Assembly (NCBI GenBank): GCA_021773635.1
Contig: JAJFJV010000006.1
Location: forward strand, 62,001-126,000
DNA: 64,000 nt
Reading direction: 5' to 3'
Source of the DNA: Gammaproteobacteria bacterium
GTDB lineage: Bacteria; Pseudomonadota; Gammaproteobacteria; HK1
Below the pieces are notes generated by a model. It searched no databases and was not told the origin of the DNA. It was given only the letters and a program-made list of their open reading frames with translations. A program made the position numbers and the translations under genes. Positions 1 to 64,000 of the stretch are shown in pieces (position 1 is the stretch's first letter; each line of letters begins with the position of its first letter).

Positions 1-277
1 TGAAAAGCCGGGGGTAATGCAGGCGCAGCATGGCCGCGCAGGAGCCGGAGGGAGCGACCACATACTCGCAATCGGCAAAGGCCGTCATCACCTGGCGGGC
101 GATGGCGCGTGTGTCGCGGCTGTGGCCATTGTTGTAGGCGGGTTGTCCGCAGCAGGTCTGGGCTTCGGGAACCACCACCTCGCAACCCGCCTGTTCGAGC
201 AACCGGATGGCGGAAAAGGCCACATTGGGGCGGAACAGATCCACCAGACAGGTGACAAACAATCCGACCTTGGGCAT
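1..277 (-). CDS. lutA: LutA/YkgE-type iron-sulfur oxidoreductase subunit, C-terminal part off the window
   Basis: Only the first 92 codons lie in the window. The protein begins MPKVGLFVTCLVDLFRPN and carries the cysteine-rich motif QTCCGQPAYNNG near residue 40, which is the signature of the CCG domain found in lactate oxidation subunit LutA/LldE and in glycolate oxidase iron-sulfur subunits. In that family the domain helps pass electrons from lactate oxidation to the quinone pool as part of LutABC. The ATG was chosen because the family's usual N-terminus starts exactly here. The partner genes lutB and lutC would lie to the left and are not visible, so a glycolate-oxidase relative is the main alternative. 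Confidence 0.82.
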   Translation of the reverse strand, partial: MPKVGLFVTCLVDLFRPNVAFSAIRLLEQAGCEVVVPEAQTCCGQPAYNNGHSRDTRAIARQVMTAFADCEYVVAPSGSCAAMLRLHYPRLF

Positions 278-340
278 ATATAGCCCCCCTTTCCGAATCA
301 GCTTCCTGTCATTCTAGTCCAGAAGCCTGTACAGATGGTT

Positions 341-1227
341 TCAGGGCGCGTTTTTCAACGCCGCGATGCGTTCCTCGATGGGCGGGTGTGACATAAACAG
401 ACGCTTGAAGCCATGGCCCACGCCACCGGATATACCCATCGCCTCCACCTGCTCCGGCAGCTGTGAGGGCGCCGCCTGACCTCCGAGACGCTCCAGCGCA
501 GCGATCATATTGGCGCGCCCGCTGAGCTCGGAGCTACCGGCATCGGCGCGAAACTCGCGCCGACGGGAAAACCACATGACGATGATAGAGGCAAGAATCC
601 CGAGCGCGATCTGGGCCACGATGGAAACGATGTAATAGCCCGGACCATGGCCAGGCTGAGTCTTGAATACGCCCGATCGACGATGTGGCCAATGAGGCGA
701 GAGAGAAAGATCACGAAGGTATTCACCACGCCCTGGATCAGTGCCATGGTAATCATGTCGCCATTGGCCACATGACTCACCTCATGCGCCAGCACCGCCT
801 CCACCTCGTTACGGCGCATGGCACGCAACAGGCCGGTACTCACCGCCACCAGTGCGTTGTTACGGTTCCAGCCGGTAGCAAAGGCATTGGGCTCTGGCGA
901 ATCAAAAATTGCCACCTCGGGCATGCCGATCCCGGCGTCCCGTGCCTGCCGGGCCACCGTATCCACGAGCCAGGCCTCGTGCTCGTTCCGGGGCTGGGCG
1001 ATGATCTGCGCGCCGGTGGCACGTTTGGCCGACCACTTCGACATCAACAGGGAAATAAAGGATCCGGTAAAACCGATCACCGCCGCCATCACCAGCAATG
1101 CACCAAGATCGAGCCCTACCCCTTGGGCATCCAAGGTGCCCTGGATGCCGAGCAGTTGAAAAACAATGCTGATCACCACCAGTACCGCGATATTGGTGGC
1201 CAGAAACAAGCCCATGCGCTTTAGCAT
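341..1227 (-). pseudogene. htpX: Protease HtpX, interrupted by one frameshift
   Basis: HtpX is a heat-shock zinc metalloprotease (M48B) of the inner membrane that degrades misfolded membrane proteins. The first frame (from [16 protein letters not shown]) holds two N-terminal membrane segments and the zinc motif HEVSH with flanking ANGDM. The second frame, ending at 341, continues with [22 protein letters not shown], including the third zinc ligand region, and a normal C-terminus. The frames join near position 670, where one missing base on the minus strand (GCG-GTA-TTC becoming GCG-TAT-TC) restores [17 protein letters not shown]. The ATG at 1227 follows GGAG by seven bases. A sequencing or assembly error is as likely as a real mutation, since both halves look intact and well conserved. 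Confidence 0.85.
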
Positions 1228-1275
1228 TTCAATGCTCCATAACAAGCCGGTTAACTTATGAGTATCCCTGATAGG

Positions 1276-1301
1276 TCGGGGCCATCCCCTGATTTTTCAA
1301 G
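1276..1301 (-). promoter_or_regulatory. Sigma32-type heat-shock promoter of htpX
   Basis: On the minus strand CTTGAAA (1301-1295) is followed after 13 bases by CCCCGA (1281-1276). The sigma32 consensus is CTTGAAA, 11-16 bases, CCCCAT, so the -35 matches fully and the -10 closely. Transcription would begin about 40 bases before the htpX ATG at 1227. This fits htpX being a heat-shock gene and suggests that the gene is still under its normal control despite the frameshift. Confidence 0.6.
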
Positions 1302-1376
1302 CTTGCTCAGACAAGCATTCCACCAGAGCCGTGATGCCGGTATCCTTGGCGGCTTCATCCATTTGGGAGCCATCTG

Positions 1377-1970
1377 ATGGCTGAGCGCAAAGCAACGGTA
1401 AAACGCGATACCAAGGAAACCCGCATCCAGATCAGTGTCGATCTGGACGGGCAGGGCGATGCCCGCATACAGACAGGGGTCCCCTTTCTCGAGCACATGC
1501 TCGACCAGGTGGCACGTCACGGCCTGGTGGATCTGGATATCAAGGCCGACGGCGATCTCGAGATCGACGCCCACCACACGGTGGAGGATATCGGCATCGT
1601 ACTGGGGCAGGCTATGGCCAAGGCGCTGGGCGACAAGCGCGGCATTACCCGCTATGGACATGCCTATGTGCCGCTGGACGAGGCCCTGTCGCGGGTGGTG
1701 ATGGACTGGTCTGGTCGTGCTGGCCTTTGTTATCGCGTGCAGTATCCGCGTGCCCGCATCGGTGACTTCGACGTGGATCTCATTCACGAGTTCTTTCAGG
1801 GCTTCGTGAACGCCGCGGGAGTCACCCTGCACGTGGAAAATCTCTACGGTGACAACGCCCACCACATCGCCGAAACGGTGTTCAAGGCCTGGGGCCGGGC
1901 ACTGCGGATGGCCTCTGCACCGGATCCACGGATGGCGGACCGCCTGCCTTCCACCAAAGAAAAACTCTGA
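1377..1970 (+). CDS. hisB: Imidazoleglycerol-phosphate dehydratase
   Basis: This enzyme dehydrates imidazole glycerol phosphate to imidazole acetol phosphate in histidine biosynthesis. The 197-residue protein is the monofunctional form, without the phosphatase domain of E. coli HisB. The paired manganese-binding motifs are visible: [14 protein letters not shown] and [11 protein letters not shown] in the first half, and HEFFQGF and DNAHHIAE in the second half. GGGAG lies seven bases before the ATG. It is followed by hisH after 16 bases, so the two are co-transcribed. It is divergent from htpX. Confidence 0.96.
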
Positions 1971-1986
1971 GAGCGAGTACACGCTG

Positions 1987-2634
1987 GTGGAACGCATTGC
2001 AGTCGTAGACTACGGCATGGGCAATCTGCGCTCGGTGTCCAAGGCACTGGAGCACGTGGCCACCCCGGATCAAACGGTGGTGGTCACGGCTTCCGCCGAG
2101 ATACTGGGCAATGCCGATCGCGTAGTCTTTCCGGGACAGGGCGCGATCCGTCACTGCATGGCGGAAATCCGCCGCCTCGGGCTTCATGACGCCCTGATGG
2201 AAGCACTCGCTGGCAAACCTTTTCTTGGCATCTGCATCGGCCAACAAGCCCTGCTGGAAAACAGTGAGGAAGATACGGATACCCACGGATTAGGGGTTTT
2301 TAGTGGCACCGTAAAGCGCTTTCCCGGTGACATGCGAGATCCAGTCAATGGCGAGCGCCTGAAGATCCCTCACATGGGCTGGAACGGGGTTCAGCACGAT
2401 GGCGGCCACCCTCTATGGAAGGGCATTGCCAGTGGCGAGCGCTTCTATTTCGTGCACAGCTACTACGTCGCGCCGGAAAATCCCGCAGTCATTGCGGGCA
2501 CGACCCACTATGGGCTGGAATTTGCCTCGGCGGTGGCCAGGGACAACCTGTTCGCGGTGCAATTCCACCCGGAAAAGAGCCAGCATGCGGGTCTTGCGCT
2601 ACTCGGAAATTTCCTGCGCTGGCAGGTGACATGA
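1987..2634 (+). CDS. hisH: Imidazole glycerol phosphate synthase, glutaminase subunit
   Basis: HisH supplies ammonia from glutamine to HisF, which makes imidazole glycerol phosphate and AICAR. The 215-residue protein begins (GTG) ERIAVVDYGMGNLRSV. It has the class I amidotransferase nucleophile in GICIGQQAL, the oxyanion segment PGQGA, and the His-Glu pair in VQFHPEKS. The open frame extends upstream into hisB, but homology starts only at the GTG at 1987. The expected partners hisA and hisF do not follow; a small secreted protein gene overlaps the stop instead, so HisF must be encoded elsewhere. Confidence 0.93.
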   Translation: MERIAVVDYGMGNLRSVSKALEHVATPDQTVVVTASAEILGNADRVVFPGQGAIRHCMAEIRRLGLHDALMEALAGKPFLGICIGQQALLENSEEDTDTHGLGVFSGTVKRFPGDMRDPVNGERLKIPHMGWNGVQHDGGHPLWKGIASGERFYFVHSYYVAPENPAVIAGTTHYGLEFASAVARDNLFAVQFHPEKSQHAGLALLGNFLRWQVT

Positions 2635-2999
2635 AGCCAATTTACCAGGCCACCGCAATCCTGCTGCTGCTCGCACTGCTTGGTAGTCCGATTGTGGTAG
2701 CAGCACAGGAAGTGCCAACAGAACCTTCCCCTGAAGGCGGAGCAGCCAACAGCTCGTATGTTCCTTTACGGATCAAGGTGGTCGTCAAAAACGGCTCAAG
2801 CTTTCGCAAGATGCTGACCGTCTACGACAACAATTGCCGGCGTCATCTGCTCATTTCCAAACGCTTCCAGGCCTGGGGCAGTGAAACGGTGACGGCCTGC
2901 ACAAACGACAAGGGCCTCGCCAATATCACCGTGGATCGGTTGGGTCTGGCCAAGAAACAGTTCCGGCAAGTAAAAAGAATGGCTACCATTAGATACTAA
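2631..2999 (+). CDS. Small secreted protein of unknown function
   Basis: The ATG overlaps the hisH stop as ATGA, which suggests translational coupling. The 122-residue product starts MKPIYQATAILLLLALLGSP followed by VVAAQE, a typical Sec signal peptide with probable cleavage after VAA-Q. The mature part is basic and contains two cysteines (in NNCRRH and TACTND) that could form a disulfide in the periplasm. It ends KRMATIRY. I recognise no domain. The coupling to hisH may be only positional. The downstream neighbour hlyD is convergent, with 22 bases between the stops and no clear terminator. Confidence 0.7.
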   Translation: MKPIYQATAILLLLALLGSPIVVAAQEVPTEPSPEGGAANSSYVPLRIKVVVKNGSSFRKMLTVYDNNCRRHLLISKRFQAWGSETVTACTNDKGLANITVDRLGLAKKQFRQVKRMATIRY

Positions 3000-3021
3000 G
3001 GAAGCTCTGACCCCCGCTTGT

Positions 3022-4347
3022 TTAACGCTCCCGAATACTTTCACTCCGGTAGCGCAGTAATGGCGCCAGCAGATATTCGATAATCCGGCGCTTGCCGATT
3101 TTCGCCTCGACACTCACGCGCATGCCCGGTGAAAGATTCACGTCCTTACCCTCCACAGGGATCGTGGTCCGGTCCATCGCAACCTGAGCGCTATAGATTA
3201 GGCCATTCTCTTCACTACTGACCGCATCATCGGACAGGGACTCGATCCTGCCATCAATGGTGCCGTAGCGGGTAAACGGGAAGGCGTCGATTTTAATCTC
3301 CGCGATTTGTCCCTCCTTTACGAAACCAATGTCCTTGTTTTCCACCCAGGCCTCCACCTGAAGACTTCGGCCCTCCGGCACGATTTGCATCAACTGTTGT
3401 GCGGGCGTCACCACACCACCGATAGTGTAGACGCTCAATTGCTTGATAACGCCAGCTACCGGCGCGGTCAGATTTTGACGAATATTTCTTTGTTCCGCTT
3501 TTTGCAATTCTTCCCGAGTCACCTTCAGGCGCACCTCCACCTCAGCCAGTGCCTGCAACCAGCGGGACCGGCTGTTGGCCTTGAGTGTGGCCTTGCGTTC
3601 ATCCAGCGATGCAATGCCCGCACTGTTGGCAAGCAGCAATTTTCGTTGTATCTCACGCTCCCGTGTTTGCTGCACTCGTAGTTGCTCAAGCTCCAGCCAC
3701 CGGGTGCGGGACACCATGTTTTTTCCCAGCAATTTCTTTAGCGAATCAGCACGCTCGGTGATGAGAGGTATGGTCGCACCAAGTTGGAAGATGCGTTCCC
3801 GTGTTGCTGCTCTCTCCGCCTGTTTTTGTTTTATCTGTTGGCGAATTTCGGCGAGGCGTGATTGATAATCGCGCCACTCCGATATAATTCTTTGATGCAC
3901 CAGGGAGTCCGCTATTTTTTCTGGTACTTCTCCGGTATCCAGTGCCTGGAGCAAAGTATGTAGCCGGTGTTGATCCTGGAGCGTCGCATGTTGTTCTGCG
4001 ACCAGCCGATCGCGATCTGCACGGGTTGCGGTGGCGTCCAGTTCGATCAGGACATCACCCTGCTTTACCCGTGCATCTTCGCTGACATGGATGGCTGTGA
4101 TAACGCCGGTTTCCAGCGGCTGTATCAGCTTGATTCGGCTGGAGGGCAGAATCTTGCCCTGGGCGACGGCGACAATATCTACCTCACCAATCACGGCCCA
4201 GAATAACGCTGCCAAAAAAAACAATATGACCGCCCACAATATGGCGCGGCCCAACGGCGATGGCGGTGTCTGCTGAATTTCCAGTGCGGCGGGCAGGAAT
4301 TGCAGGGACTCGCCGCCGTTATCTCGTATTTTAAAAAACCGGGCCAT
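3022..4347 (-). CDS. hlyD: Type I secretion membrane fusion protein, HlyD family
   Basis: This periplasmic adaptor links the inner-membrane ABC exporter to a TolC-type outer-membrane channel. The protein has a short cytoplasmic N-terminus, one membrane segment at about residues 34-53, a biotinyl-lipoyl-like half motif after EVDIVAVAQGKI, a long coiled-coil hairpin at about residues 95-280, then the second lipoyl half (TAPVAGVIKQLSV) and a beta-barrel with NKDIGFV and AFPFTRYGTI. The C-terminus ESIRER closely resembles HlyD of the haemolysin system. The ATG at 4347 was chosen over an in-frame TTG at 4356 that overlaps the hlyB stop. No tolC homologue is in the window, so the outer-membrane channel must come from elsewhere. 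Confidence 0.93.
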   Translation of the reverse strand: MARFFKIRDNGGESLQFLPAALEIQQTPPSPLGRAILWAVILFFLAALFWAVIGEVDIVAVAQGKILPSSRIKLIQPLETGVITAIHVSEDARVKQGDVLIELDATATRADRDRLVAEQHATLQDQHRLHTLLQALDTGEVPEKIADSLVHQRIISEWRDYQSRLAEIRQQIKQKQAERAATRERIFQLGATIPLITERADSLKKLLGKNMVSRTRWLELEQLRVQQTREREIQRKLLLANSAGIASLDERKATLKANSRSRWLQALAEVEVRLKVTREELQKAEQRNIRQNLTAPVAGVIKQLSVYTIGGVVTPAQQLMQIVPEGRSLQVEAWVENKDIGFVKEGQIAEIKIDAFPFTRYGTIDGRIESLSDDAVSSEENGLIYSAQVAMDRTTIPVEGKDVNLSPGMRVSVEAKIGKRRIIEYLLAPLLRYRSESIRER

Positions 4348-4352
4348 TTCGG

Positions 4353-6500
4353 TCAACCGGCCTGATGCGCGTACAACTGGGCATAACGACCTTGCTGTTT
4401 CCTTAAATCATCGGGGCTGCCCTGCTCTGCAATTCTTCCCTGCTCCAGCACGATAAGATGATCTGCCTCGCGCACCGCACTCAGTCGATGGGCGATGATG
4501 AATACGGTCCTGCCCTTGCAGATATGGCGCATATTTTTCTGGATGATGCATTCCGATTCGTAATCCAGCGCCGAGGTCGCCTCGTCGAAAATGAGTATTC
4601 GGGGATTGCCCACCAGTGCGCGCGCAATGGCAAGGCGTTGACGCTGTCCACCGGAAAGATTGCAGCCGTGTTCTCCCACAAGAGTGTCGTAGCCATCGGC
4701 TAATTCAAGTATAAATTCATGTGCGCCAGACAGCCTGGCTGCATGTGTGACCGCCTCCATGGGCATGGCCGGATCGCTGATGGCGATGTTTTCCCGGATC
4801 GATCGATTGAACAGAAAGTTCTCCTGCAATACGACCCCGAGACTGCGTCGCAGCCATACCGGATCGACCATGGAAAGATCGACCCCATCCACCAGCACCC
4901 GGCCGGATTCCGGCACGTGCAGCCGCTGGATCAGCTTGGTTAAAGTACTTTTTCCGGAGCCGGATCGGCCGACGATACCAATAACTTTTCCGGGAGAAAT
5001 ATCGATGCTGATATCGTGCAGAATCTGCGGTCCATCGGGACGGTAGCGGAAACTCACATGCCTGAACGTAACGCGACCCCGGAGCCTGGGCAAAGAGCTA
5101 CGTGTTGGGCTATGAGCTGGCTCGGGCTGGGCGTTGAGAATATCGCCGAGCCGTTGCACCGAGATACCCGCCTGTTGAAATTCCTGCCACAGCTGCACGA
5201 TCTTCAGGATCGGGCCGCTGACGCGGGCAGCCAACATGTTAAAGGCGACCAACTGCCCGACGCTTAGATGGCCCTCCATAACCTGCCGGGCGCCAACCCA
5301 CAGGATTAAAGCAATAGTCACCTTGTTGATAAACGAAGCGGTCTGACCAGCGATATTTCCCAGATTCGTCGCCTTGAAACCGGCACTAACGTAAGCGGCC
5401 AGCTGCTCCTCCCAACGGCGTTGGTTCTGTGGCTCGATGGCGGCCGCCTTGATGGTCTCAATACCATTGACGGATTCCACCAGAAAGGCCTGATTTTCCG
5501 CACCGCGATTGAATTTTTCGTGCAGGCGCGCACGCAACACCGGGGTAATAAAGACCGACAGCAGCACATAGAACGGAATGGCACCAATCACTACCCAGGT
5601 GAGCAGCGGACTGTAGATAGTCATCACCATCAGAAAGACGATGATGAAGAACAGATCGATCACCGACATCATGGCCGAACCAGTGAGGAAATTGCGAATG
5701 CTTTCCAGTTCGCGCACGCGGGCCACGGTATCGCCCACCCGCCGTGATTCGAAGTAACTGATGGGCAGGGCCATCAGGTGGCCAAAAAGTCGCGCCCCGA
5801 GCATCACATCGATGCGATTGGAGGTATGGCTAAAAACATAACTTCGCAGACCGGTTAGCAACACCTCAAAGAAGGCAACCACCAACAAGCCAACGGCCAG
5901 CACATCCAGGGTGGTCAGGCCCCGGTGCACCAGCACCTTATCGATGATCACCTGGAAAAACAGCGGCGTTACCAGGGCAAACAACTGCACGAAAAAAGAA
6001 GCAAGCAGTACTTCCGCAAACAGCTTTTTGTATTTCAGGATGGCGGTAATAAACCAGGAAAAGTCAAAGCGCCGGAAGGTATCCAGCAATCTGGCACGAC
6101 GGGTAACAAGAATCAGTTCACCGGACCAGTTTTTCTCAAACTGCTCCCGGTCAATACTTAGCGGGCGCTGCTCACGCGGGTCCTGAATGAGCAGTTTATG
6201 TTCCGCCAGGCGCGCAATAATAAAAAAATGCCCATCGGTATGATGAGCCATCACCGGCAACGGGGTATTCTGCAAACGCTTCCAGTCACTTCGAACCCGG
6301 CGGGCCTTCAGCTTGAGCCAGCGGGCTGCCAGCAGAATGTCCGTGGTTTCGAAATACTTTCCACTCTCGCCGAACTGGTGTCGAAGCTGCCCGGGATCAA
6401 CCGCCACCTGATGCAAGCGGGCAATAATCGTCAGACAAACGAGGCCCGGGTCGATCGCATTCGACGCAGAATGTTTTGTTTGGTTTTGAACTGCTTCCAT
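4353..6500 (-). CDS. hlyB: Type I secretion ABC exporter with C39-like domain, HlyB family
   Basis: This 715-residue ATPase/permease drives export of the RTX protein encoded just upstream. Residues 10-140 form a C39 peptidase-like domain. The position of the catalytic cysteine region reads DPGLVCLTII without the conserved QxxxxCG arrangement, so it should be a non-cutting substrate-binding domain as in HlyB. Membrane segments fill about 150-430 and include the family motif LPISYFESRRVGDTVARVRE. The nucleotide-binding domain has Walker A GRSGSGKST (about 511), signature LSGGQRQR (about 612) and Walker B ILIFDEATSALD (about 635). It starts 34 bases after the RTX stop and almost abuts hlyD. Confidence 0.95.
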   Translation of the reverse strand: MEAVQNQTKHSASNAIDPGLVCLTIIARLHQVAVDPGQLRHQFGESGKYFETTDILLAARWLKLKARRVRSDWKRLQNTPLPVMAHHTDGHFFIIARLAEHKLLIQDPREQRPLSIDREQFEKNWSGELILVTRRARLLDTFRRFDFSWFITAILKYKKLFAEVLLASFFVQLFALVTPLFFQVIIDKVLVHRGLTTLDVLAVGLLVVAFFEVLLTGLRSYVFSHTSNRIDVMLGARLFGHLMALPISYFESRRVGDTVARVRELESIRNFLTGSAMMSVIDLFFIIVFLMVMTIYSPLLTWVVIGAIPFYVLLSVFITPVLRARLHEKFNRGAENQAFLVESVNGIETIKAAAIEPQNQRRWEEQLAAYVSAGFKATNLGNIAGQTASFINKVTIALILWVGARQVMEGHLSVGQLVAFNMLAARVSGPILKIVQLWQEFQQAGISVQRLGDILNAQPEPAHSPTRSSLPRLRGRVTFRHVSFRYRPDGPQILHDISIDISPGKVIGIVGRSGSGKSTLTKLIQRLHVPESGRVLVDGVDLSMVDPVWLRRSLGVVLQENFLFNRSIRENIAISDPAMPMEAVTHAARLSGAHEFILELADGYDTLVGEHGCNLSGGQRQRLAIARALVGNPRILIFDEATSALDYESECIIQKNMRHICKGRTVFIIAHRLSAVREADHLIVLEQGRIAEQGSPDDLRKQQGRYAQLYAHQAG

Positions 6501-6534
6501 GCGGTTCAGCTATCCTTTTTTGGCTTTGCCAGAT

Positions 6535-9500
6535 CTACATCGGCTGCCAACTCGCGGCAATCACACCCTGAACCTCTTCGCGCAACACCGGCGATGGACT
6601 TAAAGCTCCCGAGGAGGTGGGCACAAAACTCGCCATGGCACTGACCAGTTGTGCCACCTGTGCTTCCAGTAGCACCTGCCCATCACTGGTGGTAAATGAA
6701 GCCATGGATGTGGCACGCCCATCTCGATACCAGTGTTCCATGGTCACGCCTTCGCTGCCTCCAAGCACTCCGATATTTAAATCCTGATTATCCCGCCAAA
6801 ACCACAGATCATCAGGCGCTATTCCCTCACCAAAAAGTAATCGATCATTGCCCTGCCGGTCCTTAATCGAATCATGGCCGTCCCCCAATCCAAAGAGATA
6901 GGTGTCGTCACCGCGCCCACCCACCAGGCGATCATCTCCCGGCCCACCTGTGAGCACATCGTTGCCACGTCCCCCCGTGAGTTTGTCATCGCCACTGCCG
7001 CCGTAAAGCGTATCGTCACCGTTCTGGCCCTTGAGCTTGTCATCTCCGGCGCCGCCATAAAGACGGTCATTGCCGTCCCTGCCTTTGAGGACATCACGAC
7101 CATCCTGGCCATCAAAGATATCGCTACCATTGGTACCCGCAAGCCTGTCCGAAGTGACTGCTCCGAGTACAGCATCGGGATTGCTATTTACGAAAAGATT
7201 GAATGTGGCCCCCACGGTCGTACCACTCTGATCCTGGGCCTGCAGCTGGATAGCATGGTTACCACCATCACGGATGGGATTACCGGAATAACTGAGGGTT
7301 AGGGGATCGAAAGTGAGCCACGAGGGCAGGGTGCTGCCGTCCGCGAGCGTCGAGCCATAGGTAAGTGGAGTGCCACTGCTGAAGGTATCGGCTGGCAGGC
7401 TGAAAGAGAAGGGAAGATATTTCAGTATCATGCGGTCCTCTGGGGGTGTGAGCAGTGCCGGAGGTTGCTCTACCTGACCGAGGATTGCCGGCAGATCCCA
7501 CACGCTACTGTCCGCGAAATGCACTTCGCTTAGGGGATAGTCGATACCGTTGCTGAAAAAACTCTGTACGGTAAGGCGATCCTGGGTGCCATCGATGGCA
7601 AGCACGAGGTCCATTCCTTCGCGGCTGACAAGGACTTGCCCTGAAGCCACATCCATTTCGATGATGTCACCGGCGTCTGGCAGACTTTGCGGGGCGATCA
7701 CATCCTGACCATAGCCCGGACCAAAGACGTATGTGTCAGCATCCGCGCCGCCGTCAAGGGTGTCGTTGCCAGTACCACCATCAAGCCGATCATCACCGGC
7801 CTTGCCCACCAAGGTGTCATTCCCGGCAAAGCCCATCAGCCGATCCGTGACTGTGGTGCCACTTAAGGTATCGTCCAGCTCGGTGCCATCCAGATCAAAA
7901 CCCCTGGCCAGCAATTGTGCCGGATTCAGGATCGCGCCATCGGCAAACTTAAACTGGTCGATTGACAGGCTGTTGACAGGATCATCAGGGTCGAAGCCTT
8001 CTACGTGGATTGCCCCACCATCGGGGAAATTGAGTTTGAGGGACCCTAGCGATAGGGAGATATCCGTGTCACCGATCCCGGCACCAAAGATCAGAGTATT
8101 GCCACTGGTATCCACCAGCGTATCCACACCATCGCCAACGTTGTAGACATAGGAGTCATGGCCAGCACCGCCGGCAAGGACATCGTTACCAGGCCCGCCA
8201 TTTAACGTATCGTCACCATCATCACCGGACAGCGTATCGTTACCGGTTCCGGCAAACAGGATGTCGGCCCCGCCATTGCCCTGGAGCACATCATTGGCGT
8301 CACTGCCATAGAGGATGTCGTTTTGCGGGGTACCTGCCGGATCGGAAACCAGCGCCAGCAGCCCCGCCTGATCCAGGGTGCTGCCATCGCTGAACTCGAC
8401 CAGATCAATACCCAGCGTGTTAGCAGGATCAGCCTGATCAAAATTTTGTATCTGTATGCTTCCAGCAGGGGAAACGCCTCCGAAAACACTCAAGGACACA
8501 TCGATATTGAAGGCGCCGGACGACAGGGTAACGCTAATATCCGAAGCCGTTATGCCCCCACCAAACAGTCCCGCACCGAAACGCAACGTATTACTACCGC
8601 TGTCCACCAAGCTATCCGAGCCATCGAAGGCGCCAAAGAGGTAAGTATCGTGTCCCGTCCCACCAGCCACCAGATCATTTCCAACGCCCCCAATCAGGAG
8701 ATCATCACCCGCGCCTCCGTACAGCGCATCATTGCCGAGGTCACCCTGCAAGGTGTCATTGCCCTGGCCACCATCCAGCACGTCGTCACCATGCACGCCC
8801 GATAACAGATCATTGCCTGCACCGCCGTTGAGGGTGTCGTTGCCTAGCCTACCATCGAGTACATCATCACCATCGCCGCCATCAAGCATATCGTCACCAT
8901 CGAGTCCGAACAGAGTGTCATTCCCGCCTCCGCCGAAAAGTGTATCGGCCCCATCAAGGCCGTACAGAAAATCGTTCCCGTCGTTACCCTGCAGCACATC
9001 ATCGCCATTGCTGCCGTAGACAATGTCATCCTGGGGCGTACCGTCCTGGTTGGAGCCGAGGGCCAGCAATTGTGCCTGGTTCAATGCAGTCCCATCGGCA
9101 AACTCGACCCGATCGATACTGAGCGTGCTGGTGGCGTTGATCGCAAAGAAGCCTTGCAATTGTACGGCCCCGCCATCGGGGAGATTAATGTTGAAGGCGC
9201 CCTGTGATGGAGTAATGGCAAGATCTGCAATGCCTATACCGGTACCAAAACGTAGCGTGTTAGCACCACTATCCACCACGCTATCCGTACCATCACCCAA
9301 GTTGTACAGATAGCTATCGCGACCGGCACCGCCTTCGAGAGTGTCGTTGCCGGCACCGCCTTCCAAGATGTCGTCACCGACATCTCCGTAGAGCGTGTCG
9401 TTGTTAGCATCGCCATACAACACATCATCGCCTTGCTCTCCATAGAGAATGTCATCACCAGTGCTGCCAAACAGGCTGTCGTTACCACCCTGGCCAAACA

Positions 9501-12500
9501 GAACGTCGTTACCAGTGCCGCCATCGAGGGTGTCGTCGCCGTGCTGGGCAAAGGGAATATTTGAGGCATCACCGTATAAGGTGTCGCTATCAGAACCGCC
9601 AAACAGGACATCATTGCCACCCTGGCCTCGCAACGTGTCATCACCAGCGCCGCCATCCAGGTAATCACCGCCGTGTGCACTGATCGGGATGGAGGAAGCA
9701 TCACCCCAAAGAAAATCATCACCCGCCCCGCCTAGCAGGCTGTCGTTACCTGCCTCTCCTATTAAGTTATCGACATCTCCCTGACCATAAATAACATCGT
9801 CTCCGGCACCCGCCCATACATAGTCATTACCACCACCCGCATAAATCGTATCCGCACCACTGTCAGCAGGCGCAACGGCCCCGATGACAGGATCGAAGGT
9901 AAACGATGAACTGACCGTCCAATCAAAGCTCTGCGCAGTGTAATCGGCATCGCCAAAAATATAATCCGTACCCGCGCCGCCGATGATCAGGTCATTGCCG
10001 CCACCCCCGGCAAGACCATTTATACCGGGATCGCCCACCACCACATCATCCCCCGACCCGCCGTTGAGCCAGTCGCGGGTGGTGCCCGCAGGCGTGTTGT
10101 CGGAGTTGATGGCGGTAGCCAGATCGATCTCTACATCGGCATACAGATGATCGCTGCCAATGCCACCTACCAGGATGTCGGTATCGGCACCACCTTCGAT
10201 GACATCGTTACCGGCATCACCCTGAACACGATCCTGGCCATCGCCACCACGCAAACGGTCATTGTCCCCACCGCCAAACAACTGATCGTCGTCGGTACCA
10301 CCGTCCAGAAGATCATCACCGGCATTACCCTGCAAGGTGTCCTTCAGTTCACCGCCAAAAATCTCTTCATTGTCGGCGCCGCCAAGCAGGGTATCCGCCC
10401 TGGCCTCGACGATATTGGGGTCGGTAATGACGTTTCCCAGACTATCAAAGCCAAGCTGGATACCGTCCGTGGCGGGGTCCTGATCGATGGGTGCACGGTC
10501 CCCCTGGACGGTGAGGGTGGTTTCTTGCGGAACGGTTTCGTCGATAAAGCTGAGGCCGAGGTTTCCGGCAGAGAAGTTCTGGACCGTGATGCTGCCGGCT
10601 TTGCCGGCGATGGCAATTGTTAAGGGACTGCCATTGACGCCGCTCCAGTTATAGGTCGCCAGCCCATCGGCGCTGCTCCAGGTGCTGTCACCAGGCTGTT
10701 TGCGACCACCGTTTAATACCCGCTGCCTGCCGGTGGCATCCTGATAGACAATATTGCCGTCACCGTCAGTGTCGTCAATGACATCATTGCCACCGCCACT
10801 CTGGTAGAGGTACATATCCTTGCCCTCTCCACCCTTTAGGGTGTCGTCCCCGGCACCGCCATCGAGGTAATCGCGGCCCTTGTTGCCTTCGAGATAATCG
10901 TCACCGCCCTTGCCGAACAGACTGTCATTGCCACCGCGGCCGTAGAGGTGGTCATCGGTCGAACCCTGCGGCCGATCGCCCTGAAGCACGTCGCCACCTT
11001 CGCTGCCGAAAATATACTGGCCATCAGTGGGAGGAGTAATGCCGCCGATGACGAGCCCGCTGGCTTTATCCTCGAAGCGCTTGTCGCCGAGACTCGCAAG
11101 ACCGTCGTTCACAGCCATATTGAGTTTGAGGGCGAGAAACCCGGCGCGGTCGGCGAGGTATAGCTCAGAGAAGTTGTCGAGGTCGAGTTGGCCCTTATTG
11201 TTGTGGTCGGTATAGATTCCGGCGTTGCCGGTGATGGCGAAGGGGTTGAGGTGTTCCAGGGCGTAGCGGTGGGCGATACCGCCGTTGGTCACGGCAGATT
11301 CGATCTGACTGGCAGTAAAAGGCGTGAAGGTGCCGTCGGCGGCAGTGGCGCCGAAGACGTCGATGCCCAGTCCACCGTTGACGGGCAATTCCAGTGCGGT
11401 ATTGATTAACTCAAGGTCGGTATAAAGCTGGTTACGATCACCATCGTATTCATTGCCGGCGCGCTTGGTGAAGCCGGTCCCCAATAACAGCTCACCGACC
11501 ACCGAAACCGCCGCTTCCAGGCTGTTCTCCGCCACATTCGAGGCAGCTTCAAGGAGACCGGTGATTTTGGCAAGGCCTTCCGAGGTGTTCAGATTGTTGT
11601 CGATGCGAGCGAGTAAGTCGTAGACGGCGAGGGAATCGGTCATCTGTGAGCCACTGTGGCCGCCCACGGTTGCCAAACCGCCATTCTCGATGAAGATTCC
11701 GTCATAACCCCCCGGCTGTTGCAGCACCAAGTTGTCCATGGCGGCAAATTCAGGCCCATTTATCCCGTATACATTCTGAATCCGGCTGTCATCAAAGCCC
11801 GGGCCACCACCCAACGATGCAAACAGACTGTTCACAACTGCTTCGCCAATCTTGAAACCCAGGCCGTTCACGGAAATAGCATTGGCATTAATGTTCGGAA
11901 ACAGCCGTGTAAAAGCCATCGCCAGATGCCCGCCCAAGGAATGCCCGGAAACCTCTATAGAAACTGGAGCAACTAAGAATGCACCACCGCCGGTTTGCAG
12001 AGAAACATCCGCGAGCTGAGATGAATCCACAAAATCAATTGTGCCAAAGTCGGGGTTAAGCACTGCCGCAGTATAGTTTGCATTCTTCGCAGTCGTTGCC
12101 CGTTGCCAGAAGTTGTATAAATCGACGAGCTGAAGTCGCGCCACGCCGTTACTGACAATGAGAGCGGCATCGGCGAGGAAATCGACCGCGTAGTTGGCCG
12201 TAGTAGAACCACGGATCGCCAGCGAATACTGGCCCGATGGAGTTCCATCCATATTTAGCCGCTCAAATACCGTTGCGGAGAAACCGCTTGCGGTGTCCGG
12301 GAGGTGGTCGATAATTCTCCATTGATCTACGAACTCGGTAGCTTGGGCAGTGGAGAAGCTCATGTTGTTGAAGCTGCCATTTTTAAGAGCGGCCTCAATA
12401 TCCAACGTATTGGTCAACAAATCGCCGGCATTATCGACAAGGTTTGCGTATGCAGCTTCAGCTAACTGTGCCTGTTCAAACAATGAGGATACGAAGTTCA

Positions 12501-12501
12501 T
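6535..12501 (-). CDS. Large RTX exoprotein with N-terminal lipase-like alpha/beta hydrolase domain
   Basis: The 1988-residue protein is the probable substrate of the adjacent HlyBD exporter. Residues 1 to about 300 look like a lipase fold: an oxyanion-like [15 protein letters not shown], the nucleophile elbow [11 protein letters not shown] (Ser188), and a candidate catalytic histidine in VGGHSGSQ (His282). From about 505 to 1690 run blocks of calcium-binding nonapeptides (GGxGxDxLx) alternating with segments of the form NTLxFGxGI, LPDGG, FADG, QLLA, matching the haemolysin-type calcium-binding-related domain. An Ig-like putative domain lies at about 1690-1770, then a last RTX block. The C-terminus with [19 protein letters not shown] is a typical uncleaved type I secretion signal. 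There is no hlyC acyltransferase, so it is probably a lipase or esterase rather than an acylated pore-former. Confidence 0.9.
6840..10935 (-). repeat. RTX nonapeptide repeat arrays within the exoprotein gene
   Basis: The coding strand repeats GGxGxDxLx-type nonapeptides in several blocks, separated by four or five copies of a spacer module (near 9240, 8580, 8085, 7640 and a terminal version near 6800). A longer imperfect repeat with the core GDAS-IP-HG-D-LDGG occurs twice around 9530-9720. In RTX proteins these repeats are disordered in the calcium-poor cytoplasm and fold into beta-rolls on binding calcium outside the cell. The repetition also makes this stretch prone to recombination and assembly collapse. 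Confidence 0.85.
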
Positions 12502-13103
12502 TTTTTCGCTCCCAAGAATTTATTGCGAAAATTCCTTAATGCGTCTTGATGAACCCCACCACCATCACAATGGTGATTTACCATCCAAAACCTTACGGTT
12601 CCAGGAGGCCCGGACCTATCATCAACGCGATTGCCACTGCCAAAACCTACATATCTAGCTAGCACTTCATTTTTGTCTCTATCTACGACTGCCTGCTCCA
12701 TACGTATGATCGGAAGAGACTGCGATGTGTCCTGCTGGGTTACTACCCAACTAAATTGCTGATTTAAAAAATATGTATCGGTGTAATTCCCCATATCGCC
12801 CTGACGCGTAGACGATTCACCCTTATTCGTCACGAGCGTCTCTAACACCCCCGGATTCTCAGCCTTCCACTGACCCACCGTCTTGTACACCCAAAATCCC
12901 GCTTCGGTAGCACAAAAATATTTGTGTGTAATCACCGTGGGAATGTGGTCCCAGAACACCAGAAGATACATCACCAGCGCCGCGCCACCCCCCCAACGCC
13001 AAGGGCTCTTGTCATTCCTCCTAGCAGCCCGCGTGGCAGCCACTACCACCGTTATTGAGACAATCAAATACAGCGCCAACGCGCCAAGAACGACCAAGCC
13101 CAT
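12498..13103 (-). CDS. Small membrane protein of unknown function, coupled to the RTX gene
   Basis: The 201-residue product has two predicted membrane segments, at about residues 2-23 and 40-56, separated by a basic loop ([14 protein letters not shown]). A soluble domain of about 140 residues follows, containing [15 protein letters not shown] and, near the end, [13 protein letters not shown] recognise no named family. Its stop overlaps the RTX start as ATGA, so it is the first gene of the secretion operon and probably sets translation of the exoprotein. A role as a membrane accessory or protective protein for the lipase is only inference from position. Confidence 0.72.
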
Positions 13104-13428
13104 TACGCTAACTCCTCAGCGAGTAAATGATTATTTGATGCTGCTTCGAAAATGGCGGCTCGCCCTGCAAGACATGAAGGCTCAAGGACGCGACACAATG
13201 CTGCAACGGCATTAGCAATACATAAGCGGAAAGCAGGCATGCCAGTGCATGCAAATGGGAGGTGTATTTCTGCCATACATCCGTGTATGTCCATGGCCTG
13301 ATGTTGCTCCGTGATTACCAGCAGCCTGTCTTACCGTAATCTACAAGTTGGAAGCGTGCAAGCTGTTAGAAAATTGCCAAGTGCTTGATCGTTACTTGTA
13401 GTTCATCAGGAACTTTTCAATGACCTGG
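13104..13428. other. Gene-free stretch upstream of the RTX secretion operon
   Basis: No credible gene is seen. A 63-codon minus-strand frame ending at 13103 has no ribosome-binding site or recognisable protein. This stretch must hold the promoter of the minus-strand RTX operon. I find only weak candidates, such as TTGCAC near 13359, without a good -10. It contains the inverted repeat listed separately. Confidence 0.5.
13274..13289. repeat. Inverted repeat upstream of the RTX operon, possible operator
   Basis: CATACA and TGTATG form a perfect 6-base inverted repeat around a four-base centre. It sits about 170 bases before the first gene of the secretion operon, where a regulator could bind. 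No T-run follows, so it is not a terminator. A repeat this short can arise by chance. Confidence 0.25.
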
Positions 13429-13695
13429 TTAGCCAAGCATCCTGCGTATCGTCTCTTCATATTCTGGAAAATAGCGCCCGATGACGGGAAGATCGAAACG
13501 TCGCAGGATGCTGGTATTGGGTTCGCGTTCAAGCAGGAATTCGAAGGATTTTTTCACCAGCGTTAGAGCGTCCGTGTGACCACCCGTCAGTTGGTGGCAA
13601 TAGCCGGGGTCTACGGTGACGGTGTGGGTGGTGGTGCTGGCGGCAGTAACCGTGACCTTGAAGGTACGCTCGTCGATGGCTTCCACCTGGATCAT
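13429..13695 (-). CDS. Small conserved-looking protein of unknown function
   Basis: The 88-residue protein starts MIQVEAIDERTFKVTV and ends PEYEETIRRMLG. A strong GGGAGGG lies just before the ATG at 13695, which decides this start over the upstream in-frame codons. It appears as a short beta-rich N-terminal half with many threonines (TAASTTTHTVTV) and a helical C-terminal half. No membrane segment or signal peptide is evident. It follows the alcohol dehydrogenase stop by 22 bases on the same strand and so ends a three-gene unit. I do not recognise the family. Confidence 0.7.
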   Translation of the reverse strand: MIQVEAIDERTFKVTVTAASTTTHTVTVDPGYCHQLTGGHTDALTLVKKSFEFLLEREPNTSILRRFDLPVIGRYFPEYEETIRRMLG

Positions 13696-13717
13696 ACCGT
13701 TCCCTCCCATGAGATTG

Positions 13718-14899
13718 TTATAGACGCTGCTCCAGCACCGTGCGCAACTCGGCATCGGTGAGCACGATGGGGTTGGATTTCATGCTGCCACCACGGGCGT
13801 TGGCGACGACCTGATCGAGCCCGCTCTCTTCCACGCCATACCGGGACAGTGGCGCAAGCTGCATTTGCCCGGTCCAGTCCTCCAGTATGGATACCAGCAC
13901 CTCGCAGGCTTCGTCGCGCGGGTGGTGGTGTCCACTCAATACGCTACCAGCCCGGGCATAACGGGCAAGTGCCGGGCCGTCCGCATCGCGTTCGAGCAAG
14001 GCATCCAGATTCATGCGGGTGGCGGCTGCCACCAGAGTGCCGCAGACGACGCCGTGGGGGATGGGGTAGAAGGCGCCGAGAGGAGATGCCAAACCATGTA
14101 CCGAACCGAGGCCGGTCTGGGCAAGATTGATGCCGGAAACCAGCGAGGCCCAGGCCATGCGCTCGCGCGCCACTGCATCCGCACCCGCTGATTCAAAGAG
14201 CGGCAGCAAGCCTTCGCGCACGGCACGTAAGGCATCCAGCCCGAGGGCATCGGTAAAGGAGTTCGCACCCGTGGAAACATAGGATTCCAGCACCTGGGTC
14301 AACGCATCCATGCCGTTGGCGGCGATGACCGCGGGCGGGCAGGAGGCCAGCAGGTCCGGGTCGACAATGGCGTATTCCGCCACCAACTTGTCGTGGCGGA
14401 AGGATTTCTTGAAACCGTCCGGCCCCTGGATGCTCAGCACCGCATTCTTGGTGGCCTCGCTGCCGGTGCCGGCAGTGGTGGGTACCGCCACCAGCGGAAC
14501 CGCCGGCCCACTGTAGGACAACTCCGGGCCGACACCTTCCAGATAATCCATCACCGAGCGCTGGACCCGCAGCAACCCGGCGATGGCCTTGGCCGCATCC
14601 AAGGCACTGCCGCCGCCAATGCCGAGCACGACATCGAAGTTATCACCGCCATAGGTTTGAACGGCATCATCCACCAGCTGCGGCGAGGGCTCACCGGCCA
14701 CGCTGACCTGTTCCCAGGCAATGTTTCGCTGCCGGAATTGCGAGCGCAGTTGCTCCCATTGCGGCGTCGCCATAAACGAGTGCGCCCCGGTAACCAGCAG
14801 CACCCGGTTACCGAAGCCGCTGACGATATCCGGCACCCGCTCGATAACACCGCAACCGAACTCGATGCGTGGCAGGCGGGCGATGGAAAAAGGCGTCAC
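13718..14899 (-). CDS. Iron-containing alcohol dehydrogenase (group III)
   Basis: The 393-residue protein is an NAD(P)-dependent iron alcohol dehydrogenase. It has the nucleotide-binding GIGGGSALDAAKAIAG (about residue 90), the segment VPTTAGTGSEATKNAV, and metal-ligand regions including the His of GLGSVHGLASPLGA and of FYPIPHGVVCG. Substrate cannot be inferred beyond an alcohol or aldehyde. The GTG at 14899 overlaps the stop of the upstream monooxygenase gene as GTGA, which is why this start was chosen over a longer frame beginning inside that gene. Confidence 0.88.
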   Translation of the reverse strand: MTPFSIARLPRIEFGCGVIERVPDIVSGFGNRVLLVTGAHSFMATPQWEQLRSQFRQRNIAWEQVSVAGEPSPQLVDDAVQTYGGDNFDVVLGIGGGSALDAAKAIAGLLRVQRSVMDYLEGVGPELSYSGPAVPLVAVPTTAGTGSEATKNAVLSIQGPDGFKKSFRHDKLVAEYAIVDPDLLASCPPAVIAANGMDALTQVLESYVSTGANSFTDALGLDALRAVREGLLPLFESAGADAVARERMAWASLVSGINLAQTGLGSVHGLASPLGAFYPIPHGVVCGTLVAAATRMNLDALLERDADGPALARYARAGSVLSGHHHPRDEACEVLVSILEDWTGQMQLAPLSRYGVEESGLDQVVANARGGSMKSNPIVLTDAELRTVLEQRL

Positions 14900-15186
14900 G
14901 GCAGCAGGCCTTCGTAGGGCACGCCCTTGCGTGGTGAGGCCATCCAGTCGGCCACCGTGTCCCGCCATGTTGCGTAATGCGAAGCTTGTTTGTGTGCCGC
15001 CGCGTCTTCCGCCGAACGGTAGGCCTCGTAGAGTACGAAGCGCGTTGGATCCTCGTCCAGCTGCAGGACATCGAAGCGGAGATTACCCGACTCCTGTACC
15101 GAGGCCTCATGGTTCAGGCGCGATGCCTCAATGAAGGCATCGAGATGTTCGGGTTTCACATGGACGTGCACGATGGTGACTTGCAT
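14896..15186 (-). CDS. Antibiotic biosynthesis monooxygenase-domain protein, LsrG/YgiN-like
   Basis: The 96-residue protein has the ABM ferredoxin-like fold signature: HVHVKPEHLDAFIEA, GNLRFDVLQLDEDPTRF, YEAYRSAEDAAAHK, and a C-terminal SPRKGVPYEGLLP. It resembles LsrG, the isomerase of phospho-AI-2 breakdown, more than the quinol monooxygenase YgiN, but no lsr genes are nearby. Coupled by a 4-base overlap to an iron alcohol dehydrogenase, it more likely serves a small catabolic or detoxification step. The exact reaction is unknown. Confidence 0.82.
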   Translation of the reverse strand: MQVTIVHVHVKPEHLDAFIEASRLNHEASVQESGNLRFDVLQLDEDPTRFVLYEAYRSAEDAAAHKQASHYATWRDTVADWMASPRKGVPYEGLLP

Positions 15187-15234
15187 GGCGGCGTTCCTCC
15201 CGTGGGCTGTCCGGACTTTAGCAAAACCGTTCGA

Positions 15235-16515
15235 CTATTTGCGCCCCACGGCACGGTGGCCAATGTCGCGGCGGAAATAGACCCCGTCCCACCAGATCTT
15301 GTCCACTTCACGATAGGCGTTGGTCTGGGCGTCTTCCACGGTTTCGCCGAGGGCACAGACGCAGAGCACCCGGCCACCGTCGGTGACCACATCCCCGTTG
15401 TTGAGGGTGGTGCCGGCATGGAAGACCTTGGTGCCCGGTGTGGTGATTTGCTCCAGGCCCTGGATGGCATCGCCTTTACGATAGCTGCGTGGATAACCGC
15501 CTGCGCTCAGGACCACGCCAAGGGCAACCCGCGAATCCCATTCCGCGGTAGCGGTGTCCAGCGTGCCCTCCACCGCATCCTCACATAACGCCACGAGATC
15601 ACTTTTCAGGCGCATGAGAATAGGCTGGGTTTCCGGATCCCCAAAACGACAGTTGTATTCCAGCACCTTGGGATTACCGGCGTCATCAATCATCAGGCCC
15701 GCGTAGAGAAAGCCGGTATAGGGATTACCGTCTTCGGCCATGCCGCGCACGGTGGGCTCGATGACTTCCGTCATCACACGCTGGTGCAGCGCCTCGGTGA
15801 CCACCGGCGCGGGGGAATAGGCACCCATGCCACCGGTGTTGGGACCACGATCCCCTTCGTCACGGGCCTTGTGATCCTGCGAGCTGGCCAGTGCCAGAAT
15901 GTGGCTGCCGTCCACCATGCAGATGAAGCTGGCCTCCTCGCCGAACAGGAACTCCTCCACCACGATGCTGCGACCGGCGGCGCCAAAGCTGTCTTCACCC
16001 AGCATCTCGGTGGCAGCGCGCTCGGCATCCGCCACGGTTTCCGCCAGCACCACACCCTTGCCGGCAGCCAGACCATCGGCCTTGATAACGATAGGAGCGC
16101 CCTGGGCACGAATGTATTCAAGAGCCGGCTGGAGTTCGGTAAAGCTCTGATAGGCTCCGGAGGCAATGTTGTAACGGGCCAGAAAATCCTTGGTATAGGA
16201 CTTGGAGGCCTCCAGTTGCGCAGCGGCACGGGTCGGCCCGAAGATACGCAGGCCGTGTTCCCGGAAGCTGTCGACAACGCCTTCCGCCAGTGGCGCCTCA
16301 GGCCCCACAATGGTCAGCTCAATCTTGTTTTCGCTGGCAAAACGCAGCAACCTGGGAATGTTTTCTGCTGCGATGGGGAGATTGCGCACCTTGTCCTCGC
16401 CCTCAGTGCCGGCATTACCCGGGGCGACAAAGACCTCGCTGACCTGCGGCGACTGGGCCGCCTTCCAGGCCAGTGCATGTTCCCGTCCACCGCCCCCGAT
16501 GATCAGTACTTTCAT
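15235..16515 (-). CDS. purD: Phosphoribosylamine-glycine ligase
   Basis: PurD joins glycine to phosphoribosylamine using ATP, the second step of purine synthesis. The protein starts MKVLIIGGGGREHALAWK and shows the ATP-grasp features KADGLAAGKGVVLA (about residue 145) and EYNCRFGDPETQ (about 287). At 426 residues it has the family's length. The ATG at 16515 was chosen because GGAG lies eight bases upstream; an in-frame GTG lies three codons earlier. It follows purH after 18 bases, giving the common purH-purD pair. Confidence 0.96.
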   Translation of the reverse strand: MKVLIIGGGGREHALAWKAAQSPQVSEVFVAPGNAGTEGEDKVRNLPIAAENIPRLLRFASENKIELTIVGPEAPLAEGVVDSFREHGLRIFGPTRAAAQLEASKSYTKDFLARYNIASGAYQSFTELQPALEYIRAQGAPIVIKADGLAAGKGVVLAETVADAERAATEMLGEDSFGAAGRSIVVEEFLFGEEASFICMVDGSHILALASSQDHKARDEGDRGPNTGGMGAYSPAPVVTEALHQRVMTEVIEPTVRGMAEDGNPYTGFLYAGLMIDDAGNPKVLEYNCRFGDPETQPILMRLKSDLVALCEDAVEGTLDTATAEWDSRVALGVVLSAGGYPRSYRKGDAIQGLEQITTPGTKVFHAGTTLNNGDVVTDGGRVLCVCALGETVEDAQTNAYREVDKIWWDGVYFRRDIGHRAVGRK

Positions 16516-16533
16516 CTGTTTCACTCCATCACT

Positions 16534-18102
16534 TTAGTGGCGGAAATGGCGCATGCCGGTGAATACCATGGCAATGTCATGTTCATCCGCGGCAGCGATG
16601 ACCTCTTCATCACGAATTGACCCACCCGGCTGGATTACCGCGGTGATACCCACCTCGGCGGCGGCGTCGATACCATCGCGGAAGGGGAAAAAGGCGTCAG
16701 AGGCCATCACCGAGCCACGCACCTCCAGATCCTCGTCCGCCGCCTTAATGGCCGCGATACGGGCACTGTAGATCCGGCTCATCTGTCCCGCGCCCACACC
16801 GATGGTGCGCTGGTCACGGCAATAGACAATGGCATTGGACTTAACGAACTTCGCCACCTTCCAGGCGAATAACAGGTCAGCCTGCTCGCTGGCACTCGGT
16901 GCCCGCTGGCTAACTACTTTGAGATCGTCAGCAGCAATACGGCCAGCATCGCTTTCCTGCACCAACAAACCACCACCAACCCGCTTCAGATTCCATTCAC
17001 CGGCCGCCTGTCCCTGCCAGCTACCGGTGCTGAGCACCCGCACCCCGGGCTTTGAAGTCAACACCTTGCGGGCTTCCTCGCTCACACTCGGGGCGAGGAT
17101 CACCTCGACGAACTGGCGATCGATAATGGCCTGGGCCAGGGCACCATCCAGAGTCTGATTGAGGGCAATGATGCCACCAAAGGCAGAGGTGGGGTCGGTT
17201 CCGAAGGCAAGGTCGTAGGCCTCGCCAAGATCGGCGGCTACCGCAACGCCACAAGGATTGGCGTGCTTGACGATAACGCAGGCGGGCTCCGCTCCAAACT
17301 CCTTCACGCACTCCAGCGCCGCATCGGCGTCGGCGACATTATTAAAGGAAAGTGGCTTGCCCTGAATCAATTCCGCGCTGGCCAGTGTGGCGGGCGGAGC
17401 ACCTGCGGTATTCCTGTAGAAGGCCGCTCCCTGGTGAGGGTTTTCCCCATAACGCATGTCCTGGAGCTTTTCGAACTGCAGCGACAGAGTCGGGGGAAAA
17501 GGGGTCTCACTCTCGGTCTTCACGCTACCGAGGTAGTTGGCAATAGCACCATCGTAATGGGCGGTGTGAGCGTAGGTTTTGCGCGCCAGTTCAAACCGCG
17601 TTTCCGCGCTAACGGCCCCATTACCGGCACGCAGTTCCTCCAGCACCCGATCGTAATCAGCGGCATCCACCACCACAGTCACTGCGGCATGATTTTTTGC
17701 CGCCGCGCGCAGCATGGCGGGGCCACCAATATCGATATTCTCGATGGCCTCCGGGAGACTGCAATCTGGATTGGCAACCGTCTGCTCGAAGGGATAGAGG
17801 TTCACCACCAGCAGATCGATGGGGGCGATATCATGCTCCGCCATTACCTCGGTATCCACATCACGCCGTCCGAGCAGGCCGCCGTGGATGCGTGGATGCA
17901 GGGTCTTCACCCGCCCGTCCATGATCTCGGGAAAGCCCGTGTGCTCCGAGACCTCGGTCACCGCAATGCCGGCGGACTGGAGTAATTTTGCCGTGCCTCC
18001 AGTGGACAGTATATCGATACCGAGTTCTGCCAGGGCCCTGGAAAATGCCTCAATGCCCTGCTTGTCCGAAACGCTGATGAGCGCGCGCCCAACCCTCGCC
18101 AT
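16534..18102 (-). CDS. purH: Bifunctional AICAR formyltransferase / IMP cyclohydrolase
   Basis: PurH carries out the last two steps of IMP synthesis. The 522-residue protein has an N-terminal MGS-like cyclohydrolase domain ([41 protein letters not shown]) and a C-terminal formyltransferase domain with [20 protein letters not shown] and, near the end, [14 protein letters not shown] and [17 protein letters not shown] precedes the ATG. It lies 137 bases downstream of fis, as in many gammaproteobacteria, and upstream of purD. Confidence 0.97.
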
Positions 18103-18239
18103 TGCTGTCCCCTTAGTGTGTGCTTGCTTGAAATAAGCTCGTCATTTTAACAGCTGGCGACACAAAAGGCGGGCACATCCAGGCACTCGAAACCATGGAT
18201 TTGAAGCTAACAGAAGGTAGGAATGAACAGCGGGGTTAG

Positions 18240-18554
18240 TTAGCGCCCACTCGTGCCATTTAGGCCGTAGCGCTTGAGCTTTGTTCTCAGGGTGCCGCGA
18301 TTGATACCCAGCACCGACGCCGCCTGGCTCTGGTTACCATTGGTGTGGCGCATAACCGCTTCCAGCAGTGGCGCCTCTACCTCGCCGAGTACCATGTCGT
18401 ACAACCCGCAGGCCTCATGACTACCGAGATGCTCAAAGTAGCACTCCACTGCCAGACGTACGCATTCCCGCAGTGGTTCGCGGCGAGATTCCCCCGGGGT
18501 ACTCAAGACCTCTGCTGCGGTTTGAGCGTCCTTCCCTGTTTGGCCTTCTTTCAC
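18240..18554 (-). CDS. fis: DNA-binding protein Fis
   Basis: Fis is a nucleoid-associated homodimer that bends DNA and activates stable RNA genes. The C-terminal helix-turn-helix GNQSQAASVLGINRGTLRTKLKRYGLN is clear at the end of this 104-residue protein, and the N-terminal part carries the usual helices PLRECVRLAVECYFEHL. Start is GTG at 18554. The N-terminal 20 residues are not conserved with Fis, so a shorter protein is possible. In many relatives fis is co-transcribed behind dusB; here about 210 gene-free bases precede it. Confidence 0.92.
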   Translation of the reverse strand: MKEGQTGKDAQTAAEVLSTPGESRREPLRECVRLAVECYFEHLGSHEACGLYDMVLGEVEAPLLEAVMRHTNGNQSQAASVLGINRGTLRTKLKRYGLNGTSGR

Positions 18555-18763
18555 GCTTCAGAGCCCAACCCTAAGAAGCATCTTCCCGGCATGATACTCA
18601 CCGCTGAAGAAGCACGTGGATAACGAGTGTGTACTGCGGAGATGGGAGCCCACCCAACTAATCCGCAGGGGGGTGTCATGTTACGCCTTTCAACCAACCG
18701 GCAGAAGACGGGAGCGGAACTTAAGCAGATGTTTTCGTGACCCAGGCCACATTTTTACAGTGG

Positions 18764-19645
18764 TTAAAGAAAACGGAACTCAAAACTCACCGCAGCCTCC
18801 TCGGTGGCAAGCAGTTCCAGTCCCACCTGGATGGGTGTGCCGGGTGGCATGCTGCGGGGAAGGCTCTTGTCTAGGTATTCCCCCGGCTCGAACACCCGGC
18901 TCGCAATGGTCTGGCCATTGACGTTAAACAGCAGAAACTGCAGCCGCGGCCAGTCTTGCGCAAAGCTTGCCGTATTCGAGAGTGCCGCCGTCACCAGCAA
19001 AGCCCCCTCAAAACGGGGGTGAACCCGGACATCACGCCCCAACACCACCAGCTTTCCCAAATCACGCCGTTTGCTGAGCACACAACCCGCGTGGGAACAA
19101 AAATGCTCCAGCCAGGGACGGACAGCGGGATAACGCCGGGCCATATCTTCGGGTGCAAACCATGCGTACTGAGCCACCAGCAGCAGCAATAACAGGAACG
19201 CGGAAACCAGCAACCAGCCACGTCGTCGACGGGCCCGCGCCGCATTTTCCATGCGGTGAAGGTCAGCCTTGAGTACATCCGGCACTTGGGAATCCCCAGG
19301 CTCTGGCGACTTTTCCACTGTACCCGGATCGCCCAACGGCGGGTCATTAGGCACCTCGGCATCAAGCCCGGAGTCGGACGGGATGTCTTCAACCTTTAGC
19401 GAAGGCAGCTGAAGTGAAGCCTCTATGGCCGCCCAGCGCACGATGCCATCCTTGCTGGACTCCGCTTCGGTTTTCAGGTCTTCAGGTAAGTGCTCTACCT
19501 CTCCTGCCGGCAAATCCTCACACAGGGCCGGCAAGGCATCGAAACTCTCCATGCAGTGGCCACAACGAACCTTGCCGCCTCCCTCTCGCAACGCATCAGC
19601 GCCGATACGAAACCAGGTGAGACAATGCTGACAGCGGGTATACAC
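18764..19645 (-). CDS. Zinc-ribbon and DUF3426 domain protein
   Basis: The 293-residue protein starts (GTG) with an MJ0042-type zinc ribbon, CQHCLTWFRI and VRCGHCMESF, at residues 4-35. An acidic linker follows, then a membrane segment after RARRRRGWLL (about residue 145), and a C-terminal DUF3426 domain with AALSNTASFAQDWP and GEYLDKSLP. The domain order matches a common gammaproteobacterial protein found next to prmA. Its function is unknown. It starts four bases after the prmA stop, so the two are co-translated. Confidence 0.88.
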   Translation of the reverse strand: MYTRCQHCLTWFRIGADALREGGGKVRCGHCMESFDALPALCEDLPAGEVEHLPEDLKTEAESSKDGIVRWAAIEASLQLPSLKVEDIPSDSGLDAEVPNDPPLGDPGTVEKSPEPGDSQVPDVLKADLHRMENAARARRRRGWLLVSAFLLLLLLVAQYAWFAPEDMARRYPAVRPWLEHFCSHAGCVLSKRRDLGKLVVLGRDVRVHPRFEGALLVTAALSNTASFAQDWPRLQFLLFNVNGQTIASRVFEPGEYLDKSLPRSMPPGTPIQVGLELLATEEAAVSFEFRFL

Positions 19646-19649
19646 CGGG

Positions 19650-20528
19650 CTATTTGCGCCGCCCGGTCAGTCGCGCCCACTCGCCACGATTAAAGGGCGG
19701 GTCCATCTCGAACCACTCACCATAGGCCTCGCTCACCATATCCGTCTGGGAAGAAAGAACACCGGCGAGCACCAGCTCACCTTCGGGGCGCACCAGAGTC
19801 GCGAGATGCGGGGAGAGCTCCACCAGGGGGTTGGCCAGAATATTGGCTACCAGAATATCCGCCTGCACCGTGGGCAATTCCTCAGGCGCAAGGGCGGTGA
19901 AAATATCGGCGACCTCGTTTTTTTCAGCATTTTCCCGGCTGGTCACCAGAGCCTGGGCATCGGTGTCCACCCCCCAGGCGGATGCGGCACCAAGTTTGAG
20001 GCCGGCAATGGCAAGGATCCCGGAGCCACAGCCATAGTCGAGAATCTTTTTGCCTTCAAGCTTGGCTGCCTCCAGATACTCCAGGCACAGGCCGGTGCTG
20101 GGATGGCTGCCGGTGCCGAAGGCAAGCCCGGGGTCCAGCAATACACAGACTGCGCCGGCCGCAAGCACCGGGCTCCAGCTGGGACAGATCCACAAGCGCT
20201 CACCAAAACGCATGGGGGCAAAGCGGCTCATCCACTCGCGCTCCCAATTACGGTTCTCCACATACTCCACACGACTGGGTGGCAAGGGGTCCGGTGCCAT
20301 GGCCGCGCGCAAGCGGGCCATCAGCGTGCCCTCATCGGCATCTCCGACGAACATGCCGGTCACCTCGGTCTGACGCCACAGGGAGTTAATATCGGGCAGG
20401 GGTTCCAGCCGGGGTTTGGGGGCACCATCACGCAGGGTGACCGCAAGCGCACCGTTCTTTGAAAGCACCCGCGACACCCGGGAAACATCCTGGGGGGCGC
20501 TTACCAGGGTTATTTGCAACCAACTCAT
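19650..20528 (-). CDS. prmA: Ribosomal protein L11 methyltransferase
   Basis: PrmA trimethylates lysines and the N-terminus of ribosomal protein L11. The 292-residue protein starts MSWLQITLV, has the SAM-binding motif LDYGCGSGILAIAGLKLGA at about residue 160, the upstream PGLAFGTGSHPST typical of PrmA, and the motif LVANILANPL. It follows accC by 61 bases, the usual order accB-accC-prmA. Confidence 0.95.
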   Translation of the reverse strand: MSWLQITLVSAPQDVSRVSRVLSKNGALAVTLRDGAPKPRLEPLPDINSLWRQTEVTGMFVGDADEGTLMARLRAAMAPDPLPPSRVEYVENRNWEREWMSRFAPMRFGERLWICPSWSPVLAAGAVCVLLDPGLAFGTGSHPSTGLCLEYLEAAKLEGKKILDYGCGSGILAIAGLKLGAASAWGVDTDAQALVTSRENAEKNEVADIFTALAPEELPTVQADILVANILANPLVELSPHLATLVRPEGELVLAGVLSSQTDMVSEAYGEWFEMDPPFNRGEWARLTGRRK

Positions 20529-20589
20529 GGAAAACTCCGGAACTCAGTGGCCCCGCGCGTACCAAGACGCCGCGCACCAGCTTCAGGCT

Positions 20590-21936
20590 TCACTGGTCCT
20601 CGGCGAGCTTTTTCTCCAGGTAATGAATGCTCTGTCCGCCCTCGACGAAGGCGGCATCGGCCATCAGATCCTGGTGCAGGGGAATATTCGTTTTAATACC
20701 ATCGATGACCATTTCCCCGAGGGCCGTACGCATGCGCGCAATGGCCGCATCCCGACTGTCACCCCAGGTGATCAGCTTACCGATCATGGAATCGTAATAA
20801 GGGGAGACGGTGTAACCCTGATAAATGTGGCTATCGAGCCGCACCCCGGGGCCCCCCGGAGGATGGTAACGCTGGATGCGCCCCGGGCAGGGCATGAAGG
20901 TACGGGCATCCTCGGCGTTGATCCGGCACTCGATGGCGTGCCCCCGCAGTTCGATATCTTCCTGGGTAAAGGGCAAGGGCTCGCCGGCGGCTACCAATAG
21001 CTGGGCCTTGACCAGATCGGTACCGGTAACCATTTCCGTGATCGTGTGCTCCACCTGCAGCCGGGTGTTCATTTCAATGAAATAGAAGCCACCGTCCTCG
21101 TAAAGGAACTCGAAGGTGCCCGCGCCCCGATAGCCGATCTGATGGCAGGCATTCACACACTGCGCACCCAGTCGATTACGCATCTCGGGGGTGATGCCCG
21201 GTGCCGGAGACTCCTCGATCACCTTCTGGTGGCGACGCTGCATGGAACAGTCGCGCTCCCCCAGATGCACGGCATTACCGTGCTCATCGGCGCACACCTG
21301 GACCTCCACATGGCGGGGATTTTGGAGAAATTTCTCCAAGTAAACCATATCATTACCAAAACTCGCACCCGCCTCGGCCCGGGTCAGGGAGATGGAATCC
21401 AGCAGTGTTGCTTCGCTGTGCACCACGCGCATCCCGCGGCCACCGCCACCGCCCGAGGCCTTGATAATCACCGGATAACCAATCTCTGCGGCAAGACGCC
21501 GATTCTCATCCTCGTCGTCATCCAGCGGCCCGTCTGAGCCTGGCACACAGGGCACACCCGCCGCCTGCATGAGCCGAATCGCCGAGACCTTGTCGCCAAT
21601 CTGACGAATGGTCTCCGGGCGCGGACCGATAAAGACGAAGCCGCTTTGCTCCACCCGCTCGGCAAAGTCGGCATTCTCGGACAGGAAGCCATAACCGGGA
21701 TGGATGGCCCCGGCATCGGTCACCTCCGCTGCGCTGAGAACCGCGGGAATGCTGAGATAGCTCAAACCGGGGGTGGGCGGGCCAATACACACCGACTCAT
21801 CGGCAAGGCGAACGTGCTTGAGATCACGATCCGCGGTGGAATGAATCGCCACCGTTTTCAGACCCAGTTCGCGACACGCCCGCAAGATCCTCAGGGCGAT
21901 CTCGCCACGGTTGGCAATAACGACTTTTTCAAACAT
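20590..21936 (-). CDS. accC: Acetyl-CoA carboxylase, biotin carboxylase subunit
   Basis: AccC carboxylates the biotin on AccB using ATP and bicarbonate, the first committed step of fatty acid synthesis. The 448-residue protein has [17 protein letters not shown] at the N-terminus, the glycine-rich ATP-grasp loop [14 protein letters not shown] (about 160), [15 protein letters not shown] (about 232) and the catalytic segment [15 protein letters not shown] (about 288). The usual VEHPVTEM reads VEHTITEM here, a mild change. It is cotranscribed with accB, 33 bases upstream. Confidence 0.97.
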
Positions 21937-21969
21937 GGGATTTTGGTCCGGAGATGAAGGAACCGCTCA

Positions 21970-22419
21970 TTATTCGATCACCATTAGCGGCTCTCCGTAC
22001 TCCACCGCCTCGCCGTTTTCCACCAGGACGCGGGTCACTACACCCGTGGCATCGGCCTCAATCTGGTTGAGAATCTTCATCGCCTCAATGATGCACACGG
22101 TGTCCCCGACCTCGACCCGCTGCCCCACCTGCACAAAGGGATCCGCCCCCGGTGCAGAGGCGCTGTAGAAGGTACCCACCATGGGGGAATTTACCGCATG
22201 GCCCTGGACTTCCTCCGCTGCAGCGGGAGGTGCGCTGGCCTCGACAGCGGGTATGGATGCCGGTACCGCCTCCACCGCGACGGCCGATGGGGCCATGGCC
22301 GGCGCCACGGCGCCGAGGCGGGAAATGCGTACCGACTCTTCGCCTTCACAGATCTCCAGCTCGGCAACATTCGAGCTCTCCACCAGTTCGATCAGCTTTT
22401 TAAGCTTGCGTATATCCAT
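21970..22419 (-). CDS. accB: Acetyl-CoA carboxylase, biotin carboxyl carrier protein
   Basis: AccB carries biotin between AccC and the carboxyltransferase. The 149-residue protein begins [16 protein letters not shown], has an Ala/Pro-rich linker in the middle (residues about 38-70), and a biotinyl domain with the thumb region [13 protein letters not shown] and the attachment site [13 protein letters not shown]. The modified lysine is that of EAMK. It heads the accB-accC pair and lies 81 bases downstream of aroQ. Confidence 0.96.
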
Positions 22420-22500
22420 AATGGACGGTTCCCGAAAAATACTCTTGATGGTTGGTGCACCAGGCCACCCGTACGAGCGAACCCAGGCGTGTGAAATTCT

Positions 22501-22944
22501 TTATTTTTTATTCAGATACTGCAGTGCCGCCTGCAAGGCCAGCTCGTAACCCTGTGGTCCAAGGCCCACGATCACTCCCGCCGCGATATCCGAGAAATAG
22601 GATTTGCGACGAAAGGACTCGCGCTGATAGACATTAGACAGATGGATCTCGACAAAGGGTATTTCCACCGCCAGCAGGGCGTCTCGCAAGGCGATGCTGG
22701 TATGGGTAAAGGCCGCCGGATTAATGAGGATGAAATCCACTTCCTCGCTGACCGCTTGCTGAACACGGTCGATAAGAGCCGCCTCGGCATTACTCTGGAA
22801 ACAATCCAGACCATGTCCTGAATCTGCGGCCATCCTGGTGAGACGGCCCTCGATAGCACGCAACCCTTCGGCGCCATAAAGCTCCGGCTCACGATGCCCG
22901 AGAAGATTGAGATTGGGTCCGTTGAGCAGGAGGATTTTAGCCAT
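22501..22944 (-). CDS. aroQ: 3-dehydroquinate dehydratase, type II
   Basis: AroQ performs the third step of the shikimate pathway as a dodecamer. The 147-residue protein starts [20 protein letters not shown] and has the active-site tyrosine in EPELYG, the flexible-loop arginine region, the catalytic histidine in NPAAFTHTS and EIHLSNVY. The common NPGAFTH reads NPAAFTH. It sits in the conserved order cutA-dsbD-aroQ-accB, here with a shortened dsbD upstream. Confidence 0.96.
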
Positions 22945-23028
22945 GAGAGATCCACGTATTTTGCAGATGATCGCAGCAATTAAGCGCAGGATGCCCCATG
23001 ATACCCGCGAGCTATCAGATGTAAAGAC

Positions 23029-23562
23029 TTATGGGGAAGACTTCGGAAAGGGCAGTTCGAGGGTTTTAGTGATGGGCGGATAACAAAGTCCGGCATCGGC
23101 ACAGCCCTGATAGCGGACCCGTAGCGTGAGCTGACCGGGGCCATCGGCGCTGCGTTGTATGGGAAGCTCCGCCCAGGCCTGATCGTAATACACCTCGGTA
23201 CGCCCCAGATAGGCGTCTTCCTTGGGCTGGCCCGCAGGCAGATGCAGGGCACCGGTAGCCCGCACATCCGGGCCCACCACTTCAATGGCAATACGCTCAC
23301 GATAGAGATAGTAATGTTCTGCAATTCGCCAGCTCGCCACCACCTTGCCCGGCACCTGCTCCACGCTCAACACAAAGGCGACATCCGGATGCAGAAACTC
23401 CGGGCCAGCCCCACCCAAGCCCAAAATCTGCGCAACTCCACCTTTATCGTTCGCTGGTGAAATGGCGGGAGACGCACCTGTTTCGGCCAGCACTGGTCCA
23501 ACCGATATGGTGGCAGTCAATGCCCACACCACGCCAGCCATCCTTAGAAATATGTGCTTCAA
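23029..23562 (-). CDS. Stand-alone DsbD N-terminal (nDsbD) domain protein
   Basis: DsbD passes electrons from cytoplasmic thioredoxin to periplasmic partners through three domains. This 177-residue protein is only the first, with an N-terminal signal peptide (KHIFLRMAGVVWALTATISV) and the immunoglobulin-like nDsbD fold: FLHPDVAFVLSV, RIAEHYYLYRERI and the redox pair in YQGCADAGLCYPP (Cys154 and Cys160). The transmembrane and thioredoxin-like domains are absent; the frame ends at a clean stop, and the 84 bases to aroQ hold no remnant. Start is a TTG overlapping the cutA stop, which gives a complete signal peptide; an ATG at 23541 is the alternative. Confidence 0.85.
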   Translation of the reverse strand: MKHIFLRMAGVVWALTATISVGPVLAETGASPAISPANDKGGVAQILGLGGAGPEFLHPDVAFVLSVEQVPGKVVASWRIAEHYYLYRERIAIEVVGPDVRATGALHLPAGQPKEDAYLGRTEVYYDQAWAELPIQRSADGPGQLTLRVRYQGCADAGLCYPPITKTLELPFPKSSP

Positions 23563-23918
23563 GAGCCTAACCCCACTTCCCCGGAAACCCAGTTGAGATA
23601 AGCCGCAAATCCGGCCACCACCGGCAGGCAAATAATCTCCGGTAACTCGTCCGGATGCAGCTTGCGGACAGCAGACTCCAGCTCGGAATAACGCTCGATC
23701 CGGGTCTTGGCCAGCAACAGCCACTCGTGGCTTGTTTCCACCTTCCCCTGCCAGCGATATACCGACTCCACCCCGGGCAGAATGCTGACACAGGCCGCAA
23801 GACGCTCCTCTATGAGGACCCTTGCCATACCGCGGGCAGCATTCTCCTCGGGACAACTGGAGAGCATCACTACGTAAGCGCCAGCTTCTGTCCCGACTTC
23901 GCCACAATTATCTGCCAT
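23559..23918 (-). CDS. cutA: Divalent-cation tolerance protein CutA
   Basis: CutA is a small trimeric protein linked to copper and divalent-cation tolerance, with an uncertain molecular role. The 119-residue product shows the family pattern SSCPEENAARGMARVLIEERLAACV near the N-terminus, then SVYRWQGKVE, LLAKT and the C-terminal LPVVAGFAAYLNWV. The ATG at 23918 was preferred to a TTG nine codons earlier because homology begins just after it. The stop overlaps the start of the nDsbD gene by four bases. It is divergent from fxsA. Confidence 0.93.
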   Translation of the reverse strand: MADNCGEVGTEAGAYVVMLSSCPEENAARGMARVLIEERLAACVSILPGVESVYRWQGKVETSHEWLLLAKTRIERYSELESAVRKLHPDELPEIICLPVVAGFAAYLNWVSGEVGLGS

Positions 23919-24006
23919 AACTAACTGACCCCACGAGTTACTCAATACATCACAAATAACGGCTTGTTTATCATCGAACGGTGCCTACCTAATCGCCACC
24001 AGCATT

Positions 24007-24029
24007 GTGCCACCAGGGCTGCCTGGCAC
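24007..24029. repeat. Inverted repeat between cutA and fxsA
   Basis: GTGCCA and TGGCAC form a 6-base inverted repeat around an 11-base centre in the divergent promoter region. There is no T-run, so it is not a terminator. It could be an operator or chance. Confidence 0.25.
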
Positions 24030-24087
24030 GAAAGCGAATGAATTCACACCACTCCCCATCGCCACAAAGCCTTGTTATGGTAGCTCC

Positions 24088-24549
24088 ATGCACCTGTTCC
24101 ACTGGCTACTACTGACTTTCCTGCTGGTTCCGCTGGCAGAGATCTATTTTCTGATCCAGATCGGCGAGATCGTAGGGGCCGGGACGACGATACTACTGGT
24201 CGTCGGCACCGCCGTGCTTGGGGCCTGGCTGGTACGTATCCAGGGTTTCGCCACCGTGGCGCGTATCCAGAGCTGCCTCGCCCGCGGTGAGGTCCCGGCG
24301 TTGCCACTCATGGAAGGTGCCCTGATCCTGGTGGCAGCAGTTTTACTGCTAACCCCGGGGTTTATCACCGACAGTTTTGGCTTTCTCTGCCTGTTTCCGC
24401 CCACCCGCCGATTTCTGGTGGGCCTGGGATTAAGGAATTTTCAGGTGCATGCCAATCCCCCGCAGCCACCTGGAAGTCGGGGTGACGGCCGCATCATTGA
24501 GGGGGAATATCGGCGCGAAGACCCACCCCGGGACACCCGCTTAAAGTAA
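24088..24549 (+). CDS. fxsA: FxsA family membrane protein
   Basis: FxsA is a small inner-membrane protein known in E. coli for relieving F-plasmid exclusion of phage T7. The 153-residue protein starts MHLFHWLLLTFLLVPLAEIY and has about four membrane segments with the typical TAVLGAWLVRIQG and LTPGFITDSFGFL. The charged tail (RIIEGEYRREDPP) is cytoplasmic. Its place just upstream of groESL is the usual one. The frame extends upstream, but homology begins at this ATG. Confidence 0.93.
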   Translation: MHLFHWLLLTFLLVPLAEIYFLIQIGEIVGAGTTILLVVGTAVLGAWLVRIQGFATVARIQSCLARGEVPALPLMEGALILVAAVLLLTPGFITDSFGFLCLFPPTRRFLVGLGLRNFQVHANPPQPPGSRGDGRIIEGEYRREDPPRDTRLK

Positions 24550-24654
24550 CCATTTAGACAGCTTCGCCATCATTCCGCTGCAAATGGCTGGCGATTAAAA
24601 CTTTCCATTCTTTTCCCCCGCTATCTGTACGCCGGGTTAAAGCCCGCTCAATCC

Positions 24655-24683
24655 CTTGACAGGGCCCTTTTTGCCCCTATTAT
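24655..24683 (+). promoter_or_regulatory. Promoter of groESL, sigma32-like with overlapping sigma70-like elements
   Basis: CTTGACA (24655-24661) is followed after 12 bases by CCCCTAT (24674-24680), close to the sigma32 pattern CTTGAAA and CCCCAT. The same TTGACA is a perfect sigma70 -35 with TATTAT 16 bases downstream (24678-24683), one base from TATAAT. The transcript would start at or within the CIRCE element, so both heat-shock activation and HrcA repression look possible. Confidence 0.6.
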
Positions 24684-24709
24684 TAGCACCCGCTTGGGGT
24701 GAGTGCTAA
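24683..24709 (+). promoter_or_regulatory. CIRCE operator for HrcA
   Basis: The arms TTAGCACCC and GAGTGCTAA are separated by nine bases. The CIRCE consensus is TTAGCACTC, nine bases, GAGTGCTAA, so the left arm has one mismatch and the right arm none. HrcA binds this element to repress chaperonin genes. It lies about 90 bases before groES and overlaps the predicted start of transcription. Confidence 0.88.
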
Positions 24710-24801
24710 TTGACTCTTGATATTTCTCATTTCGACCCCACCTGCTATCTGGCGGTTCAATCCCGCATCGAATATTTGACGTATTTAGGAGACTTTATTT
24801 A

Positions 24802-25092
24802 ATGAACATTCGGCCCCTGCACGATCGCGTTATCGTCAAACGCAAAGAAGAAGAAACCACCTCCCCGGGCGGCATCGTCATTCCCGACAGCGCCGCCGAG
24901 AAGCCGATCCGCGGTGAAGTAATCGCCGTGGGCAACGGCAAAATTCTGGAGAACGGTGAAGCGCGCCCGCTGGACCTCAAGGTCGGTGACCAGGTGCTAT
25001 TCGGCAAGTATTCCGGCACCGAGGTCAAGGTCGGTGGCGACGAACTGCTGGTCATGCGCGAAGAAGACGTCATGGGCGTCATCGAAGGCTGA
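24802..25092 (+). CDS. groES: Co-chaperonin GroES
   Basis: GroES is the heptameric lid of the GroEL folding chamber. The 96-residue protein starts [20 protein letters not shown] and has the mobile loop [17 protein letters not shown] and the C-terminal [18 protein letters not shown] lies upstream of the ATG. It is followed by groEL after 52 bases. Confidence 0.98.
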
Positions 25093-25141
25093 AGTACCGC
25101 CTCACAACGTTAACGATACGAACAATTTTTTCAGGAGTTAA

Positions 25142-26809
<1,668 letters not shown>

Positions 26810-26826
26810 GCCAGCCTTTCCCCCTG

Positions 26827-26860
26827 AAAAAACCCCGTCCTTCGTGGCGGGGTTTTTTTT
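26827..26860 (+). terminator. Rho-independent terminator of groESL
   Basis: The stem AAAAAACCCCG / CGGGGTTTTTT surrounds a short loop and runs into eight Ts. It lies 18 bases after the groEL stop and ends about 50 bases before glnE, so glnE should have its own promoter or rely on read-through. Confidence 0.92.
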
Positions 26861-26912
26861 GCCCACAATCTGGCTCTGTAGCCGAGCCACCCGCCTGGGA
26901 TACACTGTGCAC

Positions 26913-29780
26913 ATGCGCGCTGAGAGCCCCGAATCCGCCCCGTTTCCAGAGAAACTTCAGCTACTCGCGGAGCAACAAGGCGCCCGGGTCCTGAAGGCCG
27001 CAAAAACAGATATCCCTCTTCCCAACCCCGTCCGGCATGCATTCGCGCTGAGCGACTTTGTCTCCGACAGCCTGTGCCGACACCCGGCCATCTTCCAGCA
27101 ACTCTATGTTCAGGAGGATTTAGGCAAGCCACGCAGTGCCGCTGACTACGATGAAATTCTCCGCGCAGAGCTGGCCGACGTTGATGACGAGACTGAACTC
27201 ATGGCTCGGTTGCGGCGGATACGTCGCCAGGAAATGGTGCGTATCGCCTGGCGGGATCTGGCCGGGATTGCGGATATCGATAGCGTGTTCGCGGAGATCT
27301 CGGCCTTTGCCGACACCATGGTGCGTCACACGCTGGACCACCTCCACGCCCAGGAGCAGGAAAGGCTCGGCGAACCACGTAATGCCGAGGGACAGCCCCT
27401 CCAGATGCTGGTGTTGGCACTGGGAAAACTGGGTACCCGGGAACTCAACTTTTCTTCTGACATCGATCTTATTTTCGTCTATCCGGAAAACGGCGAGACC
27501 CATGGTGGCCGGCGCGAGCTCAGCAACAGTGAATTTTTCATTCGCCTCTCCAGACGTCTGATCGCGGTACTAAACAGCACCACAGAAGATGGCCTGGTGT
27601 TCCGCGTGGACATGCGCCTGCGTCCCTTCGGAGAAAGCGGGCCGCTGGCCATCAGCTTCGATGCCCTGGTGGACTACTACCAGACCCACGGCCGTGACTG
27701 GGAGCGCTACGCCCTGTTACGCGCCCGCCCCATCACGGGTGAACTGAACCGTGGCTGGGAGTTACTGGGCCAGCTGCGCCCCTTTGTATATCGCCGTTAC
27801 CTCGACTTTGCCGCCATCGCGGCATTGCGCAAAATCAAAAAGCTCATCAGCCAGGAGGTGGCACGCAAGGATATGGAGGATGACGTCAAGCTGGGCCCCG
27901 GCGGAATTCGCGAACTGGAGTTCGTGGTACAGGCCTTTCAGGTGGTGCGCGGTGGACGCATTCCCGAATTACGCCGAAAATCCATCCTCGAGCTGTTGCC
28001 GCTGCTGGCTGAACTGGAATATCTCCCGCCCCACACGGTAGCGGAACTGCAGCAAGCCTACCGCTTCCTGCGCATGAGTGAACATCGTATCCAGGAGGCG
28101 GACGACCGCCAAACCCACCGCCTGCCCGACGGGTCACCGCAACGCCTGCGCCTTGCGGCCGCCATGGGCTTTGCCAACTGGTCGGCCTTCATTCAGGAGC
28201 TAGCCCGCCACCGCGCCAATGTTTCCGCCCATTTTGAGCAGATATTCGGAGAACCCGTGCAGGCCGAGGAGGCTTCGATCAGCCAGTTGGGGCCCCTGTT
28301 TCGTAGCGATATCGAGGACCAGCAGGCAATAGAAATCCTCGCGGGCTATGGCTTTACCGAGGCTGAGGCGGCTTGGCAGGCACTGGGCAAACTGCTCACC
28401 AGCTTTAACGTACGGGCGCTGCACAAACGGGCGCGCAGACGCCTTGAACACCTGTTGCCACTGACTCTTAGCGCGGTATGCAGCCACGATAATCCACTGC
28501 GTTCACTGGAACGGATGCTGCCAGTCTTCGAGGCTATCGCACGCCGTAGCGCCTATCTGGCACTGCTCACCGAACGACCCGTCGCACTATCCCAGCTGAT
28601 TCGGCTGTGCGAGGCCAGCCCGCGCCTTGCCCACCAGATTGGCCATCACCCCATACTGCTGGATGAACTGCTGGACTCCCGGTCCCTCTATGCCCCGCTC
28701 GAACGCGAGGCCCTTGAGCAGGAACTTCAGCTCCAGCTAGGGCGGATAGCGGAAGATGACATGGAGCGGCGGCTCGATTGCCTGCGTCAGTTCAAGCAGA
28801 TCAATGTGCTGCGGGTAGCCGCTGCGGATGTTTTTCACACTACCCCGCTGATGGTGGTCAGCGATCACCTCACCGCCATTGCCGAGGTACTGCTGACCGA
28901 GGTGGTGCGCCTTGCCTGGCACGATCTGACCCAACGCAACGGCACGCCGCGTTGCCGCACCGCGGCGGGAGAGAAGGGCGCGGGCTTCGCGGTCATCGCC
29001 TACGGCAAGTTAGGCGGTATCGAGCTGGGTTACGGCTCGGACCTGGACCTGGTCTTCCTGCACAGTAGTGAGGGCGAAGAACAGGTCACCGATGGTAAAA
29101 AACCCATCGACAACAGCCTGTTTTTCGGACGCCTCGGACAGCGCATCATTCACTTGCTCAATGCCCAGACCATTACCGGACGGCTGTATGAAGTGGATAC
29201 ACGGCTGCGCCCCAGTGGTGCCTCCGGCTGGCTGGTCAGCGGCATCCACGCCTTTGAGGATTATCAGCGGGAGTCGGCCTGGACCTGGGAACATCAGGCT
29301 CTGGTAAGGGCTCGACCGGTCACGGGTGATACCGCGCTGGGAGAACGTTTTCTGCGCATTCGCGAGGAAGTACTCCGCCGCCCGCGCGAAGGGAAAAAGC
29401 TGAAGAGTGAGGTGTGTGAGATGCGAGAACGCATGCGCACCAACCTGAGCAAGGCAAAAGCCGGCTTTTTCGACCTCAAACAGGATCCGGGAGGTATCGC
29501 CGATATCGAATTTATGGTGCAATACGGCGCACTGCGGTGGGCCGAGCGCCTGGGCGATTACCTGCGCTATACAGACAACATCCGTCTCCTGAAAGGATTT
29601 TCCGATCTCGGGCTATTAACGCCGGCGGATGCCAGCCTGCTGGCGAATGCCTATCGCAGCTTTCGCACCCGTGCACATGCACTGGCCCTGCAGGAGCAAG
29701 AGGCCGTGGTTGAGGCACACGAATTTGAGGAACTGCGCACCGAGGTCAAGCGCATCTGGCATAAGCTACTGGCACCCTGA
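26913..29780 (+). CDS. glnE: Glutamine synthetase adenylyltransferase / adenylyl-removing enzyme
   Basis: GlnE adds and removes AMP on glutamine synthetase in response to PII, adjusting ammonia assimilation. The protein (955 residues) has two nucleotidyltransferase domains, each with its catalytic motif: GKLGTRELNFSSDIDLIFVY at about 170 and GKLGGIELGYGSDLDLVFLH at about 693, followed by GlnD-PII-linked helical domains. The ATG at 26913 gives a normal N-terminus. A GTG two codons earlier has a better spaced GGGA and could be the real start. Confidence 0.95.
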   Translation: MRAESPESAPFPEKLQLLAEQQGARVLKAAKTDIPLPNPVRHAFALSDFVSDSLCRHPAIFQQLYVQEDLGKPRSAADYDEILRAELADVDDETELMARLRRIRRQEMVRIAWRDLAGIADIDSVFAEISAFADTMVRHTLDHLHAQEQERLGEPRNAEGQPLQMLVLALGKLGTRELNFSSDIDLIFVYPENGETHGGRRELSNSEFFIRLSRRLIAVLNSTTEDGLVFRVDMRLRPFGESGPLAISFDALVDYYQTHGRDWERYALLRARPITGELNRGWELLGQLRPFVYRRYLDFAAIAALRKIKKLISQEVARKDMEDDVKLGPGGIRELEFVVQAFQVVRGGRIPELRRKSILELLPLLAELEYLPPHTVAELQQAYRFLRMSEHRIQEADDRQTHRLPDGSPQRLRLAAAMGFANWSAFIQELARHRANVSAHFEQIFGEPVQAEEASISQLGPLFRSDIEDQQAIEILAGYGFTEAEAAWQALGKLLTSFNVRALHKRARRRLEHLLPLTLSAVCSHDNPLRSLERMLPVFEAIARRSAYLALLTERPVALSQLIRLCEASPRLAHQIGHHPILLDELLDSRSLYAPLEREALEQELQLQLGRIAEDDMERRLDCLRQFKQINVLRVAAADVFHTTPLMVVSDHLTAIAEVLLTEVVRLAWHDLTQRNGTPRCRTAAGEKGAGFAVIAYGKLGGIELGYGSDLDLVFLHSSEGEEQVTDGKKPIDNSLFFGRLGQRIIHLLNAQTITGRLYEVDTRLRPSGASGWLVSGIHAFEDYQRESAWTWEHQALVRARPVTGDTALGERFLRIREEVLRRPREGKKLKSEVCEMRERMRTNLSKAKAGFFDLKQDPGGIADIEFMVQYGALRWAERLGDYLRYTDNIRLLKGFSDLGLLTPADASLLANAYRSFRTRAHALALQEQEAVVEAHEFEELRTEVKRIWHKLLAP

Positions 29781-29802
29781 GCAAGATGCCCGGCGCAGCG
29801 CA

Positions 29803-29865
29803 ATGAAAATAGATATCCGCCCCATCAGCACGGGCGAGATCACAGCGGTTTTGGAGACAGTTTGA
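29803..29865 (+). CDS. Possible 20-codon leader peptide coupled to ilvE
   Basis: Between glnE and ilvE an ATG opens a frame encoding MKIDIRPISTGEITAVLETV, whose TGA overlaps the ilvE ATG by one base. The ilvE ribosome-binding site GGAG lies inside it, so if translated it would couple to ilvE. Three Ile, two Val and one Leu occur among 20 residues, but no attenuator hairpins are evident and its own ribosome site is weak. It may be chance. Confidence 0.25.
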   Translation: MKIDIRPISTGEITAVLETV

Positions 29866-30788
29866 TGAGTATGGATGATAGAGACGGGGTCATCTGGTTC
29901 GACGGCGAACTGGTACCCTGGCGCGAGGCCAAAGTACATGTCCTCACCCACTCCCTGCATTACGGTATGGGGGTTTTCGAGGGCGTGCGCGCCTATAAAA
30001 CAGATAAAGGCACGGCCATCTTCCGCCTCCAGGAACATACCGATCGATTGTTCCAGTCCGCCCATATCCTGAATATGCGCATCCCCTTTGACCGCACCAC
30101 CATCAGTGAGGCGCAACGAATGGTGGTACGTGAAAACGGGCTTGATTCCGCCTACCTGCGGCCATTGTGCTTTTATGGCTCCGAGGGCATGGGCCTGCGC
30201 GCCGATAATCTCGAGGTACATACCGCCATCGCCGCCTGGGAGTGGGGTGCCTACCTGGGCACGGAAAATCTGGAGCGCGGTATCCGCATCCACACCTCTT
30301 CCTATACCCGCCATCACGTCAATATCAGCATGTGCAAGGCCAAGGCCACCGGCCACTACATCAACTCCATCCTGGCACTTCAGGAGGCCATCAGTAATGG
30401 CTACGACGAGGCCATGCTGCTGGATAACGAGGGCTACGTGGCCGAGGGCAGCGGCGAGAATATCTTCATCGTCCGCAAAGGCGTCATCTATACCCCGGAC
30501 CTGACCTCCGCGCTGGAGGGCATCACCCGCGATACCCTGTTCACCCTGGCCGCTGAACTGGGTGTCGAGATTAAGGAAAAGCGTATCACCCGGGACGAGG
30601 TCTATGTGGCGGACGAGGCTTTCTTTACGGGAACCGCAGCGGAAGTGACACCGATCCGGGAAGTGGATAACCGAATGATTGGTAGCGGCAGCCGCGGGCC
30701 AATAACAGAGAAACTCCAAACGATGTTTTTTGACCAGGTACACGGGCGCCGGGACGGCCATCCCGAGTGGCTGACTTTGGTGGACTAA
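29865..30788 (+). CDS. ilvE: Branched-chain amino acid aminotransferase
   Basis: IlvE transfers the amino group between glutamate and the branched-chain 2-oxo acids with PLP. The 307-residue protein has the class IV fold with LTHSLHYGMGVFEGVRAYKT, the lysine region MCKAKATGHYINSILA, and the phosphate-binding DEAMLLDNEGYVAEGSGENIF and ADEAFFTGTAAEVTPI. GGAG lies eight bases before the ATG at 29865. It follows glnE by 84 bases and precedes a zf-CHCC gene. Confidence 0.96.
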   Translation: MSMDDRDGVIWFDGELVPWREAKVHVLTHSLHYGMGVFEGVRAYKTDKGTAIFRLQEHTDRLFQSAHILNMRIPFDRTTISEAQRMVVRENGLDSAYLRPLCFYGSEGMGLRADNLEVHTAIAAWEWGAYLGTENLERGIRIHTSSYTRHHVNISMCKAKATGHYINSILALQEAISNGYDEAMLLDNEGYVAEGSGENIFIVRKGVIYTPDLTSALEGITRDTLFTLAAELGVEIKEKRITRDEVYVADEAFFTGTAAEVTPIREVDNRMIGSGSRGPITEKLQTMFFDQVHGRRDGHPEWLTLVD

Positions 30789-30831
30789 GGAATTGCATTA
30801 CGGGGCGCGGCCCCGCGCAGAGGACAGACAA

Positions 30832-31032
30832 ATGCCAAATACACAGACAAAATTGAAGCCGGCCAATGCGGAGACTACTTACCACGTCAGCCGCGCCGAT
30901 CTCCCCTTGAGTTGCCCGATGCCGGATACCAAGCTCTGGAACTCGCATCCCCGGGTCTATCTGCCCATCGAAAACAGCGGTGAGGCCAAGTGCCCCTACT
31001 GCGGTGCGCTGTATCTGCTTGATAATTCCTGA
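30832..31032 (+). CDS. Zinc-finger protein of the zf-CHCC family
   Basis: The 66-residue protein has the metal-binding pattern Cys-(x14)-His, then CPYCGALYLL near the end: LSCPMPDTKLWNSHPRVYLP and AKCPYCGALY. This is the small zf-CHCC family related to the zinc-binding region of a mitochondrial complex I subunit. Its bacterial role is unknown. It lies 43 bases after ilvE and upstream of msbA, a common arrangement in gammaproteobacteria. An extended frame upstream is ignored because homology starts at this ATG. Confidence 0.88.
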   Translation: MPNTQTKLKPANAETTYHVSRADLPLSCPMPDTKLWNSHPRVYLPIENSGEAKCPYCGALYLLDNS

Positions 31033-31114
31033 GGCCGCGCCTTCTACTACCTGGCGTTATTTCCCGAAAGCCCTGGCCGCAGATACCTCCGCTCCCTGAA
31101 TCAGGCTTTTCCCC

Positions 31115-32911
31115 ATGAGCCCACGGCAAGCCAAAACCCCGGGCGCTGAGTCCGGAACAAGCCGCGCCAGTGGCTATGACCTTTTCCGGCGCCTGCTGGG
31201 CTATGTCCTGCCCTACTGGCGTACCTTTGCCTTGGGTATCGTCGCCATGGTGGTGCTCGCCGCCACCCAGCCCGCGATACCCGCACTCCTAAAACCACTG
31301 CTCGACGGCAGCTTCGTAGAGAAAGACCCGGAAAACGCCACCACCGTCGCGCTACTCTTCATACTGGTGTTTTTTATCCTCGGAGTGGCGGCGTATCTGC
31401 ATACCCTGGCGCTGGCCTGGGTGGCAGGAAAACTGGTGATGGATCTGCGCAGCACGATGTTTGCCAAGCTCACAACCCTGCCCCTGACACGTTTTGACCA
31501 GCTGCCTTCGGGCATTCTGATCTCCAAGCTGACCTTTGATACCACCCAGGTTACGGATGCCGGGGTGCATGTGATTACCGTCATGGTACGCGACACCCTG
31601 ACCATTGTTGGCCTGCTCGCCTGGATGCTCTATCTGCAGTGGCAGCTAACCTGCGTGGTGCTGCTGGTGGCCCCGCTGATTGTCTTCATCATCCGCCAGG
31701 TGGGTGGACGTCTGCGCCGCATGGGGCTGTCACTGCAGGATTCCATGGGCAAGCTGACCCACACCATTGAAGAGGGCATTGATGGCCGCAAGGTAGTGCG
31801 GATTTTTTCCGGCCAGGCATATGAACAGCAACGCTTTCTACAGGCCATCAACCACGCCCGCCGCTTTCAGTTCAAGTTCATCGCCTCAGGGGCAGTCAAC
31901 TCGCCACTCGCCCAATTTATTATCTCCCTGGCACTCGCTGCGGTGATTTATATCGCCGTCCACCAGACTACCGCAGGCACCCTGACGGTGGGCGAATTCA
32001 TCAGCTTCTTTACCGCCATGGCACTGCTGTTTTCACCCTTGAAACGAATCGCCCACCTCAACGGGCCACTGCAAAAAGGGCTGGCGGCGGCCGAGAGCAT
32101 CTTTCAGTTGCTGGATGAGCCTGAGGAAGAAGATCTGGGCACTCGGAGCCTGCCCCAGGCAAAGGGTGAATTGCATTTTGAAAATGTAAGCCAACGCTAT
32201 GCAGGCGCACAAAAGGCCACCATTGACGCGCTTTCCACTCACATTCCGCCGGGCCAGACCGTTGCGCTGGTAGGCCCCTCGGGCAGCGGCAAAACCACCC
32301 TGGTGAATCTGATCCCGCGATTTTATCCCCTGGATGGCGGCCGCATTCTGCTCGATGGCGTGGATATATCGGACCTGCAGCTCAGTGCGCTGCGTCAGCA
32401 TATTGCCCTGGTGAGCCAGGACGTGGTGCTGTTTAACGATACCCTGCGTGCCAATATCGCCTACGGCACGCTGCGTGATGCGAGTGAGGAAGAGATCATC
32501 ATTGCGGCTCGCTCGGCACATGCGATGGAGTTCATCGAGCGCATGCCCCACGGCCTTGATACCGAAATCGGTGCCGATGGCCTCAAACTTTCCCACGGTC
32601 AACGGCAACGCATTGCCATCGCCCGGGCCTTTCTCAAGAATGCACCGGTGTTGATCCTTGACGAGGCCACCTCTGCCCTGGACAGTGCAACGGAACAGCA
32701 TATTCAGGCTGCCCTTGAAGACCTGCGCCGGGGCCGCACCACTCTGGTCATCGCCCACCGGCTATCCACCATCGAAAATGCTGACCACATCCTGGTCTTG
32801 CGCGAAGGGGCCATCATGGAGTCCGGCTCCCACAATGAATTGCTGGCTAAGGGTGGGCTCTATAGCGAGCTCTATCGATTGCAGTTTGCCGAGGCGGGCA
32901 CGGCGAAATAG
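31115..32911 (+). CDS. msbA: Lipid A export ABC transporter MsbA
   Basis: MsbA flips core-lipid A across the inner membrane. The 598-residue half-transporter has six membrane segments in residues about 30-315 and an ATPase domain with Walker A GPSGSGKTT (about 387), Walker B VLILDEATSALD and the H-loop VIAHRLSTIENADHI. The signature reads LSHGQRQR instead of the usual LSGGQRQR. Its neighbours are LPS glycosyltransferases, which supports MsbA over a generic exporter. The next gene begins one base after its stop. Confidence 0.93.
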   Translation: MSPRQAKTPGAESGTSRASGYDLFRRLLGYVLPYWRTFALGIVAMVVLAATQPAIPALLKPLLDGSFVEKDPENATTVALLFILVFFILGVAAYLHTLALAWVAGKLVMDLRSTMFAKLTTLPLTRFDQLPSGILISKLTFDTTQVTDAGVHVITVMVRDTLTIVGLLAWMLYLQWQLTCVVLLVAPLIVFIIRQVGGRLRRMGLSLQDSMGKLTHTIEEGIDGRKVVRIFSGQAYEQQRFLQAINHARRFQFKFIASGAVNSPLAQFIISLALAAVIYIAVHQTTAGTLTVGEFISFFTAMALLFSPLKRIAHLNGPLQKGLAAAESIFQLLDEPEEEDLGTRSLPQAKGELHFENVSQRYAGAQKATIDALSTHIPPGQTVALVGPSGSGKTTLVNLIPRFYPLDGGRILLDGVDISDLQLSALRQHIALVSQDVVLFNDTLRANIAYGTLRDASEEEIIIAARSAHAMEFIERMPHGLDTEIGADGLKLSHGQRQRIAIARAFLKNAPVLILDEATSALDSATEQHIQAALEDLRRGRTTLVIAHRLSTIENADHILVLREGAIMESGSHNELLAKGGLYSELYRLQFAEAGTAK

Positions 32912-32912
32912 C

Positions 32913-33842
32913 TTGAGTCGACCGGCAAAAACACTCACGGCCTGGCGCTTCAGTGATGCCAAACCTGGCCACGATAACCAGTCTCTGGGTCTGCTGGAGG
33001 CCCTGGGCCGCAAACTCGAACTGCAGAGCCACACCCTGACCGTTCCCCGCTCCCGCATCACCCGCGGACTGAACTGGCTGCGTGGGGCGGTTGCCGGCGG
33101 GGCGGATTTACCCGCGCCGGATCTCCTTGTCGGTGCCGGCCACAGCACCCATCTGCCCCTGCTCACAGCAGCACGCCGCCACGGTGGGCGCAGTATCGTT
33201 CTGATGAAGCCTTCGCTACCCACGCGCTGCTTCGACCTCTGCGTCATTCCGGAGCATGATGGCCTGGCGGTGGCACCGGGACGCCTGATCACCCGCGGCA
33301 TGCTGAACCGCATCCGGGAGGACGCGGACAAGGACGCAACCCGGGGGTTGATTCTCGTAGGCGGCCCCTCCCGTCACCACGGCTGGGCCACAGACCAGCT
33401 CATCGCCATGATTCGGGAAATTTGCCTGCGGTCCCCCGGTCTCCAATGGACCGTGGCCAACTCACGACGCACCCCGGCAAAGACCCTGAAACAACTGCAG
33501 CAACTGGAAAGCGCCCAGCTCACAGTGATGCCGTGGGACAGGGTGCCCAAAGACTGGTTGGCGGGGCAGCTTTCCCGCTCGGGTACGGTATGGGTCAGTG
33601 AAGACAGTGCCTCCATGGTCTACGAGGCACTCACGGCGGGCGTCTCCACCGGCCTGCTGCCGGTACCCCGGCTGCGGGACAGTCGGGTCAGCCGGGGCGT
33701 CAGCGGACTGGCCCGGGATCGGCTGCTGACACCCTACGCGGCATGGGTTGAGGGCGCCGCCCTCAGTCCACCGGAACACGCATTTAATGAGGCGGACCGC
33801 ATCGCCGCCTGGATGATCGAGCAATGGCAACTCGGCGTTTAA
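32913..33842 (+). CDS. ELM1/GtrOC1 family (DUF1022-type) protein, possible glycosyltransferase
   Basis: The 309-residue protein begins SRPAKTLTAWRFSDAKPGHDNQ after a TTG start and has DLLVGAGHSTHLPLLTAARR, VGGPSRHHGW, and SEDSASMVYEALTAGVSTGLLPVPR. These match the ELM1-like family, which looks like a GT-B glycosyltransferase fold and is often found in LPS clusters. The TTG was chosen because an upstream start would overlap msbA deeply. Its end overlaps the next gene by 19 bases, so it is in the msbA operon. Substrate is unknown. Confidence 0.8.
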   Translation: MSRPAKTLTAWRFSDAKPGHDNQSLGLLEALGRKLELQSHTLTVPRSRITRGLNWLRGAVAGGADLPAPDLLVGAGHSTHLPLLTAARRHGGRSIVLMKPSLPTRCFDLCVIPEHDGLAVAPGRLITRGMLNRIREDADKDATRGLILVGGPSRHHGWATDQLIAMIREICLRSPGLQWTVANSRRTPAKTLKQLQQLESAQLTVMPWDRVPKDWLAGQLSRSGTVWVSEDSASMVYEALTAGVSTGLLPVPRLRDSRVSRGVSGLARDRLLTPYAAWVEGAALSPPEHAFNEADRIAAWMIEQWQLGV

Positions 33843-34939
33843 GGGTGCTCCAGGTTCTGCCCGCGCTTGACGGCGGTGGCGTGGAACGCGGCACGCTGGA
33901 AGTTGCCGCCGCCCTGGTGGCCGCCGGTCACCATTCCATGGTCATGTCGGAGGGGGGCGGTATGGTCCCGGCCCTGGAGCAAGGTGGCAGCCAGCATCTG
34001 ACCTGGCCCATTGGCCGCAAGTCCATCTGGATACTTGGCCTGGTCCCACGACTGCGACGCTGGCTGCGCGATCATCCGGTAGACATTATCCATGTACGCT
34101 CACGGCTACCCGCCTGGATAGTACATTTTGCCCTGCGTAATCTGGCGGCGGAACACCGCCCCCATCTGGTTTCCACGGTTCATGGCCTGTATTCCGTTGG
34201 TCGTTACAGCGCGATCATGTGCCATGGTGAACGAATCATTGCGGTTTCCCATACTGTGGAGGGCTATCTCCGCGAACACTATCCCAAACTTGACCCGGGA
34301 CGGATCCGGGTCATCCCCCGCGGTATACAGCCTGAGGAATTTCCCTTTGGCTATCAGCCCGACGAGTCCTGGCTGGCCGCCTGGTATCAGCAATATCCGG
34401 CACTGCGCGGGCGCTTTGTACTCACCCTCCCCGGACGTATCACCCGCCTCAAGGGACATCACGACTTTCTCGAAATGCTCCAGCGTCTGCTTGCAGCCGG
34501 ACTCCCGGTCTGTGGCCTGATCGTCGGTGGCGAACACCCACGCCGACAGCGATACGCCGCGGAGTTACGCAAACGCGTGCAGGAACTGGGGCTGGACTCC
34601 CATCTCTGCTTTACCGGACAGCGGGGCGATATGCGGGAAATTTATGCCGCCTCCGATATCGTCTTCTCACTATCCCGCAAACCGGAATCCTTCGGCCGCA
34701 CCACCCTGGAGGCTCTCAGCATCGGCACCCCGGTGATCGGCTATGATCACGGGGGTGTCGGCGAGATCCTGTCAGAGCTGTTTCCGCAGGGTCTGGTGCC
34801 ATTGGCTGATATTGACGGGCTTGTAGCGCATGTAAGTGCTTACTATCAATCTCTTCCACAAACACCAGAACAACATCGCTACCTGCTAGACGATATGCTC
34901 ACCAGCACCCTTGGTCTTTATGAGGAACTGATGCCGTGA
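33824..34939 (+). CDS. Glycosyltransferase, family 4 (GT-B)
   Basis: The 371-residue protein has an N-terminal acceptor domain with VLQVLPALDGGGVERGTLEVA and a C-terminal nucleotide-sugar domain with LPGRITRLKGHHDFLEML and the E-x7-E motif KPESFGRTTLEALSIGTPVIG. It should add a sugar to the LPS core or another surface glycan in the cytoplasm. It is coupled to the O-antigen ligase gene by a 4-base overlap. The sugar cannot be read from the sequence. Confidence 0.9.
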   Translation: MATRRLRVLQVLPALDGGGVERGTLEVAAALVAAGHHSMVMSEGGGMVPALEQGGSQHLTWPIGRKSIWILGLVPRLRRWLRDHPVDIIHVRSRLPAWIVHFALRNLAAEHRPHLVSTVHGLYSVGRYSAIMCHGERIIAVSHTVEGYLREHYPKLDPGRIRVIPRGIQPEEFPFGYQPDESWLAAWYQQYPALRGRFVLTLPGRITRLKGHHDFLEMLQRLLAAGLPVCGLIVGGEHPRRQRYAAELRKRVQELGLDSHLCFTGQRGDMREIYAASDIVFSLSRKPESFGRTTLEALSIGTPVIGYDHGGVGEILSELFPQGLVPLADIDGLVAHVSAYYQSLPQTPEQHRYLLDDMLTSTLGLYEELMP

Positions 34940-36201
34940 TACCCGAAACCAGCCCTGCCCGGGCCCTGCCATCATGGCTTGGCTTGGGCCTCGCCTGGTC
35001 CTGCCTGCTACTACTGCCGGTAGGGCGGATGGTGGAAGTCCCCGTGTTGCTGATGGCCGCACTCGGCCTGTGGCTAACGGTGGGTGGTGGCTGGCGACTC
35101 CATGAACTACCGGCCATGCGACTGTTCGGGGCGGTGTTTCTTGCCATGTGGCTGCCGCAACTGCTGGCGCTGCCCGGGGCGGTGGAGCCCACACACAGCG
35201 CCCGGGTGGTAGTAACGCATCTGCGCTTTTTCCTCGGAGGAATCTTCCTCATCCTGGCTATCCATAGTGCTGGCAGCCACCAGAAATTACTCCGGCTGTC
35301 CGCCTGGCTACTCACTTTTTGGCTACTGGATGCCGTGGTACAGATGGTGCTTGGATACGATCTTTTTGGGTTCGGCCCGGCCCATGGGCGCCCCAATGCC
35401 CTGTTCGGAGAGAGCAACCTCAAGTTCAGCTTCTGCCTGGCGCTGCTTTCACCCCTGCTATGGGAACACGCGTGGCGATATTGGCCCGTGCCGGCCCGGG
35501 CGCTGGTCTTTCTCGCCACCGTCAGCGCCATACTCATAGCGGGCAATCGCTCCGCCTGGGTCATGCTCGGCGTGGTACTCCTAGCCTATGGCGCCCTCTA
35601 TATCCGGCAACATGGCCGCCGGGCAATGCGCCCGCTGGTCGTCGCCATTGTCGGACTCGCCCTCTGCGCGGGCATCGCCTATCAATACTCCCCCATCTTT
35701 AGCGCACGGGTGGATCGGACCGTTGCCTTCCTGTCCGGTGAACGCGACCCCGCCACGGATTCCATTGCCCACCGCATGCTGATCTGGGATACCGCAAAAA
35801 ATATGTTTGTCGCCAATCCGCTCACTGGTGTCGGCCCGCGGGGATTTCGCTATGCCTATACCGAATACGCCAAGCCCGATGACCCCTATTTGCAGCTCAA
35901 ACCACCCATCATTCCCACCAACACCCATAACCTGCTGAGCGAGTTAGCCGCAGAAACCGGCCTTTTGGGTCTGGCGGGGCTGCTCACCGCCCTGTGGCTG
36001 TTGCTACGGAGTGGATGGCGCGCCGCGTCGAGTGCGCAACGGCGGATGCTGCCCTACGGCATCGCCTTGCTGGCCGCCTTTTTTCCCTTCAACTCGCACT
36101 TCGCTATCTACTCAGCGTTCTGGTCGCAGCTGGTGTGGTGGCTCATTGCGCTTTATTGCGCGGCCCTGGGGAAAGCCACAGAGGAAAATCCGGGGGATTA
36201 G
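34936..36201 (+). CDS. waaL: O-antigen ligase-like polytopic membrane protein (WaaL/Wzy_C)
   Basis: The 421-residue protein has about ten to twelve hydrophobic segments and a large periplasmic loop with RVDRTVAFLSGERDPATDSIAHRM and the TNTHNLLSELAAETGLLG segment typical of the O-antigen ligase domain. In WaaL this region joins O-antigen to core lipid A outside the inner membrane. The GTG start overlaps the preceding glycosyltransferase stop (GTGA). A polymerase-type relative (Wzy) is possible. Confidence 0.85.
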   Translation: MIPETSPARALPSWLGLGLAWSCLLLLPVGRMVEVPVLLMAALGLWLTVGGGWRLHELPAMRLFGAVFLAMWLPQLLALPGAVEPTHSARVVVTHLRFFLGGIFLILAIHSAGSHQKLLRLSAWLLTFWLLDAVVQMVLGYDLFGFGPAHGRPNALFGESNLKFSFCLALLSPLLWEHAWRYWPVPARALVFLATVSAILIAGNRSAWVMLGVVLLAYGALYIRQHGRRAMRPLVVAIVGLALCAGIAYQYSPIFSARVDRTVAFLSGERDPATDSIAHRMLIWDTAKNMFVANPLTGVGPRGFRYAYTEYAKPDDPYLQLKPPIIPTNTHNLLSELAAETGLLGLAGLLTALWLLLRSGWRAASSAQRRMLPYGIALLAAFFPFNSHFAIYSAFWSQLVWWLIALYCAALGKATEENPGD

Positions 36202-37298
36202 GGTTGGGGCTGACCGGGCAGGGCCTTGGCAAACAAGGCGTGATACTGGGCAATCGTCTCTTCCGCACTGTATGCAGGCGCCAGACGTTCACGCAACTCC
36301 TGAACCCGGGTGGCCAGGGCCTCATCCTGCCAGCCATTATAGAAGTCCACCACCCCCTGACAGACGGTATCCGGGTCATTGCGCACCTTGTAGACACTGA
36401 CCCGGTCCCCGAAATGACAATCAACACCAATTTGTAAATTGTCTTTGGTGATCGGGCCGATCCACCAGCCGCTCACCGCCAACACCGGGCGCCCGCAGAG
36501 AATCGCCTCCACCGCAGAGGTTGCGCCGGCACAAACTACCGAGGCCTCACGCAAAAATGGCTGGGGATCAATCTGCATCCCTGCCAGACGGACAAAGCGC
36601 GTGCCCGCGGCACGATTCGCCGCTCGCGCATCCTTCCAAAAGCTGAGGTACCGACCCCCGCCGCCCAGCACAGTGATCTCCAGTCCGGGGATCTCGCGCC
36701 GCAGCTCCGCAGCGTGGGCCACGATGGCCCGCGAACCCCAGGATTTCCAGCCACTCAGTCGCCCCATACACAGCAACCGGAAGGGATCGCGTTGCGGCAT
36801 CGGAAAGGCCTGCATCATGGCATCTACCGGGCGCGGAACATGGCGCAACGGAATGTCTGCACCTATTGCTTGCAGCGCCTCATAGATAGGACGCTCGGAG
36901 GTTACCCAGGCCACACTCTCGGCCGCCAGTGAGGCAATACTGCGCTCACCGGTGCGGTCCAGCAGGGGAGGGTCATGGAAAACGGTGATCACCGGTGCGC
37001 CCGTACGGCGACGAACCCTTAGCGCAAAGGGAAAGGACCGCCGGGCATCAGTGATGACGAGTTCGGGTTTGAACTTCGCCGCCAGCGCGACCAGGCTCCC
37101 TGCCTTGCGGCTCAATGCGGGCCGTTGCAGCACGCGCACCCCATGCCGGCGATGCAACTGCTGATATCCTTTGGCCCCTGCCCAACGACCCACGATAGCC
37201 ACCTCATGACCGGCGCGGGCCAGTGCAGCCGAGAGATAGAGGTTATAGGAGGCGACTCCATCGATGATGAAGCCCTCGCTGCAAAATAATATACGCAC
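36198..37298 (-). CDS. Glycosyltransferase, GT-B type
   Basis: The 366-residue protein starts (GTG) RILFCSEGFIIDGVASYNLYL and has LLCMGRLSGWKSWGSRAIVAH and a C-terminal sugar-nucleotide domain with VVCAGATSAVEAILCGRPVLAV. It is a cytosolic glycosyltransferase of the surface polysaccharide block. Its 3' end overlaps the oppositely directed O-antigen ligase gene by four bases, and it lies 133 bases from wecB. Sugar and acceptor are unknown. Confidence 0.86.
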   Translation of the reverse strand: MRILFCSEGFIIDGVASYNLYLSAALARAGHEVAIVGRWAGAKGYQQLHRRHGVRVLQRPALSRKAGSLVALAAKFKPELVITDARRSFPFALRVRRRTGAPVITVFHDPPLLDRTGERSIASLAAESVAWVTSERPIYEALQAIGADIPLRHVPRPVDAMMQAFPMPQRDPFRLLCMGRLSGWKSWGSRAIVAHAAELRREIPGLEITVLGGGGRYLSFWKDARAANRAAGTRFVRLAGMQIDPQPFLREASVVCAGATSAVEAILCGRPVLAVSGWWIGPITKDNLQIGVDCHFGDRVSVYKVRNDPDTVCQGVVDFYNGWQDEALATRVQELRERLAPAYSAEETIAQYHALFAKALPGQPQP

Positions 37299-37431
37299 GA
37301 TTAAAAGTTCATATTAGTTGGGAATCCGAGCATCCGAGGGCCAAACAACAAACCGTCCGTGGGAACAGCCAACTGGAAAACTCCTTGCGGCCAATGACTC
37401 ATTGGATATGGCGCCCCGGAAAGATCCAGCA

Positions 37432-38592
37432 TCAAGGTTCCGCATGAATTGATGAAAAATATTTTTCAAGAATGTCTGCGATGCGCGCCGCTGCCTGACC
37501 ATCACCATAAGGGTTTTCCGTTATCGCCTTGCTCCGATGGTTCGGAGCATGCTCCAGCTCCTGCCTCACAGCGGCACAAATACCCGCACGGGTGACTCCC
37601 ACCAGTTTCACCACACCGGCATCCACACCCTCCATACGCTCGGTGGCCTCGCGCATCACCAACACCGGCACGCCGAGACTCGGCGCCTCTTCCTGGATGC
37701 CCCCGGAGTCGGTAAGAATCAGATCCGCCGCACCCATGAGTAAGACAAAGGGCAGATAGTCTACCGGCGACCACAGGTGAACATTAGGCAGCCCGGCTAG
37801 TGCTTCGTGCACCGGCCCCTGCACCTCGGGATTAAGATGTACCGGATAGATCAGGCTGACCTCGGGAAAATCTTTGGCAATTTCTTGTAGCGCAGTGCAT
37901 ATCTCCTGAAATCCCTCGCCAAAACTCTCGCGCCGGTGTCCGGTGATCAGAATCAGGCGACGTCGACCGTTATCGCTAACCCTGGCAATCTCCCGACGCA
38001 TATCGCTAACTGCCGGGTCATCGCTGTCACCAAGACGGGCCGTGGTGTGGAGCAGGGCATCGATCACCGTGTTGCCCGTACTCCACACGGTATCAGCGGC
38101 GATGCCCTCATCGAGCAATTGCTGGCGTGCAGCCGCCGTGGGCGCAAAGTGAAGGTCCGTCAGGCTTGCCAGCAAGCACCGATTAATCTCTTCCGGAAAG
38201 GGGTTATAACGCTGCCCGGTGCGCAATCCCGCCTCAATGTGCCCCACAGGAATCTGGTGATAATAGGCCGTCAGCCCGGCCACCATGGCGGTAGTAGTAT
38301 CGCCCTGCACCAACACCATATCTGGCTGCTCCGCCTCCAGAACCGGCGCAAGACGGGTCAGTGCCCGAGCTGTCAGGGCGCCCAGACTCTGGCCTGGCTG
38401 CATCAGATTAAGATCATGATCAGGGGTGAGATCAAACCAGCGCAACACCGGATCAAGCATCTCCCGGTGCTGGGCAGTAACACAGATCCGGGTCTCGAAA
38501 TGTCCACTTCGTGCCAGCGCAAGTGCCACCGGGGCCATCTTGATTGCCTCCGGCCGGGTACCAAACACCAGCAATACCTTGCGCCTTCCCAT
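37432..38592 (-). CDS. wecB: UDP-N-acetylglucosamine 2-epimerase
   Basis: WecB interconverts UDP-GlcNAc and UDP-ManNAc for surface polysaccharide synthesis. The 386-residue protein starts MGRRKVLLVFGTRPEAIKMAP and shows VQGDTTTAMVAGL, GHIEAGLRTGQRYNPFPEE, TGHRRESFGEGF and DSGGIQEEAPSLGVPVLVMR, all family hallmarks. The ATG at 38592 overlaps the preceding glycosyltransferase stop by one base, so the pair is coupled. No wecC is in the window. Confidence 0.96.
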   Translation of the reverse strand: MGRRKVLLVFGTRPEAIKMAPVALALARSGHFETRICVTAQHREMLDPVLRWFDLTPDHDLNLMQPGQSLGALTARALTRLAPVLEAEQPDMVLVQGDTTTAMVAGLTAYYHQIPVGHIEAGLRTGQRYNPFPEEINRCLLASLTDLHFAPTAAARQQLLDEGIAADTVWSTGNTVIDALLHTTARLGDSDDPAVSDMRREIARVSDNGRRRLILITGHRRESFGEGFQEICTALQEIAKDFPEVSLIYPVHLNPEVQGPVHEALAGLPNVHLWSPVDYLPFVLLMGAADLILTDSGGIQEEAPSLGVPVLVMREATERMEGVDAGVVKLVGVTRAGICAAVRQELEHAPNHRSKAITENPYGDGQAAARIADILEKYFSSIHAEP

Positions 38593-39695
38593 CAGAGCAC
38601 GCTCTTGTAGTGTTTCAGCGTCTCGCGGGCAATTACACCCCAAGAAAAATGCGCCTCCACACGCCGACGACTGGCCATGCCAGCGGCATCCCGGAATGCC
38701 TTGTCACGAACCATCGTTGCGATAGCCTGACCCAGCCCCCGGGGATCGGCAGACGGCACCAGCAAACCATTCTCACCCTCTATAACGAGCTCCGGAATCC
38801 CGCCCACCCGGGTACCTACCAGTGGCTTGGCACAGGCCATGGCCTCAAGGCCGGTAATGCTGGTGGCTTCCTTCAAAGAGGGCAGCACCACGATGTCACT
38901 GGCTGCATAGACCTCGGGCATCTGTCCGTTATCGATGCTTCCGGTCAACAAGCTGTATTGCTCAAGACCCGCCGCTTGCAGGCTCTCGAGGACCCGGGGA
39001 TGCTCCGGGCCATCGCCCACCAGCACCAGCCTGACCCCGGCCCGGAGAAAATCCGGCGCTGCCTCCGCGAGGTAAATCAGGCCGTTCTTCTCCACCATGC
39101 GTCGTGCCGCCAACACCACCACCTCATCCCCTTCGATGCCCCAGCGGGATCGCAGGGCCTGTCCATCCAGACCCGGCTTAAAGCGTTCAATATCAACACC
39201 GTTGGCGAGAAATACGGATTTCTCTCCGGGCACACGGGCCGTCACCGCCGCGTCCATCAGTTCCCGGCTCGGGGAAATCACCAATGACAGATGGGACATC
39301 ATGCGCGCCACCCGACGTACTGCCCGCTCGCCACGCTCAATGCGCTGCAAAAAGCCGGAGGTATGGTTGGTGAATACCACGGGAACACCCAGGTTCCGGG
39401 TCGCGGTCAGGGGCTTGATACCGTGTACGTGTATCACTTCCGGCGCCATGGCCGGCACCTCGCGCCGGAGTATCGCAGCAAGGCGCCGGCGCACCCACAA
39501 GCGATGGCCCAGACGGTAACGGTGAACCTGCATCCCGGCAAAATCCATCGTGCCTTCCATGCCCGTGGCATCGGTACCGGTGATCACCTCCACGCTATGC
39601 CCCTGGCGCGCCAGTTCACGCCCCAACTCGTAAACATGGGCCGCCACACCGCCCACATTGGGGGGGAAATCCACGCTGACCAGAAGAATGTGCAC
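38592..39695 (-). CDS. Glycosyltransferase, family 4
   Basis: The 367-residue protein begins (GTG) HILLVSVDFPPNVGGVAAHVYELG, typical of GT4 acceptor domains, and has VVLAARRMVEKNGLIYLAEA and the E-x7-E motif KEATSITGLEAMACAKPLVG. The GTG at 39695 was chosen over a longer frame because GAGG precedes it and the upstream gene ends 17 bases earlier. It belongs to a four-gene minus-strand polysaccharide unit with wecB. Confidence 0.88.
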   Translation of the reverse strand: MHILLVSVDFPPNVGGVAAHVYELGRELARQGHSVEVITGTDATGMEGTMDFAGMQVHRYRLGHRLWVRRRLAAILRREVPAMAPEVIHVHGIKPLTATRNLGVPVVFTNHTSGFLQRIERGERAVRRVARMMSHLSLVISPSRELMDAAVTARVPGEKSVFLANGVDIERFKPGLDGQALRSRWGIEGDEVVVLAARRMVEKNGLIYLAEAAPDFLRAGVRLVLVGDGPEHPRVLESLQAAGLEQYSLLTGSIDNGQMPEVYAASDIVVLPSLKEATSITGLEAMACAKPLVGTRVGGIPELVIEGENGLLVPSADPRGLGQAIATMVRDKAFRDAAGMASRRRVEAHFSWGVIARETLKHYKSVL

Positions 39696-39712
39696 CTCGT
39701 AACAACCTCGCT

Positions 39713-40519
39713 TCAGACTTGTTTGTGCTGGTGGCGCGCCCGCTGGAAACACTCGCGCGCCTTGGCCAGGCGGATAAAACGTTTGAAGGCATGCAGATAG
39801 CTGGTGATGATGCCGTCCATGCCGTTGACGAATTCACGCCGCAGAAAATAACAAATGAGGAAAGTAACGGGAGGGGAAAACAGCAGCTTCAGGAGCCCCG
39901 GCTCACGGCCCTTGCGAAAAAGATCCTCGGCCTGGGCACTGGAATACTCGTTGACCTTCTGCACGTGGTGTCCGAGGGAACGAAAGGAGCGGTGCAACAC
40001 CATCCCTTTTAACCGCTCCACGGAACCGCTGCTCATCTGCACCGAATCGTGTACCGGGCTGGGATCAAAACTACCGCAGCTACGCCGGTACAGACGGATG
40101 GGATAATTGCTGACGGTCCAGGGATGGCCCTTTTCCTGCCACGCATGCACGCCGAGAAAGGGTAGCTGGTAGGCAGTGCCCACCGGTTCACCGGCATCCC
40201 ACAAGGCGCGAATCTCGGCCTGGAGTTCTACGCTTAATTCCTCATCGGCGTCCAGGTTCAGCACCCAGTCATTGCGACACAGGGATTCAGCATAACGTTT
40301 CTGCTCGCCGTAGCCGCTCCACTCACGAAATTCGGTCCGTGCGCCCAACTCCCGACAGAGTTCCACCGTGCCATCGGTGCTACCACTATCCACCACGATA
40401 ATTTCGTCTGCCCATCCCTGCACGCTATGGATGGTGCGCGTAATCCGGTCCGCCTCGTCACGGGCGATAATGAAAACCGAGAGCGGGAGCTTGTCTGGCT
40501 GCGACGGATTATCTCCCAC
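39713..40519 (-). CDS. Glycosyltransferase, family 2 (WaaE/KdtX-like)
   Basis: The 268-residue GT-A enzyme begins (GTG) GDNPSQPDKLPLSVFIIARDEAD and has the DxD-containing VVDSGSTDGTVELCRELGA and LNLDADEELS, followed by SNYPIRLYRRSCGSFDPSPVHDS. These fit the WaaE-type LPS core beta-glucosyltransferases. A hydrophobic C-terminal stretch (LKLLFSPPVTFLICYFLRR) suggests membrane contact. It is the first gene of the minus-strand unit leading to wecB. Confidence 0.9.
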   Translation of the reverse strand: MGDNPSQPDKLPLSVFIIARDEADRITRTIHSVQGWADEIIVVDSGSTDGTVELCRELGARTEFREWSGYGEQKRYAESLCRNDWVLNLDADEELSVELQAEIRALWDAGEPVGTAYQLPFLGVHAWQEKGHPWTVSNYPIRLYRRSCGSFDPSPVHDSVQMSSGSVERLKGMVLHRSFRSLGHHVQKVNEYSSAQAEDLFRKGREPGLLKLLFSPPVTFLICYFLRREFVNGMDGIITSYLHAFKRFIRLAKARECFQRARHQHKQV

Positions 40520-40868
40520 GTGCCACTATCCAATACGGCACACGCGGCGCAATCCCCCGGTTGCGCAAGCAACACAAGCTGTATTCAGGTACGGCGTTCG
40601 AAGAAATCATAGGAGGCATCGCTGGAATTCTGCGCCATTATCCTAGGAATAGCGGTCGGGTGGAACCCGTTCGCTGCACAGCCACCCGGCATCCCTGAAC
40701 CAGGCACTGAATATTCTTTTACAGTAACTTCAGTCGGTACCACCAAAGAAAGCTGAGCTATGCTCTATCCGATAGAACCGGAAGGCGACGCCCAATGGTC
40801 GAACAGGCTCTGCTAACAGCAACGCGCCAAAGGCCTCTCGATAAATCTGTGCCCCACAAGGAGCTGCC
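40520..40868. other. Divergent intergenic region without genes
   Basis: This stretch lies between the minus-strand glycosyltransferase unit and the plus-strand RidA gene and must carry promoters for both. I see no RNA gene, terminator or long repeat. GGAG is found six bases before the RidA ATG. A short palindrome TTGCGCAA occurs near 40560. No confident promoter pair was found. Confidence 0.5.
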
Positions 40869-41267
40869 ATGCCCGCACCCCTCTTTCACAGGCTGAATGC
40901 TGCACCCGAGCCGGTGGCACCCTTCAGCCATGCGGTAGAAAGCGATGGCTGGGTATTCATCACCGGCCAGATGCCCACTGACCCGGACCAGGATAATGCG
41001 CCCCTGCCGGCTGGCATCGTTGCCCAAACCCGGCGTGTTATGGACAACCTGATTATCGTCCTCAATGAACTCGGCCTGGGTCTCGAACACGTGTTACAGG
41101 CACGGGTTTACATCACCCGCTTCAAGGAGGATTACGCGGACATGAACAAAACCTACGCCAGCTATTTTTCCGGGGATCGCCTCCCGGCCCGGACCTGCAT
41201 CGGGGTCACGGCGTTGGCACGGGACGCCCTGGTGGAAATTGACATGCTGGCCAGACGAACCGGCTAA
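40869..41267 (+). CDS. RidA (YjgF/YER057c/UK114) family protein
   Basis: RidA proteins hydrolyse reactive enamine/imine intermediates released by PLP enzymes. The 132-residue protein has PFSHAVESDGWVFITGQMP, NLIIVLNELGLGLEHVLQARVYITRF and the substrate-arginine segment LPARTCIGVTALARDALVEID. The conserved arginine in PARTCIGV is present, so it may be an active deaminase. It is followed 11 bases later by a small conserved unknown. Confidence 0.92.
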   Translation: MPAPLFHRLNAAPEPVAPFSHAVESDGWVFITGQMPTDPDQDNAPLPAGIVAQTRRVMDNLIIVLNELGLGLEHVLQARVYITRFKEDYADMNKTYASYFSGDRLPARTCIGVTALARDALVEIDMLARRTG

Positions 41268-41278
41268 CAGAAATTCCA

Positions 41279-41656
41279 ATGCTGAGTGAAATCAGAAAGG
41301 TCCGACAGATCAGCGGGGATCCGAAACGTCGCTGGTTTAACGATGAAAAAATGGATCTTGTACTTTGGCTGGATGACGCGGGGGAATTCAGCGGATTTCA
41401 ACTTAGCTACAACAAACCATACGCAGAAAAAGCCGTCACCTGGAGCTGTTTAAGGGGCTTTTCCCATCAGGGTATCGATAATGGAGAAAGCCGGCCGGGA
41501 AAATACAAAGGTACGCCCATTCTCGTTCCGGACGGCACTTTGGATTCATGGAGTCTCTGTGGTGAATTTCGGAGCAGGGCGAAGAATCTGGATGGCGTTA
41601 TCGTAGATTTTGTATCCCGTCGTCTGGTGGAATATGAGGGAAACCTGAAAACCTGA
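41279..41656 (+). CDS. Small conserved protein of unknown function
   Basis: The 125-residue protein begins MLSEIRKVRQISGDPKRRWF and contains the tryptophan-rich core MDLVLWLDDAGEFSGFQLSYNKP, then GFSHQGIDNGESRPGKYKG and TPILVPDGTLDSWSLC. No membrane segment or signal peptide is seen, so it is probably cytosolic. The pattern looks conserved rather than random, but I know no function or domain name for it. It follows the RidA gene by 11 bases. Confidence 0.75.
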   Translation: MLSEIRKVRQISGDPKRRWFNDEKMDLVLWLDDAGEFSGFQLSYNKPYAEKAVTWSCLRGFSHQGIDNGESRPGKYKGTPILVPDGTLDSWSLCGEFRSRAKNLDGVIVDFVSRRLVEYEGNLKT

Positions 41657-41700
41657 TGCTGCCAATGAGTATCACCTGGTCGCAACATCCACGCACAAAG

Positions 41701-43632
41701 TCAGAGTTTCTCCAGTTGCGGCATCGGGCAATCCATCACCGCGGCAACACTGGCAATAATTTCCTGCTCTTCGGTGGTTATCCGGCCATCCTGGCGGGCG
41801 CATTGCACCAGACCTCTTAGCAGCAGGTGTTTTATTAACGGATAACAGTTGGCCAGTTTATTTACCGCCTTTATAAAATCCTCCAGCTTGCATTCCTGTT
41901 TCGGTAGCAAGCTAATGTTGTACAAGGTCGCAATGTTTGTACCACGACCAAAGGCCTTCGCGCGGTCAGGCTCGTCCTGATGTCCGTAATGGGCCAGCGT
42001 GGAGAGCACCAGCTGGTACTCCGCAGCAACTTGCGAGGATTTTTTGTACAAGGGCCGGACAGGCTTGACCGGCATATGTTCAGGATCCAGATAGTGGCTG
42101 ACCAGCTGGTAGAGACACCACTCGAATAATTCCAGCTTGCGGTCGGCGCGCATGAGTAAGCCCAGGGTCTTTCTGAAGACTTTATACTGGCTGAGAGAAA
42201 GACACTTCAGTGCCGGCAAGGAAAGTTCCAGCAACGGCAACCGAAAGCGGCGGTTCATCTTCGCTATGACCGGCGCCAGTTCGGAAGTCTGCAGCGCCAG
42301 ACCCGCTACCTTGCCCTGCTCTATATAGCCCAGCTGTTTTAGCTGCACCCGCTCATCCTGATCGAGTAATAGCGCATAGACCAGGGCACTGGCGCCGAAG
42401 GGGTCATGGGCATGTTGCAGGAGTGCCGCGGGAATGTTGTTAATACTTTTCCGGGCCTTGCTTAGCTCGCTCTCCGCGTCCGATCCGGGGGACAAATCAC
42501 CACCGGCCAGTGCGGCGGGTAACTGGCCGGCCAATATCGCCGCCATAACCGCAGCTTTGGTGCCTTTCGCCGCTCCCGAGGCCTCATCGCCCTCGCTCGC
42601 AACTGCCGCTGCGCGATGGATAAACCGTCCGTCCCAGTGTGGTTCTATACGGGAAATACGATCTTCCAGCGGCGGATGAGTAGCAAACATCCGCCCCAGC
42701 GTTCCAATCGCCTGGCCAAAAAACAGGTGGCTTATCTCATGGGAAGCAGGATTTGTTACGGCAGCACGGAGACTGTAGCCACCGATGATTTTCAGGGCAT
42801 CGGCAATACCCTGCGGATTGCGGGTAAATTGCACTGCCGAGGCATCGGCAAGGAACTCACGCTGACGACTGACCATGGACTTAATCAGCTTGCCGAAGAA
42901 GCCGCCAAGCCAGCCGATGATGAGCAACCCAAGTCCCAGCAAGGCCAGACGATTGTCCCCCGAACGGCGACTGGAACTGACGCTGCGATGCCGGCGGGAA
43001 CCGCCGCGCAGCAACACTTCGCCCACACCGCCTATAAACAGGATACCGTTCAACAGTGCAATCAGGCGGATGTTCAGCCGCATGTCACCATTTAATATGT
43101 GGCTGAACTCGTGGGCGATAACACCCTGCAGTTGCTCACGGTCGAATTGCTCTATACACCCGCGGGTGACGCCGATCACCGCGTCGGCCGGGGTGTTGCC
43201 AGCGGCAAAGGCATTGATGCCGGCCTCTTCCGAAAGCAGGTAGACCGGCGGCACCGGCATGCCGGAGGCAATGGCCATTTCCTCCACCACATTCAGAACG
43301 CGATTTTCATCGGCATCGCGGGTATTGGGGGCAATGCGATGTCCGCCAAGCGACTCCGCTACCCGCTTGCCGCCCGCGGACAGCTGAATCCACTTGTAGG
43401 CTATGGCGCAGGCAACGACGCCGGTAACAACCAGGCTAATCAGTCCGAAGGTCCGCCAGGAAAAATATTCCCCCAGCTGGTAGCCGGGATTGACCTGCCC
43501 GGCCGCCCCCCAAAAGACCACCATCACCAGGACATTGGTGATGATAATCAATGCGATGACGGCCAGTATGAACAGCAAGACCAGGGCCGAGGTATTGCGC
43601 CGGGCCTGGTCCTGCTGGGCAAAGAAATCCAT
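41701..43632 (-). CDS. M48 family membrane metalloprotease with TerB-like tail
   Basis: The 643-residue protein has two N-terminal membrane segments, an HtpX-like M48 domain with zinc motif HEFSHILNGDM at about residue 166 and third-ligand region QREFLADASAVQFTRN, and further membrane segments between them. After DRISRIEPHWDG (about 330) comes a Gly/Ala-rich linker and a helical C-terminal region ending RDGRITTEEQEIIASVAAVM, which resembles a TerB-type tail. Such proteases are often paired with LemA, here 12 bases upstream. It probably acts in membrane protein quality control. Substrates are unknown. Confidence 0.88.
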   Translation of the reverse strand: MDFFAQQDQARRNTSALVLLFILAVIALIIITNVLVMVVFWGAAGQVNPGYQLGEYFSWRTFGLISLVVTGVVACAIAYKWIQLSAGGKRVAESLGGHRIAPNTRDADENRVLNVVEEMAIASGMPVPPVYLLSEEAGINAFAAGNTPADAVIGVTRGCIEQFDREQLQGVIAHEFSHILNGDMRLNIRLIALLNGILFIGGVGEVLLRGGSRRHRSVSSSRRSGDNRLALLGLGLLIIGWLGGFFGKLIKSMVSRQREFLADASAVQFTRNPQGIADALKIIGGYSLRAAVTNPASHEISHLFFGQAIGTLGRMFATHPPLEDRISRIEPHWDGRFIHRAAAVASEGDEASGAAKGTKAAVMAAILAGQLPAALAGGDLSPGSDAESELSKARKSINNIPAALLQHAHDPFGASALVYALLLDQDERVQLKQLGYIEQGKVAGLALQTSELAPVIAKMNRRFRLPLLELSLPALKCLSLSQYKVFRKTLGLLMRADRKLELFEWCLYQLVSHYLDPEHMPVKPVRPLYKKSSQVAAEYQLVLSTLAHYGHQDEPDRAKAFGRGTNIATLYNISLLPKQECKLEDFIKAVNKLANCYPLIKHLLLRGLVQCARQDGRITTEEQEIIASVAAVMDCPMPQLEKL

Positions 43633-43644
43633 GGATGCCGCCTG

Positions 43645-44241
43645 CTAGAAGGAAATCTTGGGAGCTGCCTGTATCTCGGGGCTGTCTTCAAATTCCAGCA
43701 GGGTTGCGTCCTCAGGATGGCCAAATCGTGCTGCGAAAAATATCGGGGGGAAAGTCTGGCGATAGGTATTGTAGGCAGTGACCGAATCGTTGAAGGCCTG
43801 CCGGGAAAAGGCGACCCGGTTTTCCGTTGTGGTGAGCTCTTCCGAGAGCTGCATCATGTTTTCATTGGCCTTCAGATCCGGGTAGGCCTCCATCACCACA
43901 TTCAGCTTGCCCATGGCCTGATGCAAAACTCCCTCGGCACCCGCCAGCTCTCCGATGGCCAGTGCGCTGGCGGGATCAGCCGCAGCGCTCTTGAGTATTG
44001 ATGACGCCGCGTTGCGTGCGTTGATCACCGCCTCCAGGGTCTCGCGTTCATGCTTCATGTAACCCTTGGCAGTTTCCACTAGATTGGGAATCAAATCGTA
44101 GCGACGCTTTAGCTGGACTTCGATTTGGCTGAAGGCATTGATATAGCGATTTTTCAAAGTCACCAGGTGGTTATAGATACCGACGACATAAAAAATAATG
44201 CCGAGAACAATAATCAAAAATACAATGCTGGCGATATCCAT
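43645..44241 (-). CDS. LemA family protein
   Basis: The 198-residue protein has one N-terminal membrane segment (SIVFLIIVLGIIFYVVGIY) and then a long helical domain with the LemA signature: NRYINAFSQIEVQLKRRYDL, IPNLVETAKGYMKHE, AEGVLHQAMGKLNVVMEAYP and the C-terminal YNTYRQTFPPIFFA. LemA proteins commonly sit next to M48 proteases, as here. The role is uncertain. The ATG at 44241 is followed directly by the membrane segment, which supports it. Confidence 0.93.
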   Translation of the reverse strand: MDIASIVFLIIVLGIIFYVVGIYNHLVTLKNRYINAFSQIEVQLKRRYDLIPNLVETAKGYMKHERETLEAVINARNAASSILKSAAADPASALAIGELAGAEGVLHQAMGKLNVVMEAYPDLKANENMMQLSEELTTTENRVAFSRQAFNDSVTAYNTYRQTFPPIFFAARFGHPEDATLLEFEDSPEIQAAPKISF

Positions 44242-44294
44242 GATTCATCCCCTGTGTTTATTCCAGGCTGCCACAACGCCCATGTTAGATGATT

Positions 44295-45647
44295 CTATTT
44301 GCCGATACAGAATTCACTGAAAACCAGATCCAGCAGATCCTCATTGCTGAACTCGCCGGTAATCTCGCCGAGTGCCTGCTGTGCGGCACGCAGATCTTCG
44401 GCCATAAGCTCCCCGGCACGTGAACCTTGCAAGCACTCACGGGCCACCCCGACATGCTCTTCGGCCCGGCGTAGCGCATCCAGATGGCGTCGGCGCGCGG
44501 TAAATGCCCCTTCACCACCCTGCTCGTAACCTGCCTGCTGCTTGAGACATTCCCGGAGCAGATCCATGCCCTCGCCATGTTTGGCGGAAAGCGCGATCTC
44601 CGCACCGGATTCGCCTGTACGCATCGCCGCGGGCTCTCCCGTAAGATCGATCTTGTTGCGAACCACGATGCGCCGGCACACCGTCTCGCACTCGGGGAGC
44701 AAATCGCGATCTATCTCGGTGATACCCGCCGTGGCCTCAACCACCAGCAACAACACATCGGCATCCGCTATGGCACGCCGCGCACGGTGGATACCCTGCT
44801 GCTCAATCACATCCGCGGTGGTGCGCAATCCCGCAGTATCGATGATATGCAGCGGCATTCCGTCCAGGTGAATCTGCTCGCGCAGCAAATCGCGCGTGGT
44901 GCCCGGTATATGTGTCACGATGGCAGCATCACTGCCTGCCAAGGCATTGAGCAGGCTCGACTTGCCGACATTGGGCTGCCCGGCAATCACCACGCGAAGG
45001 CCTTCTCGCAGCAACACACCCTGCTGCGTGGATGCGAGGGTTTGAGTAAGTTTTTCCGCCAGCACTTCAAGACGCTGCAACAGGATCTCGTCGGCGAGAA
45101 AGTCGATCTCCTCCTCGGGAAAATCGATCGCTGCCTCCACGTAGGCCCTCAGCTCGGCCACCTGACGGGTCAGCGCTCGCACCTCCCGGGAAAAATCACC
45201 GGCCAGGGAGCGCTGGGCGCCACGCGCCGCGGTCGCCGTGGCGCTGTCGATGAGATCGGCCACTGCCTCCGCCTGAGCGAGGTCCATCTTGCCGTTAATA
45301 AAGGCGCGCTGGCTGAATTCGCCAGGTTGGGCCTGCCGTGCGCCCAGCTCCAGCACCCGGGCAAGCAACAGATCCATCACCACCGGACCGCCATGGCCCT
45401 GCAGCTCCAGGATATTTTCACCGTTAAAGGTATGGGGGGAGGAGAAATACAGCGCGATGCCTGAGTCAATGATCTGGCCACCGGCATCGTAAAAGTTACG
45501 ATAAACAGCAACCCGCGGGGCGGGTACCGAACCCAACAGGCTTTCAGCAATAAACTCCGCTCCGGAACCAGAGACCCGGACTATGCCGATACCGCCCCGG
45601 CCGGGGGGAGTGGCAATCGCCGCGATGGTATCGTCCCCGGCCTCCAT
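44295..45647 (-). CDS. mnmE: tRNA modification GTPase MnmE
   Basis: MnmE, with MnmG, adds carboxymethylaminomethyl to U34 of several tRNAs. The 450-residue protein has an N-terminal formyl-THF-binding domain (TIAAIATPPGRGGIGIVRVS), helical segments, an inserted G domain with GQPNVGKSSLLNALAG (about 222), GTTRD and NKID, and the C-terminal CIGK. It follows yidC by 14 bases in the rpmH-rnpA-yidD-yidC-mnmE order near the origin. Confidence 0.97.
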   Translation of the reverse strand: MEAGDDTIAAIATPPGRGGIGIVRVSGSGAEFIAESLLGSVPAPRVAVYRNFYDAGGQIIDSGIALYFSSPHTFNGENILELQGHGGPVVMDLLLARVLELGARQAQPGEFSQRAFINGKMDLAQAEAVADLIDSATATAARGAQRSLAGDFSREVRALTRQVAELRAYVEAAIDFPEEEIDFLADEILLQRLEVLAEKLTQTLASTQQGVLLREGLRVVIAGQPNVGKSSLLNALAGSDAAIVTHIPGTTRDLLREQIHLDGMPLHIIDTAGLRTTADVIEQQGIHRARRAIADADVLLLVVEATAGITEIDRDLLPECETVCRRIVVRNKIDLTGEPAAMRTGESGAEIALSAKHGEGMDLLRECLKQQAGYEQGGEGAFTARRRHLDALRRAEEHVGVARECLQGSRAGELMAEDLRAAQQALGEITGEFSNEDLLDLVFSEFCIGK

Positions 45648-45661
45648 GAGTTAACCGGTCG

Positions 45662-47320
45662 CTAGCCGGGTTGGGCCTCTATACGCCGCGTGATCACCCA
45701 CTGCTGAGCAATGGACAATACATTGTTGACGAACCAGTAGAGCACCAGTCCCGCGGGAAAATTAAGAAACATGAAGGTGAATATAAAGGGCAGGGCCATC
45801 ATCACCTTGGCCTGCACCGGATCCGGTGGTGCCGGGTTGAGTTTCTGCTGAATCAGCATGGAGATACCCATGAGAATCGGCAGTACGTAATAGGGGTCAT
45901 GGGCGGAGAGATCCTGCACCCAGAACATGAAACCGGCCTGGCGCAACTCGACACTCTCCAGCAGCACCCAGTAAAGGGAAATGAATACCGGAATCTGCAC
46001 CAGAATGGGCAAACAACCACCCAGCGGATTGATCTTCTCCTTACGATAGAGCTCCATCATGGCTTGGTTCAGCTTGGCCCGATCATCACCAAAACGCTCT
46101 TTCAGCTCCACCATGCGGGGCTGGAACTTGCGCATCTTCGCCATGGAGCGGTAGCTGGCCGCCGAGAGCTTGTAGAAAAGACCCTTGATTACCACGGTGA
46201 CGAGGATGATGGCCCAGCCCCAGTTACCAACAAATCCGTGGATAAAGGAGAGCAGCCAATAGATGGGCTGGGCAATAAAAAATAACCAACCATAGTCCAC
46301 GGTGCGTTCCAGTCCCGGAGCGGCCTGCTCCAGCTGATCTTGCAGTTTCGGACCAATGTAAGTCTTGAGTTGGAATTCCTGGCTAGCCCCCGGACTCACT
46401 ACGCGCTCTGGCGAGATCACACCCAGCACGTAGCGGCTATCGGGCAAGGCCTTGGTGTAATAGTGGTTGCTGGCCTTGTTATCCGGGATCCAGGCCGCGG
46501 CGAAGTAATGCTGAATCATTGCCACCCAACCACCGGTAATGCTGCGCCCCACATCCTGGGACGCCATGTCATCAAAATCGACCTTCTCGTACGGCTTTTC
46601 CTCGCTGGAGAAGACGCCACCGGTATAGGTGTAGATAAAGCGGCCACCCGTATCTTCCGGGACTCCGCGCTGGAATTGCCCGTACATACGCCCGCTCCAC
46701 GGCGCGCTGCCCGCATTCTCTATTCGGAACAGAACCTCTACGAGATAGCTGCCGCGGTGGAAGACGTAGGTCTTGCTGGCCCGCAGGCCGGAGTCGTTCT
46801 GCCAGTCCAGTCGCACCCTGAGTTCATCCATACCGTCCGCAAGCTGATAGTCCTCGCGTTCCGCAACGAAACGGCTGTGATGATTGGGCGCACCATCGGC
46901 CGCCAGCATGCCCGATTGGGCGATAAAGAAATTATCGGGGCGCTCCTGCAACAGTTGAAAGGAACTGTCGGGTTGCTTCAATGAAACCGGGTAATGACGC
47001 AACTCCAGATTACGCAGATCACCACCATCCAGGCTGATACGCGCGTGAATAAGGTCCGTTTCCACCGAAACCGTGGAGGTCCGGGTTACCGCTTGTTGCA
47101 TGGTGGGTAGCACGGGCACTGGCGCATCCACAGACGCTGTGGCGGAACGTGGTCGATCCGGAAGATCGGGCTGGATGGCCGACCCCGCGCCCTCAGTTAT
47201 GCCCCCCTCGTTAGCAGTCGGGGTGCGCGCGGGATAATCACGCTGCCAGGCCTGCCAAAGCAGGACCAGAACGAGGCCGAGACCGGCCAGCAGGAAAGGA
47301 CGTATTTGTTCGAGAGACAC
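45662..47320 (-). CDS. yidC: Membrane protein insertase YidC
   Basis: YidC inserts and folds inner-membrane proteins. The 552-residue protein starts (GTG) SLEQIRPFLLAGLGLVLVLLW, has a large periplasmic domain (residues about 50-340) of the Gram-negative type, then the conserved core with the hydrophilic-groove region AASYRSMAKMRKFQPRMVEL and the segments LVQIPVFISLYWVLLESVELRQAGF. It lies 28 bases after yidD. Confidence 0.97.
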   Translation of the reverse strand: MSLEQIRPFLLAGLGLVLVLLWQAWQRDYPARTPTANEGGITEGAGSAIQPDLPDRPRSATASVDAPVPVLPTMQQAVTRTSTVSVETDLIHARISLDGGDLRNLELRHYPVSLKQPDSSFQLLQERPDNFFIAQSGMLAADGAPNHHSRFVAEREDYQLADGMDELRVRLDWQNDSGLRASKTYVFHRGSYLVEVLFRIENAGSAPWSGRMYGQFQRGVPEDTGGRFIYTYTGGVFSSEEKPYEKVDFDDMASQDVGRSITGGWVAMIQHYFAAAWIPDNKASNHYYTKALPDSRYVLGVISPERVVSPGASQEFQLKTYIGPKLQDQLEQAAPGLERTVDYGWLFFIAQPIYWLLSFIHGFVGNWGWAIILVTVVIKGLFYKLSAASYRSMAKMRKFQPRMVELKERFGDDRAKLNQAMMELYRKEKINPLGGCLPILVQIPVFISLYWVLLESVELRQAGFMFWVQDLSAHDPYYVLPILMGISMLIQQKLNPAPPDPVQAKVMMALPFIFTFMFLNFPAGLVLYWFVNNVLSIAQQWVITRRIEAQPG

Positions 47321-47348
47321 GAAGAGAATCCAGAAGGTGAAAAATCAG

Positions 47349-47603
47349 TTAAAGGCACTTGTTATGCTTGTGCGCCCCACAATTCATAGCCCTGTCAGGC
47401 ACCGGGTCATAGCCACCGGCAGACCAAGGCTGACAACGCAGCAGTCTGCCCGTAGACAGCCAAAGCCCTCGCAGCACGCCGTGACGCTCAATCGCCTCAA
47501 TGGCATAGCTGGAACAGGTTGGGGTAAATCTGCAATGCATCCCCAACCATGGACTACACAGGTAACGATATAGGCGAATGATGGAAATCAGCAGGGCTCG
47601 CAT
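47349..47603 (-). CDS. yidD: Membrane protein insertion efficiency factor YidD
   Basis: YidD is a small membrane-associated protein that aids YidC-dependent insertion. The 84-residue product has the family pattern LISIIRLYRYLCSPWLG, CRFTPTCSSYAIEAIERHG and LLRCQPWSAGGYDPVP. It overlaps the rnpA end by 16 bases. Confidence 0.95.
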   Translation of the reverse strand: MRALLISIIRLYRYLCSPWLGMHCRFTPTCSSYAIEAIERHGVLRGLWLSTGRLLRCQPWSAGGYDPVPDRAMNCGAHKHNKCL

Positions 47604-47947
47604 TGCTTCACCAGCCTGTTCCAGTGCATTTTCAGGGAATTAGATAGCTGCCGGTTGTCACCGCGCACCAAGCCCTGGCGCCCAATAACCACCACGTCCA
47701 GGGTACCAAGCAGGTATTGATGGTGGCGAAAACTTTCGCGCACGATCCGTTTGACCCTGTTTCTTGCTACCGCTCGCTTGAGAATCTTTTTCTGGATTGC
47801 CAGGCCGAGACGAGGATGGCCCAGATCATTCCTGCGCGCGAGCACCGTCAACATCCGATCAGTGGAGCGACTTGGTGCACGAAAAACCGCCTTGTACTGA
47901 TGCGCAGCAGTCAACCGCTTCCGCTGGCCGAAAGCCTGGCGAGTCAT
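47588..47947 (-). CDS. rnpA: Ribonuclease P protein component
   Basis: RnpA binds the RNase P RNA and helps process the 5' ends of tRNAs. The 119-residue basic protein has LTAAHQYKAVFRAP, ARRNDLGHPRLGLAIQKK and the RNR motif AVARNRVKRIVRESFR. It lies 22 bases after rpmH and overlaps yidD, the standard arrangement. Confidence 0.95.
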   Translation of the reverse strand: MTRQAFGQRKRLTAAHQYKAVFRAPSRSTDRMLTVLARRNDLGHPRLGLAIQKKILKRAVARNRVKRIVRESFRHHQYLLGTLDVVVIGRQGLVRGDNRQLSNSLKMHWNRLVKQCEPC

Positions 47948-47969
47948 GGAAGCGCCGACAGCCGGCGTA

Positions 47970-48104
47970 TCAGGCGCTCAGGCGTGCACGGCCCTTGGCG
48001 CGGCGCGCCTTGATAATCAGACGACCGCCCTTGGTCTGCATCCGCGCCCGGAAGCCATGCCGGCGAGCCCTCTTCAGGGTGCTGGGTTGGAAAGTTCTTT
48101 TCAT
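47970..48104 (-). CDS. rpmH: Large ribosomal subunit protein bL34
   Basis: bL34 is a very basic protein of the large subunit. The 44-residue product is [20 protein letters not shown] followed by [24 protein letters not shown], essentially the family sequence at full length. Together with rnpA it heads the minus-strand unit that points away from dnaA. Confidence 0.97.
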
Positions 48105-48205
48105 AGCTAGACCTGCGAAAATCCTTGCGGATTTAATATGTTAGAGACAAAAGGAGCGGGATTCTAACCATCGGGGCGGGAGGCTGTCAATGCGCCGACC
48201 CAATC

Positions 48206-48214
48206 TGTGGATAA
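48206..48214 (-). promoter_or_regulatory. DnaA box between rpmH and dnaA
   Basis: TGTGGATAA is the exact complement of the consensus DnaA box TTATCCACA. It lies in the 215 bases between the divergent rpmH and dnaA genes, about 105 bases before the dnaA start, and may serve autoregulation of dnaA or origin function. I found no further perfect box in this gap. Confidence 0.65.
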
Positions 48215-48319
48215 GTACCGACCGGAAGTTTACACTGGCGCTCCGGCGCCGGGAAACTATCGTCCTGGCGGGCAAATTCGCGAAAAGAATCCAGCTAACA
48301 ACAGCTTGTGAGGGCAAGG

Positions 48320-49660
48320 GTGGAATCCAAATTCTGGCAACAATGCCTTACTCGACTGGAAGGGGAACTGCCTTCGCAACAATTCAACACCTGGATTCGG
48401 CCGCTGCATGCTGTGGAGAACGGCGATACCTTGCATCTGCTCGCGCCTAATCAATTTGTCCAGGACTGGGTACTAAATCACTATTCCAGCCGGATCACGG
48501 AACTTTATCTTCAGCAAAAGACTACGGAATCGGCCGCCGTGGTCGTGCAGGTCGGTGGCGTTGATGCCACACCGGAAATAAATCCGGCTACTCCAGCGGA
48601 AAATAATCTTCCACCTCCTGTAACCCCGCGCCGGGGCAATACGGCCGGGGTCCGTCCAGACTTTAATTTCAAAACCTTCGTAGAAGGCAAATCGAATCAG
48701 CTCGCCCGTGCCGCCTCCATGCAGATAGCGAAAAATCCGGGCAGTGCTTATAACCCCTTATTTCTATATGGCGGCGTCGGGCTGGGAAAAACCCACCTGA
48801 TGCACGCTATAGGTAACGGTATTCTTGAGGCAAAACCCGACGCGACAGTAGTTTATTTGCATTCCGAGCGCTTTGTTGCCGATATGGTCAAGGCCTTGCA
48901 ACACAACTCTATCAATGAATTCAAGCGGTTTTACCGTTCTGTCGATGCCTTGCTCATCGACGATATCCAGTTTTTTGCCGGCAAAGAACGTTCCCAGGAG
49001 GAATTCTTCCACACCTTTAACGCCCTGCTGGAGGATCAACAGCAGATTGTGATGACCAGTGATCGTTATCCCAAGGAAGTGGAAGGCTTGGAGGAGCGTC
49101 TTAAGTCCCGTTTTGGCTGGGGCCTCACGGTATCCATAGAACCACCAGAGCTGGAAACGCGGGTCGCCATTCTGATGCAAAAAGCCGCCCAGGCCGAAGC
49201 TACCTTACCCAATGAAGTCGCCTTTTTCATCGCCAAACGTATACGTTCCAATGTCCGTGAACTGGAGGGAGCCTTGCGCCGGGTGATCGCAAGCTCCCAT
49301 TTCACCGGAAGCCCGATTACCCTCGATTTATGTAAGGAGGCCTTAAAGGATCTGATCGCCCTGCAGGATAAACTGATCACTATCGATAACATTCAGAAAA
49401 CGGTCGCTGAATACTATAAATTAAGGGTTGCGGATCTCCTTTCAAAGCGCCGCAGCCGTTCGATTGCCCGGCCGCGCCAAGTCGCCATGGCACTCTCGAA
49501 GGAATTGACCAATCACAGTTTGCCGGAAATTGGCGATGCCTTTGGCGGTCGCGACCACACCACGGTACTGTATGGATGCCGGAAGATAACTGAACTCAGA
49601 GCCATCGACCCTGCCATTGGAGAGGATTACACCATTTTGTTGAGAACTCTGAGCACTTAA
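48320..49660 (+). CDS. dnaA: Chromosomal replication initiator protein DnaA
   Basis: DnaA binds DnaA boxes and opens the origin. The protein has domain I ([21 protein letters not shown]), a short variable linker, the AAA+ domain with Walker [17 protein letters not shown] (about 150) and Walker [13 protein letters not shown], and the C-terminal DNA-binding motif [20 protein letters not shown]. The GTG at 48320 was chosen because GAGGG lies about six bases upstream; an in-frame GTG at 48308 is possible, giving four extra residues. Confidence 0.95.
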
Positions 49661-49856
49661 CCTTAAAACCCTGTGGATAACGTTTAAATAATTATCGTAG
49701 CCTACCTTATATACAACTTATCTACAGATTATATCTATAAAACAGGCATTTTAATCACAAGATTAAACAGAACAGAACATACTGTTTATTAATACTAATT
49801 AATAACTATCAACAGATATAATTGACGCTTATTATAACAATAGGTTTTTAAAAGAG
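49661..49856. other. AT-rich dnaA-dnaN intergenic region, candidate part of oriC
   Basis: The 196 bases between dnaA and dnaN are much richer in A and T than the surroundings. They contain a perfect DnaA box in reverse (TGTGGATAA, 49672-49680), a one-mismatch box TTATCTACA (49718-49726) and a weaker TTATATACA (49707-49715), with long A/T runs after them that could be unwound. A perfect -10 hexamer TATAAT (49817-49822) may belong to the dnaN promoter, though no clear -35 goes with it. Together with the rpmH-dnaA gap this is the best origin candidate in the window. Confidence 0.6.
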
Positions 49857-50969
49857 ATGAAATTTATAATATCCAGGGAAAAGTTATTGTATGCGCTGCA
49901 AAATGTTTATGGCGTCGTGGAAAAACGTCAATCACTTCCCATATTGTCCAACGTACTGTTAGCCCTGGAAAACGAACACCTGAGTATTACGGCGACTGAT
50001 ATGGAGGTGGAGCTGGTCTCCCGGGTAGCGATAAGTGCTGCTGAGCTAACGGGAGAAACAACCATTCCGGCTCGCAAGCTACTTTCAATCTGCAAAGCCT
50101 TGCCGCAGGATTCCGAGATACATTTTTCTGCAAAGGATCGGCGGGCAAGTATTCGTTCGGGCCGTAGTCGCTTTAATCTCAGTACCTTGGATGCCCTGGA
50201 TTTTCCAGGTACTGAGGCTCTGAGCCAGATCGTCAAGCTGGTGGTCCAGCCTGGTTCACTGAAAAAGCTGCTGGATATGACCCAGTTTGCTATGGCCCAC
50301 GATGATGTGCGTTATTACCTTAATGGCCTGCTACTGGAACTGGATGGCGATACCCTCAGGCTGGTGGCAACGGATGGTCACCGTCTGGCAAAGGGCGAGT
50401 TGCAATTGGAGCAGCTGGTGGAGGGTGAATTCAGGCAGGCCATCGTACCGCGCAAGGCGGTCGTTGAATTGGGAAGGTTACTGACTGAAGGGAACGAGAC
50501 GGTCGAATTGGCTGTGGGGGGACAATCTCTGCAATTGGCCGTAGGAGAGGTGCGCTTTACCACCAAACTGGTGGATGGGCAGTACCCGGATTATCGTGGA
50601 GTTATACCGGATCTGGAGGATAATCAACGCATTCTGGAGGCCGACCGCGCTGATCTGAGGCAGGGATTAGCCCGGGCCGCGATACTTTCCAATGAGAAAT
50701 ACCGGACAGTTCGTCTTGCTTTGGGTGCTGGAGAACTGACGGTAGTTGCTAATAATCCGGAGCAGGAAGAGGCTGAGGAAGTTATCGATGTGGATTACTC
50801 AGCGGAGGCAATGGAGATCGGTTTCAACGTGACTTATCTGCTGGATGTATTGGCTGCCATTCCCTCGGAGAGGGTGCGTTTCTATTTTGGAGAGGCGGAT
50901 AGAAGTTGTCTGATACGGGGGCTGGATGTGGATGACTGTGAATACGTGGTTATGCCCATTCGTCTCTAA
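49857..50969 (+). CDS. dnaN: DNA polymerase III beta subunit (sliding clamp)
   Basis: The beta clamp is a ring dimer that tethers polymerase to DNA. The 370-residue protein begins MKFIISREKLLYALQNVYGVVEKR and shows LPILSNVLLALEN, LVATDGHRLAKGEL and the C-terminal YVVMPIRL. It is slightly longer than the usual 366-367 residues. It follows the origin-like gap and precedes recF by 68 bases. Confidence 0.97.
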   Translation: MKFIISREKLLYALQNVYGVVEKRQSLPILSNVLLALENEHLSITATDMEVELVSRVAISAAELTGETTIPARKLLSICKALPQDSEIHFSAKDRRASIRSGRSRFNLSTLDALDFPGTEALSQIVKLVVQPGSLKKLLDMTQFAMAHDDVRYYLNGLLLELDGDTLRLVATDGHRLAKGELQLEQLVEGEFRQAIVPRKAVVELGRLLTEGNETVELAVGGQSLQLAVGEVRFTTKLVDGQYPDYRGVIPDLEDNQRILEADRADLRQGLARAAILSNEKYRTVRLALGAGELTVVANNPEQEEAEEVIDVDYSAEAMEIGFNVTYLLDVLAAIPSERVRFYFGEADRSCLIRGLDVDDCEYVVMPIRL

Positions 50970-51037
50970 TTCGGTCGTTTGTTGACCACGTGTATGGATG
51001 CCAGGGCAGGTATTCCAGTAATTTTCGGTCGCTGTTG

Positions 51038-52114
51038 ATGCATCTCTCTCGTATTCAGGTGCAGGATCTGCGCATTGTGGATAGTGCGCGCCTGGACCCA
51101 TCTCCCCGTCTAAATCTCATCACCGGCGCAAACGGCAGTGGAAAAAGTAGCCTGCTGGAAGCCGTCTATCTCATTGGAACGGGTCGTTCTTTCCGTACTC
51201 GCCGTAATAGAGAGCTTATTCAGCATGGGAGGGACAAGCTCTGTGTGAGTGCCACTTCGGTGGGGGAGGAGGGAGAACAGCAGACCCTGGGCATTGAGAA
51301 AACAAGTGATTCCACGCGCATTCGTATCGGTGGGAAGAATATGTGGAATGCCTCCAGTTTGGCGCAGAATTTGCCGGTTATGGCGATACTTCCGGACAGT
51401 TTGGGAGTAGTGACTGGAAGTGCTGATCTACGGCGCAGCCTCATGGACTGGGCTTTGTTTCACGTGAAACCAGGATATTTGTCGCTATTACAATCCTATA
51501 AGCAGGCGCTAAGACAAAGAAATTCCCTGTTGCGCCAGGGTGGGGACGGGATCGCCCTGAAAAGTTGGGATGAACGCGTGGGAGAGTCTGGCCAGCTATT
51601 GCATGGCTGGCGGGAAAAATATCTTGGTGACGCCCAGGATATCGTTCGGGGATTCAGTGAACGATTGCTGGGTGTGACCGTGGATATACGCTACCGGGCA
51701 GGCTGGAATACGGAGACCGGCCTGAAAATTGCCTTGGAACGAAGTCAGGAGGCGGATCGAAAGCGCGGGAGTACCACCGTGGGGCCACACCGTGCGGACC
51801 TTGAGTTGTCGTCAGGGGGCATGGCGGTTCGGGGGCGCTTGTCCCGTGGTGAGGCCAAATTACTGGCAGTGGCGGTATTTCTAGCCTACGCACAATACGT
51901 GACGACGTGTATAGGACGAAAGCCGGTGCTCCTCATCGATGATTTGGCAGCGGAACTGGATGAGGAAAACAGACACCGTTTTCTTGATGCAGTGATCGGG
52001 ATGGGAATTCAGGTATTTATCAGTGCCTCCGAGCCCCGGCTGCTGGATGCGACGCTTTCGGGAGGGACCGCGAGGTTTCACGTGGAACAAGGTGTAGTGC
52101 GTAGAGTGGTATAA
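51038..52114 (+). CDS. recF: DNA replication and repair protein RecF
   Basis: RecF loads RecA at gapped DNA with RecO and RecR. The 358-residue SMC-like ATPase has Walker A GANGSGKSS at residues 30-38, the signature region SRGEAKLLAVAVFLAYAQY and Walker B VLLIDDLAAELDEENR. The ATG at 51038 begins the conserved MHLSRIQVQDLRIV. Two parS-like sites lie within its coding sequence. The 76 bases to gyrB hold no terminator. Confidence 0.95.
   Translation: MHLSRIQVQDLRIVDSARLDPSPRLNLITGANGSGKSSLLEAVYLIGTGRSFRTRRNRELIQHGRDKLCVSATSVGEEGEQQTLGIEKTSDSTRIRIGGKNMWNASSLAQNLPVMAILPDSLGVVTGSADLRRSLMDWALFHVKPGYLSLLQSYKQALRQRNSLLRQGGDGIALKSWDERVGESGQLLHGWREKYLGDAQDIVRGFSERLLGVTVDIRYRAGWNTETGLKIALERSQEADRKRGSTTVGPHRADLELSSGGMAVRGRLSRGEAKLLAVAVFLAYAQYVTTCIGRKPVLLIDDLAAELDEENRHRFLDAVIGMGIQVFISASEPRLLDATLSGGTARFHVEQGVVRRVV
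51456..51471. promoter_or_regulatory. parS-like ParB-binding site inside recF
   Basis: TGTTTCACGTGAAACC matches the widely conserved parS palindrome TGTTTCACGTGAAACA at 15 of 16 bases. It lies about 1.8 kb from the dnaA-dnaN gap, within the origin-proximal zone where chromosomal parS sites cluster. ParB would load here and spread, helping segregate the origins. parA and parB are not in the window. Confidence 0.85.
52074..52089. promoter_or_regulatory. Degenerate second parS-like site at the recF 3' end
   Basis: GGTTTCACGTGGAACA matches the parS palindrome at 14 of 16 bases, with the core GTTTCACGTG intact. It lies 600 bases beyond the first site. Paired parS sites near the origin are common, but with two mismatches this one may bind ParB weakly. 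Confidence 0.55.
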
Positions 52115-52136
52115 TTTGGCGTCTGTATCACGATGA

Positions 52137-54602
<2,466 letters not shown>

Positions 54603-54615
54603 GTCCGACAGACTC

Positions 54616-55314
54616 CTACGGGTTTGCGGCGCGGGCACAAACCCATAGTTCGATTCTCCGGACTCCAGCCTTGCTCAGACAATGGGCCAACTCAGCTGTG
54701 GTCGCACCGGTGGTCATGACGTCATCCAATAAGGCGATATGGCCGTATGGCGGTTTGGCCAGGACCTGGAAAGCACCACGGACGTTTTTCCGGCGAGCCG
54801 CCGCGGAAAGTTTTTGCTGGCTTTCGGTGGGTCGAATTCTGTGGACCCGGCTGAGATCCATGGGGAGATCCAGTCTGCGGGAGATGGGTCGGCCCATCTC
54901 CACCGCCTGGTTGTAGCCGCGTTGCCGCAGACGTGTGGGATGCAGGGGTACGGGAATCAGGCATTCCGGCATCTCAGGCCGTCGGCCACCGAGGGTGTCT
55001 GCCATCAAGTTTCCCAAAAGCCCGGCCGCTGCGAGATCGTTGTGATATTTGAGGCGGTGAATCTGGTGACGAATGGCTCCCCGATAGTGAAAAATCGCTC
55101 GACAGTGCTGGAAGGGTGGCGGGTGGCGCAGGCACCGGGGGCATGCGTGAGAGGCGGGCATGGGTTGGGCGCAGGTGGGGCAGGCATGGTTGAGATGGGG
55201 TAGTTCGGACTTGCATGGTAAACAGATAGTTTTTCCAGGTGCCGCCATGCCGCCACACAGCAGACACTCGAAGCCACCAATGGTGCGCAGAGGATGGCTT
55301 GAAAAAGCGTGCAT
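54616..55314 (-). CDS. comF: ComF family phosphoribosyltransferase-like protein
   Basis: The 232-residue protein has an N-terminal zinc-finger region with cysteines in CLLCGG, CLPCKSE and CPTCAQP, and a phosphoribosyltransferase domain with the PRPP loop IALLDDVMTTGATTAELA. ComF proteins are linked to DNA uptake and recombination. It is convergent with gyrB, the stops being 13 bases apart. In pseudomonads comF neighbours the bio genes; here bioC follows in divergent orientation. Confidence 0.9.
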   Translation of the reverse strand: MHAFSSHPLRTIGGFECLLCGGMAAPGKTICLPCKSELPHLNHACPTCAQPMPASHACPRCLRHPPPFQHCRAIFHYRGAIRHQIHRLKYHNDLAAAGLLGNLMADTLGGRRPEMPECLIPVPLHPTRLRQRGYNQAVEMGRPISRRLDLPMDLSRVHRIRPTESQQKLSAAARRKNVRGAFQVLAKPPYGHIALLDDVMTTGATTAELAHCLSKAGVRRIELWVCARAANP

Positions 55315-55492
55315 GGCGTCTTCCTTGACGTGCTTCCATATGGACGAGGCGCCTACCCTACCGCAGGATGGGGTTCGGGGCGAATGCCAACAGGAAACAG
55401 GCCCTAATTGCTGATTTAAAGTAAGCGCTCACTCTCGTTGTGGGCCATATTTAATAACTGTTTATTATCAACTTTGTAACAGGTGTCAAAGC

Positions 55493-56395
55493 GTGAGTGA
55501 GATGAGGGCCGAGGTCGAATCCCCCTGGGTGCTGGATAAGGTTCAGGTGCGCAAGGCCTTTGAACGGGCGGCCATTTCCTATGATGGGGCGGCGTATCTG
55601 CAGCGCGAAGTTGGCAAGCGCCTGTTCGAGCATCTGGACCCTGTTTTGATACAGCCGAAGCGGATCCTGGATCTTGGCAGCGGCACGGGTGCAAGCCTGG
55701 GCGAGCTCAAGCGGCGTTATTCGCGGGCTTCGATATTTGCCCTGGACCTGGCGGCGGGAATGCTGCAGCGAGCGCGGAGCAAGCAGCGATGGTCGTGGCG
55801 CAGGCCCGCTTATGTGTGCGCCGATGCAGAAGCCTTGCCCCTGGCAACGGCCAGCGTCGATCTGATTTTTTCAAATCTCACTTTTCAGTGGTGCAACCGT
55901 CTGGACCACCTGTTTGGCGAGTGTGCCCGTGTACTGCGTCCCGGGGGATTGATCCTGTTTTCCACCTTCGGACCGGACACCCTTGAGGAGCTGCGCGCCA
56001 GTTGGGAGGCCGTGGATGGTTATACACACGTAAACCGTTTCGCGGATATGCATGATTTGGGCGATGCCATGGTGGGATCGGGTTTTTCGGAAGTGGTTAT
56101 GGACCGGGAGCAGATAAATGTTCATTACTCCGAACTCAAATATCTCCTGCGCGAGCTCAAATCGATCGGTGCACATAATGTAACCGGCGGGAGAAGTCGT
56201 GGCCTAACCAGCCGGGCGCGTCTCCAAGCCTTGACCGAACACTACGAGCAGTTTCGCCATGCAGGCAAGTTGCCAGCAAGTTACGAGGTCGTTTATGGCC
56301 ACGCCTGGCGTATGGCGCCGACCGCCAAAACCATCCCTATTTCTCAGTTGCGGGGGCTAAAGGGCAGCAAGGCTCCGGCCTCGAAAAGACCCTGA
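55493..56395 (+). CDS. bioC: Malonyl-ACP O-methyltransferase
   Basis: BioC methylates malonyl-ACP so that the fatty acid machinery can build the pimeloyl chain of biotin. The 300-residue protein begins (GTG) SEMRAEVESPWVLDKVQVRKAF and has RAAISYDGAAYLQREVGKRL, SAM motif I ILDLGSGTGASLGELKRRY (about residue 60), SNLTFQWCNRLDHLFGE and STFGPDTLEELRASW, all typical of BioC. An ATG at 55502 is another possible start. No other biotin gene is next to it here. Confidence 0.93.
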   Translation: MSEMRAEVESPWVLDKVQVRKAFERAAISYDGAAYLQREVGKRLFEHLDPVLIQPKRILDLGSGTGASLGELKRRYSRASIFALDLAAGMLQRARSKQRWSWRRPAYVCADAEALPLATASVDLIFSNLTFQWCNRLDHLFGECARVLRPGGLILFSTFGPDTLEELRASWEAVDGYTHVNRFADMHDLGDAMVGSGFSEVVMDREQINVHYSELKYLLRELKSIGAHNVTGGRSRGLTSRARLQALTEHYEQFRHAGKLPASYEVVYGHAWRMAPTAKTIPISQLRGLKGSKAPASKRP

Positions 56396-56681
56396 ATTAT
56401 GTAGGGTCTTGCACGCAAAAATGGGCTGGTGTATCTTTCTCGCGCGTTTTTTCGGGCGCGCGCCAACAAACCTGCCTGCTCGGCAGAAAAAATAATATGG
56501 CGTGCAACACGGTGGTTTTAGCAATAAATGCTTGCGTTTCGGGTATCATCCGGCGCTGGCAGCGGGCAATGCATCGCCAAGTGTCGTCTAGCAGGGCGCC
56601 ACTGAGGATGATGAATTACTACTTTATGCCCTCTTGATTCTATATACATGGCAAGTTCACCAACTTGGGAGTAACCAAGGG
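56396..56681. other. Intergenic region before the cytochrome oxidase cluster
   Basis: No gene or tRNA is seen in these 286 bases. Around 56448 there is a GC-rich stretch with CGCGCG on both sides of a T-run, possibly a structure ending the bioC transcript, though it is not a standard terminator. The promoter for coxB must lie here but I could not assign it. Confidence 0.4.
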
Positions 56682-57821
56682 ATGTTCCGGAGCAAGACAA
56701 GCACGAGACTCAACGGTCTGTTGGGTGTTGGACTAACACTGGGGACGGCAGATGCGCTCGCGGCGTGGACCCTGAACCTCAGTCCAGGGGTTACTCCTAT
56801 AAGCCGCGCTGTGTTCGACCTTCATACCCTGCTGATGTGGGTTTGTGTCGTTATCGCTATCGGTGTTTTCGGGGTGATGTTCTGGTCCATTTTCCATCAC
56901 CGCAAGTCCAGGGGCGCGGTGCCCGCCAAGTTTACCCACAGCACCATTGTCGAAGTGGTCTGGACGACCATCCCCTTTCTCATCCTGGTCGGGACGGCCA
57001 TTCCTGCTACCAAGGCCATCATTCTGATGGAGGAGACGGGTGAGGCCGCTGATATGACCATCAAGGTCACCGGTTATCAGTGGAAATGGAAGTACGAGTA
57101 CCTGGATGAGGATATTTCCTTTTTCAGTAATCTCGCCGCTACCAGCCGGGACGTCAGAAATGGTGGCGATCCCCGTGGCGTGAAAAATTATCTCCTTGAG
57201 GTGGATAATGAACTGGTGGTCCCCGTCAACAAGCGCATTCGCTTTCTGATCACCGCTGATGACGTTCTCCACTCTTGGTGGATACCCGCCTTTGGCATGA
57301 AACGCGATGCCATCCCGGGCTTTATGAACGAAATGTGGGCCAGCATAGACACCCCCGGAACCTACAGGGGTCAGTGTGCCGAGCTCTGTGGCAAGGACCA
57401 CGGCTATATGCCCATCGTTGTGGTTGCCAAGTCTGAGGTTGAATATCGCCAGTGGGTTGCCGGCAAGCAGGGCGCGGCCAGGGCCGAGCAGGCTGCTGCT
57501 GGTAAAACCTGGAACAAGGCAGAATTGCTGGCTCGTGGCGAACAGGTCTACAACACCTCTTGTGCAGCCTGTCACCAGGCCAATGGTGCGGGCCTCCCGG
57601 GCGTATTTCCGGCAATTACCGGCAGTGCAGTTGCCATTGGTCCCCAGGATGCCCATCTCGATATCGTGATGAACGGCAAGAAGGGTACGGCGATGCAGGC
57701 CTTTGCGGCACAACTGAGCGATACCGATATCGCGGCTGTGGTCAGCTACCAACGTAATGCACTGGGAAATTCCGTGGGCGATTCTGTCCAGCCGTCTGAT
57801 GTCAAGGCGAAACGGCGCTAG
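56682..57821 (+). CDS. coxB: Cytochrome c oxidase subunit II with fused cytochrome c domain
   Basis: Subunit II receives electrons at the dinuclear CuA site. The 379-residue protein has an N-terminal signal, two membrane segments (residues about 45-110), a cupredoxin domain with DVLHSWWIPAFGM and the CuA motif CAELCGKDHGYMP, and a C-terminal class I cytochrome c with CAACH. The fused haem domain marks it as the caa3-like variant. GGGAG lies before the ATG at 56682. It is followed by coxA after 23 bases. Confidence 0.96.
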   Translation: MFRSKTSTRLNGLLGVGLTLGTADALAAWTLNLSPGVTPISRAVFDLHTLLMWVCVVIAIGVFGVMFWSIFHHRKSRGAVPAKFTHSTIVEVVWTTIPFLILVGTAIPATKAIILMEETGEAADMTIKVTGYQWKWKYEYLDEDISFFSNLAATSRDVRNGGDPRGVKNYLLEVDNELVVPVNKRIRFLITADDVLHSWWIPAFGMKRDAIPGFMNEMWASIDTPGTYRGQCAELCGKDHGYMPIVVVAKSEVEYRQWVAGKQGAARAEQAAAGKTWNKAELLARGEQVYNTSCAACHQANGAGLPGVFPAITGSAVAIGPQDAHLDIVMNGKKGTAMQAFAAQLSDTDIAAVVSYQRNALGNSVGDSVQPSDVKAKRR

Positions 57822-57844
57822 CGCCGAGTCGGAGGATTAGATAG

Positions 57845-59413
57845 ATGAATACCGCAAGTAATCACGATGCACATGGCCCCAAGAGTGGCATCATGCGTTG
57901 GATAACCACCACCAACCACAAAGACATCGGCAATATGTATCTCATCGTTGCGCTGGCGATGTTCTTCGTCGGTGGTGCGATGGCAATGGTCATTCGGGCC
58001 GAGCTGTTTCAGCCCGGTTTGCAGCTGGTCAACCCGCATTTCTTCAACCAGATGACCACGCTGCATGCGCTCATCATGGTCTTTGGTGCGGTAATGCCGG
58101 CCTTTGTGGGCTTTGCCAACTGGCAGGTCCCGCTGATGATTGGCGCACCGGATATGGCCCTGCCAAGGTTGAATAACTGGAGCTTCTGGTTGCTGCCCTT
58201 TGCGGCGGTGATGCTGGTCTCCACGCTATTTATGGAGGGCGGTGCACCCGCTGCCGGCTGGACCATGTATCCACCGCTGGTGCAGCAGACCGGTGATGCC
58301 TTTCCTTTCCTTATTTTCACCGTCCACCTGCTGGGCATGTCCTCCATTTTGGGCGCCATTAACATCATCGTGACCATCGTTAATATGCGTGCCCCGGGCA
58401 TGACCCTGCTGAAGATGCCGATGTTTGTCTGGACCTGGCTGATTACCGCCTTCCTGCTGATTGCGGTGATGCCGGTATTCGCAGGCGCAGTGACCATGCT
58501 GCTCACGGACCAGTACTTCGGTACCTCCTTCTTCAATACCGCGGGCGGTGGCGATCCGGTGTTGTTCCAGCATCTGTTCTGGTTCTTCGGGCATCCCGAG
58601 GTCTACATCATGATCCTGCCCTCCTTCGGGGTCATCTCGCAGGTCATCCCGACCTTTGCCCGCAAGCCGCTGTTTGGCTATGCCTCCATGGTTTATGCCA
58701 CCGCGGCCATTGCCTTCCTGTCCTTTATCGTCTGGGCGCACCACATGTTCACCGTGGGCATGCCGATTTCCGGCCAGCTCTACTTCATGTATGCGACGGT
58801 ACTTATCGCCGTGCCTACCGGAGTCAAGGTGTTCAACTGGCTGGCCACCATGTGGCGCGGCTCCATGACCTTCGAGACACCGATGCTGTTCGCCCTCGGG
58901 GTGGTGGTGATGTTTACCTTCGGTGGTTTCACCGGGGTGATGATGGGCACTGCACCCACCGATGTGCAGTATCACGACAGCTATTTCATCGTCGCCCATT
59001 TCCACTACACGCTGGTGTCGGGTGCGGTGTTCTCGGTCTTCTGCGGGGCTTACTACTGGTTACCGAAGTGGACCGGCTACATGTACGACGAAAAATTGGG
59101 CAAGCTGCATTTCTGGCTGACCGCCATCTCCTTTAACGTGCTGTTTTTCCCGCAGCACTTCCTCGGGCTGGCCGGTATGCCGCGCCGTATTCCCGACTAT
59201 GCGTTGCAGTTTGCCGACTGGAATATGGTGTCGAGCATCGGTGGCTTTGCCTTTGGCCTGGCGCAGTTGATCTTCCTCTGGGTGGTTATCAAGGCTGTGC
59301 GTGGCGGCGAGCCAGCTAGCGACGAAGTGTGGGAAGGTGCTGATGGCCTGGAGTGGACCCTGAGTTCTCCGCCGCCATACCACAGCTTTAACGAAGCACC
59401 CAAGGTCAGTTAG
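57845..59413 (+). CDS. coxA: Cytochrome c oxidase subunit I
   Basis: Subunit I holds the low-spin haem, the haem-copper centre and the proton channels of the oxidase. The 522-residue protein has twelve membrane segments, the helix VI motif FGHPEVYIMILPSFGVIS with the A1-type glutamate, HHMFTVGMP for CuB histidines, the D-channel motif GAPDMALPRLNN and HDSYFIVAHFHYTLVSG with the haem-ligand histidines. An aa3-type enzyme is expected if haem A is made. Confidence 0.97.
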   Translation: MNTASNHDAHGPKSGIMRWITTTNHKDIGNMYLIVALAMFFVGGAMAMVIRAELFQPGLQLVNPHFFNQMTTLHALIMVFGAVMPAFVGFANWQVPLMIGAPDMALPRLNNWSFWLLPFAAVMLVSTLFMEGGAPAAGWTMYPPLVQQTGDAFPFLIFTVHLLGMSSILGAINIIVTIVNMRAPGMTLLKMPMFVWTWLITAFLLIAVMPVFAGAVTMLLTDQYFGTSFFNTAGGGDPVLFQHLFWFFGHPEVYIMILPSFGVISQVIPTFARKPLFGYASMVYATAAIAFLSFIVWAHHMFTVGMPISGQLYFMYATVLIAVPTGVKVFNWLATMWRGSMTFETPMLFALGVVVMFTFGGFTGVMMGTAPTDVQYHDSYFIVAHFHYTLVSGAVFSVFCGAYYWLPKWTGYMYDEKLGKLHFWLTAISFNVLFFPQHFLGLAGMPRRIPDYALQFADWNMVSSIGGFAFGLAQLIFLWVVIKAVRGGEPASDEVWEGADGLEWTLSSPPPYHSFNEAPKVS

Positions 59414-59440
59414 TTGCAAGCCGGGGCGGAGGCAACGGGA

Positions 59441-59551
59441 ATGGACAAGAACTTGCGTCGTGCCAATCTGCGCACCGCGCTGGTTCTTATAGCGGTGGCC
59501 GTTAGCTTTTATCTGGGTTTTATTCTGTTACAGGTCGCACGGGGTACATAG
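59441..59551 (+). CDS. Small cytochrome oxidase assembly protein
   Basis: This 36-residue protein begins MDKNLRRANLRTALVLIAVA followed by VSFYLGFILLQVARGT. It has a basic N-terminus and a single membrane segment. A small one-helix protein of this kind, between coxA and ctaG, is typical of gammaproteobacterial oxidase clusters. It is 27 bases after coxA and three bases before ctaG. Its role is inferred only from context. Confidence 0.82.
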   Translation: MDKNLRRANLRTALVLIAVAVSFYLGFILLQVARGT

Positions 59552-59554
59552 CGC

Positions 59555-60082
59555 GTGGGAGATGCCGCTAACAAGCGGGTTACCGTACAGCTCGCTCTGG
59601 TGGTGGTGGCGATGTTCGGTTTTGGCTTCGCCATGGTGCCGCTGTATGACGTGCTCTGTGATCTGACCGGGCTTAATGGCAAGACCGGGGTGGCCAGCGC
59701 CGAGGGGCTGGATGGTGTCGTCGATGAAGAGCGCTGGGTAACGGTAGAATTTACGGCGAATGTGAATAGCCAGCTGCCGTGGAAGTTTCACCCCAACCAG
59801 AAACGCATCCGGGTTCACCCGGGCAAGGTATATGCGGCCAGTTACTACGCCGAGAATTTATCTGAACTGGCGGTGGTGGGGCAGGCGGTGCCCAGTGTGA
59901 CCCCCAGTCGATCGGCAAGATATTTCAGCAAGACTGAATGTTTTTGTTTTAACCAGCAGCGCCTGGAGGCGGGTAAAGGGGAAGAAATGCCGCTGCGTTT
60001 TATAGTGGATAAGGCGCTTCCCAAAGAGATCACGACCATCACGCTGGCCTATACGTTTTTCAAATCCGAGGGTGAGGGCTGA
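59555..60082 (+). CDS. ctaG: Cytochrome c oxidase assembly protein CtaG/Cox11
   Basis: CtaG delivers copper to the CuB site of subunit I. The 175-residue protein has one N-terminal membrane segment (LALVVVAMFGFGFAMVPLYDVL) and a periplasmic domain with the copper motif ECFCF and the conserved EMPLRFIVD. The GTG at 59555 starts three bases after the small assembly gene and precedes coxC by 52 bases. Confidence 0.95.
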   Translation: MGDAANKRVTVQLALVVVAMFGFGFAMVPLYDVLCDLTGLNGKTGVASAEGLDGVVDEERWVTVEFTANVNSQLPWKFHPNQKRIRVHPGKVYAASYYAENLSELAVVGQAVPSVTPSRSARYFSKTECFCFNQQRLEAGKGEEMPLRFIVDKALPKEITTITLAYTFFKSEGEG

Positions 60083-60134
60083 TATTGGCCTGGACCCATA
60101 ACTGAGTTAAGCCTTAACGAGAGGATGCGCGACG

Positions 60135-61001
60135 ATGTCTGACGCACAGAGCGCTTATTACGTACCCGAAGGTAGTGCCTTACCCTTTGTTGGAACTGCG
60201 GGATTATTCATTTTGTTTGCCGGCTTTGGTGCCTTTTTGAATGGTGTCAGCGCGGGCTCAATGGCGATGCTGCTTGGCTTCGCCATTCTTCTGGTGATGA
60301 TCTTCGGCTGGTTTGGTGCGGTTATCCGTGAGAGCGAGGCCGGGCTATACAATGACAAGGTTGATCGGACCTATCGCTGGTCCATGGCATGGTTCATCTT
60401 CTCCGAGGTGGCATTTTTCGCGGCATTTTTTGGCACTCTTTACTATGTACGCAGCTTCTCTGTGCCGTGGCTCGGTGGACTGGGTAGCGAGGCGCTGACC
60501 GGTCAGCTCTTGCATCCGACATTTGAAGCGGTATGGCCCACCAACGGTCCGGGACAGTTGGGCGGACATTTCGAAGCCATGGGGGCTTGGGGTCTGCCGG
60601 CCTTGAATACCGTCATTCTTCTTTCCAGTGGCGCCACAGTCACCTGGGCACACTGGGGTTTGCTCAAGAATAATCGCACCCAGTTCACTCTGGGTCTGGC
60701 CCTTACGGTCATTTTGGGCGCATTGTTCATCGGCTTTCAGGCGACTGAATATGCCCATGGTTTCAGTGAACTAAACCTGACCCTGGAGTCTGGAATTTAC
60801 GGCTCTACCTTCTATATGTTGACCGGCTTTCATGGCTTGCACGTCACTATTGGGGCGATCATGCTGGCGGTGATATTTTTCCGCGCCCTGAAGGGGCATT
60901 TCACACCGGACAATCATTTCGCCTTCGAGGCAGTGGCCTGGTACTGGCACTTCGTGGACGTGGTGTGGCTTGGTCTGTTTATCTTTGTGTACTGGTTATA
61001 G
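60135..61001 (+). CDS. coxC: Cytochrome c oxidase subunit III
   Basis: Subunit III stabilises the oxidase and helps proton uptake. The 288-residue protein has seven membrane segments, with MAWFIFSEVAFFAAFFG, TFYMLTGFHGLHVTIGAIML and the C-terminal AFEAVAWYWHFVDVVWLGLFI as family marks. A clear terminator follows its stop. Confidence 0.97.
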   Translation: MSDAQSAYYVPEGSALPFVGTAGLFILFAGFGAFLNGVSAGSMAMLLGFAILLVMIFGWFGAVIRESEAGLYNDKVDRTYRWSMAWFIFSEVAFFAAFFGTLYYVRSFSVPWLGGLGSEALTGQLLHPTFEAVWPTNGPGQLGGHFEAMGAWGLPALNTVILLSSGATVTWAHWGLLKNNRTQFTLGLALTVILGALFIGFQATEYAHGFSELNLTLESGIYGSTFYMLTGFHGLHVTIGAIMLAVIFFRALKGHFTPDNHFAFEAVAWYWHFVDVVWLGLFIFVYWL

Positions 61002-61015
61002 CCAATCCGATAGTG

Positions 61016-61050
61016 AAAAAAGGCGCTACCATTGGTAGCGCCTTTTTTTT
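61016..61050. terminator. Bidirectional Rho-independent terminator after coxC
   Basis: GGCGCTACC and GGTAGCGCC form a perfect 9-base stem around a two-base AT loop, with an A-run before and eight Ts after. It can end the coxC transcript and, read on the other strand, the convergent DUF2909 gene. Confidence 0.95.
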
Positions 61051-61069
61051 GTGGCGTGAATTTGAAAAA

Positions 61070-61282
61070 TCATGGCGTAATACCGTGGGGCTGTATGACT
61101 CCCGCGGCGAACAGGCCAAGTAGCAGCAAGAATAGCCCGAGGGATAATCCGATACGTAACGTCAGCGCTTTTGCCGTCTTTTCGGGGCCACCTTTTTTGT
61201 TGTTGAGCATGGCAAATAGCGCCGAGCCCAGGCTTACTAGAATGGCAATGAATAATACAACTACGAGGTATTTTCCCAGCAT
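61070..61282 (-). CDS. DUF2909 (twin transmembrane) protein
   Basis: The 70-residue protein starts MLGKYLVVVLFIAILVSLGS, has two membrane segments separated by a short basic loop (NNKKGGPEKTAKA), and matches the small DUF2909 proteins found between coxC and surf1 in many gammaproteobacteria, always in the reverse direction. Its function is unknown. A link with the oxidase is inferred from location. Confidence 0.9.
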   Translation of the reverse strand: MLGKYLVVVLFIAILVSLGSALFAMLNNKKGGPEKTAKALTLRIGLSLGLFLLLLGLFAAGVIQPHGITP

Positions 61283-61354
61283 CGGCGTGCCTCCGGTGGT
61301 GATACCCGACAGTATAGGCCGGGCTGCTACTGTAGCGGGCGTTCGAGTGGCGTG

Positions 61355-62080
61355 ATGTCTGGCCGGAGTGGCGGAAGGTTATATAGGGCCGGCGTGTTTA
61401 TCGTCATTGTTGCCGCGGCGGGGTTGCTTGTTGGTCTCGGCGTCTGGCAACTATCGCGGGCAGCGGAGAAACAGGCGCTGGATGACAACTTTGCAGCCCG
61501 GGCGCAGCAGGCGCCAATGGTGCTTGATGGCCCGGCACCCGATTATGGGGTCCTGCGTTACCGGCGCTCGCGCCTGGCGGGTCACTTTATTTCGGGAAGT
61601 AACTTTTTACTCGACAATCGCACCTATCGTGGTGTGGCGGGCTACCATGTGTTGACCCCCATGCGATTGGCCCGTGGCGGGAATGCGGTGCTGGTCAACC
61701 GCGGCTGGCTGGCCGTGGGGCCAAGCCGTCAGCACTTGCCTGCTATCACAACGCCAGTTGATGAATTGCATCTGCAGGGGCTTATCACCTTGCCACCATC
61801 CGAGGTGGTACTGCTTGGCCCCGGCGGCTATGAGACCAGCGACTGGCCGCGGGTTGTCCAGTACGTGGGCATCAACCAGATAGAGCAGGCAACGGGCCTT
61901 AACCTGTTGCCTGTGGTGGTTCTGCTCGATCCTGATAGCCCCGGTGGCTTTATGCGTGCCTGGCAGCCGGTCGGTAGCAGTCTTGGCGCCGCAAAACATC
62001 GGGCTTATGCCATACAATGGTTCAGCCTGGCCGCCATCTTCCTGTTCGTGTGTTTCCTGATGGCGCGACGGGCCACCTAG
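61355..62080 (+). CDS. surf1: SURF1 family cytochrome oxidase biogenesis protein
   Basis: SURF1 helps insert haem A into subunit I. The 241-residue protein starts MSGRSGGRLYRAGVFIVIVA, has a membrane segment, the motif GVWQLSRAAEKQALDDN, and the conserved FLLDNRTYRGVAGYHVLTPM and VLVNRGWL. A second membrane segment lies at the C-terminus. A GTG one codon earlier is possible. It is divergent from DUF2909. Confidence 0.94.
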   Translation: MSGRSGGRLYRAGVFIVIVAAAGLLVGLGVWQLSRAAEKQALDDNFAARAQQAPMVLDGPAPDYGVLRYRRSRLAGHFISGSNFLLDNRTYRGVAGYHVLTPMRLARGGNAVLVNRGWLAVGPSRQHLPAITTPVDELHLQGLITLPPSEVVLLGPGGYETSDWPRVVQYVGINQIEQATGLNLLPVVVLLDPDSPGGFMRAWQPVGSSLGAAKHRAYAIQWFSLAAIFLFVCFLMARRAT

Positions 62081-62204
62081 CTCATCGGCGAAGTGGGCGG
62101 GAAATGTTTTTTCGACAGGTCGCTATTTTTTCCCACATTCATACGAAGTATTCACCGGGCCAGCTAGTGGCCTGGTGAGAAATTCAGGCCAGAGAAATCC
62201 CTTC

Positions 62205-62786
62205 ATGCTGACAAAACTTGTTAAAAAACGCCTTTACATGCTGGCAGTGCTTGGCCTGTTCATTGCGCCGGTGGCACTTTCCGTACTGCTGGTCTGGGGC
62301 CCTGAGGAATGGCGGCCTGCGGGCATGGCGAATCATGGCACCCTCATAAATCCTCCCCAGCCCTTTATCATGACGGGCCTGCAAGCCGAGAACGGCGGGG
62401 TCGTGAAGCTGGAGGGAAAGTGGACCCTGATAGTTATCGATCACGGTGCCCGATGTCTGGATGCTTGCCGTCAGGCGCTCCACGATACCCGCCAGATCCG
62501 TTTGGCGACGGGAAAAGATATAGGCCGGGTCAGGCGCCTGTATATATCTCAAAAACAGTTGTCGCCGGAAATGAAAAAACTGCTGCTGGAGCAACACCCG
62601 GAATTGTTAATGATGCGTACTGACAGTGACTGGAATAGCCAGTTCATTCCCCGACTGAAAAATCCCCTGGAAGCGGGTCGGGTTTACCTGGTGGATCCCC
62701 ACGGTTTGCTGATGATGTATTTTCCGGCGGGCCTGCCGGCAAAGGGATTGCTAAAAGACTTGCAGCGGTTGATGAAGGTGGCTTAG
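62205..62786 (+). CDS. SCO-like membrane-anchored protein of the oxidase cluster
   Basis: The 193-residue protein has one membrane segment (YMLAVLGLFIAPVALSVLLV) and a periplasmic domain with a thioredoxin-like layout: GKWTLIVIDHG, then ARCLDACRQALH, and YLVDPHGLLMMYFP near the end. The CX3C pair in RCLDAC resembles the copper-binding CX3C of SCO proteins. Proteins of this kind commonly follow surf1. It probably takes part in copper or redox handling for the CuA site, but this is inference. The ATG at 62205 sits just before the membrane segment. Confidence 0.78.
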   Translation: MLTKLVKKRLYMLAVLGLFIAPVALSVLLVWGPEEWRPAGMANHGTLINPPQPFIMTGLQAENGGVVKLEGKWTLIVIDHGARCLDACRQALHDTRQIRLATGKDIGRVRRLYISQKQLSPEMKKLLLEQHPELLMMRTDSDWNSQFIPRLKNPLEAGRVYLVDPHGLLMMYFPAGLPAKGLLKDLQRLMKVA

Positions 62787-62869
62787 GCAGTTGGCGTTCT
62801 TTGTCCTGAGCCGCGATAACTTCTCGGGCTATAATGCGATTCCCTGTAGCGTGCCGCCGAGACCTGTTG

Positions 62870-63775
62870 ATGCCTAACCCTGAACAGACTGCCGATATTT
62901 CCGTACCGGCCTCCGGCTGGCGTAATTACCTGGAATTGTGCAAGCCACGGGTGGTGATACTCATCGTGTTCACTGCCATCGTCGGTATGTTTCTGGCGAC
63001 CCCGGGTATGGTGCCGCTGAGCGCGCTTTTCTGGGGCAGCCTGGGTATTGGCCTTGCGGCCGCCTCCGGCGCAGCGGTTAATCATGTGGTTGACCAGCGT
63101 ATTGACGGGCTCATGGCCCGTACCCGACGGCGTCCTCTGCCCACCGGGGCCATTGATGCCCTCCCCGCCCTGCTCTTCGCCATCTTTCTCTGCGTGCTGT
63201 CGGCGGTCAGCCTGGGACTTTTCGTCAACGGGCTTACCGCCGCTCTGGCGGTTGCCTCCATGGTGGGCTACTCGGTGGTCTATACCATGTTTCTCAAACG
63301 CGCCACGCCACAGAATATCGTTATCGGTGGCGCCGCCGGCGCCATGCCCCCGGTACTGGGCTGGACCGCGGTAACGGGTAGTATCGACCCCAATGCCTGG
63401 CTGCTGTTTCTGATTATTTTTGCCTGGACGCCGCCACATTTCTGGGCGCTCGCCATTCATAGACAAAAAGATTACGCCAAGGCGGATATCCCCATGTTGC
63501 CGGTGACCCACGGTCTGGCCTTTACCCGCCTGCAAGTATTGCTCTATACGGTGGTATTGACGCTGGTGACCTTGCTGCCTTTTATCACCCGCATGAGTGG
63601 TCTGCTCTACCTTGCCGGTGTATTGGTGCTGGATGGCATCTTCCTTTATTACGCCATTGCCCTGTACGCGGGGAAGGACAAGAAGATCCCCATGAAGACC
63701 TTCAGCTATTCCATCCTTTACCTTATGGGCCTGTTTAGTTTCCTGCTGGTCGACCACTACTTTCGCCTTGCCTGA
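62870..63775 (+). CDS. ctaB: Protohaem IX farnesyltransferase (haem O synthase)
   Basis: CtaB (CyoE) attaches a farnesyl group to haem B to make haem O. The 301-residue UbiA-family enzyme has eight to nine membrane segments and the two Asp-rich motifs: VVDQRIDGLMARTRRRPLP near residue 80 and, later, HRQKDYAKADIPMLP. The ATG at 62870 was chosen because LCKPRVV homology starts shortly after; a longer frame lies upstream. A TATAAT hexamer occurs at 62830-62835. The usual ctaA gene before ctaB is missing here. Confidence 0.95.
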   Translation: MPNPEQTADISVPASGWRNYLELCKPRVVILIVFTAIVGMFLATPGMVPLSALFWGSLGIGLAAASGAAVNHVVDQRIDGLMARTRRRPLPTGAIDALPALLFAIFLCVLSAVSLGLFVNGLTAALAVASMVGYSVVYTMFLKRATPQNIVIGGAAGAMPPVLGWTAVTGSIDPNAWLLFLIIFAWTPPHFWALAIHRQKDYAKADIPMLPVTHGLAFTRLQVLLYTVVLTLVTLLPFITRMSGLLYLAGVLVLDGIFLYYAIALYAGKDKKIPMKTFSYSILYLMGLFSFLLVDHYFRLA

Positions 63776-63845
63776 GCTGTTTCCAGGCCCCTGGTGGCAT
63801 AACTTGCTGGCAGACCTGAATTGATGCCGATCGCGGGTTTCTGAG

Positions 63846-64000
63846 ATGCGTATGGGCGGTCTATCCGGCCGGCTCGTGCTCGTCGCCTTGTGTGCGGCAG
63901 CCATCATTAGCCTGAGCCGCGGCATCCGTCAGGTCTTTGGCCTTTTTCTCGCACCCATGTCCGCAGAGCTATCGCTTGGTCGGGGAAGCTTTGGTTTTGC
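63846..64000 (+). CDS. MFS transporter, N-terminal part only
   Basis: The first 51 codons are in the window: MRMGGLSGRLVLVALCAAAI, then SLSRGIRQVFGLFLAPMSAEL. This opening, with a first helix and GIRQxFGLFLAPMSAEL, is typical of one group of major facilitator transporters. The substrate cannot be inferred. It lies 70 bases after ctaB in the same direction. Confidence 0.75.
   Translation, partial: MRMGGLSGRLVLVALCAAAIISLSRGIRQVFGLFLAPMSAELSLGRGSFGF

Follow-up and report, generated by a model that had tools for sequence, protein, structure and literature searches.

A free-standing N-terminal domain of DsbD (nDsbD) is encoded between cutA and aroQ in this genome, and it is under purifying selection. 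The gene product is a probably secreted, soluble nDsbD, by its sequence the client-binding outer domain of DsbD. The gene content makes it fairly likely that this solo nDsbD would be a working adapter, fed ultimately by CcdA. The genome is here called G000 and its genus g1, which also includes the congeners G001 and G002; G-numbers stand for genomes and L-numbers for loci. The window is the whole stretch of 64,000 nucleotides that was analysed, and the coordinates in Table 1 refer to it.

Table 1. Solo nDsbD gene, features of its product and neighbouring genes, in window coordinates.
Feature	Position	Strand	Basis or remark
Solo nDsbD gene, 177 aa	23029..23562	minus	TTG start (23562), TGA stop (23029); PF11412 108 bits
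DsbD_N (nDsbD, immunoglobulin-like) domain	23056..23400	minus	Pfam, AlphaFold2 and Foldseek
Redox cysteine C154 codon (E. coli C103)	23101..23103	minus	alignment
Redox cysteine C160 codon (E. coli C109)	23083..23085	minus	alignment
Probable signal peptide, residues 1-26	23485..23562	minus	by eye; position common to both congeners
Cap-loop region KEDAYLG, residues 114-120	23203..23223	minus	alignment; cap loop as in excerpts of PMC7347389
cutA, directly upstream of nDsbD	23559..23918	minus	stop overlaps the nDsbD TTG start
aroQ, 84 bp downstream of the nDsbD stop	22501..22944	minus	gene order
accB, downstream of nDsbD	21970..22419	minus	gene order
accC, downstream of nDsbD	20590..21936	minus	gene order

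A sequence-only reading of the window had described a solitary nDsbD between cutA and aroQ, reduced to a signal peptide and the N-terminal domain with both redox cysteines kept. Each of these statements is borne out. The neighbours are as described, and PF11412 (DsbD_N) is the sole Pfam family in the protein (108 bits against a curated cut-off of 25, E 3.8e-31, residues 55-169), which has neither the membrane domain nor the C-terminal thioredoxin domain of DsbD. The match to the NCBIfam DsbD model NF001419 (105.4 bits, residues 54-170) covers only model positions 28-138 of 574 and fails the curated cut-off of 330 bits. Residues 1-26 are signal-like by eye and end in VLA, followed by ET; the congeners have a comparable stretch at the same position, ending in WA or EA before the same ET. 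The protein contains exactly two cysteines, C154 and C160, within YQGCADAGLCYPP. They form the CysX5Cys redox pair of the canonical DsbD N-terminal domain and align with the cysteine pair in the solved E. coli nDsbD structures, numbered C103 and C109 in the part of PMC7347389 available. Both are invariant across 49 aligned DsbD_N domains, 11 solo ones included. The cap loop is recognisable, with D116 and G120 invariant in the same 49 domains. Y118 occupies the place of E. coli F70, a position held by F or Y in 53% of 134 nDsbD sequences according to the same part of PMC7347389. The nDsbD immunoglobulin-like fold is predicted to be present: the AlphaFold2 model has a mean pLDDT of 84.2, with blocks of 94-99 over residues 61-170, and the 18 best Foldseek matches in the PDB are all nDsbD structures of E. 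coli or Neisseria (TMt 0.74-0.87).

Beyond cutA lie fxsA, groES and groEL, and the order groEL-groES-fxsA-cutA-nDsbD-aroQ-accB-accC is identical in both congeners, whose nDsbD proteins are 73% and 76% identical to that of G000. A solo nDsbD is also found at the same locus in G008, a genome of the same family, so that the short form is conserved in relatives, a point that the earlier reading had left to be checked. Only 84 bp separate the nDsbD stop from the aroQ start, which is too short for the other DsbD domains. A downstream remnant of these domains is thereby ruled out, as the earlier reading had it.

The genome of G000 (2.55 Mb, 46 contigs, 99.6% complete) was searched for what could replace the missing parts. 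The solo gene is the one DsbD_N match, and no second was found in the whole genome with PF11412. The search with PF02683 gave a single match, a protein of 246 amino acids (E 1.1e-17, 64.6 bits) with no other Pfam family and with cysteines C24 and C148. On its domain content this protein is a CcdA, that is, a DsbD_TM domain alone with two membrane cysteines. The canonical DsbD membrane domain, which scores E 4.5e-71 or better with PF02683 in the family, was not found in the whole genome. Proteins that combine an N domain with membrane and thioredoxin domains in one chain are here called ScsB-like on account of this architecture. None is found in G000 by PF11412 and PF02683, and the same searches reject the possibility that the genome encodes a further DsbD or ScsB-like protein at another locus. 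The expectation that the solo domain would need a CcdA-type donor is in this way supported by gene content.

The ccdA gene is 94% identical within g1 and lies in a gene block that is conserved in all three genomes (L117:3776-10381 on contig C25 of G000; counterparts L159 and L160). The block further encodes a hydrophobic protein of 142 amino acids with no Pfam match, a response regulator, a histidine kinase, a DUF1223 protein, MsrAB and a glutaredoxin. The DUF1223 protein has a CSSC motif and MsrAB a methionine/lysine-rich N-terminal repeat, and by eye both have a signal-like N-terminus. The block resembles a regulated module for oxidative stress in the envelope, with CcdA feeding it.

The searches with PF11412 and PF02683 covered 17 genomes of the family. 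Twelve of them have a canonical DsbD membrane domain, with a best E-value per genome of 4.5e-71 to 1.0e-103, and four (G000, G001, G002 and G008) have a solo nDsbD together with CcdA-type matches only. In G008 these are two CcdAs and one further PF02683 match under the cut-off. The remaining genome, G007 (81% complete), has neither canonical DsbD nor solo nDsbD. A weak second DsbD_N match in G008 (G008:C27:43330-43647, 35 bits) lies in a frame of 867 amino acids with no PF02683 match there.

A sample of 276 genomes of the class was assessed from per-genome tables read by eye. DsbD_N is present in 252 genomes, 21 of which lack a PF02683 match better than 1e-40. Among these 21, the solo form is confirmed in five (the three g1 genomes, G075 and G094) and six have long frames of 658-852 amino acids (G028, G030, G041, G047, G166 and G261), the other ten being outside the frames listed (G095, G111, G150, G152, G177, G205, G217, G227, G250 and G269). 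Counting genomes without canonical DsbD, the solo form occurs in at least five and at most 15 of the 252. Besides the four family members, a solo nDsbD at the same locus was found in the class relatives G075 and G094, in G054 and in the genomes of L072, L088, L085 and L096 (G294-G297), which gives 11 solo genomes.

No PF02683 match in any of the 11 is better than 3.3e-23 (G054 is 81% complete; completeness is not given for G294-G297). Matches are of the CcdA type only in the three g1 genomes, G008 and G075. G094 combines a CcdA-type match with a split ScsB-type pair, seen at L254:3141-4939 as a DsbD_N-like piece of 193 amino acids and a membrane-thioredoxin piece of 400. The other five (G054 and G294-G297) have an ScsB-like protein that combines an N domain of its own with a membrane and a thioredoxin domain; this architecture is taken from Pfam for three and by eye for two (L258 and L260). 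The solo domain of these five genomes therefore need not be their only working N domain. Among the 11, only g1, G008 and G075 have no other strong N domain in the genome besides the solo one. At L116:2733-3605, in G054, the DsbD_N domain is followed by about 115 amino acids that by eye resemble the cDsbD thioredoxin domain with its cysteines replaced (WSAASK); Pfam matched the N domain alone.

Two candidates were rejected, both from genomes in which a different contig carries the canonical DsbD membrane domain: in G258 the contig ends inside a tandem-domain gene, and in G228 the match starts at base 5 of the contig. In Candidatus Thiothrix singaporensis (L083:5884-8262) the dsbD frame is interrupted between its tandem N domains, next to unread bases, which probably reflects a fault of the assembly. 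L043 and L051 come from MAG records titled Klebsiella pneumoniae and Gemmataceae, and their dsbD regions fall among other gammaproteobacterial sequences on the tree; these are probably mislabelled or contaminated bins.

The phylogenetic tree of 164 nDsbD domains, built on 124 columns with a bootstrap that had not settled (0.947), served only for a rough count of solo origins. The 11 solo rows need at least eight changes, of which at least five are forced by well-supported branches. The domain of G008 falls together with the first member of a tandem pair in G006 (96/84), and from this grouping the solo forms of G008 and g1 may be separate events.

Two known clients of nDsbD are encoded. DsbC is present in G000 (DsbC_N 59.6 bits; NF008129 E 8.5e-52, 175.8 bits against a cut-off of 215), as is CcmG/DsbE (TIGR00385, 165.6 bits, cut-off 123). 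Over the 11 solo genomes, DsbC_N is above its cut-off in all except G008 (10 of 11) and CcmG/DsbE above its curated cut-off in all except G054 and G297 (9 of 11), and every genome has at least one of the two.

The CcdA of g1 is 62-63% identical to both CcdAs of G008 and 62% to the sole PF02683 protein of the distant G075. Identity is 31% to the CcdA of G094 and 26-29% to the CcdA-like proteins of seven full-DsbD relatives (8 of the 12 such relatives have one, that of G011 being outside the comparison). This pattern indicates that one CcdA type accompanies the solo nDsbD in g1, G008 and G075.

A candidate for a thioredoxin-fold partner in G000 is a TlpA-like protein of 212 amino acids (TlpA-212); it carries a WCGPC motif, and its N-terminal stretch is hydrophobic. 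Its gene overlaps ccmG by 52 bp in the longest readings of both, and counterparts 90% and 92% identical are found beside ccmG in G001 and G002. In the rest of the family its best matches are a pair of G008 proteins (51% and 53%). One is encoded directly upstream of one ccdA; the other likewise precedes a ccdA, the second of the genome, but is separated from it by a single gene. The full-DsbD relatives give matches of 23-38% identity, the strongest at E 7.5e-18, and the best in G075 is 36% among the five loci examined. Judged by these identities, the TlpA link appears good within the family; beyond it, the G075 match reaches only 36%. The ccdA, tlpA and nDsbD genes of G000 are at three separate places. 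In G008 the two clusters (L161 and L162) are similar, each with ccdA and genes named by eye as TlpA-like, DsbA-like, Rieske-like and heavy-metal ATPase, as if duplicated. Nine full-DsbD relatives (G003, G004, G005, G010, G011, G013, G014, G015 and G016) together contain 19 Redoxin matches with one in-frame TGA, possibly selenocysteine redoxins; g1 and G008 have none.

In the four family relatives with a full dsbD at this locus (G004, G006, G011 and G014), a comparison of coordinates by hand places a Redoxin match in the interval from dsbD to aroQ. A thioredoxin-like gene adjoins the solo nDsbD in G094 and at L072, L085, L088, L096 and L116, and all six match TlpA-212. In g1, G008 and G075 there is no room for such a gene, so that both the dsbD 3' part and the neighbouring tlpA are gone; these are the same lineages that share one CcdA type.

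In E. coli, electrons pass from thioredoxin to the membrane domain of DsbD, then to cDsbD, to nDsbD and finally to DsbC, DsbG and CcmG (excerpts of PMC7347389). CcdA corresponds to the membrane part alone and feeds thioredoxin-fold proteins (parts of PMC4491210 and PMC3914529). For G000, the reading that is fairly likely is that dsbD lost its 3' part, coding for the membrane domain and the C-terminal thioredoxin domain, and that nDsbD was retained as a soluble adapter. CcdA would take electrons from cytoplasmic thioredoxin, standing in for the lost membrane part, and pass them to a membrane-anchored thioredoxin-fold protein in the role of the lost cDsbD. This protein would reduce the solo nDsbD, which would in turn serve DsbC and perhaps CcmG. 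The likeliest middle piece would be TlpA-212, with its gene overlapping ccmG here and its G008 relatives encoded in both ccdA clusters. As the specific middle step it is nevertheless put forward tentatively and is somewhat doubtful. Katzen and Beckwith (2000) are reported to have seen electron transfer persist when the domains of DsbD were produced as separate polypeptides; if so, a three-piece scheme is plausible.

Several observations weigh against the adapter scheme, among them the separate positions of ccdA, tlpA and nDsbD in G000 and the ScsB-like proteins of five solo genomes. G008 is without DsbC_N and G075 is without a close relative of TlpA-212 among five loci, so neither the client nor the middle step is constant. 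Since g1 and G008 belong to one family, the CcdA and TlpA that they share may reflect common descent rather than independent pairing. According to the part of PMC7347389 consulted, nDsbD has a single legitimate reductant, cDsbD, and the reduction of nDsbD by TlpA accordingly stays an unproven proposal. The real partners of CcdA may be its block neighbours MsrAB and DUF1223.

This last point leads to the rival that survives best, although it too is unlikely: the solo nDsbD would be part of a CcdA-DUF1223-MsrAB branch for methionine sulfoxide repair under oxidative stress, and DsbC and CcmG would be supplied by another route. The conservation of the ccdA block, with its two-component system, DUF1223 and MsrAB, in all three g1 genomes speaks for such a branch, as does the CcdA-Etrx-MsrAB2 pathway established in pneumococcus (PMC3914529, in part). 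The nDsbD gene, however, lies outside the block, and the known nDsbD clients DsbC and CcmG are retained in G000. Moreover, G008 and G075 keep the solo nDsbD, and no MsrAB was seen by eye in the listed stretches around their three ccdA genes.

Reduction of the solo nDsbD directly by CcdA, with no thioredoxin-fold middle piece, is less probable again. It would fit the finding that CcdA is the only carrier of the DsbD_TM family in G000, and also G075, where solo nDsbD and CcdA occur with no close TlpA-212 relative at the five loci. It is at odds with the DsbD membrane domain, which hands its electrons to cDsbD and not to nDsbD (PMC7347389, in the part available), and with the described CcdAs, which act through the thioredoxin-fold proteins HP0377 (PMC4491210) and Etrx1/Etrx2 (PMC3914529) as far as the excerpts of these papers go.

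That the solo nDsbD is a decaying remnant without function is highly improbable. The rest of dsbD is indeed gone, and one solo copy elsewhere, that of G054 at L116, bears a cysteine-less tail domain. However, the Nei-Gojobori dN/dS values of nDsbD between the three g1 species are 0.149, 0.203 and 0.178 at dS 0.8-1.15, which rules out a pseudogene and supports the earlier view of a stable protein. The same three species give 0.147-0.186 for cutA, 0.105-0.138 for accB, 0.059-0.114 for aroQ and 0.041-0.067 for ccdA; with dS near 1 all these values are rough, and they indicate that nDsbD evolves like cutA and somewhat faster than accB, aroQ and ccdA. Decay also agrees poorly with the retention of both cysteines, the signal-like N-terminus and the invariant columns, with a cysteine pair that is unchanged in all the solo domains aligned, and with the number of changes that the solo form needs on the tree.

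A read or assembly error at the stop, the rest of dsbD existing in reality, could be suspected from an assembly in 46 contigs and is excluded for practical purposes, since in the separate assemblies of G001, G002 and G008 the gene is equally short and is followed directly by aroQ (within about 250 bp), and a genome 99.6% complete has no canonical PF02683 match.

Databases contain stand-alone proteins that match DsbD_N, with names such as 'DsbD domain-containing protein', and the present case is a warning for annotation that a DsbD_N match does not imply DsbD. No description of a natural stand-alone nDsbD was found in the open-access literature, as judged from titles and the starts of abstracts among the matches listed, with subscription papers mostly outside. 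Nor is one described in the portions considered of PMC4491210, PMC7347389, PMC3914529, PMC4460558 and PMC4222556. It is an almost evenly balanced question whether DsbD has been dismantled repeatedly in the Gammaproteobacteria, the client-binding domain each time being kept free and put onto a different carrier, either CcdA with a TlpA-like thioredoxin or an ScsB-like protein. If this is true, nDsbD is a portable redox adapter and such genomes hold a natural three-piece DsbD. The usual view of DsbD is of a fixed machine with three domains; natural solo nDsbDs would point to the client-recognising part as the indispensable one. They also offer a simple test of whether a wide range of clients can be supplied by CcdA and a free thioredoxin.

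In predicted fold and cysteine pair the solo nDsbD resembles the N-terminal (alpha) domain of DsbD from E. coli and Neisseria meningitidis (73.9 bits to 1l6p, TMt up to 0.87). Unlike those three-domain membrane proteins, it is free and probably secreted, in a genome where no canonical DsbD membrane domain was found. The proposed route shares with the CcdA and periplasmic thioredoxin systems (ResA or CcmG; CcdA-Etrx-MsrAB2) a carrier with two membrane cysteines that feeds a thioredoxin-fold protein (PMC4491210 and PMC3914529, in part). Those systems, in the sections of the papers available, are described with no free nDsbD beyond the thioredoxin, whereas here nDsbD is proposed as an added step. 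ScsB-like proteins carry their own N domain, so that the solo nDsbD cannot be seen simply as a part they lack; in G000, unlike ScsB, the domain is unfused, and PF11412 and PF02683 give no ScsB-like protein. Katzen et al. (2002) reportedly proposed an evolutionary domain fusion in which the joining of domains to a CcdA-like core brought DsbD new clients. The case of G000 looks like the reverse, a fusion undone with the client domain kept, and solo nDsbDs would test the domain-fusion idea in that direction.
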